NCBI RefSeq assembly: GCF_002119765.1
Contig: NZ_CP021112.1
Span: 1,172,501 to 1,236,500 of the forward strand
Direction of reading: 5' to 3'
Source: Pseudorhodoplanes sinuspersici
GTDB lineage: Bacteria; Pseudomonadota; Alphaproteobacteria; Rhizobiales; Xanthobacteraceae
DNA: 64,000 nt
In this document: positions 1 to 64,000 of the stretch, in pieces
How positions within the stretch are numbered: the first letter of the stretch is position 1
Layout: each line of letters begins with the position of its first letter
The notes under the pieces: model-generated
Database searches by the model: none
The model's input: only the letters and a program-made list of their open reading frames with translations
What the model was told of the DNA's origin: nothing
Position numbers and translations under genes: made by a program

Positions 1-548
1 ACCGGCTCCATGATGATCGCCGCAGTTTCCGGCGTGATCGCCTTCTTCACTGCGTCGAGATCGCCGAAGGCAACCTGTGTGAAGCCGCCGGCCACGGGGC
101 CGAAGCCTTCAAGATATTTCTGCTGGCCGCCGGCGGCGAGCGTCGCCAGCGTGCGGCCATGGAAGGCGCCTTCGAACGTAATGATGCCGACGCGTTCGGG
201 CTGGCCATTGGCCGCATGGAATTTGCGCGCGGTCTTGATCGCCGCTTCCATCGCCTCCGCGCCGGAATTGGCGAAAAAGACCACATCGGCAAAGCTCGCG
301 CTGCACAGACGCTTGGCGAGCTTTTCAGCCTCCGGCATCTGGAACAGGTTCGAGACGTGCCAGAGCTTGTGAGCCTGGTCGGTCAGCGCTTCCACGAGGA
401 CAGGATGCGCATGACCCAGCACATTGACGGCAACGCCGGACGAGAAATCCAGATAGCGCTCTCCCGTCGTGGCCGTGAGCCACACCCCTTCTCCCCGCTC
501 AAAAGCGAGTTCGGCACGGGCGTAAGTCGGCAGAAGATGTGAGAGCAC
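1..548 (-). CDS. argD: Acetylornithine aminotransferase, N-terminal part (runs off window)
   Basis: PLP-dependent class III aminotransferase of arginine biosynthesis, converting N-acetylornithine and 2-oxoglutarate to the semialdehyde and glutamate. About 182 residues are visible. The N-terminus reads [19 protein letters not shown], followed by the cofactor-site region (NSGAEA, then an aromatic/His stretch around GAFHGRT). The window edge cuts the chain at IIMEPV, just before the QGEGG-type motif, so the PLP lysine is not visible. I chose a GTG start (codon at 546-548) because it sits just before the conserved LLPTYAR beginning; no strong ribosome binding site supports it. Succinyldiaminopimelate or succinylornithine specificity cannot be excluded. 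The gene is divergent from gcrA. Confidence 0.85.
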
Positions 549-600
549 GGCGATGGTCCGGCAGAATTTGCGTCCCAAGACGCAGAACAAAAACGAAATA

Positions 601-620
601 TGCCGCCCCGGCGGGCGGCA
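601..620 (-). terminator. GC-rich hairpin in the argD leader
   Basis: The 8-bp perfect stem TGCCGCCC/GGGCGGCA has a 4-nt loop. Read on the minus strand it is followed by a T-rich run (TATTTCGTTTTTG), so it looks like an intrinsic terminator or attenuator about 50 nt upstream of the argD start. It lies in the 361-base gap between argD and gcrA (549-909), which otherwise holds only the presumed divergent promoters. Function is inference. Confidence 0.4.
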
Positions 621-868
621 CTTATGCACATTCTAGGTGTGCTCCCCCCGCTGTCAACACACGCGAACGGTAATGCAATGCCGCATTTCGTTGAATAAAG
701 CGAGGAAATGAACACCTTTATGGGGATGTGGCTTCGCGGACTCTTGCGGCCGAGTCCAGCCATCTTGTAGTGTCCCATCTGTCGGATACGACATCTCGTG
801 CGGCGGACCTAAATTCAAATCTACCAGTGGTGTGCGTAGCGTCGGCGGCTTTGCGCTGCCCGATGAGG

Positions 869-879
869 GATTCGGATTC
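869..879. promoter_or_regulatory. Two GANTC (CcrM) sites upstream of gcrA
   Basis: Two GATTC pentamers lie 6 bp apart (869-873 and 875-879), about 31-41 bp ahead of the gcrA ATG. A third site, GACTC, is at 739-743. GANTC is the CcrM methylation target, and GcrA acts with sigma70 at promoters carrying methylated GANTC in Caulobacter. Autoregulation here is inference. Confidence 0.45.
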
Positions 880-909
880 CGCGAACACCATGCTGACAGG
901 AGAGGCTCA

Positions 910-1410
910 ATGACGTGGACGGACGAACGGGTCGAGCAACTCAAAAAGCTCTGGTCGGATGGCCTTTCAGCCAGCCAGATCGCGGCGGAACTCGGCGGAA
1001 TTACCCGGAATGCGGTGATCGGCAAGGTCCACCGTCTCGGGCTTTCCGGACGGACAAAGGCGCCCTCGGCCAGCGCGCCGCGGCCGCGCAAGCCACGAAC
1101 GACCCATATGCTGAGGGTCGCAAGACCCGTGGTCCGGGGGAATACGGCCCTGGCGCATGCCTACGCCTATGACTACGAAGTCGAGCCCGAACAGGCGCCG
1201 GTCGAAAATGTCGTTCCGATGGGCCAGCGCCGCACCTTGCTCGAGCTCAACGAACAGACCTGCCGGTGGCCGATCGGCGACCCCGCGACCCAGGACTTCT
1301 ATTTCTGCGGCGGCCATGCACTGACCAGCCTGCCCTATTGCGCCTATCACTCGCGCATCGCCTATCAGCCGCCGGCGGCGCGGCGCGACAAGCGGCCGGC
1401 CCATCGCTGA
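910..1410 (+). CDS. gcrA: GcrA cell cycle regulator
   Basis: A 166-residue protein with the diagnostic GcrA N-terminus (MTWTDERVEQLKKLW...), a helix-turn-helix at about residues 1-45 with the TRNAVIGKVHRLGLSGR segment, a basic and Pro/Ala-rich linker (about 48-95), and the conserved C-terminal sigma-interacting domain containing ELNEQTCRWPIGDP and a Cys/His-rich end (FYFCGGHA, YCAYHSRIAY). GcrA is a sigma70 co-regulator that works at CcrM-methylated promoters in alphaproteobacteria. The ATG at 910 is chosen over an upstream in-frame start because AGGAGAGG lies just ahead of it (898-905) and the family begins here. It is transcribed away from argD and converges on phoB across a strong terminator. 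Confidence 0.95.
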   Translation: MTWTDERVEQLKKLWSDGLSASQIAAELGGITRNAVIGKVHRLGLSGRTKAPSASAPRPRKPRTTHMLRVARPVVRGNTALAHAYAYDYEVEPEQAPVENVVPMGQRRTLLELNEQTCRWPIGDPATQDFYFCGGHALTSLPYCAYHSRIAYQPPAARRDKRPAHR

Positions 1411-1440
1411 GCATCGCGGCGGACGAGCAGACGAAAGAAA

Positions 1441-1473
1441 ACGCCCCGGACCACAATCCGGGGCGTTTCTTTT
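1441..1473. terminator. Intrinsic terminator between gcrA and phoB
   Basis: The 10-bp perfect stem ACGCCCCGGA/TCCGGGGCGT has a 6-nt loop (1451-1456), a T-rich tail (TTCTTTTT) on the plus side and an A-rich stretch before it. It can therefore serve both convergent genes. Confidence 0.85.
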
Positions 1474-1512
1474 TCAGATCATGCGGGTTCAGCGATAGCG
1501 CGGATCTATCGA

Positions 1513-2226
1513 TCAGCTCGCCTTGCCGAAGCGATCGTCGATCGAATAGCCCGAGCCACGCACGGTCCGGATCGGATCGCCGTCACGGCCGCGATTGAGC
1601 GCCTTGCGCAGCCGACCGACATGCACATCGACCGTGCGTTCGTCGATATAGACTTCGCTGCCCCAGACGCCGTCGAGCAACTGCTCGCGCGTGAAAACGC
1701 GGCCCGGACGCTCCATCAGAAATTCCAGCAACCGGAATTCCGTCGGCCCAAGATCCACATCACGGCCACCACGCGAGACCCGCTTCTTCACCCGGTCAAG
1801 CTCGATCTCGCCGAGCGTCAGAATATCGGCCAGCCGTTCCGGCCGGGACCGGCGCAGCAGGGCGCGAATACGCGCCACAAGTTCCGGCACCGAAAACGGC
1901 TTGGTGACGTAATCGTCCGCACCGGTCGACAGACCGCGCACGCGCTCGCTCTCCTCGCCGCGCGCGGTCAGCATGATGATCGGCATCGACTTGGTTTCAG
2001 GGCGCGTCCGCAACCGCCGGCACAGCTCGATTCCCGAGAGACCCGGCAACATCCAGTCGAGCACGACAAGGTCTGGCGTGCTTTCCCGCAGCCGCGTATC
2101 GGCATCGTCGCCGCGGGTCACGGTTTCGACCTCGTAACCCTCGGTCTCAAGATTATAGCGCAACAGGAGAGAAAGCGGTTCCTCGTCTTCGACAATCAGG
2201 ATGCGCGCATTCGGTCCACTCATCAT
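1513..2226 (-). CDS. phoB: Phosphate regulon response regulator PhoB
   Basis: A 237-residue OmpR/PhoB-family regulator. The receiver domain (about 8-125) has the acidic pair in IVEDEE, phospho-acceptor Asp57 in VVLDWMLPG, and a KPF lysine. The winged helix (about 135-232) has FRLLEFLMERPGRVFTREQLL and RTVRGSGY. Phosphorylated by PhoR, it activates Pho-box promoters under phosphate limitation. It is the last gene of the phoR-pst-phoU-phoB block, starting 11 bp after phoU. A longer reading frame extends into phoU, but the ATGATG at 2226/2223 matches the family start. Confidence 0.95.
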   Translation of the reverse strand: MMSGPNARILIVEDEEPLSLLLRYNLETEGYEVETVTRGDDADTRLRESTPDLVVLDWMLPGLSGIELCRRLRTRPETKSMPIIMLTARGEESERVRGLSTGADDYVTKPFSVPELVARIRALLRRSRPERLADILTLGEIELDRVKKRVSRGGRDVDLGPTEFRLLEFLMERPGRVFTREQLLDGVWGSEVYIDERTVDVHVGRLRKALNRGRDGDPIRTVRGSGYSIDDRFGKAS

Positions 2227-2237
2227 CAGCGTCTCAT

Positions 2238-2951
2238 TCAGCCTTGGATGCCGACGGGCGCAAAGCTGGTGGTGTCGGCTTTCGGACGTTCGAGCGTCAA
2301 CGGCTCGCCCTTCATCATGTAATGCACCGTCTCGGCGATATTGGTCGCATGATCGCCCATCCGCTCGATATTCTTGGCCGAGAACAGAAGATGGATGCAG
2401 AAGGTGATGTTGCGCGGGTCTTCCATCATATAGGTCAGCAATTCGCGGAACAGCGACACGCACATCGCATCGATTTCCTCGTCACGCTTCCACACCTCCA
2501 TCGCATCGTCGATGTTGCGGGCGGCATAGGCATCCAGCACCCGCTTGAGCTGGGTCAGAACCAGCGTGCCCATATGTTCGACGCCGCGGATCAGCTTCAG
2601 CGAGGGGTATTCGCCATTGAGATCCAGCACCCGCTTGCTGATATTCTTGGCCAGGTCGCCGATCCGCTCGATCTCGTTGGCGACGCGCATTGCGCCGACG
2701 ACCTCGCGCAGGTCGACCGCCATCGGCTGGCGGCGCGCAATCGTCAGAACCGCCTTTTCCTCGATTTCCCGCTGAAGGGTGTCAACCTGCTCGTCCGATG
2801 CGATCACCTTGAGCGCCGTGGTCGTATCCCGGCGCGTCAGAGCGTGAACCGACTCGGCAATTTCCTTCTCGGCGAGGCCGCCCATTTCGGCGACCATGCG
2901 ATTGAGTTCCTGCAGGTCGGCGTCGAAGGCCTTGGTAATATGGTTAGACAT
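2238..2951 (-). CDS. phoU: Phosphate transport system regulator PhoU
   Basis: A 237-residue all-helical PhoU with two tandem three-helix repeats. Each carries a metal-site-like acidic motif: RVANEIERIGDLAKNI near residue 90 and AKNIERMGDHATNIAE near residue 195. PhoU links the PstSCAB transporter to the PhoR kinase and suppresses Pho signalling when phosphate is plentiful. It lies between pstB (29-bp gap) and phoB in the expected order, with the ATG preceded by a GAGGA-containing ribosome site. Confidence 0.95.
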   Translation of the reverse strand: MSNHITKAFDADLQELNRMVAEMGGLAEKEIAESVHALTRRDTTTALKVIASDEQVDTLQREIEEKAVLTIARRQPMAVDLREVVGAMRVANEIERIGDLAKNISKRVLDLNGEYPSLKLIRGVEHMGTLVLTQLKRVLDAYAARNIDDAMEVWKRDEEIDAMCVSLFRELLTYMMEDPRNITFCIHLLFSAKNIERMGDHATNIAETVHYMMKGEPLTLERPKADTTSFAPVGIQG

Positions 2952-2980
2952 TGTCTCGTCCTCGCTCTTGCAGCGGCCGG

Positions 2981-3802
2981 TCAGCCGAAGCGACCGGTGA
3001 TGTAATCCTGTGTCCGACGATCATGTGGTGTCGTGAAGACCGTTTCTGTAGGGCCCTCCTCCACCAGATTGCCGAGATGGAAGAAAGCGGTCCGCTGCGA
3101 TACGCGGGCGGCCTGCTGCATCGAGTGGGTCACGATGATGATCGTGAAGTTCTGCCTCAATTCGTCGATCAGCTCTTCGATACGCGCGGTCGCGATCGGA
3201 TCGAGCGCCGAACACGGCTCGTCCATCAGGATCACTTCCGGACCCACAGCGATCGCCCGGGCGATGCAAAGACGCTGCTGCTGACCGCCGGAAAGCCCGG
3301 TGCCAGGATCGGACAAGCGATCCTTCACCTCTTCGTAAAGACCGGCCCTTTTCAGACTGGCGGTGACGATTTCGTCGAGATCGGCCTTCGAGCGGGCCAT
3401 GCCGTGAATGCGGGGACCATAGGCCACGTTCTCGTAGATCGACTTCGGGAACGGATTCGGCTTCTGGAACACCATGCCGACACGCGCACGCAACTGCACA
3501 ACATCGAGGGATTTGTCATAGATATCGAGATTGTCGATCTCGATATTGCCCGTCACCCGCGCCGACGGGATGGTGTCGTTCATGCGGTTGATGCAACGCA
3601 GGAAGGTCGACTTGCCGCAACCCGACGGTCCGATGAATGCCATCACCGAGCGCTCGGGAATATCGACACTGACATCCTTCAAGGCGTGCTTGTCGCCGTA
3701 ATAGACGTTGACGTTGCGTGCGACCACTTTGGCCGGCGCCTTCGCAGCATCGGCCACAACAGCATCGGCTGCGGGTTTAACCATGGCATTCATAGCCAGC
3801 AT
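2981..3802 (-). CDS. pstB: Phosphate ABC transporter ATP-binding protein PstB
   Basis: ABC ATPase of the high-affinity phosphate importer, about 273 residues. Visible motifs are Walker [10 protein letters not shown], the signature LSGGQQQR, Walker B VILMDEP followed by CSALDPIAT (the PstB-specific form), and the switch histidine in IVTHSMQQA. About 25 Ala/Lys/Val-rich residues precede the ABC core ([12 protein letters not shown]). I prefer the ATG at 3802, with GGGAG 6 nt upstream, over a TTG two codons earlier. It lies 17 bp after pstA. Confidence 0.95.
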
Positions 3803-3819
3803 CTCCAACTCCCGATTTC

Positions 3820-5661
3820 TTACCAGCGCCGCTCGAAGCGTTTACGCAGGATGATTGCAGTACCGTTCATGACAAACAGGAAGGCCAGAAGCACCATGAT
3901 CGCAGCGGCGGTGCGCGCCTGGAAACCGATTTCCGGCAAATCAGACCACAGATAGATTTGAACCGGCATCACTGTCGCAGATTGAAAGATGCTGGTGGCA
4001 GGCTCGACGATGAACGCGACCATGCCGATCATGAGGAGCGGCGCAGTCTCGCCGAGCGCATGCGCCATGCCGATGATCGTGCCGGTCATGATGCCCGGCA
4101 TCGCCAGCGGCAGAACATGGTGGAAGATCGCCTGCTGTTTCGAGGCGCCAATGCCGAGGGCAGCCTCCTTGATGGAGGGTGGAACCGCCTTCAAGGCAGC
4201 ACGCGATGCGATGATGATCGTCGGCAGCACCAGCAGCGCCAGGACCAGGCCGCCCACCAATGGCGCGGAGCGCGGCAGTCCGAAGAAATTGAGGAATACG
4301 GCGAGGCCCAGCAGGCCGAACACGATCGAAGGCACCGCAGCAAGATTGTTGATGTTGACCTCGATGATTTCGGTCAGCCAGTTCTTCGGCGCGAATTCTT
4401 CCAGGTAGATCGCGCCAGCGACACCAAGCGGAAGGCACAGCACCAGCGTCACGAGCAGGGTCAGCGCCGAACCCACAAGCGCACCCCGAATACCCGCCAG
4501 TTCCGGCTCGCGGCTATCGCCGGAGGAGAAGAACCGCCAGTTGAACTGGCTCTGGACAAGACCTCTTTCCTTCAGCACATCGAGCCAAGTCACCACGCGG
4601 TCGTTGAGGCGACGGCTGCCTTCCGGCGTCTGATAGTTCACGATTTGCCATGCGCCGGGCGCCGCAGGATCGGCCGAGCTCAGCGAGATCAAGGTGTCGC
4701 CCTTCACGCCATCCCCGCTGACGTCCGTAACCTTCACGACACCGCCATTGATCGCGATGAGAAGGCTCGGCATGCGATCGGTGATCGGCTCCGGCGCGGT
4801 CGGGTTCTTGTAACGCTGCTCCAGCGCGGCGACGTCCTCCCGCAATTCCTTCGCACGGCCAGACAGCGACGTCGCCTCCTCCGTGGCTGCCGCCAACTGA
4901 GATTCAAGCGCAGCGACTCGAGAAGCGTTATTGGCGCTTTTTGCCGCCGCAATGTCGGCTTCGAGCCCCTTTGCGCGCGTTTCGGCACTTGTTGCAAAAC
5001 CCTGCAGGCGCTCGGCCTCACGCGCTTCATTGCGCGCCTGTGTTGTCAGTGCTTGCTTGACCAGCGCAAGCGCATTGGCGAAGTCGTTCGAGGTCGACTT
5101 GATCTCGATTTCACCGGACGTTCCACTCGGCGTGGCGGTGCCGAGGCCTGCGGCTTTGACCACCTTGGTGCCGATGCCTTTGAAATAAAGGTCGCCGTCG
5201 GACGACATCAGGACCGGCACGGTGACGGTCTGGCCGATGAGCGAAGGATCGGCGACGACACGCTCGCGCAGGTAATCGGACGCTCCCGATGACAGGATGC
5301 TGTCGAGCTGTCGCCGCGCCGTACGATCCTTGGCATCCGGGAACTCCGCCCTCAAAGCGTTGCGGACAAGCGCCTGGAAATCACCCGCACGAATATCGTC
5401 CGGGTTTCGCGATCCTTTCGGATCGATCTCTGCCGGATCAATGTTGACGTTCAGCTGGAGCGAGTTCTGCGTGAAGGCCGGAAGGCCTTTCACAATGATG
5501 TCGGTCAGAACGACCACCAGGAATATCGCCGTGAGCCCGATCGCGGCGAGACCATAGAAACGGAACCGGGCCTCGGCGCGATATCGTGCCTTGACGCGCG
5601 CTCTTGCAGCGTCGGTTCCGAGATCGATCGTGCGAACTCCGGAAAGGGTCGTATCAGTCAT
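3820..5661 (-). CDS. pstA: Phosphate ABC transporter permease PstA, long N-terminally extended form
   Basis: At 613 residues this is about twice the length of E. coli PstA. The C-terminal third (about 395-605) is the standard permease with the EAA-type loop [25 protein letters not shown] (two overlapping parts). The N-terminal part has one membrane helix (about 37-57), then a roughly 330-residue extracytoplasmic segment. That segment holds a predicted coiled coil (about 185-295, rich in Ala/Glu/Arg heptads such as [10 protein letters not shown] and [13 protein letters not shown]). This matches the DUF3333-type extension known in alphaproteobacterial PstA; its role is not established to my knowledge. 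It overlaps the pstC end by 8 bp, suggesting translational coupling. Confidence 0.93.
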
Positions 5662-7021
5662 ATTGTTCTCGATATCGCTTCACGATCTGCATCGCGATCA
5701 CATTGAGTGCGAGTGTGAAGAAGAAGAGGACGAAGCCCAGAGCGAAGGCCGCCAGCGTCTTGGCGCTGTCGAATTCCTGGTCGCCGACAAGGATCGTCTT
5801 GATCTGCACGGTAAAGGTCGTCACCGCTTCGAGCGGATTGAAGGTGAGGTTGGCCGCGAGACCTGCAGCCATCACCACGATCATGGTTTCGCCGACCGCG
5901 CGGCTGATGGCGAGCATGAAAGCTGACACGATGCCGGGCAGCGCAGCCGGCAACACCACCTTTTTGATCGTTTCCGATCTCGTCGCGCCCATGCCATAGG
6001 ACCCATCGCGCAACGATTGCGGCACCGCGTTGATCACGTCGTCGGACAGGGATGACACGAACGGGATGATCATCATGCCCATGACGATACCCGCGGCCAG
6101 CGCGCTTTCGGAGGCGACATTCAAACCGATGGATTCGCCAGCGCCTCGGACCCACGGCGCAAGGCTGAGCGCAGCGAAGAAGCCGAGCACCACCGTCGGA
6201 ATACCGGCGAGGATTTCGAGAATGGGCTTTGCGAAAGCGCGAAAACGCGGCGTGGCGTATTCGGCCATGTATATGGCTGCAAACAAACCGACCGGACCTG
6301 CAATCAGCATCGCAATCGTGGTGATCAGGAGGGTGCCTGCGACCAGCGGCACGATGCCGAAGGCGCCTGAGGAGCCGACCTGATCCTCACGGATGGCGGT
6401 TTGCGGGCTCCAATGCGTCCCAAACAGGAAGTCCAGCGGAGAGACCTTCTGGAAGAATCGAATGGTCTCGAACAAAACCGAGAACAGGATACCGATGGTC
6501 GTCAGAACCGCCACGCATGCCGCGGCCAGCAGCACGTATTTGACAACGGTCTCGACATTATTGCGGGCACGGAACTCCGCCGACAGCATACGGAATGCGT
6601 ATGCGATGCCGAGAAGGCCGAAAATCCAGCCGGCCCCGAGGATCAATGTATTGGTCCAGGACCGCAGCGACGTATAAACATCGGCTGCATTTTTCAGCGC
6701 AACACTCGGCTGCCCGGGGTAATTGCCGGACGCGACGGCCAGGATGTCGCGCATCGCCGCGCCGCGCTTGAGATCGTCGTCGAGCAGATTGGGGTCCAGC
6801 GCACTGATGGCTTGCGTATTCACGATCTTGTCGGCGATCGGAACCGCGACAAGGAAGATCAGCAGCATCGGGATCAGCACGCTGATCACCACGAAGGCGC
6901 CGTGATAAACCGGACGCGAATGCAGCTGGACGTTGCCGCCCGCAACGACCGCGCGCGAGCGCCCGAGAAAATAACCAGCGATCACCAGGACCGCGAGGCC
7001 GAGGAAATACAGCGACGTCAT
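5654..7021 (-). CDS. pstC: Phosphate ABC transporter permease PstC
   Basis: A 455-residue inner-membrane permease, longer than the roughly 320 of E. coli, as is usual for alphaproteobacteria. It opens with a helix (MTSLYFLGLAVLVIAGYF) and carries extra N-terminal membrane segments before the six-helix permease core. The core carries the EAA-type loop with GMGATRSETIKKVVLPAALPG. It pairs with PstA to form the phosphate channel. The stop overlaps the pstA start. A hairpin in the 132-bp gap to pstS probably lowers its expression relative to the binding protein. Confidence 0.94.
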   Translation of the reverse strand: MTSLYFLGLAVLVIAGYFLGRSRAVVAGGNVQLHSRPVYHGAFVVISVLIPMLLIFLVAVPIADKIVNTQAISALDPNLLDDDLKRGAAMRDILAVASGNYPGQPSVALKNAADVYTSLRSWTNTLILGAGWIFGLLGIAYAFRMLSAEFRARNNVETVVKYVLLAAACVAVLTTIGILFSVLFETIRFFQKVSPLDFLFGTHWSPQTAIREDQVGSSGAFGIVPLVAGTLLITTIAMLIAGPVGLFAAIYMAEYATPRFRAFAKPILEILAGIPTVVLGFFAALSLAPWVRGAGESIGLNVASESALAAGIVMGMMIIPFVSSLSDDVINAVPQSLRDGSYGMGATRSETIKKVVLPAALPGIVSAFMLAISRAVGETMIVVMAAGLAANLTFNPLEAVTTFTVQIKTILVGDQEFDSAKTLAAFALGFVLFFFTLALNVIAMQIVKRYREQYD

Positions 7022-7115
7022 GGCCTCAACACCCCCCGGAAAAAACCGGCTTCGTACCTGATATCGATAGGACAGTTATCATTGCGGGCCTTTATCGGCT
7101 TCGCTTCGTTGAAGA

Positions 7116-7144
7116 GAGCGGCCGCGCAACCTGCGCGACCGCTC
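7116..7144 (-). terminator. Hairpin between pstS and pstC
   Basis: A stem of GAGCGG/CCGCTC plus CGCGCA/TGCGCG, separated by one mismatch, with a 3-nt loop. It lies directly downstream of pstS and has no long T run on the minus strand. It is more likely a partial terminator or an mRNA-stabilising stem that favours pstS over pstCAB. Confidence 0.5.
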
Positions 7145-7153
7145 AATTGTCGC

Positions 7154-8209
7154 TTATGAACCGAGCGCGTCAGCCGACACAGGCTTCATGTCGGTGATCG
7201 ACTTGCGCACCGCGTCTGCTTCCGCCTTCGGCAGGGTCACAAGACCTTTCTTGGCGAGATAGCCATCTTCGCCGATCGCTTTCGGGGAAACATATTCGAC
7301 CGCAAACTTGTCGATGCCCGGCACGATGCCGACATGGGCCTTCTTCAGATAGACATACATCCGGCGAGCGCCCGGATATTTGCCGCTCGTGATGTTGTCG
7401 AATTCCGGCTCGGAGCCGTTGAGCGGCACGCCACGCAGCTTCGCGGCATTCTCTTCCAGGAAGGAATAGCCGAACACGCCGAAGGCATTCTTGTTCTGCT
7501 CCAGCTTGGCGACGATCAGATTGTCGTTCTCACCGGCTTCGACGTAAACGCCGTCTTCGCGAAGCGTTTTCCAAACCGAGTCAAACGCCTTCGGATCCGA
7601 CTTCTTCAGTTGTGCAAGAGCGGGGATCTGCTCGGCGCCCTTTTCAAGAAGCAGCTCATGGAACGAGTCACGGGTGCCGGAGGTCGGCGGAGGACCAAGC
7701 ACTTCGATCTTGAAGTTCGGCAGCGACTTGTCGATGTCGGACCAGTTCTTGTTCGGGTTCGGGATCAGTTTTCCGTCCGGTCCGGGAACCTGCTTCGCAA
7801 CAGCCAGCAGCAATTGCGGGAGCGTCAGCTTGATCGGCGTGCCCTGCTTCGACTGAGCAATGGTCAGGCCGTCGAAGCCGATATTGATCTCGACGACGTC
7901 CTTGACGCCGTTCTTCTGGCACATGTCCAGTTCGGTCTTCTTCATGCGGCGCGAGGCATTGGTCGCGTCCGGATGCTCCTCGCCGACGCCAGCGCAGAAC
8001 AGCTTCATGCCGCCACCGGTTCCGGTGGATTCGACGACCGGAGTCTTCACGCCGCCGGTCTTACCGAGCTGCTCGGCAACGGCTGTGGTGAACGGATAAA
8101 CGGTGGACGAACCGACGATACGGATCTGGTCGCGAGCTTGGGCAGTGCCGGCAACGAGCATACCGGCCGCCACGAGCGCAAAGGCGCTGGCGAAGGTCTG
8201 GGGTTTCAA
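7154..8209 (-). CDS. pstS: Phosphate-binding periplasmic protein PstS
   Basis: A 351-residue solute-binding protein of the PstABC importer. It has a Sec signal peptide (KPQTFASAFALVAAGMLVAG, cleavage after TAQA) and the phosphate-site motifs GSSTVYPF near the mature N-terminus, STGTGGGMKLFCAG and a GTRDSF segment. The start is a TTG at 8209: AAGGAGA lies 7-8 nt upstream, while the nearby ATG opens a frame that stops after two codons. An upstream in-frame extension gives an unlikely N-terminus. The promoter region contains a three-unit Pho box. Confidence 0.95.
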   Translation of the reverse strand: MKPQTFASAFALVAAGMLVAGTAQARDQIRIVGSSTVYPFTTAVAEQLGKTGGVKTPVVESTGTGGGMKLFCAGVGEEHPDATNASRRMKKTELDMCQKNGVKDVVEINIGFDGLTIAQSKQGTPIKLTLPQLLLAVAKQVPGPDGKLIPNPNKNWSDIDKSLPNFKIEVLGPPPTSGTRDSFHELLLEKGAEQIPALAQLKKSDPKAFDSVWKTLREDGVYVEAGENDNLIVAKLEQNKNAFGVFGYSFLEENAAKLRGVPLNGSEPEFDNITSGKYPGARRMYVYLKKAHVGIVPGIDKFAVEYVSPKAIGEDGYLAKKGLVTLPKAEADAVRKSITDMKPVSADALGS

Positions 8210-8315
8210 AGCATCTCTCCTTCGAGTTTGTGCGGGGCGGTCGGCATTGGAAATGAAAAAGGGGAAGACCAACCCGGTTGCACCCCGTCAGCTAGGGTGA
8301 CATGCCTTCGGTTCT

Positions 8316-8343
8316 ATGACGGCCAGATGACACCTGAATGACA
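8316..8343 (-). promoter_or_regulatory. Pho box (three direct repeats) upstream of pstS
   Basis: On the minus strand three hexamers, TGTCAT, TGTCAT and CGTCAT, are spaced exactly 11 bp apart (plus-strand 8338-8343, 8327-8332, 8316-8321). This is the geometry of PhoB binding sites. They lie about 107-134 bp upstream of the TTG start, in the gap between phoR and pstS. Confidence 0.85.
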
Positions 8344-8361
8344 ATGTAACTTATTGAAAAA

Positions 8362-9687
8362 TCAGCTATTTTTTCGCGTTGCCGGCATTAGGCCTGTGGA
8401 CATCGGCAACCGGACGGTAAAAGTCGCCCCCTCGCCCGACCGGCTCTCGATATTCAGCCGGCCGCGATGGCGGTTCATGATGTGCTTGACCAAAGCGAGC
8501 CCGAGACCGGTCCCCCCCTGCGCCCGACTCTCGGTCACGTCCACGCGATAGAAGCGCTCGGTCAGCCGCGGCAGATGCTCGCCGGAAATGCCGGGGCCGT
8601 AATCGCGCACCGCCGCGACCGCTTCCTCGCCGCCACTGACATTGAACGCGCGCGACAGGGTAATTTCCACGCGCTTGCCCGACGCCCCGTATTTCAGAGC
8701 ATTCTCGATCAGGTTTTCGAACACCCGCGTCAGCTCGTCCCGGTCGCCGGACACCACCAGCGGCTCCTTGGGCGCGGAAACGGTAACGGTCACGCCGCGG
8801 TCCCGTGCCAGCATCTGCAGCGCATCGACCACCTGGCGAATGATCGGCAGCAATTCCACCGGCGTCTGCGGACGCACATGCGCAGACAGCTCGATCCGCG
8901 ACAACGACAGGAGATCGTCGATCAGCCGCGCCATGCGTTTGGCCTGCGCCTCCATGATGTCGAGGAAACGCTCCCGCGCGGCGGTATCGTTGCGCGCCGG
9001 CCCTTTCAGCGTCTCGATGAAACCCGAAAGCGCCGCGAGCGGGGTGCGCAATTCGTGGCTGGCATTGGCGACGAAATCGACCCGCATTTCCTCGACCCGC
9101 CGGATCGGCGAGAGATCGCGAAACGTCAGCAACAGGCGCTGGGTCGAGCGCCCCGCATGCCCGTCCTCATCCGGCATCGGTGTGACGATGACTTCGAACC
9201 ACCGCTCGGACGGAACGCGCTCGGCAAACTCGGCGCGTTCGGGCCGACGGCTCACGCCAGCCCGCCGCACCGCATCGACCACCTCCGGAATGCGCAAGGC
9301 CAGCATGGCCAGTTCGCCCGGCCGGAGCGAAGGGGCGATGGTGCTGGCCATCGCATTCAGCGTCACAACGCGCCCATCCGTATCCAGCAGAATGGTCGGA
9401 TCCGGAAGCGCCCCGATCACGTCGGCGAGGAAATGATCGTCCTGCGGTATGGGGAGGGCGTTGCCACTTGCGGCACTATCGTTGCTCGCCTGCAGCCGGC
9501 TGAAATACCATGCAGCAACCGCAAGGATGACGAGTGCAGGAACGGCCAGCGCCGGGCGCAGACCTCCGCTGAACAGCGGCACAGCGATAGTGACGGCTGC
9601 AATCGCCGCCATGATCCACGGGCCGTATCGGCCGAACTTTTTGCCCAGCCCTACTATTGAAGGCCTCGGATCACTGCTTTGGTCCAT
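8362..9687 (-). CDS. phoR: Phosphate regulon sensor histidine kinase PhoR
   Basis: About 441 residues. Two N-terminal hydrophobic helices (about 24-62) are followed by a PAS-like domain (about 85-195, beginning VIGALPDPTILLDTDGRV), the dimerisation/H-box FVANASHELRTPLAAL with His211, and an HATPase domain with the N box ENLIENALKYG and G boxes DYGPGI and GGTGLGLALVKHI. It phosphorylates PhoB. The start is uncertain: an ATG at 9687 begins MDQSSDPRP, and a GTG at 9738 would add 17 residues. Either start overlaps the end of the preceding gene, suggesting co-transcription with it. Confidence 0.92.
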   Translation of the reverse strand: MDQSSDPRPSIVGLGKKFGRYGPWIMAAIAAVTIAVPLFSGGLRPALAVPALVILAVAAWYFSRLQASNDSAASGNALPIPQDDHFLADVIGALPDPTILLDTDGRVVTLNAMASTIAPSLRPGELAMLALRIPEVVDAVRRAGVSRRPERAEFAERVPSERWFEVIVTPMPDEDGHAGRSTQRLLLTFRDLSPIRRVEEMRVDFVANASHELRTPLAALSGFIETLKGPARNDTAARERFLDIMEAQAKRMARLIDDLLSLSRIELSAHVRPQTPVELLPIIRQVVDALQMLARDRGVTVTVSAPKEPLVVSGDRDELTRVFENLIENALKYGASGKRVEITLSRAFNVSGGEEAVAAVRDYGPGISGEHLPRLTERFYRVDVTESRAQGGTGLGLALVKHIMNRHRGRLNIESRSGEGATFTVRLPMSTGLMPATRKNS

Positions 9688-10762
9688 TACCGTGGGACGG
9701 CCTTTGACCGGCGCCGCCGCTGCTCGCAATCGTTTCACGTTCCTTCGGTTCTACCAGCACATCGGCGGTGATGGTTGCAAGGGGTGGAACGCGCGTCGTG
9801 TAAAGTCCTTTGATGATTTCGCGCCCGCCAAGGATCGCAAGCGCGAGTGCGAACGGGATGATGTAGTAAAGCAGCCGAAACAGCAGCAGACTGGCCAGCA
9901 GTTGTTCCTTGTCGAATTGCCACAACGCCACCAGCATTGCGGCATCGAACACGCCAAGACCGCCGGGCGAATGGCTCGCAAAGCCAAGCAGCGTTGCGGC
10001 AACGAAGATCACCGACAACGTGATGAAACTGATATGCGGCTCATCCGGCAACAAAAGATACATCGCGGCGGCACAGCAGGCGAGATCGACGATGCCGATG
10101 ACGATCTGTAGAAGGGTCAACGGCCCGCCCGGCAAGGTGACTTTCCAGCCGCTGCGGCCGATCACGCGCGGGCGCCGCCAGACCCAGGCCACATAGGCAA
10201 CAAGAACGATCAGGACCACGACGGCCAAGACCCGGTTGAACCAAGGCGGCACCTGATTGATGGCGCTCGCCGCTTCCGGCGCATAAAAGATACCAAGGCC
10301 GAGCACGGTGGCATTGCCGAGCCAGAATGTCAGGCCGGCAATGAAACAGATTTTCGCCACCTCGACCGCGCTGACGCCATGCGCGGAATAGATCCGATAA
10401 CGCACCGCGCCGCCTGTGAAGACGCTGGCGCCGACATTATGCCCGACGGAATAGCTGGTGAACCCGGCCAGCGCCGCGGTCGGATAAGGCACATCGCTGC
10501 GTCCGATCGTGCGAAGGGCAAACAGATCGTAGAATGTCAGCGTGAAGTAGCCGAAGGCGACGAATAATGCGGCCAGCAGGAAGTCCTTCTCGTCGGTCGC
10601 CCGCAACGCCTTGAAGACTTCCTTGATATCGATGTTGTGCAGCATGCGGTACAGGACGACGCCCGCTGCAACAATAATGACGACACTGAGCGCAAAGCCG
10701 ATCCGGTGCCAGCCGATCTTCTCGCTGATAAAACGCGCCATGGCGCGCAGCATTTCGAGCAT
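9671..10762 (-). CDS. Flippase-like integral membrane protein (LPG synthase transmembrane domain / YbhN family)
   Basis: About 363 residues with eight or more hydrophobic helices. It has the LPG_synthase_TM layout: GYFTLTFYDLFALRTIG, then the FTSYSVGHNVGASVFTGGAVRYR segment (split here as SYSVGHNVGASVF and TGGAVRYRIY), and later FASHSPGGLGVFD. This domain forms the flippase half of MprF, but the cytosolic synthase half is absent. A lipid-translocating role is therefore an inference and the substrate is unknown. It overlaps phoR, so it may be the first gene of the Pho locus transcript; a link to phosphate-dependent membrane remodelling is speculative. I chose the ATG at 10762 over a TTG two codons earlier. 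Confidence 0.75.
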   Translation of the reverse strand: MLEMLRAMARFISEKIGWHRIGFALSVVIIVAAGVVLYRMLHNIDIKEVFKALRATDEKDFLLAALFVAFGYFTLTFYDLFALRTIGRSDVPYPTAALAGFTSYSVGHNVGASVFTGGAVRYRIYSAHGVSAVEVAKICFIAGLTFWLGNATVLGLGIFYAPEAASAINQVPPWFNRVLAVVVLIVLVAYVAWVWRRPRVIGRSGWKVTLPGGPLTLLQIVIGIVDLACCAAAMYLLLPDEPHISFITLSVIFVAATLLGFASHSPGGLGVFDAAMLVALWQFDKEQLLASLLLFRLLYYIIPFALALAILGGREIIKGLYTTRVPPLATITADVLVEPKERETIASSGGAGQRPSHGNGPKQ

Positions 10763-10800
10763 TCGCAAAACCCCGCTGCAACGCCGGCCAGTTGCCCTTT

Positions 10801-10933
10801 GATCAAGATGATTTTGGGTCGAATTGACCCAAAATCATCTTGATCGATTCTCATACGTTAGAGCATGACGTCGTCCGAAAACCGCTTCGCATCCCGGATC
10901 AAGTCCGGGACAGGCTTTTTCGGCATCATGCTC
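10801..10933 (-). repeat. Compound palindromic intergenic element, copy 1
   Basis: A perfect 20-bp inverted repeat (10801-10820 against 10826-10845, 5-nt loop) sits next to a second arm pair, GAGCATGA at 10861 and TCATGCTC at 10926-10933. The latter encloses CGTCCGAAAACCGCTTCGCA. A small internal palindrome (CCCGGA/TCCGGG) is present only in this copy. Reverse-complemented, it aligns with the element at 13614-13719. Confidence 0.8.
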
Positions 10934-11001
10934 TCGCGGGCCGCGATTGCGGGCGAGGTACTAGCAGAAGTCGGGGGGCGCAGGCAAAGCGGACAAAGAG
11001 A

Positions 11002-11029
11002 CGGCCGCGGCCTGGATAGGCCGCGGCCG
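11002..11029 (-). terminator. Terminator-like hairpin after the binding-protein gene
   Basis: The 11-bp perfect stem CGGCCGCGGCC/GGCCGCGGCCG has a 6-nt loop and lies 22 bp past the stop of the gene at 11051-12010. On the minus strand it is followed by TCTCTTTG, a weak T tract. Confidence 0.65.
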
Positions 11030-11050
11030 ATGCTCGAAAAGCCCGTAATT

Positions 11051-12010
11051 TCAGCGCGGCGGAATCTGGATCAATTCCCCTAGCTGCTCCTTGGTCAGTT
11101 CATTGGGTGTGAATTTCAGCGCCACGGCATCCTTCACGATTTCGTCAAGGCCAGTGATCCGGTCCGGGTTGATCGAATCCTTCGGGAAGAAGTCGTCCCG
11201 CGTCCGCCGGGCCTTGGCCTCCGGGATATTCAGCCAGTTCGCGTAAACCTTGAGACCGGCATCGGTGTACATGAAATCGACCGTTTCGCGGTAAGCCTTC
11301 ATGTAGCGGTCGATCGCGTCCTTCTTCGATTGCAACACCGGCGCTGTGGTCATCAGCAGACGGACGGTCTGGCCTTTGAAGGCCGCGGCATCGTTGCCGC
11401 TGGCGAGAATGCGGATCTGCTTCTGGTCGAGTTGATCGAGGCCAAAAGGCGGTGCCGCCCAGCCGATATCGATCTGACCCGACATGACCTGCGTCAAAGT
11501 GCCGGGAGGACCACCTGTCGCAGTCGGTTTGGCGGTCAGGCCATACTGCTTCATGAAGGCGGAGACGATGCCATGGGTGGACGACCCGTTGGTCGAATAG
11601 GCCAGCGTCCGGCCAGCCGTGTCCTTCAGCGTCTTGATCGGCGAATCGGCTTTGACATACCAGTAGAGATCGGCGGCGCCGGTCGTCTCCGCGCCGATGA
11701 CGCGGACCGGAGCGCCTTTCGCATAGGCGCTGAGCACGCCCATGATTCCGGCGGCGACACCGATATCGACGCTGCCGGAAATCGCGGCCTGCTGGGTCTC
11801 ACCCGCGCCCTGGGTGTAGACGATTTCGAGTTCGAGACCGTGCTTCTTGAATATGCCGGCCCGCTGGCCGACCTCGGACACCGATGTGTCCCAGTTGCCG
11901 CGTTGCCCGACAGCGAGTTTCAGTTTGTCTTGCGCGTCTGCCGGCGACATGCCGATCAGATAGCCAGCCGCAGCCAGCCCCAGCAAAGGGGCGAGTGCCC
12001 GTCTTTTCAT
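11051..12010 (-). CDS. Secreted NMT1/THI5-like (NitT/TauT) solute-binding protein
   Basis: 319 residues with a clear Sec signal peptide (MKRRALAPLLGLAAAGYLIG, ending around ADAQ) and a periplasmic-binding-protein type II fold. Visible features are a KLAVGQRGNWD start, AGIFKKHGLELEIVYTQGAGE, the SGSVDIGVAAG hinge segment and a GQIDIGWAAPPFG segment. No permease or ATPase gene lies beside it. It follows the ring-hydroxylating oxygenase on the same strand, so uptake of an aromatic acid or related substrate is the natural guess. In phthalate loci the decarboxylase also has a binding-protein-like fold, but the signal peptide here argues for a transport role. The start has GGGAGG 7 nt upstream. Confidence 0.82.
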   Translation of the reverse strand: MKRRALAPLLGLAAAGYLIGMSPADAQDKLKLAVGQRGNWDTSVSEVGQRAGIFKKHGLELEIVYTQGAGETQQAAISGSVDIGVAAGIMGVLSAYAKGAPVRVIGAETTGAADLYWYVKADSPIKTLKDTAGRTLAYSTNGSSTHGIVSAFMKQYGLTAKPTATGGPPGTLTQVMSGQIDIGWAAPPFGLDQLDQKQIRILASGNDAAAFKGQTVRLLMTTAPVLQSKKDAIDRYMKAYRETVDFMYTDAGLKVYANWLNIPEAKARRTRDDFFPKDSINPDRITGLDEIVKDAVALKFTPNELTKEQLGELIQIPPR

Positions 12011-12081
12011 TGAAGTCCTCCCAGTGTGAAACGTCTTCTTGATGAGACGTTGGTTGTTATTCTCGCGGTCTCCTCGATTGA

Positions 12082-12180
12082 TGTCATTCCGGGACGCGCG
12101 TGAAACGCGCGGGCCCGGAATCCAGTTGAGGGGCGCTGGATTCCGGGTTCGCGGACTTACGTCCGCGCCCCGGAATGACA
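12082..12180. repeat. Palindromic TGTCATTCC...GGAATGACA element, copy 1
   Basis: This 99-bp element has inverted ends TGTCATTCCGGG/CCCCGGAATGACA, two internal hairpins (GCGCGTGAAACGCGC and GCGGACTTACGTCCGC) and the central pair GGAATCCAG/CTGGATTCC. It fills the gap between the oxygenase and binding-protein genes. A longer copy is at 62497-62638. Confidence 0.85.
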
Positions 12181-12190
12181 GTTGAAAGTG

Positions 12191-13477
12191 TCACGCGACC
12201 TTGCTCGCTTCGCTATCGCTAGTGACCGTGAATGTGCGCCAGTTGGTCGATTTGGCGACGATGCTTTCAGACGAGCGGATCTTGGCCTGCGGGATGTGTG
12301 GCGTCGTCCTGCCGATGGCGACGCCGGTATCACGCATCTGTCGTGCAGCATCGACCATCAGCTTGCGGAATTCCACCACAGCAAGGTCGCTGGCGCCGAG
12401 ACGCTCCTTGGTCCGATCTGCAATCGGCCCCATGGTTTCCCACATGACGATATCCTGATTGGGAATCCCCTTGATGCCGGTGAAATCGCCGAGCTGCATC
12501 GCCTGACGATCCTGTTTGTAATTGTTGGCCCGGTTACGCAGATTGTTGAACGAGCGATCGAGATCGATGCCCGGCTGCGCGCCATTGAATTTGCGCCACG
12601 CTTCCTGATCGATGCCGCCCTTGTCGCTCCAGGCGATGAAGTGAAACACCGTGTTGGTGTCGTCTGCCGGCACCAGGACCGTCGCGACATTGTATGCGTT
12701 GTTCGGCGGGATCAGCGCGGTGAATGGCGCGACATACACCGTCACGCGCACATAATCATGCGTGCTGGGATTGGCGATCGGACGGCGAATGGCCGCGTAG
12801 TGAAAACCGAAGCTGGTGCGCTCGACCTGCAGCCGCGGTGCCTTGTCGGTGGAGGGACGCAGCCAATGCGTATCGACGGCCTTCGCCGCATCGACCTTGG
12901 CCGGCTTCATGTCCGACGAATGCAGGCTGGATGAATGCGCCGAATCGATTTGCCCTTCCAGGATCTGCGCCCAGTTGCAGCCGACATGAATCTTCACGAT
13001 CGAGACCCGCGTATCTTCATGCGGCGCGAAAGCCGGCGGCTCGAACTCCGGCATCGTTTCCGCCGGCCCCATATAGGTCCAGACGAAGCCGCCCCATTCG
13101 CGCGCCGGATAGGCCTTGATCTTCACCTTTTCGGCGAAACCGCTCTCCGGCGGCTCCGAGGTCATTTCGATGACGTTGCCTTCAACGTCCATTTTCCAGC
13201 CGTGATAGAGGCAGCGCAGCCCGCATTCCTCGTTGCGGCCGAAGGCCAGCGACACCCGGCGGTGCGGACAATATTCATCGATGATGCCAAGCCGCCCGTC
13301 GCTGTCGCGGAACACGACTAGGTCTTCGCCCAGCAGCCGAACTTTCAGCGGCGGCCCGTCTGGCTCGGCCACCTCCTCGATCAGGCAGGCCGGCATCCAG
13401 TGCCGCCGCATGATCTGCCCCATCGGGGCGTCACCCTCGACGCGACACAAAAGGTCGTTTTCTTCACTCGTCATCAT
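12191..13477 (-). CDS. Rieske ring-hydroxylating dioxygenase, phthalate 4,5-dioxygenase oxygenase type
   Basis: 428 residues. The Rieske [2Fe-2S] ligands are visible as CPHRR...CLYHGWK (C-x-H, then C-x2-H). The mononuclear iron region reads ILEGQIDSAHSSSLHSSDM, the form found in the single-component phthalate 4,5-dioxygenase family (Pht3/OphA2). The N-terminus (ENDLLCRVEGDAPMGQIMRR) and C-terminus (TGIKGIPNQD, IADRTKERLGASDLAVVEFR) also follow that family closely as I recall it. Expected reaction: NADH-dependent cis-dihydroxylation of an aromatic acid using the reductase encoded divergently at 13741. Exact substrate is unproven. Start ATGATG at 13477 is preceded by GGAGG. Confidence 0.85.
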   Translation of the reverse strand: MMTSEENDLLCRVEGDAPMGQIMRRHWMPACLIEEVAEPDGPPLKVRLLGEDLVVFRDSDGRLGIIDEYCPHRRVSLAFGRNEECGLRCLYHGWKMDVEGNVIEMTSEPPESGFAEKVKIKAYPAREWGGFVWTYMGPAETMPEFEPPAFAPHEDTRVSIVKIHVGCNWAQILEGQIDSAHSSSLHSSDMKPAKVDAAKAVDTHWLRPSTDKAPRLQVERTSFGFHYAAIRRPIANPSTHDYVRVTVYVAPFTALIPPNNAYNVATVLVPADDTNTVFHFIAWSDKGGIDQEAWRKFNGAQPGIDLDRSFNNLRNRANNYKQDRQAMQLGDFTGIKGIPNQDIVMWETMGPIADRTKERLGASDLAVVEFRKLMVDAARQMRDTGVAIGRTTPHIPQAKIRSSESIVAKSTNWRTFTVTSDSEASKVA

Positions 13478-13613
13478 GGGCGCCTCCGGTCGGCTAAATA
13501 ATATTAGCTCTCTAAGTTTTTATCCTATAATAATTCCGGACTGTTTGTCGAGACGCCCTCGATATGATTGTGCGTCCCAATAAAATTTGCGACCAAGGGA
13601 CGCCGGGACCCCA

Positions 13614-13719
13614 GAGCATGATGCCGAAATTGCGTAGCGGTTTTCGGACGAAATCATGCTCTAACGTGTTGGAATCGATCACGTTTATGAATTTGGATCG
13701 TTCGATCCAAATTCATCGT
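13614..13719 (+). repeat. Compound palindromic intergenic element, copy 2
   Basis: GAGCATGATGCCGAAA...TCATGCTC (13614-13661) encloses AGCGGTTTTCGGACGA and is followed after a short spacer by a 13-bp inverted repeat (13687-13699 against 13704-13716). It is the same architecture as 10801-10933 in the opposite orientation. It lies in the promoter gap between the divergent oxygenase and reductase genes. Confidence 0.8.
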
Positions 13720-13740
13720 GGTCTAAGCGACTGATGGACA

Positions 13741-14706
13741 ATGAATAGCGCCCTGCTTGCCGACATTCCCGTTCAGATCACACGCGCCGAGGAAATCGCC
13801 GATGGCATCCATCTGTTCGAGATGCGCTGCAAGGACGGCAGCGACTTGCCGGCTTTCACCGCCGGCTCGCACATCAATCTGCGGGTGCCGAACGGTCTCG
13901 TGCGGAAATATTCGTTGTGCAGCGATCCGGCGGACCGGAGCCACTATCGCGTCGCGATCAAGCGTGAAGACAACGGACGCGGCGGTTCGGTCTACCTGAT
14001 CGACAATACCAAGGTCGGCGACGAGTGGATGATTTCCACGCCGGACAACGCTTTCGCGCTGCCGCAGCGCGGTGACAATTTCATCTTCATCGCCGGCGGC
14101 ATCGGCATCACGCCATTCATCGCCATGATCCATGCGCTGAAAGACGATCCGGCCAAGAAATTCAAACTCTACTACTGCTCACGCACGCCGGAGATGACGG
14201 CATTCCGCGAGGAGCTGAGCGCGCCGGAATTCAAGGGCAAGGTCGTCATTCATTATGATGGCGGCGACCCATCGAAGGCGCTTGATCTCTGGCCGATCGT
14301 CGAGGAGCGCAAGAACAGAGAACACGTTTACTGCTGCGGGCCTCGCGGCCTGATGGAAGCGGTGCGTGCAGCAACCGGCCACTGGACGCCGACATCGATT
14401 CACTTCGAGGCCTTCAGCGAGGCCGATGCGCGGCGTCCCGACGACCAGCCGTTCAAGGTGAAGCTCAACTCCACGGGCGAAGTGATCGACGTGCCGGCGG
14501 GCACGACCATTCTGGAAGCGATGCGCGCCAACGGAAAAGACGTGCCAAGCTCCTGCGAAAGCGGCACCTGCGGGACCTGCCGCACCAAGCTGCTTGAAGG
14601 CGAAGCCGACCATCGCGACCTCGTGCTCACCGAGAACGAGCGGAGCAGTCAGATCATGATCTGCGTCTCGCGGGCCAAAACGCCGGACATCACGATCGAT
14701 CGCTGA
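13741..14706 (+). CDS. Phthalate dioxygenase reductase-type (PDR/VanB) oxidoreductase
   Basis: A 321-residue class IA reductase in one chain. The FMN-binding barrel (about 8-105) carries RKYSLCSDP, the NAD domain (about 110-225) carries FIAGGIGITPFIAM and YCCGPRGLM, and the C-terminal plant-type [2Fe-2S] ferredoxin (about 235-321) has ligands C-x4-C-x2-C in CESGTCGTC plus a distal Cys in IMICVS. It passes electrons from NADH to the partner Rieske oxygenase encoded divergently. It is followed by the dehydrogenase at 14855 with a repeat between. ATG at 13741 fits the family; an ATG 7 nt earlier is out of frame and stops at once. Confidence 0.9.
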   Translation: MNSALLADIPVQITRAEEIADGIHLFEMRCKDGSDLPAFTAGSHINLRVPNGLVRKYSLCSDPADRSHYRVAIKREDNGRGGSVYLIDNTKVGDEWMISTPDNAFALPQRGDNFIFIAGGIGITPFIAMIHALKDDPAKKFKLYYCSRTPEMTAFREELSAPEFKGKVVIHYDGGDPSKALDLWPIVEERKNREHVYCCGPRGLMEAVRAATGHWTPTSIHFEAFSEADARRPDDQPFKVKLNSTGEVIDVPAGTTILEAMRANGKDVPSSCESGTCGTCRTKLLEGEADHRDLVLTENERSSQIMICVSRAKTPDITIDR

Positions 14707-14805
14707 GGCGTTAAGTATGGATCGATTGAACCCAATCCATCCGCTCGCACCCGGGTCCGCGCTTTGCGCGGCCCGAGCACAGGCTCCGGCGGGGGCCCAG
14801 GGCCA

Positions 14806-14837
14806 AGGATTCTGGATTCCCGCTTACACGGGAATGA
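14806..14837. repeat. Short palindromic element (GGATTCCCG/CGGGAAT type)
   Basis: ATTCCCG CTTACA CGGGAAT with flanking TCTGGATTC, in the 148-bp gap between reductase and dehydrogenase. It resembles the core of the element at 56473-56545. Confidence 0.55.
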
Positions 14838-14854
14838 GCGGCAGGTAGAGGGTC

Positions 14855-16051
14855 ATGGCCGATCGCAAAATCCGTCTCGGAATTGCCGGTCTCGGGCGCG
14901 CCTTCACCTTGATGCTGCCGACCTTTACGGCTGATCCGCGGATTGAACTTGTTGCCGCGAGCGATCTGCGGGACGACGCGCGCAAACAATTCGAAAACGA
15001 ATTTGGCGCGCGCAGTTACGGCGCGATCGAAGACTTGTGCCGCGATCCCGATGTGGACGCGGTGTATGTCGCCACACCGCATCAGATGCATGCGCAGCAT
15101 GTGGCCATCGCCGCGCGACACGGCAAACATGTTCTGGTCGAGAAGCCGATGGCCATCGCCCTCGATCAATGCCAGGCGATGATCGATGCCGCAAAAAAGG
15201 CCGGCGTAATCCTTGTCATCGGTCACAGCCACAGCTTCAACGCGCCGATCCTGCATACGCGCGCACTGATCGACAGCGGCGCCTATGGTGCCGTCCGCAT
15301 GATCCATGCGCTGAATTACACCGACTACATGGTGCGCCCGCGCCGGCCGGAGGAGATGGATACGGCGCAGGGCGGCGGCGTTTTGTTCAGCCAGGGCGCG
15401 CATCAGATCGATATCGTGCGGCTGCTCGGCGGCGGGCAAGTGCGCTCGGTGCGCGCGTTGACCGGGAACTGGGACCGATCGCGCCCGACCGAGGGCGCCT
15501 ATTCGGCGCTGCTCACATTCGATGACGGCGCCTTCGCCTCCTGCACCTATAGCGGCTATGCGCATTTCGATTCCGACGAGTTTATGGGCTGGATCGGCGA
15601 AATGGGTTTGCGCAAGGATCCATCGCGTTATGGCGCTGGCCGCGCCGCCTTGCAGGCAGCAACGAATGCCGATGAGGAAGCGGCGCTGAAAGCTGAGCGC
15701 AATTATGGCGGCAAGAATTATGCGCCGTCGTCGCATGCCGTCTCGCCGGAGCGGCTGCATCAGCATTTCGGCACCATCATCGTCTCGTGCGAGCGCGCCG
15801 ACCTTCGCCCGATGGCGGGCGGCGTCATGATCTATGATGACAAGGAAGCCCGGCTCGATCCCGTGCCGGTGCCGAAGGTGCCGCGCGCCGAAGTGATCGA
15901 CGAATTCTACGACGCGATCGTTCATGGCAAGTCGCCGCTCCATGACGGCGCCTGGTCGATGGCGACACTCGAGGTGTGCCTTGCCATCCTGCAATCGGCG
16001 AAGACGCGGGCCGAGGTGCCGACAAAACATCCGATCGCGGTCCGGACATGA
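14855..16051 (+). CDS. Gfo/Idh/MocA oxidoreductase, phthalate dihydrodiol dehydrogenase-like
   Basis: A 398-residue NAD(P)-dependent dehydrogenase. The Rossmann start is LGIAGLGRAFTLML, followed by the family signature VLVEKPMAI with the EKP lysine, then an alpha/beta catalytic domain with NYTDYM, FSQGAHQIDIVR and the conserved His pair. In phthalate 4,5-pathway loci a dehydrogenase of this family and size (Pht4-like) re-aromatises the cis-dihydrodiol, which fits its position next to reductase and oxygenase genes. No 4,5-dihydroxyphthalate decarboxylase is seen in this window. Its stop overlaps the MarR start by 4 bp (ATGA). Confidence 0.82.
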   Translation: MADRKIRLGIAGLGRAFTLMLPTFTADPRIELVAASDLRDDARKQFENEFGARSYGAIEDLCRDPDVDAVYVATPHQMHAQHVAIAARHGKHVLVEKPMAIALDQCQAMIDAAKKAGVILVIGHSHSFNAPILHTRALIDSGAYGAVRMIHALNYTDYMVRPRRPEEMDTAQGGGVLFSQGAHQIDIVRLLGGGQVRSVRALTGNWDRSRPTEGAYSALLTFDDGAFASCTYSGYAHFDSDEFMGWIGEMGLRKDPSRYGAGRAALQAATNADEEAALKAERNYGGKNYAPSSHAVSPERLHQHFGTIIVSCERADLRPMAGGVMIYDDKEARLDPVPVPKVPRAEVIDEFYDAIVHGKSPLHDGAWSMATLEVCLAILQSAKTRAEVPTKHPIAVRT

Positions 16052-16659
16052 CAGAACGAAAGCCGGCCAAGAACAGGACAAAGAGCGCAACAACGAGCGG
16101 CACCGACGCGCAGACCATCCTTCGTCACTGGCGCGAGGCTGTGCCCGACGATCGTCTCGCCCACCTCGTCAAGGACGCTACACGCGCACTTCTACGAGCG
16201 TTACAGATGCGGCTGACCGCGCATAATGTCTCGCTCGGCCATTGGACCTTCCTGCGCATCCTCTGGGAAAAAGACGGCCTCACGCAACGAGAACTGAGCG
16301 AGCAAGCCGGCGTGATGGAGCCGACCACCTTCTCCGCCGTCAACGCGATGGAGAAGCTCGGCTATGTCGTTCGCCGGCAAATGCCCGACAGCCGCCGCAA
16401 GGTCTATGTGTACCTCACGCCGAAAGGCCGGTTATTAAAGGAAAAACTCGTGCCGCTGGCGGAAGACGTCAATCGCGTTGCGGTCGGCGACGTGGCGACC
16501 GAACACATCGCCATCACGCGGCAGACGCTGCTCACCATCCTGGAAAATCTTGCGCGCGACGAAATCGTCGCCAACGACCCGGAGCGCCGTATCCCCTCGA
16601 CCCGCGAACTCGCTTTGCGCGTTGCCGACAAGACAAGGCAAAGTCGTAAGCGGAGTTAA
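16048..16659 (+). CDS. MarR-family transcriptional regulator
   Basis: 203 residues. A Lys/Thr-rich N-terminal tail (about 1-25) precedes the winged helix-turn-helix: LTQRELSEQAGVMEPTTFSA and the wing VVRRQMPDSRRKVYVYLTPKG. The C-terminal tail is again basic (SRKRS). MarR proteins bind as dimers and usually release DNA on binding an aromatic ligand, so it is the likely local regulator of the oxygenase/reductase set. Translation is probably coupled to the dehydrogenase through the ATGA overlap. Confidence 0.88.
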   Translation: MTERKPAKNRTKSATTSGTDAQTILRHWREAVPDDRLAHLVKDATRALLRALQMRLTAHNVSLGHWTFLRILWEKDGLTQRELSEQAGVMEPTTFSAVNAMEKLGYVVRRQMPDSRRKVYVYLTPKGRLLKEKLVPLAEDVNRVAVGDVATEHIAITRQTLLTILENLARDEIVANDPERRIPSTRELALRVADKTRQSRKRS

Positions 16660-16668
16660 AAGGCGCGT

Positions 16669-17685
16669 TCAGACGGCTCTGATTGCAGCAGGGCGGAGGG
16701 ATGCAAGCCCAGCCGCTTCCGCGATCAGTTCGATCGAACGCAAACGCAACGTATGTTCGTAGACATCCGAGACGATGATCAATTCGTCCGCCTTCGCCTC
16801 CGCAATCAGCGCGTCCATCCCGGCACGAACCGTATCGGGCGAACCGACAATGGAGCGGGCCAGCATCCGCGTCACCTGCGCCTTCTCGACAGGCGACCAG
16901 TATGTCTCGATGTCATCGATCGGCGGCTGGCTGAGACCGCGCGCGCCGCGGAAAATGCCCGTGAAGGACATCTGCTGCGTCGTCGCCAGCCGCTTCGCGT
17001 CGGCATCCGTTTCCGCGGCGATCACATTCACACCAACCATTGCGTACGGCTTGTCGAGCTGTTCGGACGGTTTGAAGCGGCTGCGATAGATCGCCAGCGC
17101 CTCGATCAGATGATCCGGCGCAAAATGTGAAGCGAAAGCATAAGGCAGCCCGAGTTCGGCCGCGAGCATGGCGCCGAAATGGCTTGAACCGAGAATCCAG
17201 AGCGGCACATTCGTGCCCGCCGCGGGCACAGCTTCGATGCGTTGTCCTGGTCCGGCCGGTGCAAGAAAAGCCTGCAATTCGAGAATGTCCTGCGGGAAAT
17301 TGTCGGCCGCCTCCGGCGTGCGGCGCAGCGCCCGCAACGTCAATTGATCTGTCCCCGGCGCGCGGCCAAGACCGAGATCGATCCGGCCGGGAAAGAGCTG
17401 CGCCAAAGTGCCGAATTGCTCGGCGATGACATAGGGCGAATGATTAGGCAGCATGATGCCGCCAGCGCCGATGCGGATTGTCTTCGTACCTTCGGCAATA
17501 TGAGCCAGCACAACCGAGGTCGCGGCACTGGCAATGCCGCGCATATTGTGATGTTCGGCCACCCATACACGATTGTATCCCAGGCGTTCGGCATGTGCCG
17601 CAAGGCCGCGCGCATTGTTAAGCGCGCCGCGCGCATCGACTGCCTCCGTGACACGGACGAGTTCAAGGATCGATAGGGGTGTCAT
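16669..17685 (-). CDS. LLM-class flavin-dependent oxidoreductase (luciferase-like)
   Basis: A 338-residue bacterial-luciferase-type TIM barrel. It begins [11 protein letters not shown] and has [37 protein letters not shown] (two parts), [17 protein letters not shown] and a late [14 protein letters not shown] segment. These match the flavin-using group often named MsnO8-like. Substrate is unknown. It converges on the MarR gene with a 9-bp gap, so it is not part of the same transcript. Confidence 0.85.
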
Positions 17686-17783
17686 GCGCCGCTTCCGGAA
17701 TTGCGTGTCAATAACGTCATCGACGCAAAATAAGAGAGCGCAACGGATTTGCGAGAGGCGCGGAGGTCATCTGCATTCCCGGC

Positions 17784-18173
17784 ATGGCAATGAAGGCAGC
17801 GCCCCATGCCAAGAGGCTCGCATTTGTCGCCGGCTTCGCGGCGATGGGCGTTTTCCTGTCCAAGGCGCTCTCTGGACTCGGCGACGGTCTCAGGCAGATC
17901 GTGGTGCCGGGCGGGGCGGAGCTCAGGCTGGAGCCGGGCCGCTACACGATCTTTCACGAGACCCGAAGCACGGTCGACGGCAAGCTCAGTCGGGTTTCTG
18001 GAGAGGCGTCGGGAAGACCACAGGCGGTGCCACCGTCACCGGCACCGTCAAGGAGGTGACACCGCGCGCCCCGCGTGGTTGGCGACATCATCGCGCTGGT
18101 GTTCCGGGCGGGCTGAACACTCGGCTTAACGTTCGCCCTGCCGGCGATGATCCGGGACGGCTTCTTCTCCTAA
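17784..18173 (+). pseudogene. Decayed small membrane protein gene
   Basis: An ATG frame gives MAMKAAPHAKRLAFVAGFAA..., a hydrophobic helix, then GAELRLEPGRYTIFHETRST, and runs into a stop at 18057-18059. Just before that stop a different frame continues sensibly (TTGGATVTGTVKEVTP). After it the first frame resumes with VVGDIIALVFRAG, an in-frame TGA, then TLGLTFALPAMIRDGFFS and a TAA at 18171. This looks like one roughly 120-residue two-helix protein broken by two compensating shifts and a nonsense codon. Assembly error is the alternative. No family is recognised with confidence. Confidence 0.45.
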
Positions 18174-18195
18174 ATGCCTGTGCCGGCTGCCGCTA

Positions 18196-19227
18196 TCAAG
18201 CCGGCAGTGCCGTCTCCGTCTGCCGCCCCTCGTAACGGTCCCGCCCCTCAACGAGAGACCGAATTTTTCCATCAGCAATGCCGCGTTTCAGCATCCAGAA
18301 ACCACAGTCGGGATGAATATACTTGATCCGGCCAACACCGAGAATGTTCTCGGCCCGCTCGATCGATCTCGCGATCTGATCGGCAGTTTCGATCTCCGTC
18401 GATTTAATATCGACGACGCCAAGCCCAAGACCGATCTCAGGACGCAACCCGCGGAATGCCGCAAGTTCTTCGGCCGGTCGGTGCGCATTCTCCATCACAA
18501 TGTGATCGACATGCAGCGCATTGAGATAATCGATGAGTTTGCTCCAGTTGCCTTTCTGGATCGATTGTCCCCCGTAATTTCCAAAGCAGAGGTGCACGGC
18601 TGGCGTCGTTTTGACCGCATCAAGAACGCGATTCATCGCCGCCGCCGCCCAACTCCACTCGTCCGGGCTTCCCGGCAAGTTCGCTTCGTCAATTTGAACA
18701 ATATCGGCATCAAGATAGCGAACCTGCTCCGCCAGCGCATCGGCAATAGCCATCGCCAAGTCGGGGAGATTTTTGTAATGCAGGTCGAGCAGGGTTTTCG
18801 CCAGCATATGCGGGCCGGTCAGCGTGAATTTAAACGGCTTCGCAGCCAGCGCCTTTGCGCGAGCGCAAGCCTGCGGCAGATCGAGCGTCCCTGAACCGAC
18901 GGGTCCATGCACAACACCAGGCGGGCGCGTGCGAAACTTCATTGCCTTGAGACCGCGATAGCTGACCAACTCGCTGAACGCAACCTCGGACCTGATGCCT
19001 GACATCGGCTTCAGAAAATATTCGATCATGCCATTGGTTTCGGGATGATTGATATCGAAGCGCGACAACTCGCCATCGCACACGACATCGATGCCTGCAT
19101 GCTCCTGCGTATGAATCACAACGCGCGTCGCATCGATCAGCGCCTGTTCGGAGGGCAGCGCCGACAGCCAATCCGGCACCGGATAGGAGCCTACGACCGT
19201 CGTTTTGATTTGCGGCTGTTGTGACAT
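18196..19227 (-). CDS. MetE C-terminal-domain-like zinc methyltransferase homologue (1 of 4)
   Basis: A 343-residue single-barrel relative of cobalamin-independent methionine synthase. The candidate zinc ligands are present: His212 and Cys214 in VHLCFGNYGG, Glu246 in IVMENAHRP, Cys308 in HPDCGF. The N-terminus carries VVGSYPVPDW, and DVVCDGELSR and VQIDEANLPG match the substrate-binding strands. Full MetE is about 750 residues; this half-length type lacks the N-terminal domain, and its methyl donor and acceptor are not known. GGAG lies ahead of the ATG. It stands alone, divergent from the GNAT gene. Confidence 0.82.
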   Translation of the reverse strand: MSQQPQIKTTVVGSYPVPDWLSALPSEQALIDATRVVIHTQEHAGIDVVCDGELSRFDINHPETNGMIEYFLKPMSGIRSEVAFSELVSYRGLKAMKFRTRPPGVVHGPVGSGTLDLPQACARAKALAAKPFKFTLTGPHMLAKTLLDLHYKNLPDLAMAIADALAEQVRYLDADIVQIDEANLPGSPDEWSWAAAAMNRVLDAVKTTPAVHLCFGNYGGQSIQKGNWSKLIDYLNALHVDHIVMENAHRPAEELAAFRGLRPEIGLGLGVVDIKSTEIETADQIARSIERAENILGVGRIKYIHPDCGFWMLKRGIADGKIRSLVEGRDRYEGRQTETALPA

Positions 19228-19341
19228 GGCGATCTCCAGCTACAGCATTCGATGAATGGACAGGCGGGCGCGTCCTTGGTATCCAACTGGTTAACTTTTT
19301 AGCATCCGACAATCGCCGTCACCAGAAAAAAACGATGCATC

Positions 19342-20217
19342 ATGATGGCTTATTCTGATCCCGCGCTGGCGACGGAATCGCCACTCACCGCGAGCGAGTT
19401 GGGGGATGCAGACGTGCTCGTCCAGGAAGCGGGCTGGAATCAAACCGACGCGGACTGGCGCATCTTTCTCGACCTCGGCCAGGTTTATGCTGTGCGCAAC
19501 AGCGATGATCGCGTCGTTGCAACCGCGGCGACGTTGCCGCATGAGGGCAAGTTTGCGTGGATCAGCATGGTTTTAGTTAGTGCTGATTACCGTCGCCAGG
19601 GACTTGCATCCCGTCTTTTGCGCCGCTGCATCGATAACCTAACAACATCGGGGCTGATCCCTGTCCTCGACGCGACACCCGACGGGCGCGCCGTCTATCG
19701 GGCGCTGGGTTTTGAGGACATATGGGGTTATCACCGGATGGCTCTGCGCGCGCCGCCGGCATCCTCCCATGATCCAAACGAACGCATCGAGGTGCATTCG
19801 ATCGCCGACTCCGTATGGCCTTCGTTGTGCGATTATGACGCTGCAGCCTTCGGTGCGCGGCGCGATGCAATGCTGGGACGCTTGCGCGGTCGATTGCCGC
19901 AAGCCGAACTCTATGCGGTGCGTGGAGGGAAGATCAGCGGCCTGCTGCTCGGTCGTGACGGTCGTTCCGCCAACCAACTCGGACCGCTGATCGCGGATGA
20001 CGACGAAACGGCTCTGGCTTTGCTCCAGCGCGCGATATCCGCAATTGAGCCGCCCATCTATCTCGACTTTGCCGACGCCAAAAACCGTCTGCGCGGCTGG
20101 CTCGAAACGACCGGCTTTTCCGACGTTCGCCCGCTGACCCGCATGGCGTTAGGCAACCATGGGCGTTTCGACGATCCCCGGCGAACTTACGCCGTGGCCG
20201 GCCCTGAATTCGGATAG
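19342..20217 (+). CDS. GNAT-family N-acetyltransferase
   Basis: 291 residues. The N-terminal GNAT fold (about 10-135) carries the acetyl-CoA motif YRRQGLASRLLRRCI and a YRALGFEDIWGY end. A second alpha/beta domain (about 150-285) resembles the C-terminal partner domain of two-domain GNATs, with YAVRGGKISGLLLGR and LETTGFSDVRPLTRM. The acceptor substrate is not predictable. Start ATGATG at 19342/19345; the upstream ATG at 19335 is out of frame. Confidence 0.82.
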   Translation: MMAYSDPALATESPLTASELGDADVLVQEAGWNQTDADWRIFLDLGQVYAVRNSDDRVVATAATLPHEGKFAWISMVLVSADYRRQGLASRLLRRCIDNLTTSGLIPVLDATPDGRAVYRALGFEDIWGYHRMALRAPPASSHDPNERIEVHSIADSVWPSLCDYDAAAFGARRDAMLGRLRGRLPQAELYAVRGGKISGLLLGRDGRSANQLGPLIADDDETALALLQRAISAIEPPIYLDFADAKNRLRGWLETTGFSDVRPLTRMALGNHGRFDDPRRTYAVAGPEFG

Positions 20218-20222
20218 GGCTG

Positions 20223-20251
20223 CAAGGCCGGTCGCTATACGTCCGGCCTTG
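20223..20251. terminator. Hairpin between convergent GNAT and binding-protein genes
   Basis: The 9-bp perfect stem CAAGGCCGG/CCGGCCTTG has an 11-nt loop and lies 5 bp after the GNAT stop and 17 bp after the end of the minus-strand gene. T tracts are weak on both sides. Confidence 0.6.
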
Positions 20252-20267
20252 TCATTCTCCGCCGCCC

Positions 20268-21287
20268 TCAATCGAGCTTCGGCGGAGTGATCGCCGGCAT
20301 CTTGACGGACTTGTCGAGGAATTCGTTGGTATAGGCCGACTTCACGTCATAGCCCTTTTCCATCTTCAGATATTCATCGACCAGCTTGTAATCGGCTTCC
20401 ATGCGTTTGTCGTCGTGCCAGCCAAGCGCAACATTGCGAGATGTGTCGTCACTCATCAACACCGTGACGAGTTGCCAATTCATCAGCTCATTGTTGTAAA
20501 GCAGCGCCCCGTTGGCCTCGACAAGCGCCTTGATGCAGGGCTCCGGATTCTTGGCGCAATCTGCGAACGCTTTCTGGGTAATCTTGACGAATTTTTCGGC
20601 TGTCGCCTTGTTCGCCTTCAGCCAGGGACCGTTGGCAATGATCGAGTTGCCGTAGGGATTCACGCCGGCGTCTTTCCAGGCCAGAAATCCCATGTCCTTG
20701 CCCAATTCCCGCGTGAACACATGATGCAGATTGTAAAATGACGTCGTTGCGTCGATGGTCTTGGCCTTCAGCGCCCCGAGCTTGGCATTTGCGTCGATAT
20801 TGACCCAGGTCACCGAAGCAGGATCAACACCGTTGGCCTTCGCAAGGGCGGGCCACATCGTGCGGGCGCCATCGCCGGCCGGATTGCCGATTTTCTTCCC
20901 GGCCAGATCCTTGACGGATTTGATACCGCTGCTGTTCAGCCAATAAAGCCCCTGCGGCGAATTGGCATAGACGTTCATGATGCCGACAAGATCGGCTCCC
21001 TTGCCGCGAAACAGCAGCACGCCAGCCATATCGGACAGCCCCAGTTGCGAGCTTCCGGCGCCGACCTTCTGCGCCGACGCTGCCGACCCGCGACCGGTCT
21101 CAATATCGAGGTCAATTCCGGCGTTTTTGTACAGACCCATCTTCTGGGCGTAGTAATAAGGCGCGTGGTCTCCGCCAGCCACCCAATTGAGCGTAAACGT
21201 CACCCTTTGATTTTGGGCCGCGGCGGGCGCTGCAGCAAGAAACACCGCGGTCATGGCCGCGAACCCGCATTTCCAGACAATGCTCAT
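20268..21287 (-). CDS. NitT/TauT-type ABC transporter substrate-binding protein
   Basis: About 339 residues with a Sec signal peptide (MSIVWKCGFAAMTAVFLAAA, cleavage near AAAQ). The mature N-terminus VTFTLNWVAGGDHAPYYYAQ and the motif YKNAGIDLDIETGRGS are typical of NMT1/THI5-like binding proteins of pyrimidine-precursor, nitrate, taurine or similar transporters. The permease and ATPase lie divergently at 22338-23875, with a TetR gene between. The ATG at 21287 has GGGAGG 9 nt upstream; a longer frame adds 32 unlikely residues. A TetR-type palindrome is centred about 47 bp upstream. Confidence 0.88.
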   Translation of the reverse strand: MSIVWKCGFAAMTAVFLAAAPAAAQNQRVTFTLNWVAGGDHAPYYYAQKMGLYKNAGIDLDIETGRGSAASAQKVGAGSSQLGLSDMAGVLLFRGKGADLVGIMNVYANSPQGLYWLNSSGIKSVKDLAGKKIGNPAGDGARTMWPALAKANGVDPASVTWVNIDANAKLGALKAKTIDATTSFYNLHHVFTRELGKDMGFLAWKDAGVNPYGNSIIANGPWLKANKATAEKFVKITQKAFADCAKNPEPCIKALVEANGALLYNNELMNWQLVTVLMSDDTSRNVALGWHDDKRMEADYKLVDEYLKMEKGYDVKSAYTNEFLDKSVKMPAITPPKLD

Positions 21288-21326
21288 CCTGTCCTCCCTG
21301 AAGTCACCGAACTTTCTTGTGTATTT

Positions 21327-21340
21327 TAACCGCACGGTTA
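21327..21340. promoter_or_regulatory. Palindromic operator between binding protein and TetR genes
   Basis: TAACCGCACGGTTA is a perfect inverted repeat (TAACCG/CGGTTA around CA) in the gap between two divergent starts (21287 and 21399). It shares the AACC-N4-GGTT pattern with sites at 22069 and 27949-27983. It is the likely binding site of the adjacent TetR protein. Confidence 0.75.
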
Positions 21341-21398
21341 ACTTGCCAAAACGATAGGATTGCGTCTGATAGCTGTCAATCACCGCTTTTGCCCCCGA

Positions 21399-22043
21399 AT
21401 GGCCAAATCCGCGACCCGCTCCCGTCTACCGACCCGCGACGCCATCCTCGCTGCCGCGCAGTACGAATTCGCCGCAAAGGGATTATCCGGCGCCCGCGTC
21501 AATGCGATCTCGAGCCGCGCTCGCGCCAACAAGCGATTGATCTATTATTATTTCGGCAGCAAGGAGGGCCTGTATCTGGCGGTTCTCGAGCGGACCTATG
21601 AAGGCCTCCGCGGCGCCGAGCGTAAACTCAACCTCGATCATCTTGAACCCGAAACCGCAATCCGAAGGCTGATCGAATTCAATTTTGAATACTGCCGCAA
21701 ACACCCCGAACTCATCAGCCTGATCAACAACGAAAACCTGCATCAGGCAAAGCACCTGCGGAAATCGACCAAAGTGCGCGAACTGCACAGCCCGTTCGTC
21801 CGGATGATCGATGAAATTCTCAAACGCGGCGTCAGCAAAGGTGTGTTCCGGCCGGGGCTGGACCCCGTCGACGTCTACATCACCATTGCCTCAATCGGTT
21901 ATTTCTACCTGGCGAACAACTGGACCCTGTCAGCGATCTTTGCGCGCGATCTCGGCGCTCGCGCAGCTCTCGAACGACGTAAAAAACACAACATCGATAT
22001 GATGCTTCATGCTTTGCGCGCGAAAGCGCCGCGCGCGCGTTGA
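21399..22043 (+). CDS. TetR-family regulator (RutR/YcdC-like), regulator 1
   Basis: 214 residues. The N-terminal helix-turn-helix (about 10-58) contains TRDAILAAAQYEFAAKGLSG and the recognition-helix segment ANKRLIYYYFGSKEGLYLAV. The C-terminal ligand domain (about 80-205) has EYCRKHPELISLINNENLHQ and a YITIASIGYFYLANNWTLSA segment, reminiscent of the RutR/YcdC C-terminal family. It is clearly paralogous to the TetR at 29192. It sits between transporter halves and near-identical operator palindromes, so it probably controls uptake genes. The ATG at 21399 is chosen because family similarity starts here. Confidence 0.9.
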   Translation: MAKSATRSRLPTRDAILAAAQYEFAAKGLSGARVNAISSRARANKRLIYYYFGSKEGLYLAVLERTYEGLRGAERKLNLDHLEPETAIRRLIEFNFEYCRKHPELISLINNENLHQAKHLRKSTKVRELHSPFVRMIDEILKRGVSKGVFRPGLDPVDVYITIASIGYFYLANNWTLSAIFARDLGARAALERRKKHNIDMMLHALRAKAPRAR

Positions 22044-22068
22044 CAGCGGCTTGCAAACCGGCACAATG

Positions 22069-22082
22069 TAACCGTTTGGTTA
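22069..22082. promoter_or_regulatory. Second TetR-type palindrome, upstream of the permease gene
   Basis: TAACCGTTTGGTTA (AACC-N4-GGTT) lies 26 bp after the TetR stop and 256 bp before the permease start. A weaker match, CGGCCGTACGGTTG, lies at 22286-22299, 39 bp before the permease start, and matches the 27949 site at 11 of 14 bases. The 294-base gap 22044-22337 holds nothing else I recognise. Confidence 0.6.
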
Positions 22083-22337
22083 CCACGTGGTGCAATCGAC
22101 ATGGATTCACGCTGCAACGGCTGGCCCATAACTGCGCGGCAAATCTTGCTTGATGGTGCCGTGGTTGCGGCGCGGCCCGAGTTTATCCGCGGGAGTTTAT
22201 GGAAGCGCCGTGCGGCCAATCGTGGTCAGTGGCTGTCATGACAGGCGAGGCTGCGACCCTGTACAGTCTGGCATCTGATCGCGCCCGGCCGTACGGTTGC
22301 CGGCGCTTCCAATCGCTTCATCGATAGTGGGGACCCG

Positions 22338-23102
22338 GTGGACAACACGCGAAATTCCATTCAGCGCTACTCGATTGCCGTCTTCAGCCATCTGATGCTG
22401 GTGGTCGCGTGGCATTTCTTTGTCGTGCTGGGCAACGTGCCGAAATTTGTAATGCCCTCGCCTTATGCCACCCTGCAGGCATTGCTCGTTCCCAATTACC
22501 GCTGGATGGAAAACATCACTGTCACCAGCATCGAGATTTTCGGCGGATACCTTCTGGCCGTTGTTGGTGGAATTGGCATTGCGCTGATGTTTTCCTGGTT
22601 CCGCACGCTCGAAATGATCGTGATGCCGCTGCTGGTCAGTCTGAACATGATTCCGAAGGTCGCGCTGGGCCCTCTCATCCTGGTCTGGTTCAGTTACGGC
22701 ATTGTCCCCAACATCGCGATGGCCTTCGCCATCTGTTTCTTCCCGATTGTGCTGACGACGGCGCGCGGTTTGCGCGAAGTGGAGCCTGACCTTCTTGACC
22801 TCGTCCGCTCGGTGAAGGGCTCGCGCTGGCAATTGTTCACGAAAATCCAGTTGCCCGGTGCCCTTCCCTATATTTTCTCCGGCATGAAGGTTGCCGCTAT
22901 CCTGGCGGTAGCGGGCGCGATCGTCGGCGAATTCCTCGGCTCAGATCGAGGTCTTGGTTATCTCATGCTGCAAGTCCAGGTGACACTCGACACCGCCGCG
23001 ATGTTCATGGCCGTCATTCTCATCACGCTGATCGGAATGGTGCTGTATGGTATCGTGCTCGGTCTTGAGAAGCTGCTGGTCGTACGGGACGCACGGATAT
23101 AG
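22338..23102 (+). CDS. NitT/TauT-type ABC transporter permease
   Basis: A 254-residue inner-membrane protein with about six hydrophobic helices of the SsuC/TauC family. The N-terminal part contains VMPSPYATLQALL. The coupling loop reads DLVRSVKGSRWQLFTKIQLP and is followed by GALPYIFSGMKVA and IVGEFLGSDRGLGYLM, the family's conserved end. The start is a GTG at 22338 preceded by GGGGA. It is followed 8 bp later by the ATPase. With the binding protein at 20268 it makes a complete importer. Confidence 0.92.
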   Translation: MDNTRNSIQRYSIAVFSHLMLVVAWHFFVVLGNVPKFVMPSPYATLQALLVPNYRWMENITVTSIEIFGGYLLAVVGGIGIALMFSWFRTLEMIVMPLLVSLNMIPKVALGPLILVWFSYGIVPNIAMAFAICFFPIVLTTARGLREVEPDLLDLVRSVKGSRWQLFTKIQLPGALPYIFSGMKVAAILAVAGAIVGEFLGSDRGLGYLMLQVQVTLDTAAMFMAVILITLIGMVLYGIVLGLEKLLVVRDARI

Positions 23103-23110
23103 AGGCGCGC

Positions 23111-23875
23111 ATGTCTGACCCCTTTATCCGCCTTGTCGGCGTCCAAAAGACCTACCGAACGCGAGGGACCGAGTTTCCCGCCGTCTCCGAAGCGACGTTC
23201 AACGTTGAACAAGGCGAGCTTGTTTCTCTGGTTGGTCCATCCGGATGCGGTAAAACGACATTGCTCAAGATCATTGCCGGACTGCATTCGCACAATGCCG
23301 GCGAGGTCAAGATCGGCAATGCCAGCCAGCCTTTCGATGCGTCACGAGACGTCGGCATGGTGTTTCAGCAGCCGCTTCTGCTGAAGTGGCGCCGCATCAT
23401 CGACAATGTTCTGTTGCCTGCGGAGATTCTCGGTCTGCCACTTGCCGCCAGCCGCGACCGCGCGCGTGATCTGCTCAAACTTGTCGGCCTGTCCGGCTCC
23501 GAAGACAAATACCCTTATGAATTGTCGGGAGGCATGCAGCAGCGTGCGTCGATCGCACGCGCGCTGGTGCACGATCCGAAATTGATCCTGATGGACGAGC
23601 CGTTCGGCGCCCTCGATGCGTTGACTCGCGAGAAGATGAATCTGGAGTTGCTGCGCATCTGGCAGGAATCGGGCAAAACGATCCTGTTTGTAACGCACGG
23701 GATCACGGAAGCGGTGTTCCTCGGAACGCGCGTCATCGTGCTGACTGCGGGGCCGGCGCGCATGGCCGACAACTTCTTGGTCGAGCTGCCGCATCCGCGC
23801 ACGCTCGACATGAAGACGCACGAAAAATTCGGAGATTATACGCGGCGCATTTATCACCTCCTCGGCATGCACTGA
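23111..23875 (+). CDS. NitT/TauT-type ABC transporter ATP-binding protein
   Basis: A 254-residue ABC ATPase with Walker A GPSGCGKTT, Q-loop MVFQQPLLLKWR, signature LSGGMQQR, Walker B LILMDEPFGALD and the switch His in VTHGITEAVFL. It pairs with the permease directly upstream. It ends close to the convergent epimerase gene (60-bp gap). Confidence 0.94.
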   Translation: MSDPFIRLVGVQKTYRTRGTEFPAVSEATFNVEQGELVSLVGPSGCGKTTLLKIIAGLHSHNAGEVKIGNASQPFDASRDVGMVFQQPLLLKWRRIIDNVLLPAEILGLPLAASRDRARDLLKLVGLSGSEDKYPYELSGGMQQRASIARALVHDPKLILMDEPFGALDALTREKMNLELLRIWQESGKTILFVTHGITEAVFLGTRVIVLTAGPARMADNFLVELPHPRTLDMKTHEKFGDYTRRIYHLLGMH

Positions 23876-23935
23876 TGCGGGCGACAACTCTGCGCTGACG
23901 CGAAGATTGGCCCGCCACCAATGCTGCCGTAGAGG

Positions 23936-25042
23936 TCAATACGTTCCTGAGCGCACTTCGAAATGCGTAGCCTTGCCGAAACTGCCCATATCCCTGGCCA
24001 GCCAGTCCGCGGTCCAGTCAATCATCCTCTCGAGCGGAACGTCCGGATAACCGAACAGGCCTTCGGCCAAACTGGTATCGGCAATCCATGCGGTCGGCGC
24101 TTCTTCACCCCGCAGGATCGGCGCCTTGTCGAACCGGCGGCCGAATGCCAGCGCCAGCGCACGAATGCTCAGGGTCTCCGGTCCTGTGATGTTGAAGGGG
24201 GCCGTCGGAACCTGGCCGTGACGGAAAGTGCGAAGTGACTGGCTGCAGGCATCTCCCTGCCAGATGACGTTGACATGCCCCATGGAGAGATCGATCGGCT
24301 CGCCGCGAAGGACTTTCGTGCCGAGATCGTGCAGCACGCCGTAACGCATGTCGATCGCGTAGCTCAACCGGATGATCGAGCCGGGGGATTGGTGCTGGCG
24401 TGAAAAGTGCTGGAAGATGCGCTCCCGGCCGACGCACGACATCGCATATTCGCCCGGAGGGCCGAGTTCGTCGGTTTCGCGCGAACCGCCGTGCAGAACA
24501 GGTGCAAACGGATAGACACAGATGGTCGAGAAGACGACGAATCTGCTGCCGGCGAAATGATCGGCGATGAGCCCCGGCACGTAAACGTTCATGGCCCAAG
24601 TCAGGTCTTCACCACCTGTCGACCCGAACTTGCGGCCGGCCATGAACACGATGTTCTTGACCTTCGGCAGCGACGCAATGTCCGCCGGCTTCAGCAGATC
24701 CGCGGAAATGGTCTCAATTCCATGCGCCTCGAGATAACGCTTGACCTCAGGATCGCTGAAACGCGCCACGCCAATGACACGGCGATCTGGAACCGCGCGC
24801 TTTGCCATCCGCGCCAATGTCGGGCCCATCTTTCCCGCCACGCCAATGATCATGATGTCGCCATCGACCGCCTGCAGGTCGGCGATCAAGGCAGCCGATG
24901 GCCGCGACAAGAACTCATCGAGCATTTCGACATTATCGAAACGCACTGGCTGCCCGTCAGGCCGTGATGCAGCACCATATTGGCTGTGGCTTGGCGGCTT
25001 TGCGGCGGCCACGTCCGACGATTTCGGCTTCTGACTGGTCAT
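23936..25042 (-). CDS. NAD(P)-dependent epimerase/dehydratase-like protein
   Basis: About 368 residues. After a low-complexity N-terminal stretch of roughly 60 residues there is a Rossmann segment, IMIIGVAGKMGPTLARMA (G-x2-G-x2-G type), followed by IVFMAGRKFGSTGG and FVVFSTICVYPFAP, then a C-terminal substrate domain with FNITGPETLS. This is the extended SDR pattern. The canonical YxxxK is replaced here by a YAMSCVGRERIF stretch, so catalysis may be altered. It is last in the minus-strand set CrtI-like / Fe-ADH / epimerase. I chose the ATG at 25042. Confidence 0.78.
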   Translation of the reverse strand: MTSQKPKSSDVAAAKPPSHSQYGAASRPDGQPVRFDNVEMLDEFLSRPSAALIADLQAVDGDIMIIGVAGKMGPTLARMAKRAVPDRRVIGVARFSDPEVKRYLEAHGIETISADLLKPADIASLPKVKNIVFMAGRKFGSTGGEDLTWAMNVYVPGLIADHFAGSRFVVFSTICVYPFAPVLHGGSRETDELGPPGEYAMSCVGRERIFQHFSRQHQSPGSIIRLSYAIDMRYGVLHDLGTKVLRGEPIDLSMGHVNVIWQGDACSQSLRTFRHGQVPTAPFNITGPETLSIRALALAFGRRFDKAPILRGEEAPTAWIADTSLAEGLFGYPDVPLERMIDWTADWLARDMGSFGKATHFEVRSGTY

Positions 25043-25110
25043 TTCCGGGCGTCTCCCTGTTCCGGCATCAGTAACGTCACGACCTCGCAACAGCAACGAA
25101 CATTGCAGGG

Positions 25111-26259
25111 TCAAGAATTGTGGGGCGGTTCGAAACTCTCTTCGAGCATTGAAAGAAAATCGGCTTCCGTTACAGGCCGCGGATTGGTCTGCGTGCTGAC
25201 ATCGGCGAGTGCCATGCGAGCCATATGCGGCAGGACTGACCGTGGGACGCTCATGTCACGCAGAGAGAGCGGCAAATTGAGCCGACGGTTCAGCGCGGCA
25301 AACCAACGCGCGATGTCCTCGTGCGCGCCCAAGCCGAGCGCCTGACGTATGCGCCCATATTTGCCGCCGGCACTTGGCGCGTTGTAGCGCAACACCGCAG
25401 GCAGCAAGACAGCATTCAGCGTCCCGTGATGCAGAATTGGCGCTTGCAGTGTTCCCAAAGCATGGCTGAGAGCGTGCACCGCGCCGAGACCCTTCTGGAA
25501 TGCGAGGCCACCCTCCAGCGAGGCCATCATCATCTGCCAGCGCGCGTCGATATTGGCGCCATCCTCACATGCCGTTTCGATGAAGGCCGCTGCACGCGCC
25601 AATCCATCCAGCGCGATGGCCTCCGCTGGCGGATTGATCCGCGGCGAAAGCAGAGTTTCAACACAATGGGCAATGGCATCCATCCCGGTACCGGCCGTCA
25701 CCGCGGCGGGCAGCCCCAATGTGAGAAGAGGATCGCAAATCGCGGCTTTAGGAACGAGATGCGGGCTGATGATGGCCCTCTTCCATCCATCGCTCATGAC
25801 AATGACGGCGGCTCGCCCCACTTCGCTCCCGGTTCCGGACGTCGTCGGCACGGCGATCACCGGCGCAACGGCGGATGTAATACGCTCCATCCCTCCCCGA
25901 CTTGCCGCATAATGGAACAGGTCACCTTCATGCGTCGCCTTGAGCGCAACCGCTTTAGCGAGATCGATGGGCGATCCGCCCCCGAAGGCTACAATGCCAT
26001 CGCAACCCGCCTCGCGATATTGATGCACCGCCGCGTCGACAGCTGCTTCCGTCGGGTTGGGCGGCGTCTCAATAAAAAGGTGAGAATCCGGAATTGTCCC
26101 GATCGCATCACTCAGTCGCTCCATAAGACCTGCACTGACAATACCGCGGTCGGTTGCGATCATCGGCCGAATTATGCCCAGCGTCTGTAACTGGCCGGCA
26201 AGCTCGCGCAGCGCTCCGTTCTCGAACAGCACTGTTGTCAGAAAGGAGATGACTGCCAT
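25111..26259 (-). CDS. Iron-containing alcohol dehydrogenase
   Basis: A 382-residue type III (group III) alcohol dehydrogenase. The NAD-binding segment is VAFGGGSPIDLAKA, followed by VPTTSGTGSEVGRAAVI. Metal-ligand regions are GTGMDAIAHCVE, GAVHALSHALG and PILHHGTLNA, which supply the expected Asp and three His. Substrate is an alcohol or semialdehyde of the local pathway, not identifiable from sequence. It starts 13 bp after the stop of the upstream oxidoreductase, so they are likely co-transcribed. A GTG one codon earlier is possible. Confidence 0.9.
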   Translation of the reverse strand: MAVISFLTTVLFENGALRELAGQLQTLGIIRPMIATDRGIVSAGLMERLSDAIGTIPDSHLFIETPPNPTEAAVDAAVHQYREAGCDGIVAFGGGSPIDLAKAVALKATHEGDLFHYAASRGGMERITSAVAPVIAVPTTSGTGSEVGRAAVIVMSDGWKRAIISPHLVPKAAICDPLLTLGLPAAVTAGTGMDAIAHCVETLLSPRINPPAEAIALDGLARAAAFIETACEDGANIDARWQMMMASLEGGLAFQKGLGAVHALSHALGTLQAPILHHGTLNAVLLPAVLRYNAPSAGGKYGRIRQALGLGAHEDIARWFAALNRRLNLPLSLRDMSVPRSVLPHMARMALADVSTQTNPRPVTEADFLSMLEESFEPPHNS

Positions 26260-26272
26260 CACCAGTCGCTCG

Positions 26273-27880
26273 TCAAAGCGCCGACAGACGATCAGCGATC
26301 GAAGGCGGCATCCAATCCGCCTTGATCTTCATATCCGCGAGAATGACCTGGGCGGCATTGTAGCCCGGCAAGCCGGTAATATTCCCGCCGGGATGGCTGC
26401 TGGAGCCGCAAAGATACAGGCCCGGCAGGTGTCCACGATAATGGCCTGCACCGCGGAATGGACGATCATAGCCAATCTGACCGTTGGTGAACGCTCCGAT
26501 CAGCAGATCGCCCTCGCGCATATTCGGCAGACAGCGCTCGACATCAAGTGCCGAGCGGGTGAACGATCCCATGACTGCATCGGCTAAATTCGGTGCGTGC
26601 TTGGTCCACAGCGCCAGCATGTCGCGGCCGTGGTCTTCACGCACGACATCCCAATTCAGGGCATCGCCATGGAGGCGATACGGCAACTTCTCCCACATGA
26701 AGGCGGTATGCTTGCCCTCGGGGGCCTGGCCGGGATCGAACAATGTCGGACAGGCTCCCCACATCACCGTCGGCGGAATCGTGCCGGCTTCATGGTGGCG
26801 CACGATGTCCGGATATTGATCGACATGATCGAGGCCCATAATCACCATGAAGGCCTGCTCGAGTTCAGGACGTTGAGCCGCCAGCGTGTAGCGGGGCGCT
26901 TCTCTCAAATTAAGGTTCAGCCCGAACAGCGGCGCGATCAGATTATACTGGAAGCGTTCGGCTTTCTCGCGAAACGCAGGAGGCAATACATCGGGATCGA
27001 GGAGATCAAGGAATGTCTGATGTGGATTGAGCGAGGAGGCAACAAAATGCCGGGCACGGATCACCTCGCCCTCCTTCGTCTCGATACCGACGGCCTTTCC
27101 TCCCTCGACGATGATCTTCTTCGGTTCCGTGAGAATGCGGATTGTTCCGCCCGCCTCATGCGCCGCGCTTTCGAGCGCGCGGGCCAACGCGGCCGTGCCG
27201 CCACGCGACATTTGCGCCTTGGCCGGGCTTGCGAGCAAAGCGGCGATGTGGTGGCCAAAGCCGCGAACCCGGAGGTCGACTTCGCGAAGGCCGTTGAAAA
27301 ACAGCAAGCCGGCCTGGATGACCGGATTTTCAAATTCCCGTCGAACGAATTCGAGTGGCGACAGCGCGCTGACCTCCAACAGACGGCGTCCAGCCGAGCT
27401 GCGCTGTAGCAAAACGCGCCGTTCCTCGGGCGGCAGCGGCGGAGACATCCCCTCCCAGACGAGGATGTTCTGCACGATGGACACGAACTCTTCGTGCCAG
27501 CGGACCAAGGTATCGGCATCGCGCTTGCTGAATTGTGCGAAAGAATCGACGGTCTTGCGGAAATCGGTCCACCATTCGAGCGCGCGGCCGTCATTGGTCA
27601 GCAGAACGACGTTCAGTTCCGGCTCAATATAGACGGCGCCGTGACGCTCGAGCTCAAGATCGCGATACCACGGCATCGTCGTAATCGCGCGCTGGAAGAA
27701 AGCATGCGTGTTGTGCATGAACCCCGGAAAGCGGGGGTCCTCCATCGTTGCCGCGCCACCGCCAGCAACCGCGCGGCGCTCCACCACGAGGACATCCAGC
27801 CCAGCCTTGGCGAGATAGGTCTGGAGGATAAGGCCATTGTGCCCCGCCCCCAGGATGATGCCATCGTAAACCCGGGTCAT
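26273..27880 (-). CDS. FAD-dependent oxidoreductase of the phytoene-desaturase (CrtI/COG1233) family
   Basis: 535 residues. The N-terminal dinucleotide motif is DGIILGAGHNGLILQTYLAK, followed by VVERRAVAGGGAATME. The C-terminal FAD segment is LYLCGSSSHPGGNITGLPGY. The middle carries a LRVRGFGHHIAALLASP stretch and GGTAALARALESAA. This group includes many non-carotenoid amine or alcohol oxidoreductases, and no carotenoid genes are nearby, so a catabolic role is more likely. It opens the minus-strand operon and is transcribed away from the aldolase at 28068 across two tandem TetR operators. Confidence 0.87.
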   Translation of the reverse strand: MTRVYDGIILGAGHNGLILQTYLAKAGLDVLVVERRAVAGGGAATMEDPRFPGFMHNTHAFFQRAITTMPWYRDLELERHGAVYIEPELNVVLLTNDGRALEWWTDFRKTVDSFAQFSKRDADTLVRWHEEFVSIVQNILVWEGMSPPLPPEERRVLLQRSSAGRRLLEVSALSPLEFVRREFENPVIQAGLLFFNGLREVDLRVRGFGHHIAALLASPAKAQMSRGGTAALARALESAAHEAGGTIRILTEPKKIIVEGGKAVGIETKEGEVIRARHFVASSLNPHQTFLDLLDPDVLPPAFREKAERFQYNLIAPLFGLNLNLREAPRYTLAAQRPELEQAFMVIMGLDHVDQYPDIVRHHEAGTIPPTVMWGACPTLFDPGQAPEGKHTAFMWEKLPYRLHGDALNWDVVREDHGRDMLALWTKHAPNLADAVMGSFTRSALDVERCLPNMREGDLLIGAFTNGQIGYDRPFRGAGHYRGHLPGLYLCGSSSHPGGNITGLPGYNAAQVILADMKIKADWMPPSIADRLSAL

Positions 27881-27948
27881 GCCGCACCCAACGCCGTCAT
27901 GGATTCAGGCCGTCTGTGGCAAGATTATCCGCCAGCATTTTTTCATGT

Positions 27949-27983
27949 CAACCATACGGTTGATATTTTCAACCATACGGTTG
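27949..27983. promoter_or_regulatory. Two tandem identical operator palindromes
   Basis: CAACCATACGGTTG occurs at 27949-27962 and again at 27970-27983, 21 bp centre to centre, that is two helical turns. Each is an inverted repeat, CAACC/GGTTG, with four central bases. They lie in the 187-bp gap between the divergent CrtI-like and DHDPS-like genes, 69-85 bp from each start, in position to control both. Confidence 0.85.
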
Positions 27984-28067
27984 ATTCCATGGCAAATATC
28001 GCTTCGCCTTGACAATCGCCGGTTTCGCGCATCAACATCGATCGGAAAGCCGAAATAGGTGAGCCTT

Positions 28068-29129
28068 ATGAATCTTTCGGTCGCGGATCTGCCTGCGGAC
28101 ATCAGAAGATTGATCAGGGGCGGGCAAGCCATCCCGGCGCATCCGCTGGCTCTGACGGCCGCGCGCAAACTCGACCCGCGGCGACAACGCGCCTTGACGC
28201 GATATTATATCGATGCTGGCGCCGGCGGCCTCGCTGTCGGTGTCCACACCACCCAATTCGCCATTCGCGAAGCCGGTCTTTATCGGCCAGTGCTGGAACT
28301 TGCGCGCCAATCGGCAGAAGCCTGGAGCGATCGTCCGTTGGTGATGATTGCCGGTCTGGCGGGATCGACCGGGCAGGCCACGCGTGAAGCCGAAATCGCG
28401 GTGGGGCTCGGTTATCACGCCGGCCTTCTCAGTGTCGCCGCATTGCGCAATGCATCGGAAGACGAACTGATCGATCATTGCAAGCGCGTCGCCGAGAAAA
28501 TCCCGCTATTTGGCTTCTATCTGCAAACAGCCGTCGGCGGCATTCCGCTATCGGAAAACTTCTGGCGGCGTTTTTCGCAAATCGAGAATGTCGTCGGCAT
28601 CAAGATCGCGCCGTTCGACCGCTATCGCACACTGGATGTGGTCCGCGGTGTCGTCGCCGCTGGCGCCGAAGAACGGGTCACGCTGTATACCGGCAACGAT
28701 GATCATATCGTTCTTGATCTGCTGACGCCGTTCGTTGCCAGACGGGATGATCGCGATGTGACCGTTCGCATCCGCGGCGGCTTGCTTGGGCACTGGAGCG
28801 TTTGGACGAAGGCGGCAGTGGATGTGTTCGAGCGCTGCAGACGCGCCGTCGAGACGGGATCTATCCCGTCCGAATTACTCGCTCTCGATTCGAAAATCAC
28901 CGCCTGCAATCAGGCCGTCTTTGATGTTGCGAATAATTTTCACGGCGTGATCGCCGGCTGCCATGAAGTGCTCCGACGGCAAGGGCTGCTTGAGGGCATA
29001 TGGTGCCTCGATCCGAATGAAACACTGGGACGCGGACAAGCCGATGAGATCTCGCGCGTGAGCCGCGCCTATCCGGAACTGACCGACGACGCCTTTGTGG
29101 CCGCGAACCTCGAGCGCTGGCTTGACTAG
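28068..29129 (+). CDS. Dihydrodipicolinate synthase/N-acetylneuraminate lyase family protein
   Basis: About 353 residues in a TIM-barrel class I aldolase pattern. GGLAVGVHTTQFAI stands in the position of the substrate-binding turn, FYLQTAVGG supplies a tyrosine, and VVGIKIAPFDR supplies the Schiff-base lysine. It is longer than typical DapA (about 290), with a C-terminal extension after residue 290. It is unlikely to be biosynthetic DapA given the cluster. The ATG at 28068 has AGGTGAG 4 nt upstream; a GTG three codons earlier overlaps that ribosome site. It is followed by the TetR gene on the same strand. Confidence 0.8.
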   Translation: MNLSVADLPADIRRLIRGGQAIPAHPLALTAARKLDPRRQRALTRYYIDAGAGGLAVGVHTTQFAIREAGLYRPVLELARQSAEAWSDRPLVMIAGLAGSTGQATREAEIAVGLGYHAGLLSVAALRNASEDELIDHCKRVAEKIPLFGFYLQTAVGGIPLSENFWRRFSQIENVVGIKIAPFDRYRTLDVVRGVVAAGAEERVTLYTGNDDHIVLDLLTPFVARRDDRDVTVRIRGGLLGHWSVWTKAAVDVFERCRRAVETGSIPSELLALDSKITACNQAVFDVANNFHGVIAGCHEVLRRQGLLEGIWCLDPNETLGRGQADEISRVSRAYPELTDDAFVAANLERWLD

Positions 29130-29191
29130 CTGTCGATCTGTGACGGCTCAGTCCGACAACCGGTATTCAAACGTCAGCCGCGAGAATTAAG

Positions 29192-29917
29192 ATGAAGGCT
29201 GCAAAAAAACGCAAAACCAGCAAGCGTACTGGTGCGAGCCGTAAAGCGAAAGCCACCCGCAGGTCCGCAGCGGCCGCGAAATCCAGTGAGGATTCCACAT
29301 CCCGGAAAATCCTGCTCGAGGTTGCCAAGAAGGAATTCGCGCGGAGCGGCCTGCATGGCAGCCGCGTCGACAAGATCGCCAAGACGGCGAAGATCAACAA
29401 GCAACTGATCTATTATTATTTTGGCGCCAAGGAAAATCTCTATCTCGCTGTTCTTGAGGGTGTCTATCGCGACATCCGCGCCCATGAGCACGCGTTGGAT
29501 CTCCGCACGCTCGAGCCAATGGCCGCCATGCGAAAATTGATCGGCTTCACGTTCGACTATGTCATGGAGAACCGGGATTTTGTGCTGTTGCTGACCAACG
29601 AAAATCTGATGGAGGCTCGACATCTCAAGCGATCCAAGATCATCAAGGCAACACATTCCCCGATCGTGGATCTGCTGGCCGACACGCTCAGGCGCGGAGA
29701 AAAGGCGAACCTGTTTTGCTCAGGCATCGATCCCGTTCAGCTTTACATTTCGCTGGCTGGATTATGCTTCTTCTACAGCGCCAATATTCACACGCTGGGA
29801 ATTCTGTTCGACCGCGATCTTCGAAGCCATGACGCCGTCAGTGAGCGACGTCTTCACGTGATCGATTTCGTGATCGGCTATCTCACCAAAGCTCCGACCA
29901 CAAAACAGCGCGTATAG
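29192..29917 (+). CDS. TetR-family regulator (RutR/YcdC-like), regulator 2
   Basis: 241 residues. An unusual Lys/Arg/Ala/Ser-rich N-terminal tail of about 35 residues is followed by a helix-turn-helix with FARSGLHGSRVDKIAKTAKI and NKQLIYYYFGAKENLYLAV. The C-terminal domain has LLTNENLMEARHLKRSKIIK and a YISLAGLCFFYSANIHTLGI stretch. Side by side it matches the TetR at 21399 over most of its length. It is downstream of the DHDPS-family gene and is the best candidate to bind the tandem operators at 27949-27983. Confidence 0.9.
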   Translation: MKAAKKRKTSKRTGASRKAKATRRSAAAAKSSEDSTSRKILLEVAKKEFARSGLHGSRVDKIAKTAKINKQLIYYYFGAKENLYLAVLEGVYRDIRAHEHALDLRTLEPMAAMRKLIGFTFDYVMENRDFVLLLTNENLMEARHLKRSKIIKATHSPIVDLLADTLRRGEKANLFCSGIDPVQLYISLAGLCFFYSANIHTLGILFDRDLRSHDAVSERRLHVIDFVIGYLTKAPTTKQRV

Positions 29918-30102
29918 ACCTCGCCTGTCTCCCGCTGCTCGGAACTGACCTTCCCCAGTCGACGAAACTTGCACCGAACGAGGCCGCAGCAGAAACGCCA
30001 GCCGCAGGCTCATCCGTAGGCGCCGCCTTTGGCGGCGCGCCCGGACAAATCTGCGGGCGCATCCGGGGGGCTGGAGCTTGGAGTCGCAGTTTTGTACGGA
30101 AA

Positions 30103-30179
30103 TGGCGCGCCGGAAGGGATTCGAACCCCTGACCCCCAGATTCGAAGTCTGGTGCTCTATCCAGCTGAGCTACCGGCGC
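30103..30179 (-). tRNA. tRNA-Arg(UCG)
   Basis: A complete cloverleaf on the minus strand. Acceptor GCGCCGG/CCGGCGC; D arm GCTC...GAGC; anticodon stem CCAGA/TCTGG with loop CTTCGAA, giving anticodon TCG, which reads CGA; T loop TTCGAAT; and an encoded CCA end (30103-30105). Length is 77 nt. No integrase gene or duplicated 3' end is seen nearby. Confidence 0.95.
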
Positions 30180-30311
30180 TGCGGGGGACTGGTCTAGCCG
30201 CCGGCCGCTCAATTTACAAACCAGAATTGCTCTCAAGGCGGCCTTCGGCATTCGCCGCCGGCGGCAATCCTTGCTATCGGTACGGCCGCAATCGTCTAGG
30301 GAGTCATTGCC

Positions 30312-31808
30312 ATGAACACAGCCGTGCCGCCTCAGCCCGCCATTCCGACCAAGGTCAGCCTGCCCGACCACCGCGACGCCTATTATGGCGGGAAATGGCA
30401 TGCGCCGAAGGACGGCCGCTATGTCGATACCATCAGTCCCGGTACGGGCGAGTCGCTCGGCAAGGTGGCCGACTGCGGCGTCGCCGACATGGATGCCGCC
30501 GTTGCCTCGGCCAAAGCGGGCTTCAAGGACTGGCGCCGGACGCCACCCCTGGAGCGCGCCCGCATCCTCAAGCGCGTCGCCCAGATCCTGCGCGAGAATG
30601 CCGGCGAACTGGCTATGATCGACGCCGCCGATTGCGGCAATCCGGTCAAGGAAATGCTCGCCGACGCCACCATCGCCGCCGCGCAGATGGAATTCTTCGC
30701 CGGCCTCGTGACCGAGGTGAAGGGGGCTTCGATCCCGATGGGTCCGGATGCCGTGAACTTCTCCGTGCGCGAGCCGCGCGGTGTGGTCGGTCGCATCATC
30801 CCGTTCAATCACCCGTTCATGTTCTGCGCCGGCAAATCTGCCGCCGCACTCGCGACCGGCAACACCATCGTCGTGAAGCCGCCGGAGCAGGCGCCGCTGT
30901 CGTCGTTGCGTCTTGCGGAATTGTGCGACGGCCTGTTCCCGCCCGGCGTGTTCAATGTCGTGCCCGGCGGCAGGGATGCGGGCGCGCGGCTGTCGGGCCA
31001 TCCCGACATTGCCATGGTCGCATTGGTCGGCAGCGTGCCGACGGGACGCGCAGTGATGACAGCGGCGGCGGAAACGGTGAAGCCGGTGCTGCTCGAACTC
31101 GGCGGCAAGAATGCATTGATTGCCTATCCCGATGCCGACCCGGAAGAGGTCGCGGGCGGCGTGGTTGGCGGCATGAACTTCACCTGGTGCGGACAATCCT
31201 GCGGCTCCACCAGCCGCGCCTTCATCCATGAGAAAATCTACGACGCGGTGCTGGCGAAAGTGAAAGAGAAGGCCGCCTATTACAAGCCGGGCCTTCCGAC
31301 CGATCCGGCGACGACGATGGGTGCGATCATCTCCAAGGTCCAGTATGACCGCGTGCTCTCGTATATCGATTCCGCAAAAGCCGACGGTGCGCGACTGCTT
31401 CATGGCGGCGGACGGCCGTCCGATCCGAAGCTCGCAAAAGGCTTCTATGTCGAGCCGAGCATCTATGCCGATTGCACGGCGGGCATGAAGATTGCGCGTG
31501 AGGAAATCTTCGGTCCGGTGCTCGCGATCTTCAAATGGTCGGACGAGAAGACGATGCTCGATCAGGTCAATGCCGTCGAATACGGCCTCACCTGTTCGAT
31601 CTGGACCAACGACCTTAACACCGCGCATCGCACGGCGATGGACGTGGAAGCCGGCTTCATCTGGGTCAACGACACCTCCAAGCATTTCCTTGGCGCACCG
31701 TTCGGCGGCTACAAGCAATCCGGCATCGGTCGCGAGGAATGCATCGAGGAAATGTTCGCCTTCACGCAGGAGAAGAACATTCACGTGAAGCTGAAGGCGG
31801 CGAAATGA
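30312..31808 (+). CDS. NAD(P)-dependent aldehyde dehydrogenase
   Basis: 498 residues of the ALDH superfamily, nearest by eye to betaine-aldehyde-dehydrogenase-like members. Motifs: PFNHPFMFCAGK, VVKPPEQAP, LVGSVPTGRAVM, the general-base Glu in LELGGKNA, and the catalytic Cys in TWCGQSCGSTSR. The C-terminus has EEIFGPVLAIF and PFGGYKQSGIGRE. Aldehyde substrate is unknown. It stands alone after tRNA-Arg, outside the TetR-controlled cluster, although its oxidative role would suit the alcohol dehydrogenase there. Confidence 0.92.
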   Translation: MNTAVPPQPAIPTKVSLPDHRDAYYGGKWHAPKDGRYVDTISPGTGESLGKVADCGVADMDAAVASAKAGFKDWRRTPPLERARILKRVAQILRENAGELAMIDAADCGNPVKEMLADATIAAAQMEFFAGLVTEVKGASIPMGPDAVNFSVREPRGVVGRIIPFNHPFMFCAGKSAAALATGNTIVVKPPEQAPLSSLRLAELCDGLFPPGVFNVVPGGRDAGARLSGHPDIAMVALVGSVPTGRAVMTAAAETVKPVLLELGGKNALIAYPDADPEEVAGGVVGGMNFTWCGQSCGSTSRAFIHEKIYDAVLAKVKEKAAYYKPGLPTDPATTMGAIISKVQYDRVLSYIDSAKADGARLLHGGGRPSDPKLAKGFYVEPSIYADCTAGMKIAREEIFGPVLAIFKWSDEKTMLDQVNAVEYGLTCSIWTNDLNTAHRTAMDVEAGFIWVNDTSKHFLGAPFGGYKQSGIGREECIEEMFAFTQEKNIHVKLKAAK

Positions 31809-32308
31809 TGCGGCGCTCATGATGCTGATCCCTCTCCGCGCACTGCACCCCTCCGCCTCGCAGGCAAGTTTACGCAGCCTGCGTGCACTTGGCTGCGTGC
31901 GGTGGGGAGGGCCGATCGTGCGAGCATAGCGAGTGCGATCGGGGTGGGGGTGATTGCCCTTGCACACCGCAGCTACCCCCACCCCGATCATCCTCACTTC
32001 GTTCGGATGCTCGACCCTCCCCACAAGGGGGAGGGTGAAGAAAGTGCGGGAGGGATAAAAAGAGCAAGCGCCATCACCTCCGTTGTTTGAGGCGCGGGGT
32101 ACGCCTTTAGCTTGAGAGGGTACTATGAGCGGCCGGCCAACCCGGAGGCATGGCTGACAAGACCACATCCGCAGGCGCCGCACCTTGCTCCATCAACAGC
32201 GTCACCGGTTGACGCCCCTCATGAGCGAGGTGAACAGGGGCGCGTGCGCAGCACGCGAACCCGGAATGACAAAGAAAAATTTCCCGCTTTTGCGAGGACG
32301 CACGTTGT
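31809..32308. repeat. Repeat-rich intergenic region with large inverted repeat
   Basis: No gene is supported in these 500 bases. From about 31839 to 32040 there is a long imperfect inverted repeat of the CCCTCTCC...GGGGAGGG type, with internal arms GGGGTGGGGGT/ACCCCCACCCC and CGAGCATAGCGAGTGCGATCG. A 39-nt hairpin module (31863-31901) is nearly identical to one at 62521-62559. At about 32215-32270 a fragment reads GCGTGCGCAGCACGC then CCCGGAATGACA, a half copy of the GTCATTCC element family. Confidence 0.7.
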
Positions 32309-32659
32309 TCAACGCGATCGTCTGGGGAAATGAAGGAGAGTCGCGCTGCCGCTATGATTCAACCGTTCAGGCACCGCGAGCCAATCGCCCGACGCATTGA
32401 CGGCACTTGTCTGCGCGGACCATCTAGCCGGCCGAACATCGCGGATATCGGAATAGTCCACCGCGAAATAATCGCCGGCGGAGTTGAACATCTCCGCGAA
32501 AGTGTCGCGGCAGAGGATCTTTTCGGCGGCAATCAGACTTGCCCGCGTTTCAACCATCGCGGACTCACCTTCAAGCGCATAGGAGAGGAGCGTGTTCCTC
32601 ATCCTGCCGTTACGGATGTCGGTCAATGATATGACGATGCCCATCGCTGCCTTGCTCAT
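32309..32659 (-). CDS. Hypothetical protein
   Basis: 116 residues, not recognised. It begins MSKAAMGIVISLTDIRNGRM and has an acidic, helix-prone middle (LEGESAMVETRASLIAAEKI) and a SAGDYFAVDYSDIRDVRP stretch. Its composition is normal for a protein, unlike the Arg/Pro-rich opposite frame, which is why I keep it. No clear ribosome binding site is visible; a longer frame starts at 32704. It sits between repeat-rich DNA and an AT-rich gap, with no operon partner. Confidence 0.45.
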   Translation of the reverse strand: MSKAAMGIVISLTDIRNGRMRNTLLSYALEGESAMVETRASLIAAEKILCRDTFAEMFNSAGDYFAVDYSDIRDVRPARWSAQTSAVNASGDWLAVPERLNHSGSATLLHFPRRSR

Positions 32660-32690
32660 ACAGTTTTGACGCGCTTCAGTCGCAAGCGTT

Positions 32691-32721
32691 CCGATGCCTC
32701 GCATCGGGCTTTATCTTTTTT
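32691..32721 (+). terminator. Terminator-like hairpin with T tail
   Basis: CCGATGC/GCATCGG with a 3-nt loop, followed by GCTTTATCTTTTTT. It faces the plus strand, although no plus-strand gene ends nearby, so it may end an unseen short transcript or be a relic. Confidence 0.4.
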
Positions 32722-33238
32722 AGTGACGGATGACGGCCTGCGCGTTCACGGACCTTGGACCACGCATCATCCGTCTCGTGATGCCTCGGTGAGAATGACG
32801 AATCAGTCCGGCGCAGGGCCTGATGCGCGGGCGGCGACGACACCTTGAGGCGGTATCATGTAAGGACCGCAGAGCTGGCCCTTCACACAATCAAGTTATC
32901 GCCCAAGCCATCGTGGCGGTAAGGCCGCAATATCAGGACGACGCCTGCGACGGCGCTAAGGCACTAGCCTGCAAGGCAAAATCTCGTGCGAGGCGATGAA
33001 ACCGCGACACCATCATCAGACATCGAGCGGTACGATATTATTTCCAGATTTTATCTGTACGAATCCGGACGTCGTTAAAAATAAATCCACCATAGATTTC
33101 AGTTGTCTACGCCTTATCTCTCCGATTAACCATTATCGACGTCGGTACAAGACAACCAGCCGCCCAACGGTTAATATTCCGTTAACAGCGACTGATAAAT
33201 CCGGTTAATGCGGCGAATAAACTGGAAGTGCGGCCATC
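32722..33238. other. Intergenic region with an AT-rich tract
   Basis: No gene is supported. The part from about 33000 to 33235 is distinctly AT-rich compared with the rest of the window and contains several TTAA-centred motifs (GGTTAATATTCCGTTAAC, GGTTAATGCG). It lies directly ahead of the carbamoyltransferase start and probably holds its promoter. A scrambled palindrome around GGATGACGG...CATCCGTC occurs near 32725-32780. Confidence 0.4.
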
Positions 33239-34255
33239 ATGTACGCGTCCCTTCAGACTCCTCGTGACCTTGCCAGAACAGATCGAAACAAGAACCTCCG
33301 GGACGATCGCCCGGAATTCCAGAAGCATTTGTTAAGCGCGAAGTCGCTGTCGATCGCCGATGTCGATCGCCTCTGCCGGACGGCGGAGGATTATGAATTA
33401 GGCGCGCTGCCGCCTGCCGATGTGATCGGCAAAACGGTCGCGCTGCTGTTCTTTCAGCCGAGCACGAGAACTCGGATGGGCTTTGAGGCGGCAATCGTAG
33501 CGTTGGGCTGCCATCCCATCGGGATGGAAAACATGACGGCCTCGCGTTCCAACACCCGGTCAGGAGAAACCCTGGAAGATTGTGCGGCCGTGATATCGCG
33601 GCTGTCCGATCTGATCGTCGTGCGGCATCATGAAGTCGGCGCCGCCGAGCGGATGGCGGCGAAATCGCTCAAGCCAATCATCAATGGCGGCGACGGATGG
33701 AATGAACATCCGACGCAGGCCCTGATCGATATCTTCTCGCTGCGACGGGGGCTTGGCACGATCCGCGGCAAATCGATCTGCTTTGGCGGCGATCCGCGCG
33801 GCCGCACCGTACGCTCGCTGGTGCAGCTCCTGCGCTTCGAGAGCCCCCGCGAAGTCGTGTTCTGTCCGCCAGCGCATTATGAGGTGCCGGCCGACCTGCT
33901 CGCCACGCTGTCGGAGCATCAGATCCGCTGCCGGATCGTCCACAATCTCGATATCCCGCTCCACGAGAGTGATGCCATCATGATGGCGCCATACGACATG
34001 TCGGATATCGGCGAGCCTGCGGCTTCGGGCTACGTCTCTCCACGGATGACACCCGAGACGCATCGGCTGACGGCGGAGCGCGTTCTCAATGCGAATTCGA
34101 ACGCCCTCATTTATCACCCGATGCCGCGTCTCGACGAGATTGATCCCTCGTGCGACGAACTGCCAAACGCCATGTATTTCGAGCAGGTCCGCCTGTCGAA
34201 ATTCATGCGGATGGCTGTGCTCGGCGAATTGTTGTCGATCGGAACTTACCCCTGA
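33239..34255 (+). CDS. Aspartate/ornithine carbamoyltransferase superfamily protein with atypical second-substrate residues
   Basis: 338 residues. The carbamoyl-phosphate site is intact: FFQPSTRTRMGFE (Ser75-Thr-Arg-Thr78), Arg129-His130, GDGWNEHPTQALID (His157, Gln160), GDPRGRTVRSL (Arg189) and HPMPR (293-297). By eye against E. coli PyrB, the 80s-loop K83-K84 pair is Arg107-Ser108, and the R229-V-Q231 triplet is Pro251-Tyr-Asp253. The usual aspartate contacts are therefore missing. The overall layout is PyrB-like, with a 25-residue N-terminal extension. No pyrC or regulatory subunit is nearby. It probably carbamoylates another amine; ATCase itself is less likely. GGAAG precedes the ATG. Confidence 0.8.
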   Translation: MYASLQTPRDLARTDRNKNLRDDRPEFQKHLLSAKSLSIADVDRLCRTAEDYELGALPPADVIGKTVALLFFQPSTRTRMGFEAAIVALGCHPIGMENMTASRSNTRSGETLEDCAAVISRLSDLIVVRHHEVGAAERMAAKSLKPIINGGDGWNEHPTQALIDIFSLRRGLGTIRGKSICFGGDPRGRTVRSLVQLLRFESPREVVFCPPAHYEVPADLLATLSEHQIRCRIVHNLDIPLHESDAIMMAPYDMSDIGEPAASGYVSPRMTPETHRLTAERVLNANSNALIYHPMPRLDEIDPSCDELPNAMYFEQVRLSKFMRMAVLGELLSIGTYP

Positions 34256-34278
34256 CAGCGGGGCGTTAGCGGGGGTTG

Positions 34279-36306
34279 TCAGCGGCCGCCGATCGCGGCC
34301 CTCAAGGCTTCCGTATCGACCGTGACCGTCCGGCCGGAGCGCTCCAGCGACCAGCTTGGAATGATTGGCTTGGCGATCACACGCCGCAATCGCGTCGCGC
34401 GCAGCGGCCTGCTGAACAGATAGCCCTGGATCGCATTGATGCCGAGGCTGCGCATATAATCGAGCTGGACGGTCTTTTCGACGCCTTCGGCGACCAGCTC
34501 GATCTGCAAATCCTTGGTGGTCTGCGCAATGCCCTTGAGGATCGCCGCGGTGCGCGTGGATTGCTCCAGATTTTGAGTGAACTTGCGGTCGATCTTCACT
34601 TTCGAGAACGGGAAATCGTTCAGATAAGCGAGCGATGCGAAGCCTGTTCCGAAATCGTCCAGTGAAATGCCGATGCCGATCTCGCGAAGCTCCTCCAGGA
34701 TGGCCAGCGTCTGCTCTGTATCGTCGATCAGCACCGTTTCGGTGATTTCAAGCTCAAGCCTTCGCGCTGCAAGTCCGCTGCGCAGAAGCGCGTCGGTGAC
34801 GATATCCACGATATCGTGACCTTGCTTGAATTGCAGCGGCGACAGGTTGACGGCAACTTTGATATCCGGAGACCAATGCATGGCTTCGGCACAGGCACTG
34901 ACGAGCACCCAACTGCCGATGCGAGAGATCATCCCTGTTCCTTCGGCAATCGGGACGAATACCGACGGCGGGATTTCCCCCAATGTCGGGTGTTGCCAGC
35001 GCAACAGGGCTTCGCAGCAGATCGTGCGTCCCGACCGCGGATCCACGATCGGCTGATAGCGAAGTTCAAGCTCGTCGTTGTCCAAGGCGGCCTGCAGATC
35101 CTTCTCGAGCATGACGCGCTTTTCATACTCACTGGACAAAGCCGGGCTATAGGCTACCACCTGACCCCGCCCCAGCCGCTTGGCTTCATAAAGGGCAAGG
35201 TCGGCGTGGCGCAGCAGCAGATCGACGCTGAAGCCGTCGCGCGGGGCGATCGCATATCCGATGCTCGCGCCGCAGTTGATATTTGACATGTTTATCTTGA
35301 ATGGGCGCTTCAGGCTTTCCAGCACTTCGCCGGCGATGACATCGGCTGCGATGTCATCGACATTGGTCAGCATGACAAGAAACTCGTCGCCACCGATGCG
35401 CGACACCTCGCTCGGAACCGAAATCGCCGCCTTGATCCGTTGCGCAGCCTCGAACAAAATCGAATCGCCAGCCGGATGACCGAGCGTGTCATTGATGTCC
35501 TTGAACCGGTCGAGGTCGATCGTGATCAGGACAACATCATTGCTTCTTTTCACTTCGTGCGAAATCTTGTCGCTCAGAAGCTTCAGAAAATAATCGCGGC
35601 TCCACAATCCGGTCAGCGCGTCTTGCTGCGCGACGCGCTCCACCTGCTTGTATGCATAATGGCGGGCGACGATATTCTCAAAAACCGTCCGGCTGATGAC
35701 GATCGTGCTGATGTAAAGCGTGGCAATGAACAGCGCCAAGGTCACGTGCACGAGATCGAACTGCAGCAGCAGCGCGATACAGAACGGAATGCATGTCAGG
35801 CTGATCTGACCGATTGTGATGATCGGCCGGCTCGCGTTTCGCGACGAAATGCCGGCGATGTAACCCATCACGCAGCCGGTGATGAGATACTCCACATCCC
35901 GACCGGGATGGGCAACCGTGGTGTAGGCGCCAGTCACCCCCACAAGCGCGGAGAATGACCAGGCCCCGATCAGCGCGACGAATTCCCAGCGCTTGACGGA
36001 TGCCCTGGTTCTTGGCTTGTCGCCCCACTGGAAATAGAAATAGCTCGCACTGCTTCGCCAGATGCCGATTAACGCAAAAGAAATCGCTGCGAAAATGTAA
36101 AAGTTGTCGCCGCTGAGCGTACGCGCAATGATTGTGACACCAATTGCGGCTAATGTCGCAGCAAGGATCGATTTCGGTGTGCTGTAAAGCGCACCGACGA
36201 GCTCCGAATAGATCGTCTGATCGAGAATTTTGGCCTGGATACGATTGCTCGCTTCCAACGTGGCCGATCTGAGCTTGGTCATCGACGCCGGTATGTGAAT
36301 ATTCAC
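34279..36306 (-). CDS. GGDEF-EAL domain protein with N-terminal membrane sensor
   Basis: 675 residues. The N-terminal part has several hydrophobic helices (about 45-215). The GGDEF domain (about 230-395) has an intact RIGGDEFLV active site. The EAL domain (about 410-655) has CEALLRWQHP, VNLSPLQF, ELEITETVL, DDFGTGFASL and VAEGVEK, consistent with an active c-di-GMP phosphodiesterase. Which activity dominates cannot be told. The start is a GTG at 36306 with GAGAAA just ahead. It is convergent with the carbamoyltransferase and near the chemotaxis block, which fits a motility-related role. Confidence 0.93.
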   Translation of the reverse strand: MNIHIPASMTKLRSATLEASNRIQAKILDQTIYSELVGALYSTPKSILAATLAAIGVTIIARTLSGDNFYIFAAISFALIGIWRSSASYFYFQWGDKPRTRASVKRWEFVALIGAWSFSALVGVTGAYTTVAHPGRDVEYLITGCVMGYIAGISSRNASRPIITIGQISLTCIPFCIALLLQFDLVHVTLALFIATLYISTIVISRTVFENIVARHYAYKQVERVAQQDALTGLWSRDYFLKLLSDKISHEVKRSNDVVLITIDLDRFKDINDTLGHPAGDSILFEAAQRIKAAISVPSEVSRIGGDEFLVMLTNVDDIAADVIAGEVLESLKRPFKINMSNINCGASIGYAIAPRDGFSVDLLLRHADLALYEAKRLGRGQVVAYSPALSSEYEKRVMLEKDLQAALDNDELELRYQPIVDPRSGRTICCEALLRWQHPTLGEIPPSVFVPIAEGTGMISRIGSWVLVSACAEAMHWSPDIKVAVNLSPLQFKQGHDIVDIVTDALLRSGLAARRLELEITETVLIDDTEQTLAILEELREIGIGISLDDFGTGFASLAYLNDFPFSKVKIDRKFTQNLEQSTRTAAILKGIAQTTKDLQIELVAEGVEKTVQLDYMRSLGINAIQGYLFSRPLRATRLRRVIAKPIIPSWSLERSGRTVTVDTEALRAAIGGR

Positions 36307-36403
36307 TTTCTCGTGTGTGACACTAGTCAGTATTTCTTAAAGAACGCTCCGATATTCACGCTCAAAAGTAGTTACTTCTGCTTCAGTTCTGCTGAAGCGC
36401 CGT

Positions 36404-37690
36404 TTACCGAAAGCCGGCCCGACGCGCGGCAAACATCGCTGCAAGGCTCACAATCCCTGCAAATGTGAGGTAGTAGCTTGGCGCCACATTGCTGCCGGTG
36501 ATCTGGATTAACCAGGCGTTAATGAAGGGTGCAAAACCGCCAAAAAGCGCCACCCCGAAAGCGTAGCTGACCGACAGGCCCGTGGTGCGCAACCGCGTCG
36601 GGAACAGCTCCGACATGAAGGCCGGCAGTGAACCCATATAGCCCGCCATCAGCACGCCCATCACGCCCTGCACGATAATGAGCGTCTGCAGGGTCGGCGA
36701 CGACGCCAGCCAGACGAACAGCGGATAAGCGGCGAGCGTCAGAATGATCGCCGATACGATCGCCACCGGTGTACGGCCGATCTTGTCCGACCACGCGCCG
36801 AATATCGGCAGCAAGACGAGTTGAATGGCACCGGTGATCAAGGTCGCCATGTAGCTGCCGGATGCCGGCAATCCGAGCTGGCGCGTGGCGTAAATCGGCA
36901 TGAACAAAATCGTGTACATCGCAACCGTACACAGAATGACGGCACCAAGTGCGATTATGAGCATTTTCCTGCTGTCGACCAACGTCTCGCGCAACGGTGA
37001 TTGACTGATGACCGACGATTTGAATTCCTTTGTCTCATCGAGATGCCGCCGGATGTAATAGCCGACAGGTCCGATCAAGAGACCGGCGAAAAAGGGAAGG
37101 CGCCAGCCCCATGCCTCGAGCTGGCTCTGATCGAGCAACCCGGCCATTGCTGCGCCAAAGCCCGTTGCCAGAATGGTGGTGACGGCCTGGCTCGCGAATT
37201 GCCAGCTCGAGTAAAAGCCGCGTCGCGAGGGGTTTTGTTCGGCAAGAAACACCGTTGCACTGCCGAATTCTCCGCCGGCCGAGAAACCTTGAATGAGACG
37301 CGCCAGGACAATCAGGAAAGTCGCAAAGATGCCGATCGACGCGTAGGTCGGTGCGAAGGCGATGATGGCTGTTCCCACCATCATGGCCAGCATCGTCAGA
37401 ACCAGGGCTGCCTTGCGCCCATAACGATCGGCAAAACTGCCCAGCACGATCGCACCCAGCGGGCGCATAAAGAATGTTACGCCGAATGTCGCCAACGCAA
37501 GCAGCAACGAGATCTTTTCGTTGCCGACCGGAAAGAACAGCTTGGCAATTGTCGCTGCAAAGAATCCATAGATGACAAAATCAAACCACTCGAGAGCGTT
37601 GCCGATCGATGCCGCTATAATTGCTCGCCAATGCGTCGCTTGTCCGGCTTTCATCCGAGCGGCTGTTGCGGTCATCGCAATGTCTCGCAC
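36404..37690 (-). CDS. MFS transporter, metabolite:H+ symporter (MHS) family
   Basis: About 428 residues and 12 predicted helices. The N-terminal signature IGNALEWFDFVIYGFFA and the loop RPLGAIVLGSFADRYGRKAAL are typical of the MHS group (citrate, proline/betaine, dicarboxylate, shikimate carriers). RLIQGFSAGGEFGSATVFLAE also fits. Substrate is unknown. I chose a GTG start at 37690 because AGGAGG lies 5 nt upstream; an ATG five codons later is possible. Confidence 0.88.
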   Translation of the reverse strand: MRDIAMTATAARMKAGQATHWRAIIAASIGNALEWFDFVIYGFFAATIAKLFFPVGNEKISLLLALATFGVTFFMRPLGAIVLGSFADRYGRKAALVLTMLAMMVGTAIIAFAPTYASIGIFATFLIVLARLIQGFSAGGEFGSATVFLAEQNPSRRGFYSSWQFASQAVTTILATGFGAAMAGLLDQSQLEAWGWRLPFFAGLLIGPVGYYIRRHLDETKEFKSSVISQSPLRETLVDSRKMLIIALGAVILCTVAMYTILFMPIYATRQLGLPASGSYMATLITGAIQLVLLPIFGAWSDKIGRTPVAIVSAIILTLAAYPLFVWLASSPTLQTLIIVQGVMGVLMAGYMGSLPAFMSELFPTRLRTTGLSVSYAFGVALFGGFAPFINAWLIQITGSNVAPSYYLTFAGIVSLAAMFAARRAGFR

Positions 37691-38144
37691 AATGCCCTCC
37701 TGTCTGTGCACAAATGCCGACCGGCCGTAAGGCGGTTCTGCACCAACGCGCGGGAGAGGAATTTATTCAATTCAAGGTTGCAGAGCGTCGCAAGGGCAGT
37801 TTCAACGATCGAGCAGTTCCACCATAGGGCCCAAAGGCACTTCACCGTGGCTGTATCCGCGTCAAGACGTTCTTCACTTCGGTTGCTGAAAACCTAAAAC
37901 TTCCCATCGCAATAGAGGAAAATACGCATACGCCTGCTAATATTTGCCTAACGATCATGACAATGGCGGCTTCCTCCCTTTAAGGAACGAAAAAAGCTCA
38001 CCTCCGGTCCGCGCCCGTTGTTAACGAACCATTATCCTTAATCAGCCATTAATCGCACGATCGCGCTGTTATCGTTGCGTCTTCGAATCGTCAAAACCCT
38101 TTCCCGGATGCGGGGTTGATCCCTCCTCGACACAATCACGAGCC
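37691..38144. other. Divergent promoter region, no gene seen
   Basis: 454 bases between the MFS gene and the response regulator. The AT-rich stretch at about 37900-38060 (including TTAACGAACCATTATCC and CATTAATCG) is the likely promoter area for the plus-strand pair at 38145. I see no recognisable operator, RNA or repeat. Confidence 0.4.
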
Positions 38145-38732
38145 ATGAAAAACGGCACCGTCAATCTTCGCGATTTGACAATCCTTATCGCTGACGCCGG
38201 CTCATACACGCGCCGTATCGTCTACGGCATGCTGCGCGGCTTTGGCGCCAACAGAATTCTCGAAGTGGGTGATGCAGGCGGCGTTCTGGCCGCGCTCACA
38301 CATCAGAAGATCGACATTCTGATCTGCGACGCGAAACTGCCGCCGCATGACGGACTGGCCGTGACATACGCGATCCGCCGCAATTCGGATAATGAGAATC
38401 GCACGCTGCCGATCCTGTTCATGACCAGCGATGCCCAGCAAGGCACCGTCAAGAAAGCGCGGGACGCCGGTGTCAGCATGGTGGTGGCCAAGCCGATGTC
38501 GCCGACGACGCTTTACGATCGGCTGGCCTGGGTCGCATTCGACCGCCGGCAATTCATCGATTGCCCGACATATTTCGGACCGGACCGCCGTTTCAAGATC
38601 GAAGGCTATCCCACCGGCGTCGGACGCAGAGCCAGCGACAAGAGCATCGAGATTGGTGAGAAGACCGAGCCCAATCTGGATCAGGATGATATCGACAGTC
38701 TGTTCATGGCCGCACGGGCAGGACAAGAATGA
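38145..38732 (+). CDS. Response regulator receiver protein with C-terminal tail
   Basis: 195 residues. The receiver domain (about 8-130) has phospho-acceptor Asp62 in LICDAKLPPHDG, Thr in FMTSDAQ and a VAKPMS lysine. The acidic pair after strand 1 is reduced to IADAGS (one Asp). The C-terminal tail (about 135-195) contains TYFGPDRRFKIEGYPTGVGR and an acidic end, with no DNA-binding domain. It overlaps the next gene by 4 bp (ATGA), so the two are probably made together. Near the che operon, it may act in the same signalling system. Confidence 0.82.
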   Translation: MKNGTVNLRDLTILIADAGSYTRRIVYGMLRGFGANRILEVGDAGGVLAALTHQKIDILICDAKLPPHDGLAVTYAIRRNSDNENRTLPILFMTSDAQQGTVKKARDAGVSMVVAKPMSPTTLYDRLAWVAFDRRQFIDCPTYFGPDRRFKIEGYPTGVGRRASDKSIEIGEKTEPNLDQDDIDSLFMAARAGQE

Positions 38733-39241
38733 CTGAAACGCCCAACCCGAATCCCAATGTCCGGATTTTTTCCGTGGACACACGCTTCCAGCAAATGGCA
38801 CGGCGGCCCGGTGGTGTCCCCAAGGAGCTCGCTATCGAACAGGCACTGTCGCAGCTCGACGGCTTCAAGGACGAATTCGTCGATTGGGTTGATCGGGAGG
38901 TGAAGGAGCTGTCGGCGGCATTCAAGACCATGACAGATGGGCGTCAGAGAGCCTCGGAGCTCAACGACATCTATCGCCGATGCTGCCAGCTCCGCGATAC
39001 CGGGACGACAATGGGTCTCGAACTGATCACCTTCGTTGCCGACAATCTGTGCCAGGTGCTTGATAACGTCAAAGCCGGCGCGCCTTATGACGCGGATGTG
39101 GTTGCCTGCCACACCGATGCGCTGTTGCTGGCCAAACAGAAAAACTATCGCGATCTTCGTCCCGATCAGGTGATCGAGATGACCAGCGGTTTGCAGAAAA
39201 TCCTGGATCGCACGAAGAAGATCGGCGAATCGGTCGGCTAG
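38729..39241 (+). CDS. Conserved-looking helical protein linked to chemotaxis block
   Basis: 170 residues, not recognised with confidence. After about 25 Pro/Asn-rich residues the chain is mostly helical, with acidic/basic heptads (GFKDEFVDWVDREVKELSAA), a Cys-Cys pair in YRRCCQLRDTG and a late LQKILDRTKKIGE helix. This resembles small four-helix signalling partners. The ATG overlaps the stop of the response regulator, which argues for a shared function. A CheZ-like or Hpt-like role is possible, but I see no decisive motif. Confidence 0.7.
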   Translation: MTETPNPNPNVRIFSVDTRFQQMARRPGGVPKELAIEQALSQLDGFKDEFVDWVDREVKELSAAFKTMTDGRQRASELNDIYRRCCQLRDTGTTMGLELITFVADNLCQVLDNVKAGAPYDADVVACHTDALLLAKQKNYRDLRPDQVIEMTSGLQKILDRTKKIGESVG

Positions 39242-39249
39242 CGTTCGCG

Positions 39250-39711
39250 CTAGAAAATAATATCCACCTCGAGTTCGGCCGCATTGGGCTCGGGGAATTC
39301 GAGCGGCGGCAAAGCCGTATTGTCCATCCGGTCATGAAAACGGTCTTTCAGATCGGCCAGCGATATCGCATCGATCACGCCTCGGTCGAACTGCACACGC
39401 TCCTCGCCGAAGAGCGGAACATTGGTGGTCGAAGCGGCGTAACGCGCCAGCGCGCCGCTCAATGCTTCAAATTCCTGCTTGAGACGGTCGAAACTCTGCA
39501 GCGTGACGATCAATTCGCGGCTCGGGCGGCCTTCCCGCATGACGAGATCGGTCACCTGCGTGACGGTGTCATCCAGATTGCGCACATTGTCCAGAAACAG
39601 CGTCGCCAGCACACCCAGCAACGCTGCGATATCCGCTGTCGGACTGCCTTGCGCCGCCACCGGCTCCGGCGATTGCGTCATATCGGCCAACCGGGCCGCA
39701 TCCGCCGTCAT
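39250..39711 (-). CDS. Uncharacterised protein at the end of the che operon
   Basis: 153 residues, not recognised. The visible pattern is helical: AALLGVLATLFLDNVRNLDD, VTDLVMREGRPSRELIV and FDRLKQEFEALSGALARYA, then an acidic C-terminus ending VDIIF. Its start shares the A of the cheY stop (TAATG), a strong sign of coupling to CheY. It could be a CheY-binding or phosphatase partner; this is inference from position only. Confidence 0.7.
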   Translation of the reverse strand: MTADAARLADMTQSPEPVAAQGSPTADIAALLGVLATLFLDNVRNLDDTVTQVTDLVMREGRPSRELIVTLQSFDRLKQEFEALSGALARYAASTTNVPLFGEERVQFDRGVIDAISLADLKDRFHDRMDNTALPPLEFPEPNAAELEVDIIF

Positions 39712-40100
39712 TACGCCAGCTTCCCCATGACCTGTTCGATCTTCTGCTTCAGAATGGCAACGGTGAAGGGTTTGATCAGATAGTTATTGACGCCGGCTTG
39801 CGCGGCCTTGACGACAAGCTCGCGGTCGCCGCGTCCGGTCAAAAGGATGAACGGCACCCGCCGCACCACCGGATGACCGCGCACGGCGCGCAGCAGATCC
39901 AGTCCGTCCATCTGGTCCATGTAATAGTCCGAAATGATCAGGTCGAGCGGCTGGAGCGATGCGATTTCCATCGCCTTGATTCCATTCTCCGCTTCATGGA
40001 TATGCCGGATGCCCATTTGCTCCAGCGTCAAACAGGTCATCTTGCGGACGCTGTCCTGATCGTCGACCACCAGAACTTTCAGTGCCACAGCATTTGGCAT
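39711..40100 (-). CDS. cheY: Chemotaxis response regulator CheY
   Basis: A 129-residue single-domain receiver: VLVVDDQDSVRK (acidic pair), phospho-acceptor Asp in LIISDYYMDQMDG, LLTGRGD and YLIKPFT lysine. It is probably the motor-binding output of the neighbouring CheA. I prefer the ATG at 40100 (MPNAVALK), with AGGGA upstream. It lies 63 bp after cheA and is coupled to the small gene at 39250. Confidence 0.9.
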   Translation of the reverse strand: MPNAVALKVLVVDDQDSVRKMTCLTLEQMGIRHIHEAENGIKAMEIASLQPLDLIISDYYMDQMDGLDLLRAVRGHPVVRRVPFILLTGRGDRELVVKAAQAGVNNYLIKPFTVAILKQKIEQVMGKLA

Positions 40101-40163
40101 CGTTGTTGTTCCCTTATCAACGGACGACACGTGATGTGGTCGACCCGAATAGCCTATTGATCT

Positions 40164-42341
40164 TTACGCAACCTTTGCGGCGACGCCGCCGCGCAGCGCC
40201 GTCACCGTGCCTTGAACAGGATCGCCCGCCAGATCGGAGAGTTTTTCGACGTCAAGAATTAACGCAACGCTTCCGTTACCGAGAATCGTGGCAGCGGCCA
40301 CGCCCGGAACCGGCCCGTAACTTTCCTCGATGCTCTTCACGACAACCTGCTGGTGTCCGCAAAGCTCGTCGGCAACCAGGCCGAGCCGCGCCCCCTCACC
40401 TGCGTCGGTGATGATGACAACGCTTTCGCCGGCGACTTCCGAAGACGAGATATCCAGAAGGTCGCCGAGATAGACCAGCGGCACCAGTTCGCCGCGCAGT
40501 TGCAGCATGCCGCGTGTGCCGACGAGATTGTTGATGTATGAGCGCGGCGGCCGCAGGCATTCGACGATCGCCGACATCGGCATCACATAGGTTTCACGAC
40601 CGACCTTGATCACCATGCCGTCCATGACCGCCAGCGTCAGCGGCAGTGAGAACTGGATGGTCATGCCCTTGCCGCGGACCGAACTCAGCGACAGCCGCCC
40701 GCCAATTTCCTGGATATTGGTGCGCACCACATCCATGCCGACGCCGCGGCCTGAAATGTCGGAAATCGTCTCGGCGGTCGAGAAGCCCGGCATCATGATG
40801 AGATTGTTGATCTCGTCTTCGCTCAGCACGGCATCGGCGGCGACCAGACCCTTCTCGCGCGCCTTGTTCAGGACGCGCTCGGTATTGATGCCGGCGCCAT
40901 CGTCGCTGACTTCGATGACGATGCGGCTGCCGCGATGACCGGCAGAGAGGCGGATGGTTCCTTCTTCATGCTTGCCGGCCGCAAGACGGGCCGCCGGCGC
41001 TTCGATACCGTGGTCCACCGAGTTGCGGATGATGTGCGTCAGCGGATCGCTCAGGCGCTCGATGATCGAACGATCCACTTCCGTGGTTTCGCCGGACAAT
41101 TCGAGCCGGACCTTTTTGCCGACCTTCACCGCCGTCTCGCGCACCAGCCGTGGCATGCGCTGGAACACCGTGCCGACAGCCTGCGCCCGCATCGACATCA
41201 GGCCGTCTTTCAGCTCGCGCGTGTGATGGACAACTTCATCGAGAATCTGCGACAGACGATCGCTCACGCCTTCCGGCAGGTCGTGAACGATTTGCCCCAG
41301 CATCGCCTGGGCGATGACGAGCTCGCCGACCATGTTGACGACACGGTCGATCTTCTCGAGTTCAATACGCGTCGTGGTCGCCGCCGGCTTGGTGGCGCGG
41401 GCTTGCGCCTTCGGCTCGGCCGATTCCATGGCCACAGGCGTGGATGCGGCCGGACGCGGCGCAGGCGGCGGAGCCTCACGTTCGAATGCGATGGGCTGCA
41501 CGACCGCTTCGGTCAGGTTCGGACCTGTTGCGACCGGCTGCAGCGGCGGAGAGATGATCGCCTCGGCCATGCCAGGCATTTCAACCGGCTCGAAACCACC
41601 GATTTCGGTGATCGTCACGTCGCAGTCGGAAGCAAATTCGAAAACTTCCTCGACCTGCGCTTTCGACGACGTGGAGCGCAGCGTACCAGTCCATGCGACA
41701 TACGGAACGTCCAGCTGCAGCGACGCAAGAGCCGGCAGCCTGTCGCTGTTTGCCTGGAGTTCGAGTTCGCCCAGTTGGCGCAACTGGCGGATGAGAAGAA
41801 GCGGATCGGTGCCGTTCTTCAGCATGTCCGGCTGCGGCGTGAACGCGATCTCGTAGCTGCGCATGCCATCGTCGTCGCCCATGGCATCGACCATGACCGG
41901 AACGAAGTCGAGATCGTCGAAATCGGCGGGCGCTGCCTCTTCCTCCGCGGCGCTGTCTTGTCCGATCAAACGTTCCAGCGCCTGGCGGCATTCGGTTCCG
42001 AAACCGTCGGGAATGGCCTCGCCCGCACGCGAGAACTGCACGAGATCGGACAGAATGTCGCTCGACATGAGCAGAACGTCGATGACGTCCGTGGTCGCCG
42101 CCAGATCGCCGCGCCGGATCGCATCCAGCGTCGTCTCGAAGACGTGGGCGAAACCGACCAGGCCTTCGAAGCCGAAGATGCCAGCCCCGCCCTTGACGGA
42201 ATGAACGGCGCGGAAAACCGCGTTGACCGTATCGTCAGCGCCGAGGCCGTCGCGAATGTCGCTCAGGCCCTGCTCGATCTGCTGCATCCCTTCGGCGCAT
42301 TCGTCGAAGAAGGTGTGCTTTAACTGCTCCAAACTGGCCAT
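40164..42341 (-). CDS. cheA: Chemotaxis histidine kinase CheA
   Basis: 725 residues. The P1 Hpt domain has His47 in RAVHSVKGGAGIFGF. A P2-like region follows (about 165-270), and a Pro/Ala-rich linker (about 275-335). The P3 dimerisation domain begins IELEKIDRVVNMVGELVIAQ (two parts). The P4 kinase has HIIRNSVDHGIE, SDDGAGINTERVL and GRGVGMDVVR. The P5 CheW-like domain is at the C-terminus. It takes receptor signals and phosphorylates CheY and CheB. AAGGA precedes the ATG at 42341; an upstream in-frame ATG gives an unlike-family start. Confidence 0.96.
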   Translation of the reverse strand: MASLEQLKHTFFDECAEGMQQIEQGLSDIRDGLGADDTVNAVFRAVHSVKGGAGIFGFEGLVGFAHVFETTLDAIRRGDLAATTDVIDVLLMSSDILSDLVQFSRAGEAIPDGFGTECRQALERLIGQDSAAEEEAAPADFDDLDFVPVMVDAMGDDDGMRSYEIAFTPQPDMLKNGTDPLLLIRQLRQLGELELQANSDRLPALASLQLDVPYVAWTGTLRSTSSKAQVEEVFEFASDCDVTITEIGGFEPVEMPGMAEAIISPPLQPVATGPNLTEAVVQPIAFEREAPPPAPRPAASTPVAMESAEPKAQARATKPAATTTRIELEKIDRVVNMVGELVIAQAMLGQIVHDLPEGVSDRLSQILDEVVHHTRELKDGLMSMRAQAVGTVFQRMPRLVRETAVKVGKKVRLELSGETTEVDRSIIERLSDPLTHIIRNSVDHGIEAPAARLAAGKHEEGTIRLSAGHRGSRIVIEVSDDGAGINTERVLNKAREKGLVAADAVLSEDEINNLIMMPGFSTAETISDISGRGVGMDVVRTNIQEIGGRLSLSSVRGKGMTIQFSLPLTLAVMDGMVIKVGRETYVMPMSAIVECLRPPRSYINNLVGTRGMLQLRGELVPLVYLGDLLDISSSEVAGESVVIITDAGEGARLGLVADELCGHQQVVVKSIEESYGPVPGVAAATILGNGSVALILDVEKLSDLAGDPVQGTVTALRGGVAAKVA

Positions 42342-42369
42342 GGTTTGATTCCTTAATTCGTTCGGAGGA

Positions 42370-43083
42370 TTAGCAGGCGACCTTGCGGACGGTTTCGACA
42401 AGGCGATCCGGATCGAACGGCTTCACCAGCCAGCCGGTTGCGCCGACATCCCTGCCCATTTTCTTCTTCTCGATTTCGCTTTCGGTCGTCAGCACCAGGA
42501 TCGGGGTCTTCTGATGCTCCGGTCGCATCCGCAACTGGCGGACGACCTCGTAGCCATCCATCCGCGGCATGTTGATGTCGGTGATGACGACATCGACTTT
42601 CTCTTTCTCGAGCATGTCGACACCTTCCTGGCCGTCGACAGCCTGGAGCACTTCGAAACCGGCATCGGCCAGTGTCAGCATCAGCATGTCGCGCATGGTC
42701 TTGGAATCGTCGATGGTCATGATGCGAAGGCTCATCGCTTCGCCGCTCGAAGTGTCGGACGTTTCGATACCCGGAGCCGCTTGCATGGGCTCCTGGATGA
42801 GCTCCTGGACAGGCTCTTCGATCGGCGCCGGATCGCTCCGGAACTCGACGGCCGTCGCCAGATCGAGCGCCAATGTTTCGAAGGCTTCCGAAAAAGCCGG
42901 CGACGGATTGACGATCACCGCGCCTTCGCGCGTTGCCGCCAGAATGACCTGCATGCAGGGCAACGAAATCAGCTCGACTCCGGAAGCGTCGATTTGCACA
43001 CGGCCGGACGCCTTCAATTCTCCCAATACAGATTGGTGAAGACCCGCGGCGGCGGCGAAGTCCAATACATTTGGCAACTTCAT
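42370..43083 (-). CDS. STAS (CheS-like)-CheY receiver fusion protein
   Basis: 237 residues in one frame. The N-terminal STAS-like domain (about 1-82: MKLPNVLDFAAAAGLHQSVL, IDASGVELISLPCMQVILAA) is joined by an acidic Pro/Glu linker (about 84-115) to a complete receiver (about 118-237). The receiver has TIDDSKTMRD, Asp169 in VVITDINMPRMDGYE, and LVKPFDP. In S. meliloti a small CheS protein and CheY1 are separate neighbours of cheA, where CheS helps CheA drain CheY1 phosphate; here they appear as one chain. An internal ATG at 42735 could give a separate CheY but lacks a clear ribosome site. It sits between cheB and cheA. Confidence 0.88.
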   Translation of the reverse strand: MKLPNVLDFAAAAGLHQSVLGELKASGRVQIDASGVELISLPCMQVILAATREGAVIVNPSPAFSEAFETLALDLATAVEFRSDPAPIEEPVQELIQEPMQAAPGIETSDTSSGEAMSLRIMTIDDSKTMRDMLMLTLADAGFEVLQAVDGQEGVDMLEKEKVDVVITDINMPRMDGYEVVRQLRMRPEHQKTPILVLTTESEIEKKKMGRDVGATGWLVKPFDPDRLVETVRKVAC

Positions 43084-43137
43084 GACCGAACCATCCTTTC
43101 GTCCGTCAAGTGCGGACGCCCTTTGAAATTCCACACA

Positions 43138-44220
43138 TCATCCAGCCTGCGCCGCGCGATGCGGACGGGTTGCGTCCGCTTCGCCTTCACAGGCATCGAG
43201 AATCGCATCCGCAACATTCACGAGCGAGCATTGGCGCATGACGCCGCCGCGTTCGAAGGCGACATGCGGCATGCCATAGATCAGGGATGACGCTTCATCC
43301 TGGCCAATGGTTTTGGCGCCGGCATTGCGCATCTCGAGCATGCCTTCGGCGCCGTCCTTGCCCATGCCGGTCAGAATGACTCCGATCGCCGAGCGGCCGA
43401 CAACGCGGGCCATCGATCTGAACAGCACATCGACGGAAGGACGATGGCCGGTCATCGGCGGACCGTCATTCAGACTGCAGCGAAATTCCATGCCGTGCTT
43501 GACGATTTCGAGGTGATGGGAGCCGGGTGCGATGTAGACATGTCCGGCCTCGATCACATCGTTATGAACGGCTTCAGAGACCTTCATGGCGCATTCACGA
43601 TTGAGCCGCTGGGCGAAGGCCGCCGTGAAGCGCGGCGGCATATGCTGCGTCACCAGGATCGGCGGGCATTCGGCGGGCAGGTTCATCAGCACGACTTTCA
43701 GCGCTTCGACACCGCCCGTCGACGCGCCGATGGCGACGATCTTGTCGCGCGCGCGAACGGTGCGCACGCGTTTCGGCGCGGCGGCATTGGCGATCATGCC
43801 AGGGCGTGCACCGACCCGCGTCCGGGCTGCGGCTTTGACCTTGGCCTGCAATTCGGCCGCCAAGGCCGGCATGGCATTCGCCGCGTCATGCGAGGGCTTG
43901 GCGATGAAATCGACGGCGCCGATTTCCAGCGCCTCCAGCGTCACATCGGCGCCGGCCTGCGTGAGCGTGGAAATCATCAGCACCGGCATCGGCCGCAGGG
44001 TCATGATTTTGCGCAGGAAGGTGATGCCGTCCATATTCGGCATCTCAATATCCAGCGTCACGACATCCGGATTGAGCGTCTTGATGCGCTCGCGTGCGAT
44101 ATACGGATCGCCCGCGGTGCCGACGACCTCGATCTCCGGATCGGAAGCCAATAATGTCGACAGCAACTGACGGATCAGCGCGGAGTCGTCGACAATCAAA
44201 ACGCGTACCGGTTTTCCCAT
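43138..44220 (-). CDS. cheB: Chemotaxis methylesterase/deamidase CheB
   Basis: A 360-residue protein with an N-terminal receiver (acidic pair in LIVDDSALIR, Asp57 in VVTLDIEMPNMDG, FIAKPS lysine) and a C-terminal methylesterase with catalytic triad Ser167 (IGASTGG), His193 (VTQHMPP) and Asp289 (GMGKDGAEG). It demethylates receptor glutamates when phosphorylated by CheA. It starts 9 bp after cheD. Confidence 0.96.
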   Translation of the reverse strand: MGKPVRVLIVDDSALIRQLLSTLLASDPEIEVVGTAGDPYIARERIKTLNPDVVTLDIEMPNMDGITFLRKIMTLRPMPVLMISTLTQAGADVTLEALEIGAVDFIAKPSHDAANAMPALAAELQAKVKAAARTRVGARPGMIANAAAPKRVRTVRARDKIVAIGASTGGVEALKVVLMNLPAECPPILVTQHMPPRFTAAFAQRLNRECAMKVSEAVHNDVIEAGHVYIAPGSHHLEIVKHGMEFRCSLNDGPPMTGHRPSVDVLFRSMARVVGRSAIGVILTGMGKDGAEGMLEMRNAGAKTIGQDEASSLIYGMPHVAFERGGVMRQCSLVNVADAILDACEGEADATRPHRAAQAG

Positions 44221-44229
44221 GGTCAGCCC

Positions 44230-44880
44230 CTAATCGCCGAACAACTCGATCTCGCCCGCCGGTGCACGCGACGACAGACGCTGTGCATGTTCCATTTCCT
44301 CCCGCACCACCGCACCGGACGCATCGCGGCCCAGAAGACGCCGCACGACTTTTCCATCGGCCGGCGAATAATGGATGCGACGGGGGAAACGGCCGCCGAG
44401 ATCCTGCGCGACACAGCGCAACTTTTCGTCGTCGACATAGCGCAAGGCGAACTCGGCATTTCCGGTGCCGACGGCGATGTTGCTGTCGGTCACATTGCCG
44501 CCGCCGAACAGCTTGACTTCGAGCGAGTCGCGGGAACACCCGGCCTTCAGCAATTCGTTGATCAGCTTTTCCATCGCGAAATTGCCGAACCGCGTCGATT
44601 GCGAGTCTTTTCCCCAACCGCCGGAACGGCCTTGCGGCAGCATGAAGTGATTCATACCGCCGATGCCGAGGCGCGGATCGCGAATGCACGCCGCGACGCA
44701 GGAGCCGAGCACGGTGACAAGCGTCTCTTCGGCATTCGCGGTGATGTAGAACTCGCCCGGAAAGATCTTCACCATCCAGGTGTTGGTGTTTGCATCGAAG
44801 ATGCGCCGGGTGCCGACGCTGCCGAAATCCTGTTCGAACTTGCCCCTGTCCGGCGCACGGGCCGCCACGGCGCTCATCAT
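44230..44880 (-). CDS. cheD: Chemoreceptor glutamine deamidase CheD
   Basis: About 216 residues. The CheD core has the catalytic Cys in VTVLGSCVAACIRDP, the His in GGMNHFMLP and VKLFGGGNV. It deamidates receptor glutamines and in some bacteria exchanges with a CheC phosphatase; no cheC is seen here. The ATG at 44880 overlaps the cheR stop (ATGA) and has AGGAG upstream. Confidence 0.94.
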   Translation of the reverse strand: MMSAVAARAPDRGKFEQDFGSVGTRRIFDANTNTWMVKIFPGEFYITANAEETLVTVLGSCVAACIRDPRLGIGGMNHFMLPQGRSGGWGKDSQSTRFGNFAMEKLINELLKAGCSRDSLEVKLFGGGNVTDSNIAVGTGNAEFALRYVDDEKLRCVAQDLGGRFPRRIHYSPADGKVVRRLLGRDASGAVVREEMEHAQRLSSRAPAGEIELFGD

Positions 44881-45755
44881 GGCTTTCTCCTGTAGGTCGT
44901 GCGGCCCACAAGCTGGAGCTCGGGATGCGTTCCGTGGAAGGATTCCGAATGGCCGATATACAACCATCCGCCCGGTTTGATGCTTTGGATGAAGCGATCG
45001 ATGAGGCTGGCCTTGGTCGCCGCATCGAAATAGATCATCACGTTGCGGCAGAAGATCGCGTCGAACTTGCCCTGGAACGGCCAGCGATCCATCAGATTGA
45101 GCTGACGAAAGACGATGAGCGAACGGATATCTTCGGTGGCGAAGACACTGGCCGCATTGCGGTTGCCGTCAGCCGGTTGAAAATAGTCGCGATATGGCCG
45201 CGGAATATCATCGAGAGATTTCGCCGGATATTCGCCGCTTGCGGCTTTCCTCAGCACGTCGGTATCGATATCGGTCGCGAGAATGCGCGCATCGAGACGG
45301 CAGCCATCGCCGATTTCGCGCCTCAGGACAGCGGCGATCGTGTAGGGCTCCTCGCCCGTCGAACACCCGGCCGACCAGACACGGAAGCGTCCGCCATTGC
45401 GCTGAGCGCCGGCAAGAAACGGGACGACGACATGCCGGCTGAAATGTTCGAAATGATGCGATTCGCGAAAGAAGCGCGTCAGGTTCGTGGAGATGGCGTT
45501 GACGAAATTTTCGCGCTCGGGAGCGTTCTCGGAGAGATAGGCCCGGTATTCGCGAAAGCTGCTTAAACGAAGCGCGCGCAAACGGCGCGACACCCGCGTA
45601 TAGACCAGATTGCGTTTGGTGTCGGACAGCGCGATGCCCGCATATTCATAGGCGAGCTGAACGAGGTTCCGGAAGTCCGCGTCTGAGAATGTAAATTCCC
45701 GCTCCGGTTCATCGACCGCAATTCCCGGAGCCACGTTATGTACGGAGCGCGACAT
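44877..45755 (-). CDS. cheR: Chemotaxis protein methyltransferase CheR
   Basis: 292 residues. An N-terminal helical domain (DFRNLVQLAYEYAGIALSD, NLVYTRVSRRLRALRL) is followed by the SAM-binding domain with VWSAGCSTGEEPYTIA, DIDTDVLRKA and FCRNVMIYFD. It methylates receptor glutamates. The ATG at 45755 with AGGGA upstream is preferred over an earlier in-frame ATG. It lies 138 bp after cheW; I see no terminator in that gap. Confidence 0.95.
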   Translation of the reverse strand: MSRSVHNVAPGIAVDEPEREFTFSDADFRNLVQLAYEYAGIALSDTKRNLVYTRVSRRLRALRLSSFREYRAYLSENAPERENFVNAISTNLTRFFRESHHFEHFSRHVVVPFLAGAQRNGGRFRVWSAGCSTGEEPYTIAAVLRREIGDGCRLDARILATDIDTDVLRKAASGEYPAKSLDDIPRPYRDYFQPADGNRNAASVFATEDIRSLIVFRQLNLMDRWPFQGKFDAIFCRNVMIYFDAATKASLIDRFIQSIKPGGWLYIGHSESFHGTHPELQLVGRTTYRRKP

Positions 45756-45893
45756 AGATTCCCTGAAATTCTCTCCGACGACGTCTGATCGCGGCGGACG
45801 ATGATTGAGACACACGGATGCCTTCGATCGCAGCCAGGCTCGAACCGCTTGGCTTTCAACGACCGGAGAAACGCAGGACTACTTGGAGAGCGA

Positions 45894-46436
45894 TTAGTTC
45901 GTCAGCGGACGCTCCGCGTCGCCGACGGGCAAGGAGAGAAGATTGTTGAGGTCGATCAGCGCGATCATCGACGTATCGACCGTGACCAGCCCTGACAGGA
46001 AATCGATCCGCGAGGCTTGTGCGATCTTGGGGACCGGCTGCACCTGAGCAGCATCGAAGGAAACGATGTCCAGCACGCGATCGGCGAGGAGACCGACCAC
46101 GCGGGCGCCAACCTGCACGATAATGACAACGTGGATGGCTGAGGCTTCCGTCAGTCCCTGCCCAAAGCGGCAGCGCAGGTCGATGATGGGGACGATGGCG
46201 CCGCGGAGATTGAGCACGCCGCGCACCGAATCAGGCTGCCGCGGAAGATGCGTGATCTCCGACCAGCCCTTGATCTCGCGCACCGCCATGATGTCGACGC
46301 CGTATTGATCGTCGCCGATGGCGAAGCTGATGATCTGTGTCGGGATCGATGCCGCGCGTGCGGCAGCGGCATTGTCCCATGTTCCGGGATTTGAAAGCTC
46401 TGCGGCCGCTTCGGGCCGGGCTGCACTGGGATTCAT
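45894..46436 (-). CDS. cheW: Chemotaxis adaptor CheW
   Basis: 180 residues. About 32 Ala/Pro-rich residues precede the CheW SH3-like fold: ISFAIGDDQYGVDIMAVREI, RGVLNLRGAIVPIIDLR, and VGLLADRVLDIVSF. It couples receptors to CheA. It is the first gene of the minus-strand operon W-R-D-B-(S-Y)-A-Y; no methyl-accepting protein gene is in the window. Confidence 0.95.
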   Translation of the reverse strand: MNPSAARPEAAAELSNPGTWDNAAAARAASIPTQIISFAIGDDQYGVDIMAVREIKGWSEITHLPRQPDSVRGVLNLRGAIVPIIDLRCRFGQGLTEASAIHVVIIVQVGARVVGLLADRVLDIVSFDAAQVQPVPKIAQASRIDFLSGLVTVDTSMIALIDLNNLLSLPVGDAERPLTN

Positions 46437-46610
46437 CTGCGTAACCTGTTGCTCTGGCCCTTCTGAGCCAACTTCGATGAACCGATCTGCGAGACAGGCC
46501 CGCCTTTGTGCGCTGCGAACCAGACTCAGGTACCGATTCCGATTAAGGAAATTCGGTCAAAACCATTAGTATTGGGTTAACTACGACTGTCCGCCGTTAA
46601 CGCTGGTGGT

Positions 46611-47540
46611 TTATTTTTGAACTGGGCCCCCGCTTTGGCCTGTTTCATCCCGCCGGGTAAACCGGAGCCGCAAGAATTCGGTCAAGGCTTCGACCCGCGC
46701 CGGCCGCGGGCCGCCGGGCGGCAAAACAAGATGCAGCGCAATTTCGGGCAGCGACCAGTCGGCCATCACGACGACCAGCGTCTTGTTGGCAAGTTCATCG
46801 CGCACCAGAAATTCCGGCTGCACGGCGAGGCCATGACCCGCGACTAATGCCGGCATCAATGCGTCTGCATTATTGGCGCGCAGCGGTCCCGATGGACGCA
46901 CCGCGACCTCTTCGCCCTTCCTGTTTCGAAAGCGCCAGATATCCGGCACCGGCAGATACGCATAGCCAAGACACACGTGAGTCTGCAGCTCGCGCGGATG
47001 TTTCGGTGTGCCGTGCGATTTCAGATAGGACGGCGCGGCAACAAGCACACGCGGCACGGCGCAGAGACGGCGCGCCAGCAGTGACGAATCGGGCAGCGCC
47101 GCAATACGGAGCGCAGCGTCAAAGCCCTCGCCGATCAGATCGACAACATCGTCGCTGAGATGCAGATCGATCGAGACGTCGGGATATTGCGCAAGGAAGT
47201 CCGGCAGCGCGGTCGCCACTTCGCGAAGGCCGAAGGACATTGGCACCGCAAGCCGCACGAGGCCGCGCGGCACGGCGGATTGCGCCCGCGCTTCGCTTTC
47301 CGCTGCTTCGGCTTCGGCCACCATCCGCGTGGCGCGCTCCAGCAGGCTGCGGCCGGCATCGGTCAATGCGAGACGGCGCGAGGTGCGGTTGAACAGCCGG
47401 GTGCCGAGCCGGGCTTCCAGCCGGCTGATGGCCTTCGAGACCGTGGGTTTGGACAGACCAAGTTCGTCGGCTGCGCCCGCGAACGAGCGCAGTTCAGCCA
47501 CTTTGGCGAAGATCGCGAGCCCTTCGAGGTCCGGCAGCAT
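46611..47540 (-). CDS. LysR-family transcriptional regulator
   Basis: 309 residues. The N-terminal winged helix has [20 protein letters not shown] and [20 protein letters not shown]; the C-terminal effector domain has [31 protein letters not shown] and [20 protein letters not shown]. This is the AaeR/PA2206-like LysR group often found next to reductases and dioxygenases. It is divergent from the ring-cleaving dioxygenase pair at 47659-49295 across a short AT-rich gap containing GGAAACTATGAGTTTCC, a likely LysR site. Confidence 0.9.
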
Positions 47541-47547
47541 GGCTTAA

Positions 47548-47578
47548 ATTTTGGAAACTATGAGTTTCCATAGTTTCT
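47548..47578. promoter_or_regulatory. Inverted repeat in the LysR/dioxygenase gap
   Basis: GGAAACTATGAGTTTCC has arms GGAAACT/AGTTTCC and is followed by ATAGTTTC, an overlapping partial repeat. It lies 8-38 bp upstream of the LysR start in the divergent promoter, as expected for a LysR-type regulator. Confidence 0.6.
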
Positions 47579-47658
47579 ATTTATTATTCAATGGAGGTCA
47601 ATAGCTTTTGGTCATGAAATTCGACGCCCGGAACGGCGCCTCGCACTGGAGGGATATC

Positions 47659-48603
47659 ATGACCACCAAGACCAACACCCACGGCATCCACCACGTCACC
47701 GCCATTGCCGGCCCGGCTCAGCGCAATCTCGATTTCTACACGCGCGTTCTCGGCCTGCGGCTGGTGAAGAAGACGGTGAATTTCGACGATCCCGGCACCT
47801 ATCACTTCTATTTCGGTGACGAAGCCGGTTCGCCCGGCACCATCCTCACATTCTTCCCATGGGAGCATGTTGCGCCCGGCCGGCTCGGCGTCGGCGAGAC
47901 GCAGGAGACGGTTTTTCGCGTGCCGGAAGGCGCAGTCGGCTACTGGACCCATCGCTTCGTCGAGAAGGGTGTGGCGCATGACGCGCCGGCCCGGCGCTTT
48001 GGTGAGAGCATCGTGTCCTTCCGCGATCCGGACGGCATGCGGCTGGCGATCGTCGGCGTTCCCGGCATCGAGAATGAACCTGCCTGGACAGGCGGCGACG
48101 TTCCTGCGGAATTCGCCATCCGCGGCTTCCACAGCGTCAATCTGCTGCTGAAGGATGCGGCACCGACGGGTGCGATCCTGACCGACGTGCTCGGCTTCAC
48201 CGAGATCGGACGGGAGGAAAGCCTCGTGCGCTTCAAGGCCGGCGATACCGCGATCGGCGGCATTGTCGATATCCATGTGGCCGGCTCGTTCCTGCCGGGA
48301 CGCATGGGCGGCGGATCGGTGCATCACATCGCCTTCCGTGCGGCAGACGATGCCGAAGAACTGGCGATGGTGAAGAAGCTTGCAGAAAACCACGGCCTGC
48401 ACACCACGGAGCAGAAGGACCGCAACTACTTCCGCTCGGTCTATTTCCGCGAGCCCGGACATGTGCTGTTCGAGATCGCAACTGACGTGCCGGGCTTTGC
48501 CATCGACGAGCCCCTCGCTTCGCTCGGGCAATCGCTGAAGCTCCCGCCGGTTTACGAAAGCCGCCGCAGCGACATCGAAAAGGTGCTGCCCGAGGTTGCC
48601 TGA
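47659..48603 (+). CDS. Ring-cleaving dioxygenase of the VOC superfamily (MhqA/MhqO-like)
   Basis: 314 residues with two tandem glyoxalase/extradiol folds. The first starts GIHHVTAIAGPAQRNLDFYT (metal His) with VNFDDPGTYHFYFGDEAGSP; the second has VHHIAFRA and a distal HVLFEIATDVPGF Glu. These are the metal-ligand positions (His/Glu) of the VOC fold. Relatives in Bacillus (MhqO) act in quinone/hydroquinone resistance. ATG at 47659 has GGAGGGA 4 nt upstream. It is followed by a hydrolase gene after a terminator-like hairpin. Confidence 0.88.
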   Translation: MTTKTNTHGIHHVTAIAGPAQRNLDFYTRVLGLRLVKKTVNFDDPGTYHFYFGDEAGSPGTILTFFPWEHVAPGRLGVGETQETVFRVPEGAVGYWTHRFVEKGVAHDAPARRFGESIVSFRDPDGMRLAIVGVPGIENEPAWTGGDVPAEFAIRGFHSVNLLLKDAAPTGAILTDVLGFTEIGREESLVRFKAGDTAIGGIVDIHVAGSFLPGRMGGGSVHHIAFRAADDAEELAMVKKLAENHGLHTTEQKDRNYFRSVYFREPGHVLFEIATDVPGFAIDEPLASLGQSLKLPPVYESRRSDIEKVLPEVA

Positions 48604-48614
48604 CTCTGATCGTT

Positions 48615-48649
48615 TCTCCTCCCGCATTATCGCGGGAGGAGATCTCTTT
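48615..48649 (+). terminator. Hairpin between dioxygenase and hydrolase genes
   Basis: The 11-bp perfect stem TCTCCTCCCGC/GCGGGAGGAGA has a 6-nt loop and is followed by TCTCTTTC. It may be a partial terminator, leaving reduced read-through into the hydrolase gene 20 bp downstream. Confidence 0.65.
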
Positions 48650-48668
48650 CGAAATAATGAGGTCTGCC

Positions 48669-49295
48669 ATGACCACCGCGACCAAACTGTCTTTCATCCA
48701 TCGTTTCGAACCAGCGACCGACAAAGACCGGCCGCCGCTTTTGCTGCTGCATGGCACCGGTGGCGACGAGAATGATCTGATCGATCTCGGCCGCATCGTC
48801 GCACCGGGCGCGGCATTGCTGTCGCCGCGCGGAAAAGTGCTGGAAGGCGGCATGCCGCGCTTCTTCAAGCGATTGGCCGAAGGCGTGTTCGACGAGGCCG
48901 ATGTGAAGCGCCGCGCGAACGAGCTTGCGGATTTCGTCAGCGAAGCCCGCGAGGAATACGGCCTGCCGGCGCCGATCGCGCTCGGTTTCTCGAACGGTGC
49001 CAACATTGCGGCGGCGACTTTGCTGCTGCGGCCGGAGGCGCTTGCGGGCGCCGCATTGCTGCGCGCCATGGTGCCGCTATCGCAACCGCCCGCGACGGAC
49101 CTGAGCGGCAAGCCGGTGCTCATCCTGTCCGGTGCAATGGACCCCATCGTACCGACGGCCAATGCCGCGCATCTGGCGCGGCAGTTGCAGCACGCAGGCG
49201 CCAATGTCGATCACCGAACGCTGCCGGCAAGCCACGGCCTGTCGCAAGCCGATGTGACGTTGACGCGCGACTTTCTCGCCAGGCTGGCGGCGTGA
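48669..49295 (+). CDS. Alpha/beta hydrolase, carboxylesterase-like (MhqD-like)
   Basis: 208 residues. It has the oxyanion segment LLLLHGTGGDENDLI, the nucleophile elbow GFSNGANIA, the acid in LSGAMDPIVP and the catalytic His in LPASHGLS, matching the small phospholipase/carboxylesterase group that includes MhqD. Pairing with the VOC dioxygenase and a divergent LysR suggests a hydroquinone or quinone detoxification unit. The ATG at 48669 has GAGG upstream. Confidence 0.88.
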   Translation: MTTATKLSFIHRFEPATDKDRPPLLLLHGTGGDENDLIDLGRIVAPGAALLSPRGKVLEGGMPRFFKRLAEGVFDEADVKRRANELADFVSEAREEYGLPAPIALGFSNGANIAAATLLLRPEALAGAALLRAMVPLSQPPATDLSGKPVLILSGAMDPIVPTANAAHLARQLQHAGANVDHRTLPASHGLSQADVTLTRDFLARLAA

Positions 49296-49298
49296 TCG

Positions 49299-50669
49299 TC
49301 AGGCGTTCGACAGACGCGACACGACCTGGCGGTAGCGGCGCGCGATGGCCTCGCGCGCCCGGTGCCGTCCATCACTCACGACATCGACACCGCCGGCCAT
49401 GACCTTGTTGACCAGAGAACGCCCGGCTGAAAACACATAGACATCCAGCACCATATCGTCGCGCGCTCCAGCCAGATCGGGATGATCCGCATTCAGGATC
49501 ACAATGTCCGCGCGACGGCCTGGCGCCAATGCACCGATCTTGCGGCCAAGCGCCTGCGCACCGCCGGCCAATGCCGTCGTATAAAGGCACCGCCCGGTCG
49601 ACTGGCCTTCGAGCTGTGTCATGATGTTGCGGCCGCGATGTTTCAAGCGCTGCGAATATTCGAGCTGGCGCAACTCCGCCGGTGCATCGATCTGGATATT
49701 GGAATCGGTGCCGACACCAAAGCGCCCCTGTGCATGCAGGAACATCTCGCCGTTAAAGATGCCGTCGCCCAGGCTGCCCTCAGTCAGCGGACACAGGCCG
49801 GCCACTGCGCCCGAATGCGCAAGACGCCGCGTTTCATCGTCGGTCATGTGCGTTGCATGGATCAGGCACCAGCGTTGATCGACGTTTGCGTTGTCGAGCA
49901 GCCATTCCACCGGACGCGCGCCAAGGGCCGCAACACAGTCATCGACCTCGCGCGTCTGCTCCGCTGCGTGGATGTGGATCGGTCCGTCCGTGACGGCCTG
50001 CATCATATCCTTGAGTTGCTGCGGCGACACCGCGCGCAACGAATGCGGCGCGATACCGACCGCCGCATGAGGAACCACCGCGACGATCTCACGCGAACGC
50101 GCGAGCAGCTTCAGGAAGCGGTCGGTCGGGTTGATGAAGCGCGCCTGCCCCGGGTTGGGTGCAGCGTCGCCGAAGCCGCCATATGTATAAAGAGACGACA
50201 GCAGCGTCAGACCGATGCCGGTTTCACTGCTGGCGGCCGCAATGCGCGCGGCCATCTCGCCGAGATCGGCATAAGGCTGTCCGCCGATGTCGTGGTGCAG
50301 ATAATGGAATTCGCCGACCGAGGTGAACCCGGCCTCCAGCATGTCCATGTAGGCGTAAGCGGCGATGGCTTCGACGTCGTCCGGCGTCAGTGCGCCGAGG
50401 AACCGGTACATCACCTCGCGCCAGGTCCAGAAACTGTCATGGGCCGGACCGCGCCGCTCGGCGAGGCCGGCCATGCCTTTCTGGAAGGCGTGGCAATGCA
50501 GGTTCGGCAGCCCCGGCAAGGCGACGCCCTTGATGCGCTCGGCGCCGTCCGGTGCGGCACCCGGCTGGACGCGCGCGATCGTGCCGTCTGCGGCGATGTC
50601 GATGCGGACATTGTCCGCCCAGCCATCCGGCAGCAAGGCTTTGTCTAGAATACAGGACCGCACAGTCAT
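49299..50669 (-). CDS. hutF: Formimidoylglutamate deiminase HutF
   Basis: A 456-residue amidohydrolase of the five-step histidine pathway, converting N-formimino-glutamate to N-formylglutamate and ammonia. Metal-site motifs: PNLHCHAFQKGMAGLAERRG (HxH), a VGIAPHSLRAVS segment, IHIHAAEQTREVDDC, the GVGTDSN Asp, and a C-terminal GALAPGRRADIVIL. It is divergent from hutI. The next enzyme, N-formylglutamate deformylase (HutG), is not in this window. The ATG at 50669 is chosen; the open frame continues upstream antisense to hutI but is not coding. Confidence 0.94.
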   Translation of the reverse strand: MTVRSCILDKALLPDGWADNVRIDIAADGTIARVQPGAAPDGAERIKGVALPGLPNLHCHAFQKGMAGLAERRGPAHDSFWTWREVMYRFLGALTPDDVEAIAAYAYMDMLEAGFTSVGEFHYLHHDIGGQPYADLGEMAARIAAASSETGIGLTLLSSLYTYGGFGDAAPNPGQARFINPTDRFLKLLARSREIVAVVPHAAVGIAPHSLRAVSPQQLKDMMQAVTDGPIHIHAAEQTREVDDCVAALGARPVEWLLDNANVDQRWCLIHATHMTDDETRRLAHSGAVAGLCPLTEGSLGDGIFNGEMFLHAQGRFGVGTDSNIQIDAPAELRQLEYSQRLKHRGRNIMTQLEGQSTGRCLYTTALAGGAQALGRKIGALAPGRRADIVILNADHPDLAGARDDMVLDVYVFSAGRSLVNKVMAGGVDVVSDGRHRAREAIARRYRQVVSRLSNA

Positions 50670-50762
50670 TCTTCCGCCTTGCATCCTTTCGCCTCGCTCG
50701 ACATCCGGCATTTGCCGCCGATATAGATGTACATCAGCCTCGTTAGAACCGGGCGATAATCC

Positions 50763-51962
50763 ATGCGTTTTGACACAATCTGGCGCGATGCCCGCATTGC
50801 CACCTTGTCCCCGCATCGGCAGGGCCTGGGTGAAATAACCGGCGCGGTGGCCGAAAAGGACGGACGGATCGCTTTCGTCGGCGCGGAAGCGGAACTGCCC
50901 GTCGGCTGGGAGGCCGCGGACACCATCAAGCTCGACGGCCGCTGGATCACGCCGGGGCTGATCGACTGCCATACCCACATCGTCTATGGCGGCGATCGCG
51001 CCCATGAATTCGGACTCCGCCTGAAGGGCGCGAGCTACGAGGAGATTGCGCGCGCCGGCGGCGGTATTGTTTCGACGGTGAAAGCGACGCGCGCCGCGAG
51101 TGAGACCGAGCTTGTCGCGCAGGCTTTGCCGCGGCTGGACGCGCTGCTCCGCGAAGGCGTGACCACGATCGAGATCAAGTCGGGCTATGGGCTCGACCTT
51201 GTCAGCGAAACGAAAATGCTGCGGACGGCACGGCATCTCGGACGCGAGCGCAAAGTGTCGGTCGTGACGAGCTTTCTCGGCGCGCATGCGCTGCCGCCGG
51301 AAGCCCACGACAAGGACTCCTTTATCGCCAAGGTCTGCGCCATGATCCCGCAATTGAAACAGGCCGGCCTTGTCGATGCTGTCGATGGATTCTGCGAAGG
51401 CATCGCCTTTTCGCCGGAACAGATCGCGCTCGTCTTCGATGCGGCCAAGGCGAGCGGGCTTCCGGTCAAGCTGCATGCCGACCAGTTGTCCAACCTGCAT
51501 GGCGCAGCGCTGGCGGCGCGATACGATGCCTTGTCCGCCGATCACCTCGAATATACCGATGAGACCGGCGTCGCCGCGATGGCGCAAGCCGGCACCGTCG
51601 CAGTTCTGCTGCCCGGCGCCTTCTACATGCTGCGCGAGAAGCAGCTGCCGCCGGTCGATGTGATCCGTCGTCATCGCGTGCCGATCGCGATTGCGACCGA
51701 CTGCAATCCCGGCACGTCGCCGATGACATCGCTGTTGCTGACCATGAACATGGCGGCAACGCTATTCCGCCTGACCGTGGATGAATGCATCGCCGGCGTG
51801 ACACGCGAAGCGGCACGTGCGCTCGGCAAATTGTCGGATATCGGTACCATCGAAACCGGAAAATCCTGCGACCTCGCGATCTGGGATATCGAACGTCCGG
51901 CAGAGCTTGTCTACCGGCTCGGCTTCAATCCGCTGCACAAGCGCGTCTGGCAGGGCCGATGA
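50763..51962 (+). CDS. hutI: Imidazolonepropionase HutI
   Basis: A 399-residue amidohydrolase that opens the imidazolone ring to give formiminoglutamate. Metal ligands in [16 protein letters not shown], then [27 protein letters not shown] and [10 protein letters not shown] (Asp). Its stop overlaps the hutH start (ATGA), showing the I-H-U genes form an operon. Confidence 0.96.
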
Positions 51963-53497
51963 CGGAGACGATCACGTTCAGCGGCGCGGCGCTTTCGCTT
52001 GCGGACTGGCGCAAGCTTGCGCGTGGCGCGGGCTTCGCCTTGGCGCCAGCGGTGCTTGCGCAAGTCGATATCGGCGCGGCCGTTGTCGCCTCCATCGTCG
52101 CACGCGGCGAAGCCGTCTACGGCATCAATACCGGCTTCGGCAAGCTCGCCAATGTGCGGATCGCCGACCGTGACCTCGCAACATTACAGCGCAATCTCGT
52201 GTTGTCGCATGCGGCGGGCGTCGGCGATCCCGTCCCCGCCGCCATCGTGCGATTGATGATGGCGCTGAAACTGGTCAGCCTTGGCCGCGGCGCATCGGGT
52301 GTGCGGCGCGAGACGTTGCAGCTTCTGCATGGCATGCTGACGGGCCATGTCATTCCCGTCGTGCCGGCGCGCGGGTCGGTCGGCGCGTCTGGCGATCTCG
52401 CGCCGCTTGCCCACATGGCCGCGACCATGATCGGCGAAGGCGATGCCTTCTATGGCGGCGAGCGTATGCCGGCGGTGTACGCACTCGGCCGCGCCGGGCT
52501 TGAGCCGGTCGTGCTCGGCCCGAAGGAAGGCCTGGCGCTCCTCAACGGCACGCAATTCTCCACCGCGCATGCGCTGCAGGCCCTGTTCGCGATCGAGCGT
52601 GTGTTCCAATCGGCGCTGATTACCGGCGCGCTGTCCACCGATGCGGCCCGCGGCTCCGACACGCCATTCGACGCGCGGATCCAAGCCTTGCGCGGCCATC
52701 GGGGACAGATCGATGTCGCGGCAGCGTTGCGCGCTTTGATGGAGAACAGCAAGATCCGCGCCTCGCATCGCACGCTCGACGATCGCATTCAGGATCCCTA
52801 TTGCCTGCGCTGCCAGCCGCAGGTGATGGGCGCCGCGCTCGATGTGATGCGGCAGGCGGCGACGACATTGACCATCGAAGCCGATGGCGTGTCCGACAAT
52901 CCGCTGGTGATGACCGATACCGGCGACGTCATTTCCGGCGGCAATTTCCACGCCGAGCCTGTCGCCTTCGCCGCCGACATGCTGGCGATGGCGATCTGCG
53001 AGGTCGGCTCGATTGCCGAGCGGCGCATTGCCATGTTGACCGATCCGGCTTTGTCGGGCCTGCCGGCATTCCTCACGCCGCAGCCGGGACTGAATTCCGG
53101 GTTCATGATCGCGCAGGTGACCGCCGCGGCACTTGTCTCCGAGAACAAGCAGATGGCCTATCCCGCGAGCGTCGATTCGATCCCCACCTCCGCCAACCAG
53201 GAAGATCATGTGTCGATGGCCGCGCATGGCGCGCGCCGGCTGACGCAGATGGCGCAGAATGCCGCCGGCATCGTCGGCATTGAATTACTGGCGGCGGCGC
53301 AGGGCTGCGACTTCCATGCGCCTTTGGTATCGAGCCCCGTGCTGGAAAAAGTGCGGCAGTTCTTGCGTCGGCATGTGCCGAAACTCGAGAATGACCGGAA
53401 AATGGCGCCGGATCTCGAAGCCGCGACCGAAATGGTGACATCCGGCGCATTGATCGAGGCGGCCGGTGCGGTCACACTGCCTGCGCTCGATAATTGA
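51959..53497 (+). CDS. hutH: Histidine ammonia-lyase HutH
   Basis: 512 residues. The Ala143-Ser144-Gly145 triad in [15 protein letters not shown] forms the MIO prosthetic group; the conserved [10 protein letters not shown] tyrosine and [17 protein letters not shown], and [11 protein letters not shown] segments are present. It deaminates histidine to urocanate. The start is the ATG within ATGA at 51959, matching the family N-terminus; earlier in-frame codons lie inside hutI. Confidence 0.97.
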
Positions 53498-53506
53498 GGT
53501 TTCCGC

Positions 53507-55171
53507 ATGCTCAAGCGTCTCGACAATGATCGCATCATCCGCGCGCCACGCGGCCCCGTTCTCAGCGCCAAGAGCTGGCAAACCGAAGCGCCCATGCGCA
53601 TGCTGATGAACAACCTCGATCCCGATGTCGCCGAGAAGCCGCATGAGCTGGTGGTCTATGGCGGCATTGGCAGGGCGGCACGCGACTGGGAAAGCTATGA
53701 CCGCATCGTCTCCTCGCTGAAGGCGCTGGAGGGCGACGAAACCTTGTGTGTGCAATCGGGCAAGCCTGTCGGCATTTTCAAGACCCATGCCGATGCGCCG
53801 CGCGTGCTGATCGCCAATTCCAACATCGTGCCGCATTGGGCGACGCTCGATTACTTCAACGAGCTCGATCGCAAGGGCCTGATGATGTACGGTCAGATGA
53901 CCGCGGGCTCGTGGATCTATATCGGCTCGCAGGGCATCGTTCAGGGCACCTACGAGACTTTCGTCGAAATTGGCCGGCGCCATTACAACGGCGATCTGTC
54001 GGGCCGCTGGATTCTCACCGCTGGTCTCGGCGGCATGGGCGGCGCGCAGCCGCTGGCCGCGACCATGGCCGGCGCATCGATGCTGGCGATCGAATGCCAG
54101 CCCTCGCGCATCGAGATGCGGCTGCGCACCGGCTATGTCGACATGCAGGCGAAGGATCTCGATGAGGCGCTGACCATCATCGAGCGTGCCGGCAAGGAGA
54201 AGAAAGCGGTTTCGGTGGCCGTGCTCGGCAACGCAGCCGAGATGTATCCTGAACTCGTGCGGCGCGGCGTGAAGCCCGACGCCGTCACCGACCAGACCTC
54301 GGCGCATGATCCGATCAACGGCTATCTCCCGGCCGGATGGACATTGGCGGAGTGGCAGGAGAAGCGCGAACGCGATCCGAAAGCCGTCGAGCAGGCGGCG
54401 AAGGAATCCATGGCCGTGCATGTTCGCGCGATGCTGGACTTCTGGAAGCAGGGCATCCCGACGCTCGACTACGGCAACAACATCCGCCAGCGCGCTTTCG
54501 ACATGGGCGTGAAGGATGCGTTCGATTTTCCGGGCTTCGTGCCCGCTTACATTCGTCCGCTATTCTGCCGCGGCGTCGGACCGTTCCGCTGGGCCGCACT
54601 CTCGGGCGATCCCGAAGATATCTACAAGACCGACGCCAAGGTGAAGGAGCTGATGCCGCACGACAAGCATCTGCATCACTGGCTCGACATGGCGCGGCAA
54701 CGCATTCACTTTCAAGGGCTGCCGGCGCGCATCTGCTGGGTCGGGCTCGGCGACCGCCATCGCATTGGCCTTGCCTTCAACGAAATGGTGGCGAAGGGCG
54801 AACTGAAAGCGCCGGTGGTGATCGGCCGCGATCATCTCGATTCCGGTTCGGTCGCCTCGCCCAATCGCGAAACCGAAGCGATGAAGGATGGCTCGGACGC
54901 GGTGTCGGACTGGCCGCTCCTCAACGCGCTTTTGAATTGCGCCAGCGGCGCCACCTGGGTGTCGATCCATCACGGCGGCGGCGTCGGCATCGGCTACTCG
55001 CAGCATGCCGGCATGGTGATCGTTTGCGACGGCACGCCGGAAGCGGCCAAGCGCGTCGAACGCGTGCTCTGGAACGACCCGGCAACCGGCGTCATGCGCC
55101 ATGCCGATGCCGGTTACGATGAGGCGATCGACTGGGCGAAGCAGCAGGGCCTGAATTTGCCGAGTCTTTAA
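53507..55171 (+). CDS. hutU: Urocanate hydratase HutU
   Basis: A 554-residue NAD-dependent hydratase that converts urocanate to imidazolonepropionate. Motifs: [15 protein letters not shown], the NAD-binding [42 protein letters not shown] and the end [17 protein letters not shown] (catalytic-Cys region in LFCRGVG). Length is standard. It lies 9 bp after hutH and is the last hut gene here; palindromic repeats follow. Confidence 0.97.
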
Positions 55172-55175
55172 AGAT

Positions 55176-55289
55176 GGTCGTCCCCGCGCAGGCGGGGACC
55201 CATAACCACCGGTCAACATGATGCGGCGCAAGGCCGGCGTTCATTGAAAGCCACGGCGTATGGGTCCCCGCCTGCGCGGGGACGACCGT
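55176..55289. repeat. Inverted-repeat pair GTCGTCCCCGCG...CGCGGGGACGAC
   Basis: Arms GTCGTCCCCGCGCAGGCGGG (55176 on) and its near-perfect inverse at about 55264-55288 enclose 65 bp of unrelated sequence, including CGGCGCAAGGCCGGCG. Each arm is itself a hairpin (CCCCGCGCAGGCGGGG). It sits between convergent hutU and a MetE-like gene. Confidence 0.75.
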
Positions 55290-55311
55290 TCGCTTGTAGC
55301 GGCGTTGTCGC

Positions 55312-56421
55312 TTAATTCTTCCCCCACACCTCGTCCGCGACCTCGACGATCATCCGCAGCTTGGCCCATTGCTGCTCTTCAGTCAGCGCGTTGCCTTCCT
55401 CAGTCGAGGCGAAGCCGCATTGCGGCGACAGGCAGAGCTGATCGAGGTCGATATATTTCGTCGCCTCGTCGATGCGGCGCTTGATGAGATCCTTGCTCTC
55501 GAGCTCGCCGGTCTTGGTGGTGACAAGGCCGAGCACGACCTTGCGATCCTTCGGCACCAGCCGCAGCGGCTCGAAGCCGCCGGCGCGCTCGGTGTCGTAT
55601 TCCATGAAATAGCCGTGCACCTTGATGCGGTCGAACAATACTTCGGCTTCGGCATCGTAACCGCCCGCGCCCATGAAGGTCGATTTGTAGTTGCCGCGGC
55701 ACAGATGCATGGTGATGGTCATGTCGGACGGAATGTCCGACATCGCCGCGTTGATCAGATCGCCATAGAGCGGACCGAGCTTCTCCGGATCGTCGCCGCG
55801 CTTGACCATCTGGTCGCGATATTTCGGATCGCACAGCATGGCGATGAAGACTTCATCAAGCTGGAGATAGCGGCAGCCGGCATCGGCGAAGCTGCGCACT
55901 GCCTTTTTGTAGGCATTGCCGAGATCGTCCCAGAAGGCCTCCATCGCCGGATAGGCGTTCTTGTCGATTGGCGTCGGGATCGGCCGACCATAGATCGCGG
56001 ACGGCGCCGGGATCGTGATCTTCGGCGTGCGTGTCGTATGCGCGGCCAGAAACTTGAAATGCTCGACCATCGGGTGCGGCCCGGCCATGCCGAGCTTGCC
56101 GGTCACCGCGACGCCGTCGTTGCGCGTATTCACTGCGGCGAACTTGATGCCGGACTCCATGACGTGCTTTTCAGCGCCGTCCAGGCCCCAGAGAAAATCG
56201 AGATGCCACCAGGACCTGCGGAATTCACCATCGGTAATCGATTGCAGCCCGACCTCTTCCTGCTTCTTGATCAGGCGCTCGATCTCGCGATCCTCGACCT
56301 CTTTCAATTGCTCGGCCGTGATCTCGCCCTTGGCCTTCTTTGCGCGCGCGTCATGAATGGCCTGCGGCCGCAACAGGCTGCCGACGTGATCAGCACGGAA
56401 CGGGCCTTTTCGGGTGGTCAT
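55312..56421 (-). CDS. MetE C-terminal-domain-like zinc methyltransferase homologue (2 of 4, YxjG/YxjH-like)
   Basis: 369 residues. Zinc ligands by pattern: His239 and Cys241 (MHLCRGNYKS), Glu274 (YFMEYDTERAGG) and Cys335 (LSPQCGFAS). The N-terminus (FRADHVGSLLRP) and SITDGEFRRSWWHLDF match the half-length B12-independent methionine synthase family of about 370 residues seen in Bacillus YxjG/YxjH. It lies in the same direction as a second MetE-like gene and two binding-protein genes upstream. It is close to the homologue at 61339. The ATG at 56421 has GGGAG upstream. Confidence 0.85.
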   Translation of the reverse strand: MTTRKGPFRADHVGSLLRPQAIHDARAKKAKGEITAEQLKEVEDREIERLIKKQEEVGLQSITDGEFRRSWWHLDFLWGLDGAEKHVMESGIKFAAVNTRNDGVAVTGKLGMAGPHPMVEHFKFLAAHTTRTPKITIPAPSAIYGRPIPTPIDKNAYPAMEAFWDDLGNAYKKAVRSFADAGCRYLQLDEVFIAMLCDPKYRDQMVKRGDDPEKLGPLYGDLINAAMSDIPSDMTITMHLCRGNYKSTFMGAGGYDAEAEVLFDRIKVHGYFMEYDTERAGGFEPLRLVPKDRKVVLGLVTTKTGELESKDLIKRRIDEATKYIDLDQLCLSPQCGFASTEEGNALTEEQQWAKLRMIVEVADEVWGKN

Positions 56422-56472
56422 GCAATCACTCCCATTCTCTTTCAGTCTTCTTGAAGTCTGGCTCCATTCTCC

Positions 56473-56545
56473 GTTCATTCCCGCGCAAGCGGGAATCCAG
56501 AATGTGTGGCTCTGGGTTCCCGCTTGCGCGGGGACGAACGGATGA
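56473..56545. repeat. Palindromic element between two MetE-like genes
   Basis: CATTCCCGCGCAAGCGGGAATCCAGAA is followed by a GTGTGGCTCTGGGTTCC centre and CCCGCTTGCGCGGGGACGA. Two nested hairpins (CCCGCGCAAGCGGG; CCCGCTTGCGCGGG) are inverted with respect to each other. It fills the 133-bp gap and may act as an mRNA stem. Confidence 0.75.
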
Positions 56546-56554
56546 GGGATCGCG

Positions 56555-57583
56555 TCAACGCGATCCCGTCAATTCACCACGCACGATCTTCGTGCCATCG
56601 ACCATCGCCTTCATCTTGGCGAAGGCCACCTCGCGCGGCAGATATTTCATGCCGCAATCGGGCGCGATGACGAGGCGTTCCGCCGGCACGACCTTCAGCG
56701 CCGCACGAATGCGATCAGCGACGGTCTCGGGATGCTCCACCGTCAGGTCGGCGAGATCGATGACGCCAAGAATGATCGTCTTCGACGGCAAGGCCTTCAG
56801 CACATCGAGATCGAGTTTCGGCTGCGCCGCTTCGATCGACACCTGCTGCACGCCGCTATTCTCCAGTTCGGACAGGAACGAATAGCCGGTCGGCTTCTCA
56901 TGCACCACGGCGGCATAGCCGAAGCACAGATGGATGGCGATGGTGCCGCTGACGCCGTCGAGCGCGCGCGCCAGTGTCTTGAGGCCGTATTGCCGCGCCT
57001 TTTCCGGATGCTGCTGCATCCACGGCTCATCGATCTGCACGATATCGGCGCCGGCGGCGAACAGATCCTTGATCTCCTCGTTCACCGCGGCGGCGTAGTC
57101 CATCGCGACGCCTTCCTCGTCCTTGTAGAAATCGTCCTGCGCCTGTTTGCCCATCGTGAAGGGACCGGGCACGGTCGCCTTGACGGTGCGGTCGGTATTG
57201 GCACGCAGGAGCTTTACGTCGCGCACCTCCACCGGATGCATGCGGCGGATCTTGCCGGCGACGCGCGGCACCGGGATCGGCTTGCCGGACCGGTTGATGG
57301 TCGTGCCCGGCTGGTCGAGATCGATGCCCTCCAGCGCCGTGGCGAAGCGGTTGGAATAGCTTTCGCGGCGCTGCTCGCCGTCACAGATGATATCGAGACC
57401 GGCCCGTTCCTGATCGCGGATCGCCAACAGCGTCGCGTCGTCCTGCGCGGCCTCGAGATGCTCCGGCGCGACGAGCCACAGATCGTGCATGCGCACGCGC
57501 GGCACTTGCTTGGACAGCCGCTGGCGGTCGATCAGCCATTCGGGTTGTGGGTAGGAGCCGACTAAACTGGTGGGAAGCAACAT
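56555..57583 (-). CDS. MetE C-terminal-domain-like zinc methyltransferase homologue (3 of 4)
   Basis: 342 residues, a different subtype from its neighbours and closer in length to the one at 18196. Ligand pattern: His218 and Cys220 (IAIHLCFGYAA), Glu251 (VSIEAAQP) and Cys310 (IAPDCGMKYL). The N-terminus is LLPTSLVGSYPQPEWLIDR, and DIICDGEQRRESY and DIVQIDEPWMQQHPE are family strands. It is followed by MetE-like 2 and preceded by two Liv-type binding proteins on the same strand. Methyl donor and acceptor are unknown. The ATG at 57583 has GGAG upstream. Confidence 0.85.
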   Translation of the reverse strand: MLLPTSLVGSYPQPEWLIDRQRLSKQVPRVRMHDLWLVAPEHLEAAQDDATLLAIRDQERAGLDIICDGEQRRESYSNRFATALEGIDLDQPGTTINRSGKPIPVPRVAGKIRRMHPVEVRDVKLLRANTDRTVKATVPGPFTMGKQAQDDFYKDEEGVAMDYAAAVNEEIKDLFAAGADIVQIDEPWMQQHPEKARQYGLKTLARALDGVSGTIAIHLCFGYAAVVHEKPTGYSFLSELENSGVQQVSIEAAQPKLDLDVLKALPSKTIILGVIDLADLTVEHPETVADRIRAALKVVPAERLVIAPDCGMKYLPREVAFAKMKAMVDGTKIVRGELTGSR

Positions 57584-57644
57584 GCGATGAAACTCCAAGG
57601 ATGTTTAGGCCCACATTTGCGCCCACTCGGCCTCTTCATGCAAA

Positions 57645-57673
57645 CAGCGCCGCGCAGGTCTTGCGCGGCGCTG
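57645..57673 (-). terminator. Strong hairpin after the binding-protein gene
   Basis: The 12-bp perfect stem CAGCGCCGCGCA/TGCGCGGCGCTG has a 5-nt loop and lies 19 bp past the stop of the gene at 57692. On the minus strand only TTTG follows, so it may be a weak terminator allowing read-through into the MetE-like genes. Confidence 0.6.
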
Positions 57674-57691
57674 CGTCTTGTCAGCAATCGG

Positions 57692-58948
57692 CTACCGCAG
57701 TTTTTCGAACGGCACGACCGCTTCGCCGGTCGCGAGCTTGGCAGGCGCCACCACCGTCTGCACATCCATTCCGCGGAACTGATCGATATCGTTGCCTTTG
57801 ATGCCCTTGTACTGGACCTGCATCATGCCGGACTCGGCCCATTCGCCGTTTTTGCCGAACTTGATCGGACCCATGATGGTCGGGATCGTATGGGTCCGAA
57901 GATACTTGGCGATCTTGTCGTCGTTGAGGGACTTGGCGCCCTCCACCGCCTTGCCGAGCAGTTCGACATAGGCATAACCCCAGGTGCCGAGATAATAGCC
58001 GAGCGGATCGACGCCCGCGGCCTTGGCGCGAGACTGATATTCCTTCAGAAACGCCTCGACTTCGGGATTGAGGAAGTGCTTGGAGGGCACCCAAGTCTCG
58101 TAATTGATGATGCCGTTCAGCAATGGACCAAGCTGCGTCTTGAACACCGTTGCCTGCAGCCCGACCATCGCGCCGCCGATCATCTTCGGTTTGAAGCCGA
58201 TTTCGTTGACGGCGCGCACCATGCCGACCGAGTCAAGCGGATAGGAGCACACCACCACGGCGTCCGGATTGGCCGCCTGGATCGCGCGCACGATCGGCGT
58301 GAAGTCCGTCGTCGCTGGCGGATAGGTCCGGTCGTAGACGATCTTCATATTGAACTTCTTGGCATTCTCGCGCGCGCCCTCGCAGGCATTGCGGGAGAAT
58401 TCCGCATCCGCTGCGACCAGCGCCACTGTGCCGAGCTTGTTCTTCGCCGCGACGTCGAAGAAGCCTTCGGTGAAGGACGGCTTGGTGTTCTGACCCGTCG
58501 GGATCATCGAGAAGTATTTCGGGTAATTGAACTCGCTGTTCACCGCGAGGCCGAACAGCGAGATATACACCTTGCCCTTCTGCATGATCACCGGCATCGA
58601 CGGCGCGATCATGTTGGTCGCATACGGGCCCACCACAAGATCGACCTTGTCGACGTCGAGCAGCTTCGTATAGAGGCCGGGCACCGTCGAAGGATTGGTC
58701 TGATCGTCGTAATAGACGAGCTTCACCGGGCGGCCGAGCAGCCCGCCCTTCTTGTTGATCTGGTCTTCCCAGATCTGCATGCCGAGCAGCGCCTGCTTGC
58801 CGTTGGCGGCGAGCGGGCCGGTCAACGCCATACCAAACCCGATTTTGATCGGTTCGCCAGACTGAGCCTGCGCCGGCGACCCCAACGCAAAAGCGGCCGT
58901 CGCGACAATCGCGGCGGCCATTCCACACACTTTCCGAATGAGAGCCAT
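57692..58948 (-). CDS. Liv-type (branched-chain amino acid family) ABC substrate-binding protein 1
   Basis: 418 residues with a Sec signal peptide (ending near SPAQAQ) and a type I periplasmic-binding fold. Start of the mature domain: IKIGFGMALTGPLAANGKQA; then GLLGRPVKLVYYDDQTNPST, VDLVVGPYATNMIAPSMPV and ADAEFSRNACEGARENAKKF. It is about 60% identical by eye to the protein upstream at 59014, a tandem duplicate. There is no permease or ATPase gene in the window. Its substrate is unknown; the genes downstream are MetE-like methyltransferases. Confidence 0.9.
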   Translation of the reverse strand: MALIRKVCGMAAAIVATAAFALGSPAQAQSGEPIKIGFGMALTGPLAANGKQALLGMQIWEDQINKKGGLLGRPVKLVYYDDQTNPSTVPGLYTKLLDVDKVDLVVGPYATNMIAPSMPVIMQKGKVYISLFGLAVNSEFNYPKYFSMIPTGQNTKPSFTEGFFDVAAKNKLGTVALVAADAEFSRNACEGARENAKKFNMKIVYDRTYPPATTDFTPIVRAIQAANPDAVVVCSYPLDSVGMVRAVNEIGFKPKMIGGAMVGLQATVFKTQLGPLLNGIINYETWVPSKHFLNPEVEAFLKEYQSRAKAAGVDPLGYYLGTWGYAYVELLGKAVEGAKSLNDDKIAKYLRTHTIPTIMGPIKFGKNGEWAESGMMQVQYKGIKGNDIDQFRGMDVQTVVAPAKLATGEAVVPFEKLR

Positions 58949-58965
58949 GTCATCCTCCCAGATTG

Positions 58966-58995
58966 AACGGCCGACACATCTTCGTATCGGCCGTT
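58966..58995. terminator. Hairpin between tandem binding-protein genes
   Basis: A 9-bp perfect stem, AACGGCCGA/TCGGCCGTT, has a 12-nt loop. A run of seven T follows on the plus strand, so on the minus strand the A run precedes it. It is therefore not a terminator for the minus-strand genes; it may be an mRNA-stabilising stem or a block to antisense transcription. Confidence 0.5.
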
Positions 58996-59013
58996 GTTTT
59001 TTTCGGGCGATTT

Positions 59014-60285
59014 TTAGTTCTTCGCCTTCTCGTATGGATAGATCAGCTTGCCGGATTCAAAAGCCGGCGGCGCGACAACGACCTGAGTCGACACGTCACG
59101 GAACTGGTCAAGGCCGTTGCCCTTGATGTTCTGGAACTGCACGTGCACGACGCGTTCGTCGGCCCATTCACCGGCCTTGCCGAACTTCACGTCACCGACG
59201 ATGAGCTTGTGGGTGTTGTTGCGGATGTAATCGGCGATCTTGCCCTGATCCAGACTCTTGGTGCCTTCCACGGCCTTGCCGAGCAGCTCGATATAGGCAT
59301 AGCCGTAGGGCGCCATGTAATAGCCGAGCGGATCGACGCCCTCGGCACCGGCGCGCGCCTGATACTTCTTCAACATTTCGAGTGCGGCCGGCGTCGAAAG
59401 CTGCGCCGTCGGCTGCCAGAAGTCATACATGACGACGCCATTCAGCAGCGGACCAAGCTGGGTCTTGAATGTGGTCGCCTGCAGGCCGACCATGCTGCCG
59501 CCGAACAGTTTCGGCTTCAGGCCGATTTCATTGGCAGCCCGGATCAGACCGACCGAATCGAGCGGGTAGGAGCCGACGAACACGATATCGGCATTGGCCG
59601 CCTGGATGGCACGGACGATCGGCGCATAGTCGGTCGTCGACGGCGGATAGGAGCGGTCGTAGACGATCTTCAAGCCGGCAGCCTTGGCATTGTCGCGCGC
59701 ACCATCAGCGGCGTTTTTCGAGAATTCCGCGTCGGCGGCAACGATCGCCACCGTCTTCGGTTTCGGGTCTTGCTTCATCGCCAGATCGAAGAAACCGCGC
59801 GACAATGCCTTCTTCGGATCCTGACCCGTCGGCATCATCACAAAGAAGCGGTCATAGTTGAATTCGGAATTCACGCCGAGACCGTAGAGACCGATGAAGG
59901 TCATCTTCTTCTGCATCATCAGCGGCATCGCCGGCGCGAGCATATTGGTCGCATAGCCGCCGATCACGAGATCGACTTTGTCGACATCGATCAGCTTGGT
60001 GTAGAGGCCCGGCACGGTGGATGGATTGGTCTGATCGTCATAATAGACGAGCTTGACCGGACGGCCGAGCAGACCGCCCTTCGCATTGGTGTCCTCTTCC
60101 CAGATTTTCATCGCCAGCAACGCCGACTTGCCGTTCGCTGCCAGCGGGCCGGTCAGCGACATTCCGAAGCCGATCCTGATCGGCTCGCCCGTGGGAGTCT
60201 GTGCAGAAGCAGCAAATGCCGTCAGTGAAAATGCGACGGCTGCGGCGGCGCCGACAAAGCTCCGCCGTGTAACAAAACCAAACAT
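59014..60285 (-). CDS. Liv-type ABC substrate-binding protein 2 (tandem paralogue)
   Basis: 423 residues. The signal region MFGFVTRRSFVGAAAAVAFS contains a twin arginine (TRRSFVG), so export by Tat is possible, unlike its neighbour. The mature part mirrors the downstream protein: IRIGFGMSLTGPLAANGKSA, GLLGRPVKLVYYDDQTNPST, VDLVIGGYATNMLAPAMPL. The differences lie mainly in the C-terminal half and at the ligand-facing loops, suggesting a related but different ligand. The ATG at 60285 has GGAGG upstream. It is the first gene of the minus-strand series. Confidence 0.9.
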   Translation of the reverse strand: MFGFVTRRSFVGAAAAVAFSLTAFAASAQTPTGEPIRIGFGMSLTGPLAANGKSALLAMKIWEEDTNAKGGLLGRPVKLVYYDDQTNPSTVPGLYTKLIDVDKVDLVIGGYATNMLAPAMPLMMQKKMTFIGLYGLGVNSEFNYDRFFVMMPTGQDPKKALSRGFFDLAMKQDPKPKTVAIVAADAEFSKNAADGARDNAKAAGLKIVYDRSYPPSTTDYAPIVRAIQAANADIVFVGSYPLDSVGLIRAANEIGLKPKLFGGSMVGLQATTFKTQLGPLLNGVVMYDFWQPTAQLSTPAALEMLKKYQARAGAEGVDPLGYYMAPYGYAYIELLGKAVEGTKSLDQGKIADYIRNNTHKLIVGDVKFGKAGEWADERVVHVQFQNIKGNGLDQFRDVSTQVVVAPPAFESGKLIYPYEKAKN

Positions 60286-60620
60286 GCTTTCCTCCAAAAA
60301 ACGCTCTTTATTCGTTTGTGGAGGGATACTTCCCGATCCCTCCCCCGGCTTCAAGTCTTAAAAAGTCGACGACCGGCCGTCATACCGGACCGGCCCTGCG
60401 GCGGGGCGGCTGCACAATCTGGGCGAGCGCCCATCGGCCCACGGGCCTCTTGCCGGAACAGTTCCGGACAGAAGGCAACGATCCGCATTAACGATTCACA
60501 TTAACGATACCGCACGACTGCAAGAGGTCTCAGCTTTCGGCAGGCGAGGCGACCCGGCCGATGAACCTGAAAAAGGCATGCCATAATGATTCATGAATTC
60601 GACGAGATGAAAAGACCGCT

Positions 60621-60764
60621 GTGGCTGCACATTCTCTGGTGATACGAACGTTGGAGATCATCGAACGTCTTGCCGCAAGTCCGGAGGGGCGGCGACCCAG
60701 TTGGAGGGCGCAGCATGAACGGTTCAGGCTTGACACCAACCGGTCGCCTGACCGCCGGTGTTGA
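60621..60764 (+). pseudogene. Possible remnant of an IclR-family regulator N-terminus
   Basis: A short frame starting at GTG 60621 reads VAAHSLVIRTLEIIERLAAS then PEGRRPS, which resembles the first helix of IclR regulators (xSxxRALxILExLAxxPxG). It then loses similarity and stops at about 60764, overlapping the next gene in another frame. No start codon context is convincing. The rest of the 429-base gap 60286-60714 shows no gene. Confidence 0.3.
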
Positions 60765-61257
60765 GAGAAGGCGACCGCCTTTGGTCGAGGCGACGCCACA
60801 AACATTTTCCCGCTACGGCCAAGTGGTCATGCCAATGGAAGACGGGCTTCCCTTTGGTCCCGATGACGCTCAACTTGACCTTTCAAGAGGAACGCCACGA
60901 TTTTATTCGATGCAATTGTTCAACCGCGGAACCGTCTTTCGTCACATCACGCGGCATCGCCAGGTTACGCAATGCCTGGGGTCGATGCTCGGCACAACGT
61001 GGAAGATCGGCGTTGCGGAGGCCGACGATCATAGCGACACGCCCAGGCTGGAAACGATCGCCACGTTCCTGGTCCCTGGCGACCGCTTCATCAAGCTCGA
61101 TCGGGGCACGTGGCATGCGGGCCCGTACTTCGCCGCGGATTCGGCTCTTTTCTATAATCTGGAGCTGTCCGACACGAACGTGACCGATCACCAGACATGC
61201 GACCTTGCCGAAACTTTTGGTGTGGAATTCGAATTCCAGCCGGCGGCGACGGCATAA
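60715..61257 (+). CDS. Ureidoglycolate lyase (AllA)-family cupin
   Basis: About 180 residues. The core follows the AllA pattern: FSRYGQVVMPMEDGLPFGPD at the start, a SRGTPRFYSMQLFNRGTVFR strand, HITRHRQVTQCLGSM, TIATFLVPGDRFIKLDRGTW ending HAGP, and LFYNLELSDTNVTDH. The conserved His/Glu-like cupin positions are suggested by RHRQVTQ and TWHAGPYF. AllA releases urea from ureidoglycolate, but no purine or allantoin genes lie nearby, so another substrate is likely. The ATG at 60715 has GGAGGGCG upstream. Confidence 0.72.
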   Translation: MNGSGLTPTGRLTAGVERRRPPLVEATPQTFSRYGQVVMPMEDGLPFGPDDAQLDLSRGTPRFYSMQLFNRGTVFRHITRHRQVTQCLGSMLGTTWKIGVAEADDHSDTPRLETIATFLVPGDRFIKLDRGTWHAGPYFAADSALFYNLELSDTNVTDHQTCDLAETFGVEFEFQPAATA

Positions 61258-61338
61258 GACGTCAAGCTCGTATCCGCGAAGCCGTGCACGCAAGTCCGCC
61301 AGCGGGCTTGCGTGCCGACCAGGAATGACGCGAGCGCG

Positions 61339-62448
61339 CTACTTCCCCCACACCTCTTCCGACAGTTCGACAATCTCCCGCATCTTGGCCCATTGCTGGT
61401 CCTCGGTGAGGATGTTGCCCTCCTCGGTCGAGGCGAAGCCGCATTGCGGCGACAGGCAGAATTGCTCGAGCGGAGCGAATTTCGTCGCCTCATCGATCCG
61501 CCGTTTCACATCGTCCTTTTTCTCCAGCGTACCGCTCTTGGAGGTGATGAGGCCGAGCACCACCTGCTTGTCGCCCTTCGGCAGGAAACGCAGCGGCTCG
61601 AAGCCGCCGGCGCGGTCGGTGTCGTATTCGAGGAAATAGCCGTCGAAATTGACCTGGCCCAGCAGCACCTCCGCCACCGGCTCGTAGCCACCCGACGAGA
61701 TGAAGGTGGAGCGGAAATTGCCGCGGCAGGCATGCATGGTCACCACCATGTCGGCCGGCTTGTCCTTGAGCGCGAGATTAATCATGTCGCGATATTTCTG
61801 CTGCAGCCCTTCCGGCTCGTCGCCGCGCTCACGCGATTGTGCGAGCTCCGCCGGCGAACAGAGATAAGCCCAGACCGTATCGTCGAATTGCAGATACCGG
61901 CAGCCGGCGTCGTAAAAAGACTGAACGGCCTTGGCATAGGTTTTTGCGGCATCGTGATAAAACTGGTCGAGATCGGGATACACATCCTTGCTCACCCAGC
62001 GGCGGCCACCGCGGAAATGCAGCACTGTCGGCGACGGGATGGTCATCTTCGGCACGACATTGGTGTTCGCCTTCAGGAAGCGGAAATGCTCCAGAAACGG
62101 ATGATCGTCGGGGAAGTCGAGCTTGCTGACCGTACGGATATTCCTCGCCTTGGTCGCCTTGCCGTGAAACTGGATGCCTTCGGTATGCTCGAACAGTTCA
62201 ACGCCGGTGAGACCGGCGAGAAAGTCGAAATGCCAGAATGACCGCCGGAATTCGCCATCGGTGGCGAGCTTCATGCCGGCGTCTTCCTGCTTCTTGATGA
62301 GTTTTTTGATTTCCTCGTCTTCCACCGCCTTCAATTGTGCCGCGGTGATATCGCCCTTCTCGAATTTCGCGCGGGCCTCTTTCAGCGGCTCGGTGCGAAG
62401 AAAGCTTCCGACCTGATCGGCGCGGAAAGGCGGTTTGGTTCGTTGCAT
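61339..62448 (-). CDS. MetE C-terminal-domain-like zinc methyltransferase homologue (4 of 4, YxjG/YxjH-like)
   Basis: 369 residues, the same length as the homologue at 55312 and similar throughout. His239 and Cys241 (MHACRGNFRS), Glu274 (YFLEYDTDRAGG) and Cys336 (LSPQCGFAS). The N-terminus is PFRADQVGSFLRTEP and LATDGEFRRSFWHFDFL is shared. It stands alone between the AllA-like gene and a palindromic repeat, and is followed upstream by the GntR regulator on the same strand. Confidence 0.85.
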   Translation of the reverse strand: MQRTKPPFRADQVGSFLRTEPLKEARAKFEKGDITAAQLKAVEDEEIKKLIKKQEDAGMKLATDGEFRRSFWHFDFLAGLTGVELFEHTEGIQFHGKATKARNIRTVSKLDFPDDHPFLEHFRFLKANTNVVPKMTIPSPTVLHFRGGRRWVSKDVYPDLDQFYHDAAKTYAKAVQSFYDAGCRYLQFDDTVWAYLCSPAELAQSRERGDEPEGLQQKYRDMINLALKDKPADMVVTMHACRGNFRSTFISSGGYEPVAEVLLGQVNFDGYFLEYDTDRAGGFEPLRFLPKGDKQVVLGLITSKSGTLEKKDDVKRRIDEATKFAPLEQFCLSPQCGFASTEEGNILTEDQQWAKMREIVELSEEVWGK

Positions 62449-62496
62449 CGTGCGTTCACTCCCGTTTTTATGTTTGGATTTTCAGATCACCTCACC

Positions 62497-62638
62497 GTCA
62501 TTCCGGGACGGCGCATCGCTGGCAAGTTTACGCAGCCAGCGTAAACTTGGCTGCGTGCGCCGGGCCCGGAATCCAGTTCTTACAAAAAACAGCACTGGAT
62601 TCCGGGCTCGCGGGTTTGCACCCGCGCCCCGGAATGAC
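62497..62638. repeat. Palindromic GTCATTCC...GGAATGAC element, copy 2
   Basis: 142-bp version of the element at 12082, with inverted ends GTCATTCCGGG/CCCCGGAATGAC, central pair GGAATCCAG/CTGGATTCC and internal hairpins. Its left arm carries the 39-nt module 62521-62559 (hairpin AAGTTTACGC/GCGTAAACTT). Confidence 0.85.
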
Positions 62639-62672
62639 CGGAGAGAATTTCGCAAGCGTCTTTCTCTCCTCC

Positions 62673-63440
62673 CTAATACCGCGCCGGCACCGGCTTGCGG
62701 ATCAGCACCGCACCAGGAACCAGATCACGCGTTCCCTGATTGCGGAATGCCAGTTGCAGATTGCGATGCGCAAGCCGTGCATGTTCGCGCATCAACGATT
62801 CAGCTCTTGCCCCTTCACGCTCCTCGATCGCGCGCACCACACAATGATGATGATCCTGCGCGATGGTGAGAATCTGTCTCGCCTCCGGCAGCATGGCCTG
62901 CACCATGACAAACCCGCTCGGCGATGCGAAGGGAAGATTCAACGCGCGATCGATCTGTCGCGCAAGCACCGCACTGTCGGCGGCATCGATCAGCAGCGCG
63001 TGGAACTGCCCATTCAATCCGACATATTGGGAGAAGTCGTCGACGGTGAGAGTGGGCTGGCCCACCAATTCGTCGAGTTGGGCCAGCCGTTGCTTCATCT
63101 CGATCAGCACGGAATTGCGCACGCCGCGTTCGGCCGCAAGCCGTGCCGCGAAACCTTCCAGCGTGCCGCGCATTTCAATCGCATCATGGATGTCGCGCTC
63201 GGAGAACGCCTTGACCGCAAAGCCACCGGACGGAATCGCCTCGAGAAATCCTTCTTCTTCGAGACGCACCAGCGCCATGCGGATGGGCGTGCGGGAAATG
63301 CCGAGCCGCTCGACCATCGATAATTCTGAGATGCGGTCGCCCGGTTTCAAGTCACCGGACAGGATCAGGTCGCGCAGCGAGAGCTGCGCTTTGACCGTCT
63401 GTGAAAAGGATCGCTCGTTCTCTGTCGCCGGAGCCGGCAC
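62673..63440 (-). CDS. GntR-family regulator, FadR/FCD subfamily
   Basis: 255 residues. The N-terminal winged helix has LRDLILSGDLKPGDRISELS and ERLGISRTPIRMALVRLEEE; the C-terminal all-helical FCD domain has RDIHDAIEMRGTLEGFAARL, a FHALLIDAADSAVLARQI segment and HHHCVVRAIEEREGARAES, including the metal-site Asp/His positions. It is divergent from the LigM-like gene. The gap has two identical TGTATACA palindromes, typical of GntR sites. Confidence 0.9.
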   Translation of the reverse strand: MPAPATENERSFSQTVKAQLSLRDLILSGDLKPGDRISELSMVERLGISRTPIRMALVRLEEEGFLEAIPSGGFAVKAFSERDIHDAIEMRGTLEGFAARLAAERGVRNSVLIEMKQRLAQLDELVGQPTLTVDDFSQYVGLNGQFHALLIDAADSAVLARQIDRALNLPFASPSGFVMVQAMLPEARQILTIAQDHHHCVVRAIEEREGARAESLMREHARLAHRNLQLAFRNQGTRDLVPGAVLIRKPVPARY

Positions 63441-63493
63441 CGGTGACCTCCTTTTTCATGCCAGGTCCCCTTGAGGTCCCGTGGAATTCATGC

Positions 63494-63617
63494 TGTATAC
63501 AATAGAAACAAGACGGCCGGTGTGTCCATCCGGTTTGTCAAGAAACGGACTTAATTCGACCTAGGGAGAGCGGAACCCGCCAAAAGTCATATAGAGATCG
63601 TCGCATCTCTGTATACA
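63494..63617. promoter_or_regulatory. Two TGTATACA palindromes in the GntR/LigM gap
   Basis: CTGTATACA occurs at 63493-63501 and again at 63609-63617. The core TGTATACA is a perfect 8-bp palindrome; its copies are 116 bp apart. The first lies 53 bp upstream of the GntR start, the second 113 bp upstream of the ATG at 63731. They are candidate operators for GntR autoregulation and control of the demethylase gene. Confidence 0.7.
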
Positions 63618-63643
63618 CCCACGTGCAAATTCCGTCGAAATGA

Positions 63644-64000
<357 letters not shown>

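Follow-up and report, generated by a model that had tools for sequence, protein, structure and literature searches.

Genes and palindromic sites at the locus

In the soil bacterium Pseudorhodoplanes sinuspersici, a cluster of uptake and breakdown genes lies within the window, i.e. the whole analysed stretch of 64,000 nucleotides. It starts with the gene of an NMT1/THI5-like substrate-binding protein (SBP; 20268..21290, minus strand), the divergent regulator gene tetR1 (21399..22043, plus strand), an ABC permease gene (22338..23102, plus) and an ABC ATPase gene (23111..23875, plus). On the minus strand follow genes for an NAD-dependent epimerase/dehydratase-like protein (23936..25045), an iron-containing, 4-hydroxybutyrate dehydrogenase-like alcohol dehydrogenase (4HBDH; 25111..26262; NF058672, 530 bits, cut-off 500) and a FAD-dependent oxidoreductase (FADox, amine oxidase/CrtI-like; 26273..27880). 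On the plus strand, the cluster continues with a DHDPS-family gene (28068..29129), which is present only once in the genome (E <= 1e-15), and a second regulator gene, tetR2 (29192..29917). The protein family matches of these genes do not identify the pathway substrate.

Both regulators possess a TetR_N helix-turn-helix domain (PF00440; 46 and 44.9 bits, cut-off 24) and a TetR_C_29 domain (PF17938; 151.4 and 129.2 bits, gathering score 26.2), and carry the motifs NKR (residues 44-46 of TetR1) and NKQ (residues 69-71 of TetR2). As the initial annotation had noted, they can be aligned through most of their length (213 columns, 44% identity).

The four AACC-N4-GGTT sites described there, at 21327, 22069, 27949 and 27970, were recovered as the only exact matches in the window, all inside 21,328–27,982 (expected 0.50); none of 100 shuffled windows reached four. 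With one mismatch allowed, the window is at chance level (17 matches vs a mean of 13.5). Two sites (palindromes, given without strand) are predicted TetR1-type operators with T..A as outer bases. TAACCGCACGGTTA (21327..21340) separates tetR1 from the divergent SBP gene, whose predicted promoter (TTGACA, 17, TATCGT; 21351..21379, minus, 10/12 matches) has its -10-like TATCGT 10 bp upstream of the site. TAACCGTTTGGTTA (22069..22082) immediately follows the -10-like hexamer of a promoter-like sequence before the permease-ATPase genes (TTGACA, 16, CACAAT; 22040..22067, plus). The other two, predicted TetR2-type operators with C..G outside, form a tandem in which CAACCATACGGTTG (27949..27962) recurs 21 bp on as an exact 17-bp copy (27970..27983). 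The -35 of the predicted FADox operon promoter (TTGACA, 16, GATAAT; 27924..27951, minus, 11/12 matches) overlaps the operator at 27949 in its outer arm. A second C..G site before the DHDPS gene, as present in genomes G182 and G007, was not found in the window.

That each regulator gene adjoins its own sites is true of tetR1 only (ATG at 21399), which has one site on either side; tetR2 stands 1.2 kb away from the tandem. The interval is occupied by the DHDPS-like gene, on the same strand and ending 62 bp before tetR2. A palindrome near the own gene or operon, a trait of the TetR family, is thus seen at the sequence level for both, with the TetR2 sites placed before DHDPS-tetR2.

Conservation of the sites and frequency of the core

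In six of six orthologous TetR1 loci, TAAC[C/T]-N4 sites are present on both sides of tetR1. The site at 21327 keeps its place in all six, with AACT replacing AACC in two, and the site at 22069 was likewise found in all six; the arms are conserved while the centre drifts. The SBP promoter (TTGACA-17-TATCGT) with the operator downstream is kept in 6/6 genomes. Before the permease-ATPase genes, TTGACAG is invariant in 6/6, and the scan accepts the complete promoter pattern in 3/6.

Genome-wide, no enrichment was found for the bare core AACC-N4-GGTT (39 vs 40 for the reversed control), for YAACC-N4-GGTTR (15 vs 13) or for DTAACY-N4-RGTTAH (7 vs 6). Across 5.97 Mb, TCAACY-N4-RGTTGR has 3 occurrences, of which the tandem supplies two (control 1). 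When 39 sites were placed randomly, four fell within 6.66 kb in 8/20,000 trials; treating the tandem as a single site (3 of 38) raised this to 593/20,000, so that the clustering by itself is only moderately surprising. Near 128 related TetR genes, however, AACC-N4-GGTT was found 28 times in 76,625 bases vs 16 times in 1,198,226 bases farther off, a 27-fold enrichment, compared to 0 to 2.2-fold for five rearranged control cores. The initial annotation had proposed to look for a concentration of sites in this region of the genome and had regarded a random spread as evidence against its reading. The bare core does show such a spread; the finding survives the null result because its evidence is the conservation beside orthologous genes.

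These data bear on two other readings of the sites. Chance palindromes in AT-richer intergenic DNA would agree with the missing genome-wide enrichment and with the 593/20,000 trials, yet they would hardly keep conserved arms around a drifting centre in 6/6 orthologous loci, nor be enriched near tetR genes only, and we consider this origin extremely improbable. Almost as improbable is that the sites belong to another regulator, such as the product of the MarR gene at 16045-16659, or represent sigma-factor or structural elements. We found nothing in favour of this reading: the MarR gene is 4.7 kb off, and the sites accompany TetR_C_29 genes in genomes with different surroundings.

Two of the seven DTAACY-N4-RGTTAH places in the genome lie in this cluster and one adjoins another NKR TetR_C_29 gene together with TctC/TctA genes; the ORFs near the others show no evident link. 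Speaking against the operator reading, the spacer-less core AACCGGTT likewise shows an unexplained 19-fold rise beside tetR genes (12 near, 10 far).

Outer bases partitioned by regulator subfamily

When sites were searched with unconstrained outer bases, all 53 beside NKR TetR genes carried T..A outside, and 55 of the 56 beside NKQ TetR genes carried C..G. Distant sites in the same loci were mixed (15 T..A, 8 C..G and 16 others, n=39). Also in genome G007, which has both regulators, the outer base matches the regulator type. Deviating patterns were seen in NKQ locus G473, with one T..G site near and, at a distance of 1.6-2.3 kb, one C..G and one mixed site, and in NKQ locus G618, with T..G, A..G and C..G sites. 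No site was present in the searched flanks of 76 of the 113 NKR and 10 of the 40 NKQ genes. The same was true for 11 paralogues with NRR, NQA, NMR, SKN, NDR or NVQ helices; an SKR gene was accompanied by two G..A sites. The proposal of one core with diverged outer bases, tied to these TetR proteins, is supported across genomes: the sites track tetR genes and the outer base tracks the subfamily.

The cross-talk that the initial annotation expected is argued against by this near-complete partition. Binding of both repressors to all four sites at similar affinity, giving a joint or hierarchical regulon, would fit the common AACC-N4-GGTT core, the 44% identity of the proteins and their recognition helices, which are near-identical apart from position 46-47. 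If both proteins read both classes, however, a partition of the outer bases (53/53 and 55/56, and again in the two-regulator genome G007) would not be expected, and we judge such cross-talk unlikely. The partition points to separate regulons of the two repressors, and the outer base-pair difference may be what keeps the two switches apart.

Residue 46 as a candidate specificity determinant

Since classes set by the residue itself would be circular, helix-turn-helix columns were ranked on operator-defined classes. Position 46 (R/Q) tracks best, with a full match to operator class (next best 0.94). The trees can be explained by as few as 1-2 changes of operator and 2-3 of the helix, with one independent pair on firm branches. 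With so few evolutionary switches, the link between residue and base falls short of statistical independence and causality is unproven. NKQ helices were sought in 397, 296 and 398 genomes (overlapping sets), by which few lineages were gained.

We take R46 of TetR1 to be aligned with P39 of TetR. Its neighbour K45 aligns with K52 of RutR, which lies in alpha3 and has a modelled guanine contact according to the accessible part of PMC10891134. In TetR, E37A and P39K together with V36F switch operator bases, as described in the available excerpt of PMC6515661. It is conceivable, at somewhat under even odds, that a single natural Arg/Gln exchange at position 46 turns the outer operator pair from T:A into C:G, thereby insulating the siblings, and that this insulation let two homologous pathway modules fuse into a single functional cluster with uptake and breakdown under different siblings. 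We give similar credence, short of an even chance, to a reading in which other residues, DNA shape or the N-terminal arm read the outer pair and R46/Q46 merely marks a clade. Columns 73 and 99 (0.99), outside the helix-turn-helix, track operator class as well as 46 does, column 15 reaches 0.94, and NKQ is close to one clade. The location of position 46 in the recognition helix, beside the residue aligned with base-contacting RutR K52, and the base-switching exchanges in the aligned TetR region (PMC6515661, in the part available) argue against this second reading.

Origin and proposed regulation of the cluster

The initial annotation saw TetR1 and TetR2 as a duplicated regulator, but TetR1 shares more identity with a different paralogue in this genome (53-54%) than with TetR2 (44%). 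A careful tree places the two in different groups, and in a quick tree the TetR1 group branches between two groups of NKQ proteins; a sister relation is in neither. The difference between the trees leaves the exact branching unsure, and both exclude the other-helix paralogues (NRR, NQA, NMR, SKN, NDR, NVQ, SKR) and site-less NKR genes. A recent local duplication was rejected, as the two are not each other's nearest relatives; they are old paralogues.

Trees and gene orders show the cluster to be mosaic, with parts from two homologous pathway modules: the transporter carries TetR1-type sites and the enzymes and TetR2 carry TetR2-type sites. The SBP, permease and ATPase genes are of the TetR1-type module. 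The epimerase-like gene falls together with the copies in the TetR2 modules of G007 and G182 at a support of 100, and the DHDPS-family gene does so with the TetR2-module copy of G182 (support 97). The nearest relative of FADox (81%) is in the TetR2 module of G182, with a tree support of just 53.

Building on the sites, their conservation, the outer-base partition and the mosaic origin, which are read directly from the sequences, we infer DNA binding, repression, a ligand, insulation and a reading of the outer pair by residue 46. The four palindromes would serve two RutR-like TetR_C_29 repressors as operators. TetR1 (NKR) would bind TAAC[C/T]-N4-[G/A]GTTA flanking tetR1 and repress both the SBP gene and the genes of the permease and ATPase. 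For its part, TetR2 (NKQ) would bind the TCAACC-N4-GGTTGA tandem pair, 21 bp apart, and repress the FADox-4HBDH-epimerase operon, whose -35 overlaps an operator arm, and probably also the DHDPS-tetR2 operon. A small pathway ligand would release each repressor. From the TetR1-type module the genome would have retained the transporter, and from the TetR2-type module the enzymes, which would bring uptake and breakdown under two sibling repressors with operators separated mainly by the outer base pair. Of the control of transport and catabolism foreseen initially, a split between both regulators fits the layout. This explanation as a whole, i.e. two RutR-like TetR_C_29 repressors with sibling operators, a mosaic cluster and separation by the outer pair, we consider probable.

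Relation to known systems

A TetR repressor with a palindromic operator is an ordinary kind of system. The best NCBIfam match for both proteins is E. coli RutR (TetR family, pyrimidine use), with scores (59.8 and 50.3 bits) that do not reach the cut-off of 368 of the RutR equivalog TIGR03613; E. coli RutR and TetR1 are 26% identical in alignment, TetR1 and TetR2 differ from RutR in their C-terminal domain TetR_C_29, and the examined part of the window has no rut genes. The E. coli rutA-rutR intergenic region contains GACTAAACGGTC, presumably the RutR box, which reads GACY-N4-RGTC and by eye resembles AACY-N4-RGTT in layout. Written as xACY-N4-RGTx, the outer half-site base x is G in E. coli and A here; an exact ACC-N4-GGT is absent from the E. 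coli stretch. No operator for the TetR_C_29 (PF17938) family was found in the open-access literature searched; the one article there that names PF17938 is PMC11358695, with no operator in its accessible part.

The engineered TetR with tetO-4C5G specificity (V36F, E37A, P39K) is a case in which a recognition-helix exchange gives sibling repressors different operators, as far as the excerpt of PMC6515661 describes it. There, three residues and another operator position are involved, whereas the present case is natural and a correlation only. Taxon-specific motif changes, with operator bases drifting with the regulator subfamily, are described for RutR and other Proteobacteria regulons in the available part of PMC5343134, and a residue-base correlation for the MerR family in that of PMC5045206; unlike in those cases, both operator variants occur here in one cluster of one genome. 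If binding is confirmed, the two TetR subfamilies provide a natural pair for testing a one-residue, one-base-pair specificity, as well as predicted operators for many uncharacterised TetR_C_29 regulators of Rhizobiales and Burkholderiales. Moreover, the cluster illustrates how a genome can join the transporter of one module to the enzymes of its homologue while retaining both switches.

Candidate operators in the window and beside related TetR genes

Sequence comparison leads us to judge that the predicted operators of two TetR_C_29 regulators are probably real, that they form two separate classes, and that two old sibling repressors now appear to share one mosaic cluster. The four AACC-N4-GGTT palindromes reported in the initial annotation were confirmed at 21327 and 22069, on either side of tetR1 (21399-22043, plus strand), and at 27949 and 27970, ahead of tetR2 (29192-29917, plus strand), with no other exact match in the 64 kb. 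Across the source genome, a single contig of 5.97 Mb, the bare core is not enriched (39 occurrences versus 40 of the reversed core); its clustering was reached in 8 of 20,000 trials, or in 593 of 20,000 with the tandem counted once. The 16-bp TetR2 operator form occurs in three genomic places, two of which are the tandem. Together these results make the case from the window by itself moderate.

Relatives of the TetR genes provide a strong case. Comparing the flanks of 128 distinct related TetR genes with DNA further off, we found the core 28 times in 76,625 bases near the genes and 16 times in 1,198,226 bases further off; strict sites adjoin 23 of the 128, and five rearranged cores occur 0 or 1 times near them. 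Among alternative spacings (0-3 and 5-10), spacing 0 was conspicuous (12 near, 10 far) and spacing 7 gave 3 near and 0 far, the others having 0 or 1 near each. The spacer-less AACCGGTT (context GCAACCGGTTTG), raised 19-fold near tetR genes, lies repeatedly 67-73 bp upstream of Bradyrhizobium tetR (loci L102, L107, L115, L119, L129, L131 and L143). At L105, L106, L115 and further Bradyrhizobium-type loci the TetRs carry NKRMLYYHVGNK and the exact site is mostly absent; many such loci share ttATCCAACGGGTTaa, 44-245 bp 3' of tetR, perhaps a degenerate T..A operator.

TetR1 orthologues (identity at least 70%) were present in 6 of the 61 genomes compared, including that of the window. All six loci carry a site upstream of tetR1, with AACT instead of AACC in two, and a second site 26-37 bp beyond the end of the gene. 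The T and A at the outer positions are constant and the central four bases vary. Genes and sites in the five relatives run SBP, site, tetR1, site, DHDPS, permease, ATPase. When all six genomes are aligned, TTGACA-17-TATCGT precedes the SBP gene with the operator immediately downstream, and TTGACAG is invariant upstream of the site 3' of tetR1, a region passing a promoter scan in three of six.

Elsewhere in this genome, a T..A site (3546876; L072, 5877-5892) between another TetR_C_29 gene with the NKR helix and TctC/TctA transporter genes is, by its sequence, an independent example of the TetR1-type design. Two T..A-type sites 1.5 kb apart (2002382 and 2003888; L247, 5383 and 6889), with no TetR_C_29 gene there among the matches listed, lie near a 458-aa ORF without a Pfam match and a GFO/IDH/MocA gene.

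The outer operator base and the recognition helix

With the pattern AAC[C/T]-N4-[A/G]GTT, outer bases left free, 37 of 113 genes with NKR in the recognition helix (as TetR1, residues 44-46) had sites, all 53 being T..A, and 30 of 40 with NKQ (as TetR2, 69-71) had 56 sites, 55 C..G and one T..G. Counted as different 16-mers, T..A made up 38/38 (NKR) and C..G 17/18 (NKQ), while the 39 sites at these loci that lie over 1 kb away from any TetR comprised 15 T..A, 8 C..G and 16 other. When residues were ranked with classes defined by operator, columns 46, 73 and 99 each held the whole class information; only column 46, the R/Q position, lies inside the helix-turn-helix, where the second-best column, 15, reached 0.94.

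As a pattern the residue-base link is strong; as an independent statistic it is weak, because of phylogeny. In a careful tree of 44 rows, 13 of 14 NKQ rows fall together (support 86/88), and the helix need have changed only twice and the operator once. A quick tree of 75 rows calls for three and two such changes and gives one independent pair on firm branches. Two further NKQ genes beyond the main clades have mixed sites.

The kind of system is already known. RutR is the nearest curated family, although the score is far below its cut-off; its alpha3 residue K52, aligned with K45 of TetR1, is argued to contact a guanine (PMC10891134), and TetR variants V36F/E37A/P39K recognise tetO-4C5G, which shows that operator bases can be determined by this stretch of the helix (PMC6515661). 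Searches of an open-access literature library yielded no operator of AACC-N4-GGTT form. The interest lies in a natural R/Q pair with T:A and C:G operators inside one cluster, which is easily tested.

Origin of the mosaic cluster

A single cluster in the compared genome G182 has ATPase, permease, epimerase, 4HBDH and FADox on one strand, while DHDPS and tetR2 are encoded on the opposite strand; two C..G sites separate these groups, and a third lies upstream of an SBP gene. The NKQ loci of G031 and G123 have their regulator and C..G sites amid SBP, permease, epimerase, GNAT, DHDPS and ATPase genes, and in G007 TetR1-type and TetR2-type modules adjoin. G007 also encodes a second FAD oxidoreductase (L067, 16174-17813; 34% identical) with its own upstream C..G site, a predicted additional TetR2 target.

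In trees, the window's SBP, permease, ATPase and GNAT cluster with TetR1-type modules, and DHDPS (support 97), epimerase (100) and, weakly, FADox (53) with TetR2-type modules. The genome has no second DHDPS copy at E <= 1e-15, and the next relative of FADox within it is 37% identical. Read most simply, two homologous modules came together and a complementary half was lost from each. Immediately downstream of tetR2 lies a tRNA-Arg (tcg) gene (30103-30179, minus strand); tRNA-Arg genes are common integration points for mobile DNA.

Predicted mode of repression

The predicted FADox operon promoter (TTGACA-16-GATAAT, 11/12 matches; FADox 26273-27880, minus strand) shares bases with the outer arm of the operator at 27949, so that a bound repressor would obstruct the -35. 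The tandem copies are spaced 21 bp, which is two helical turns, and dimers so spaced share a DNA face; two dimers here would thus occupy the same face. At the SBP gene (20268-21290, minus strand) and the permease the operator lies 3' of the -10 hexamer, where a bound repressor would mask the start region. Since tetR2 is probably co-transcribed with DHDPS (28068-29129, plus strand), TetR2 would be governed by its own tandem sites. A C..G site past the DHDPS-side TTGACA, absent in the window, is present in G182 and G007.
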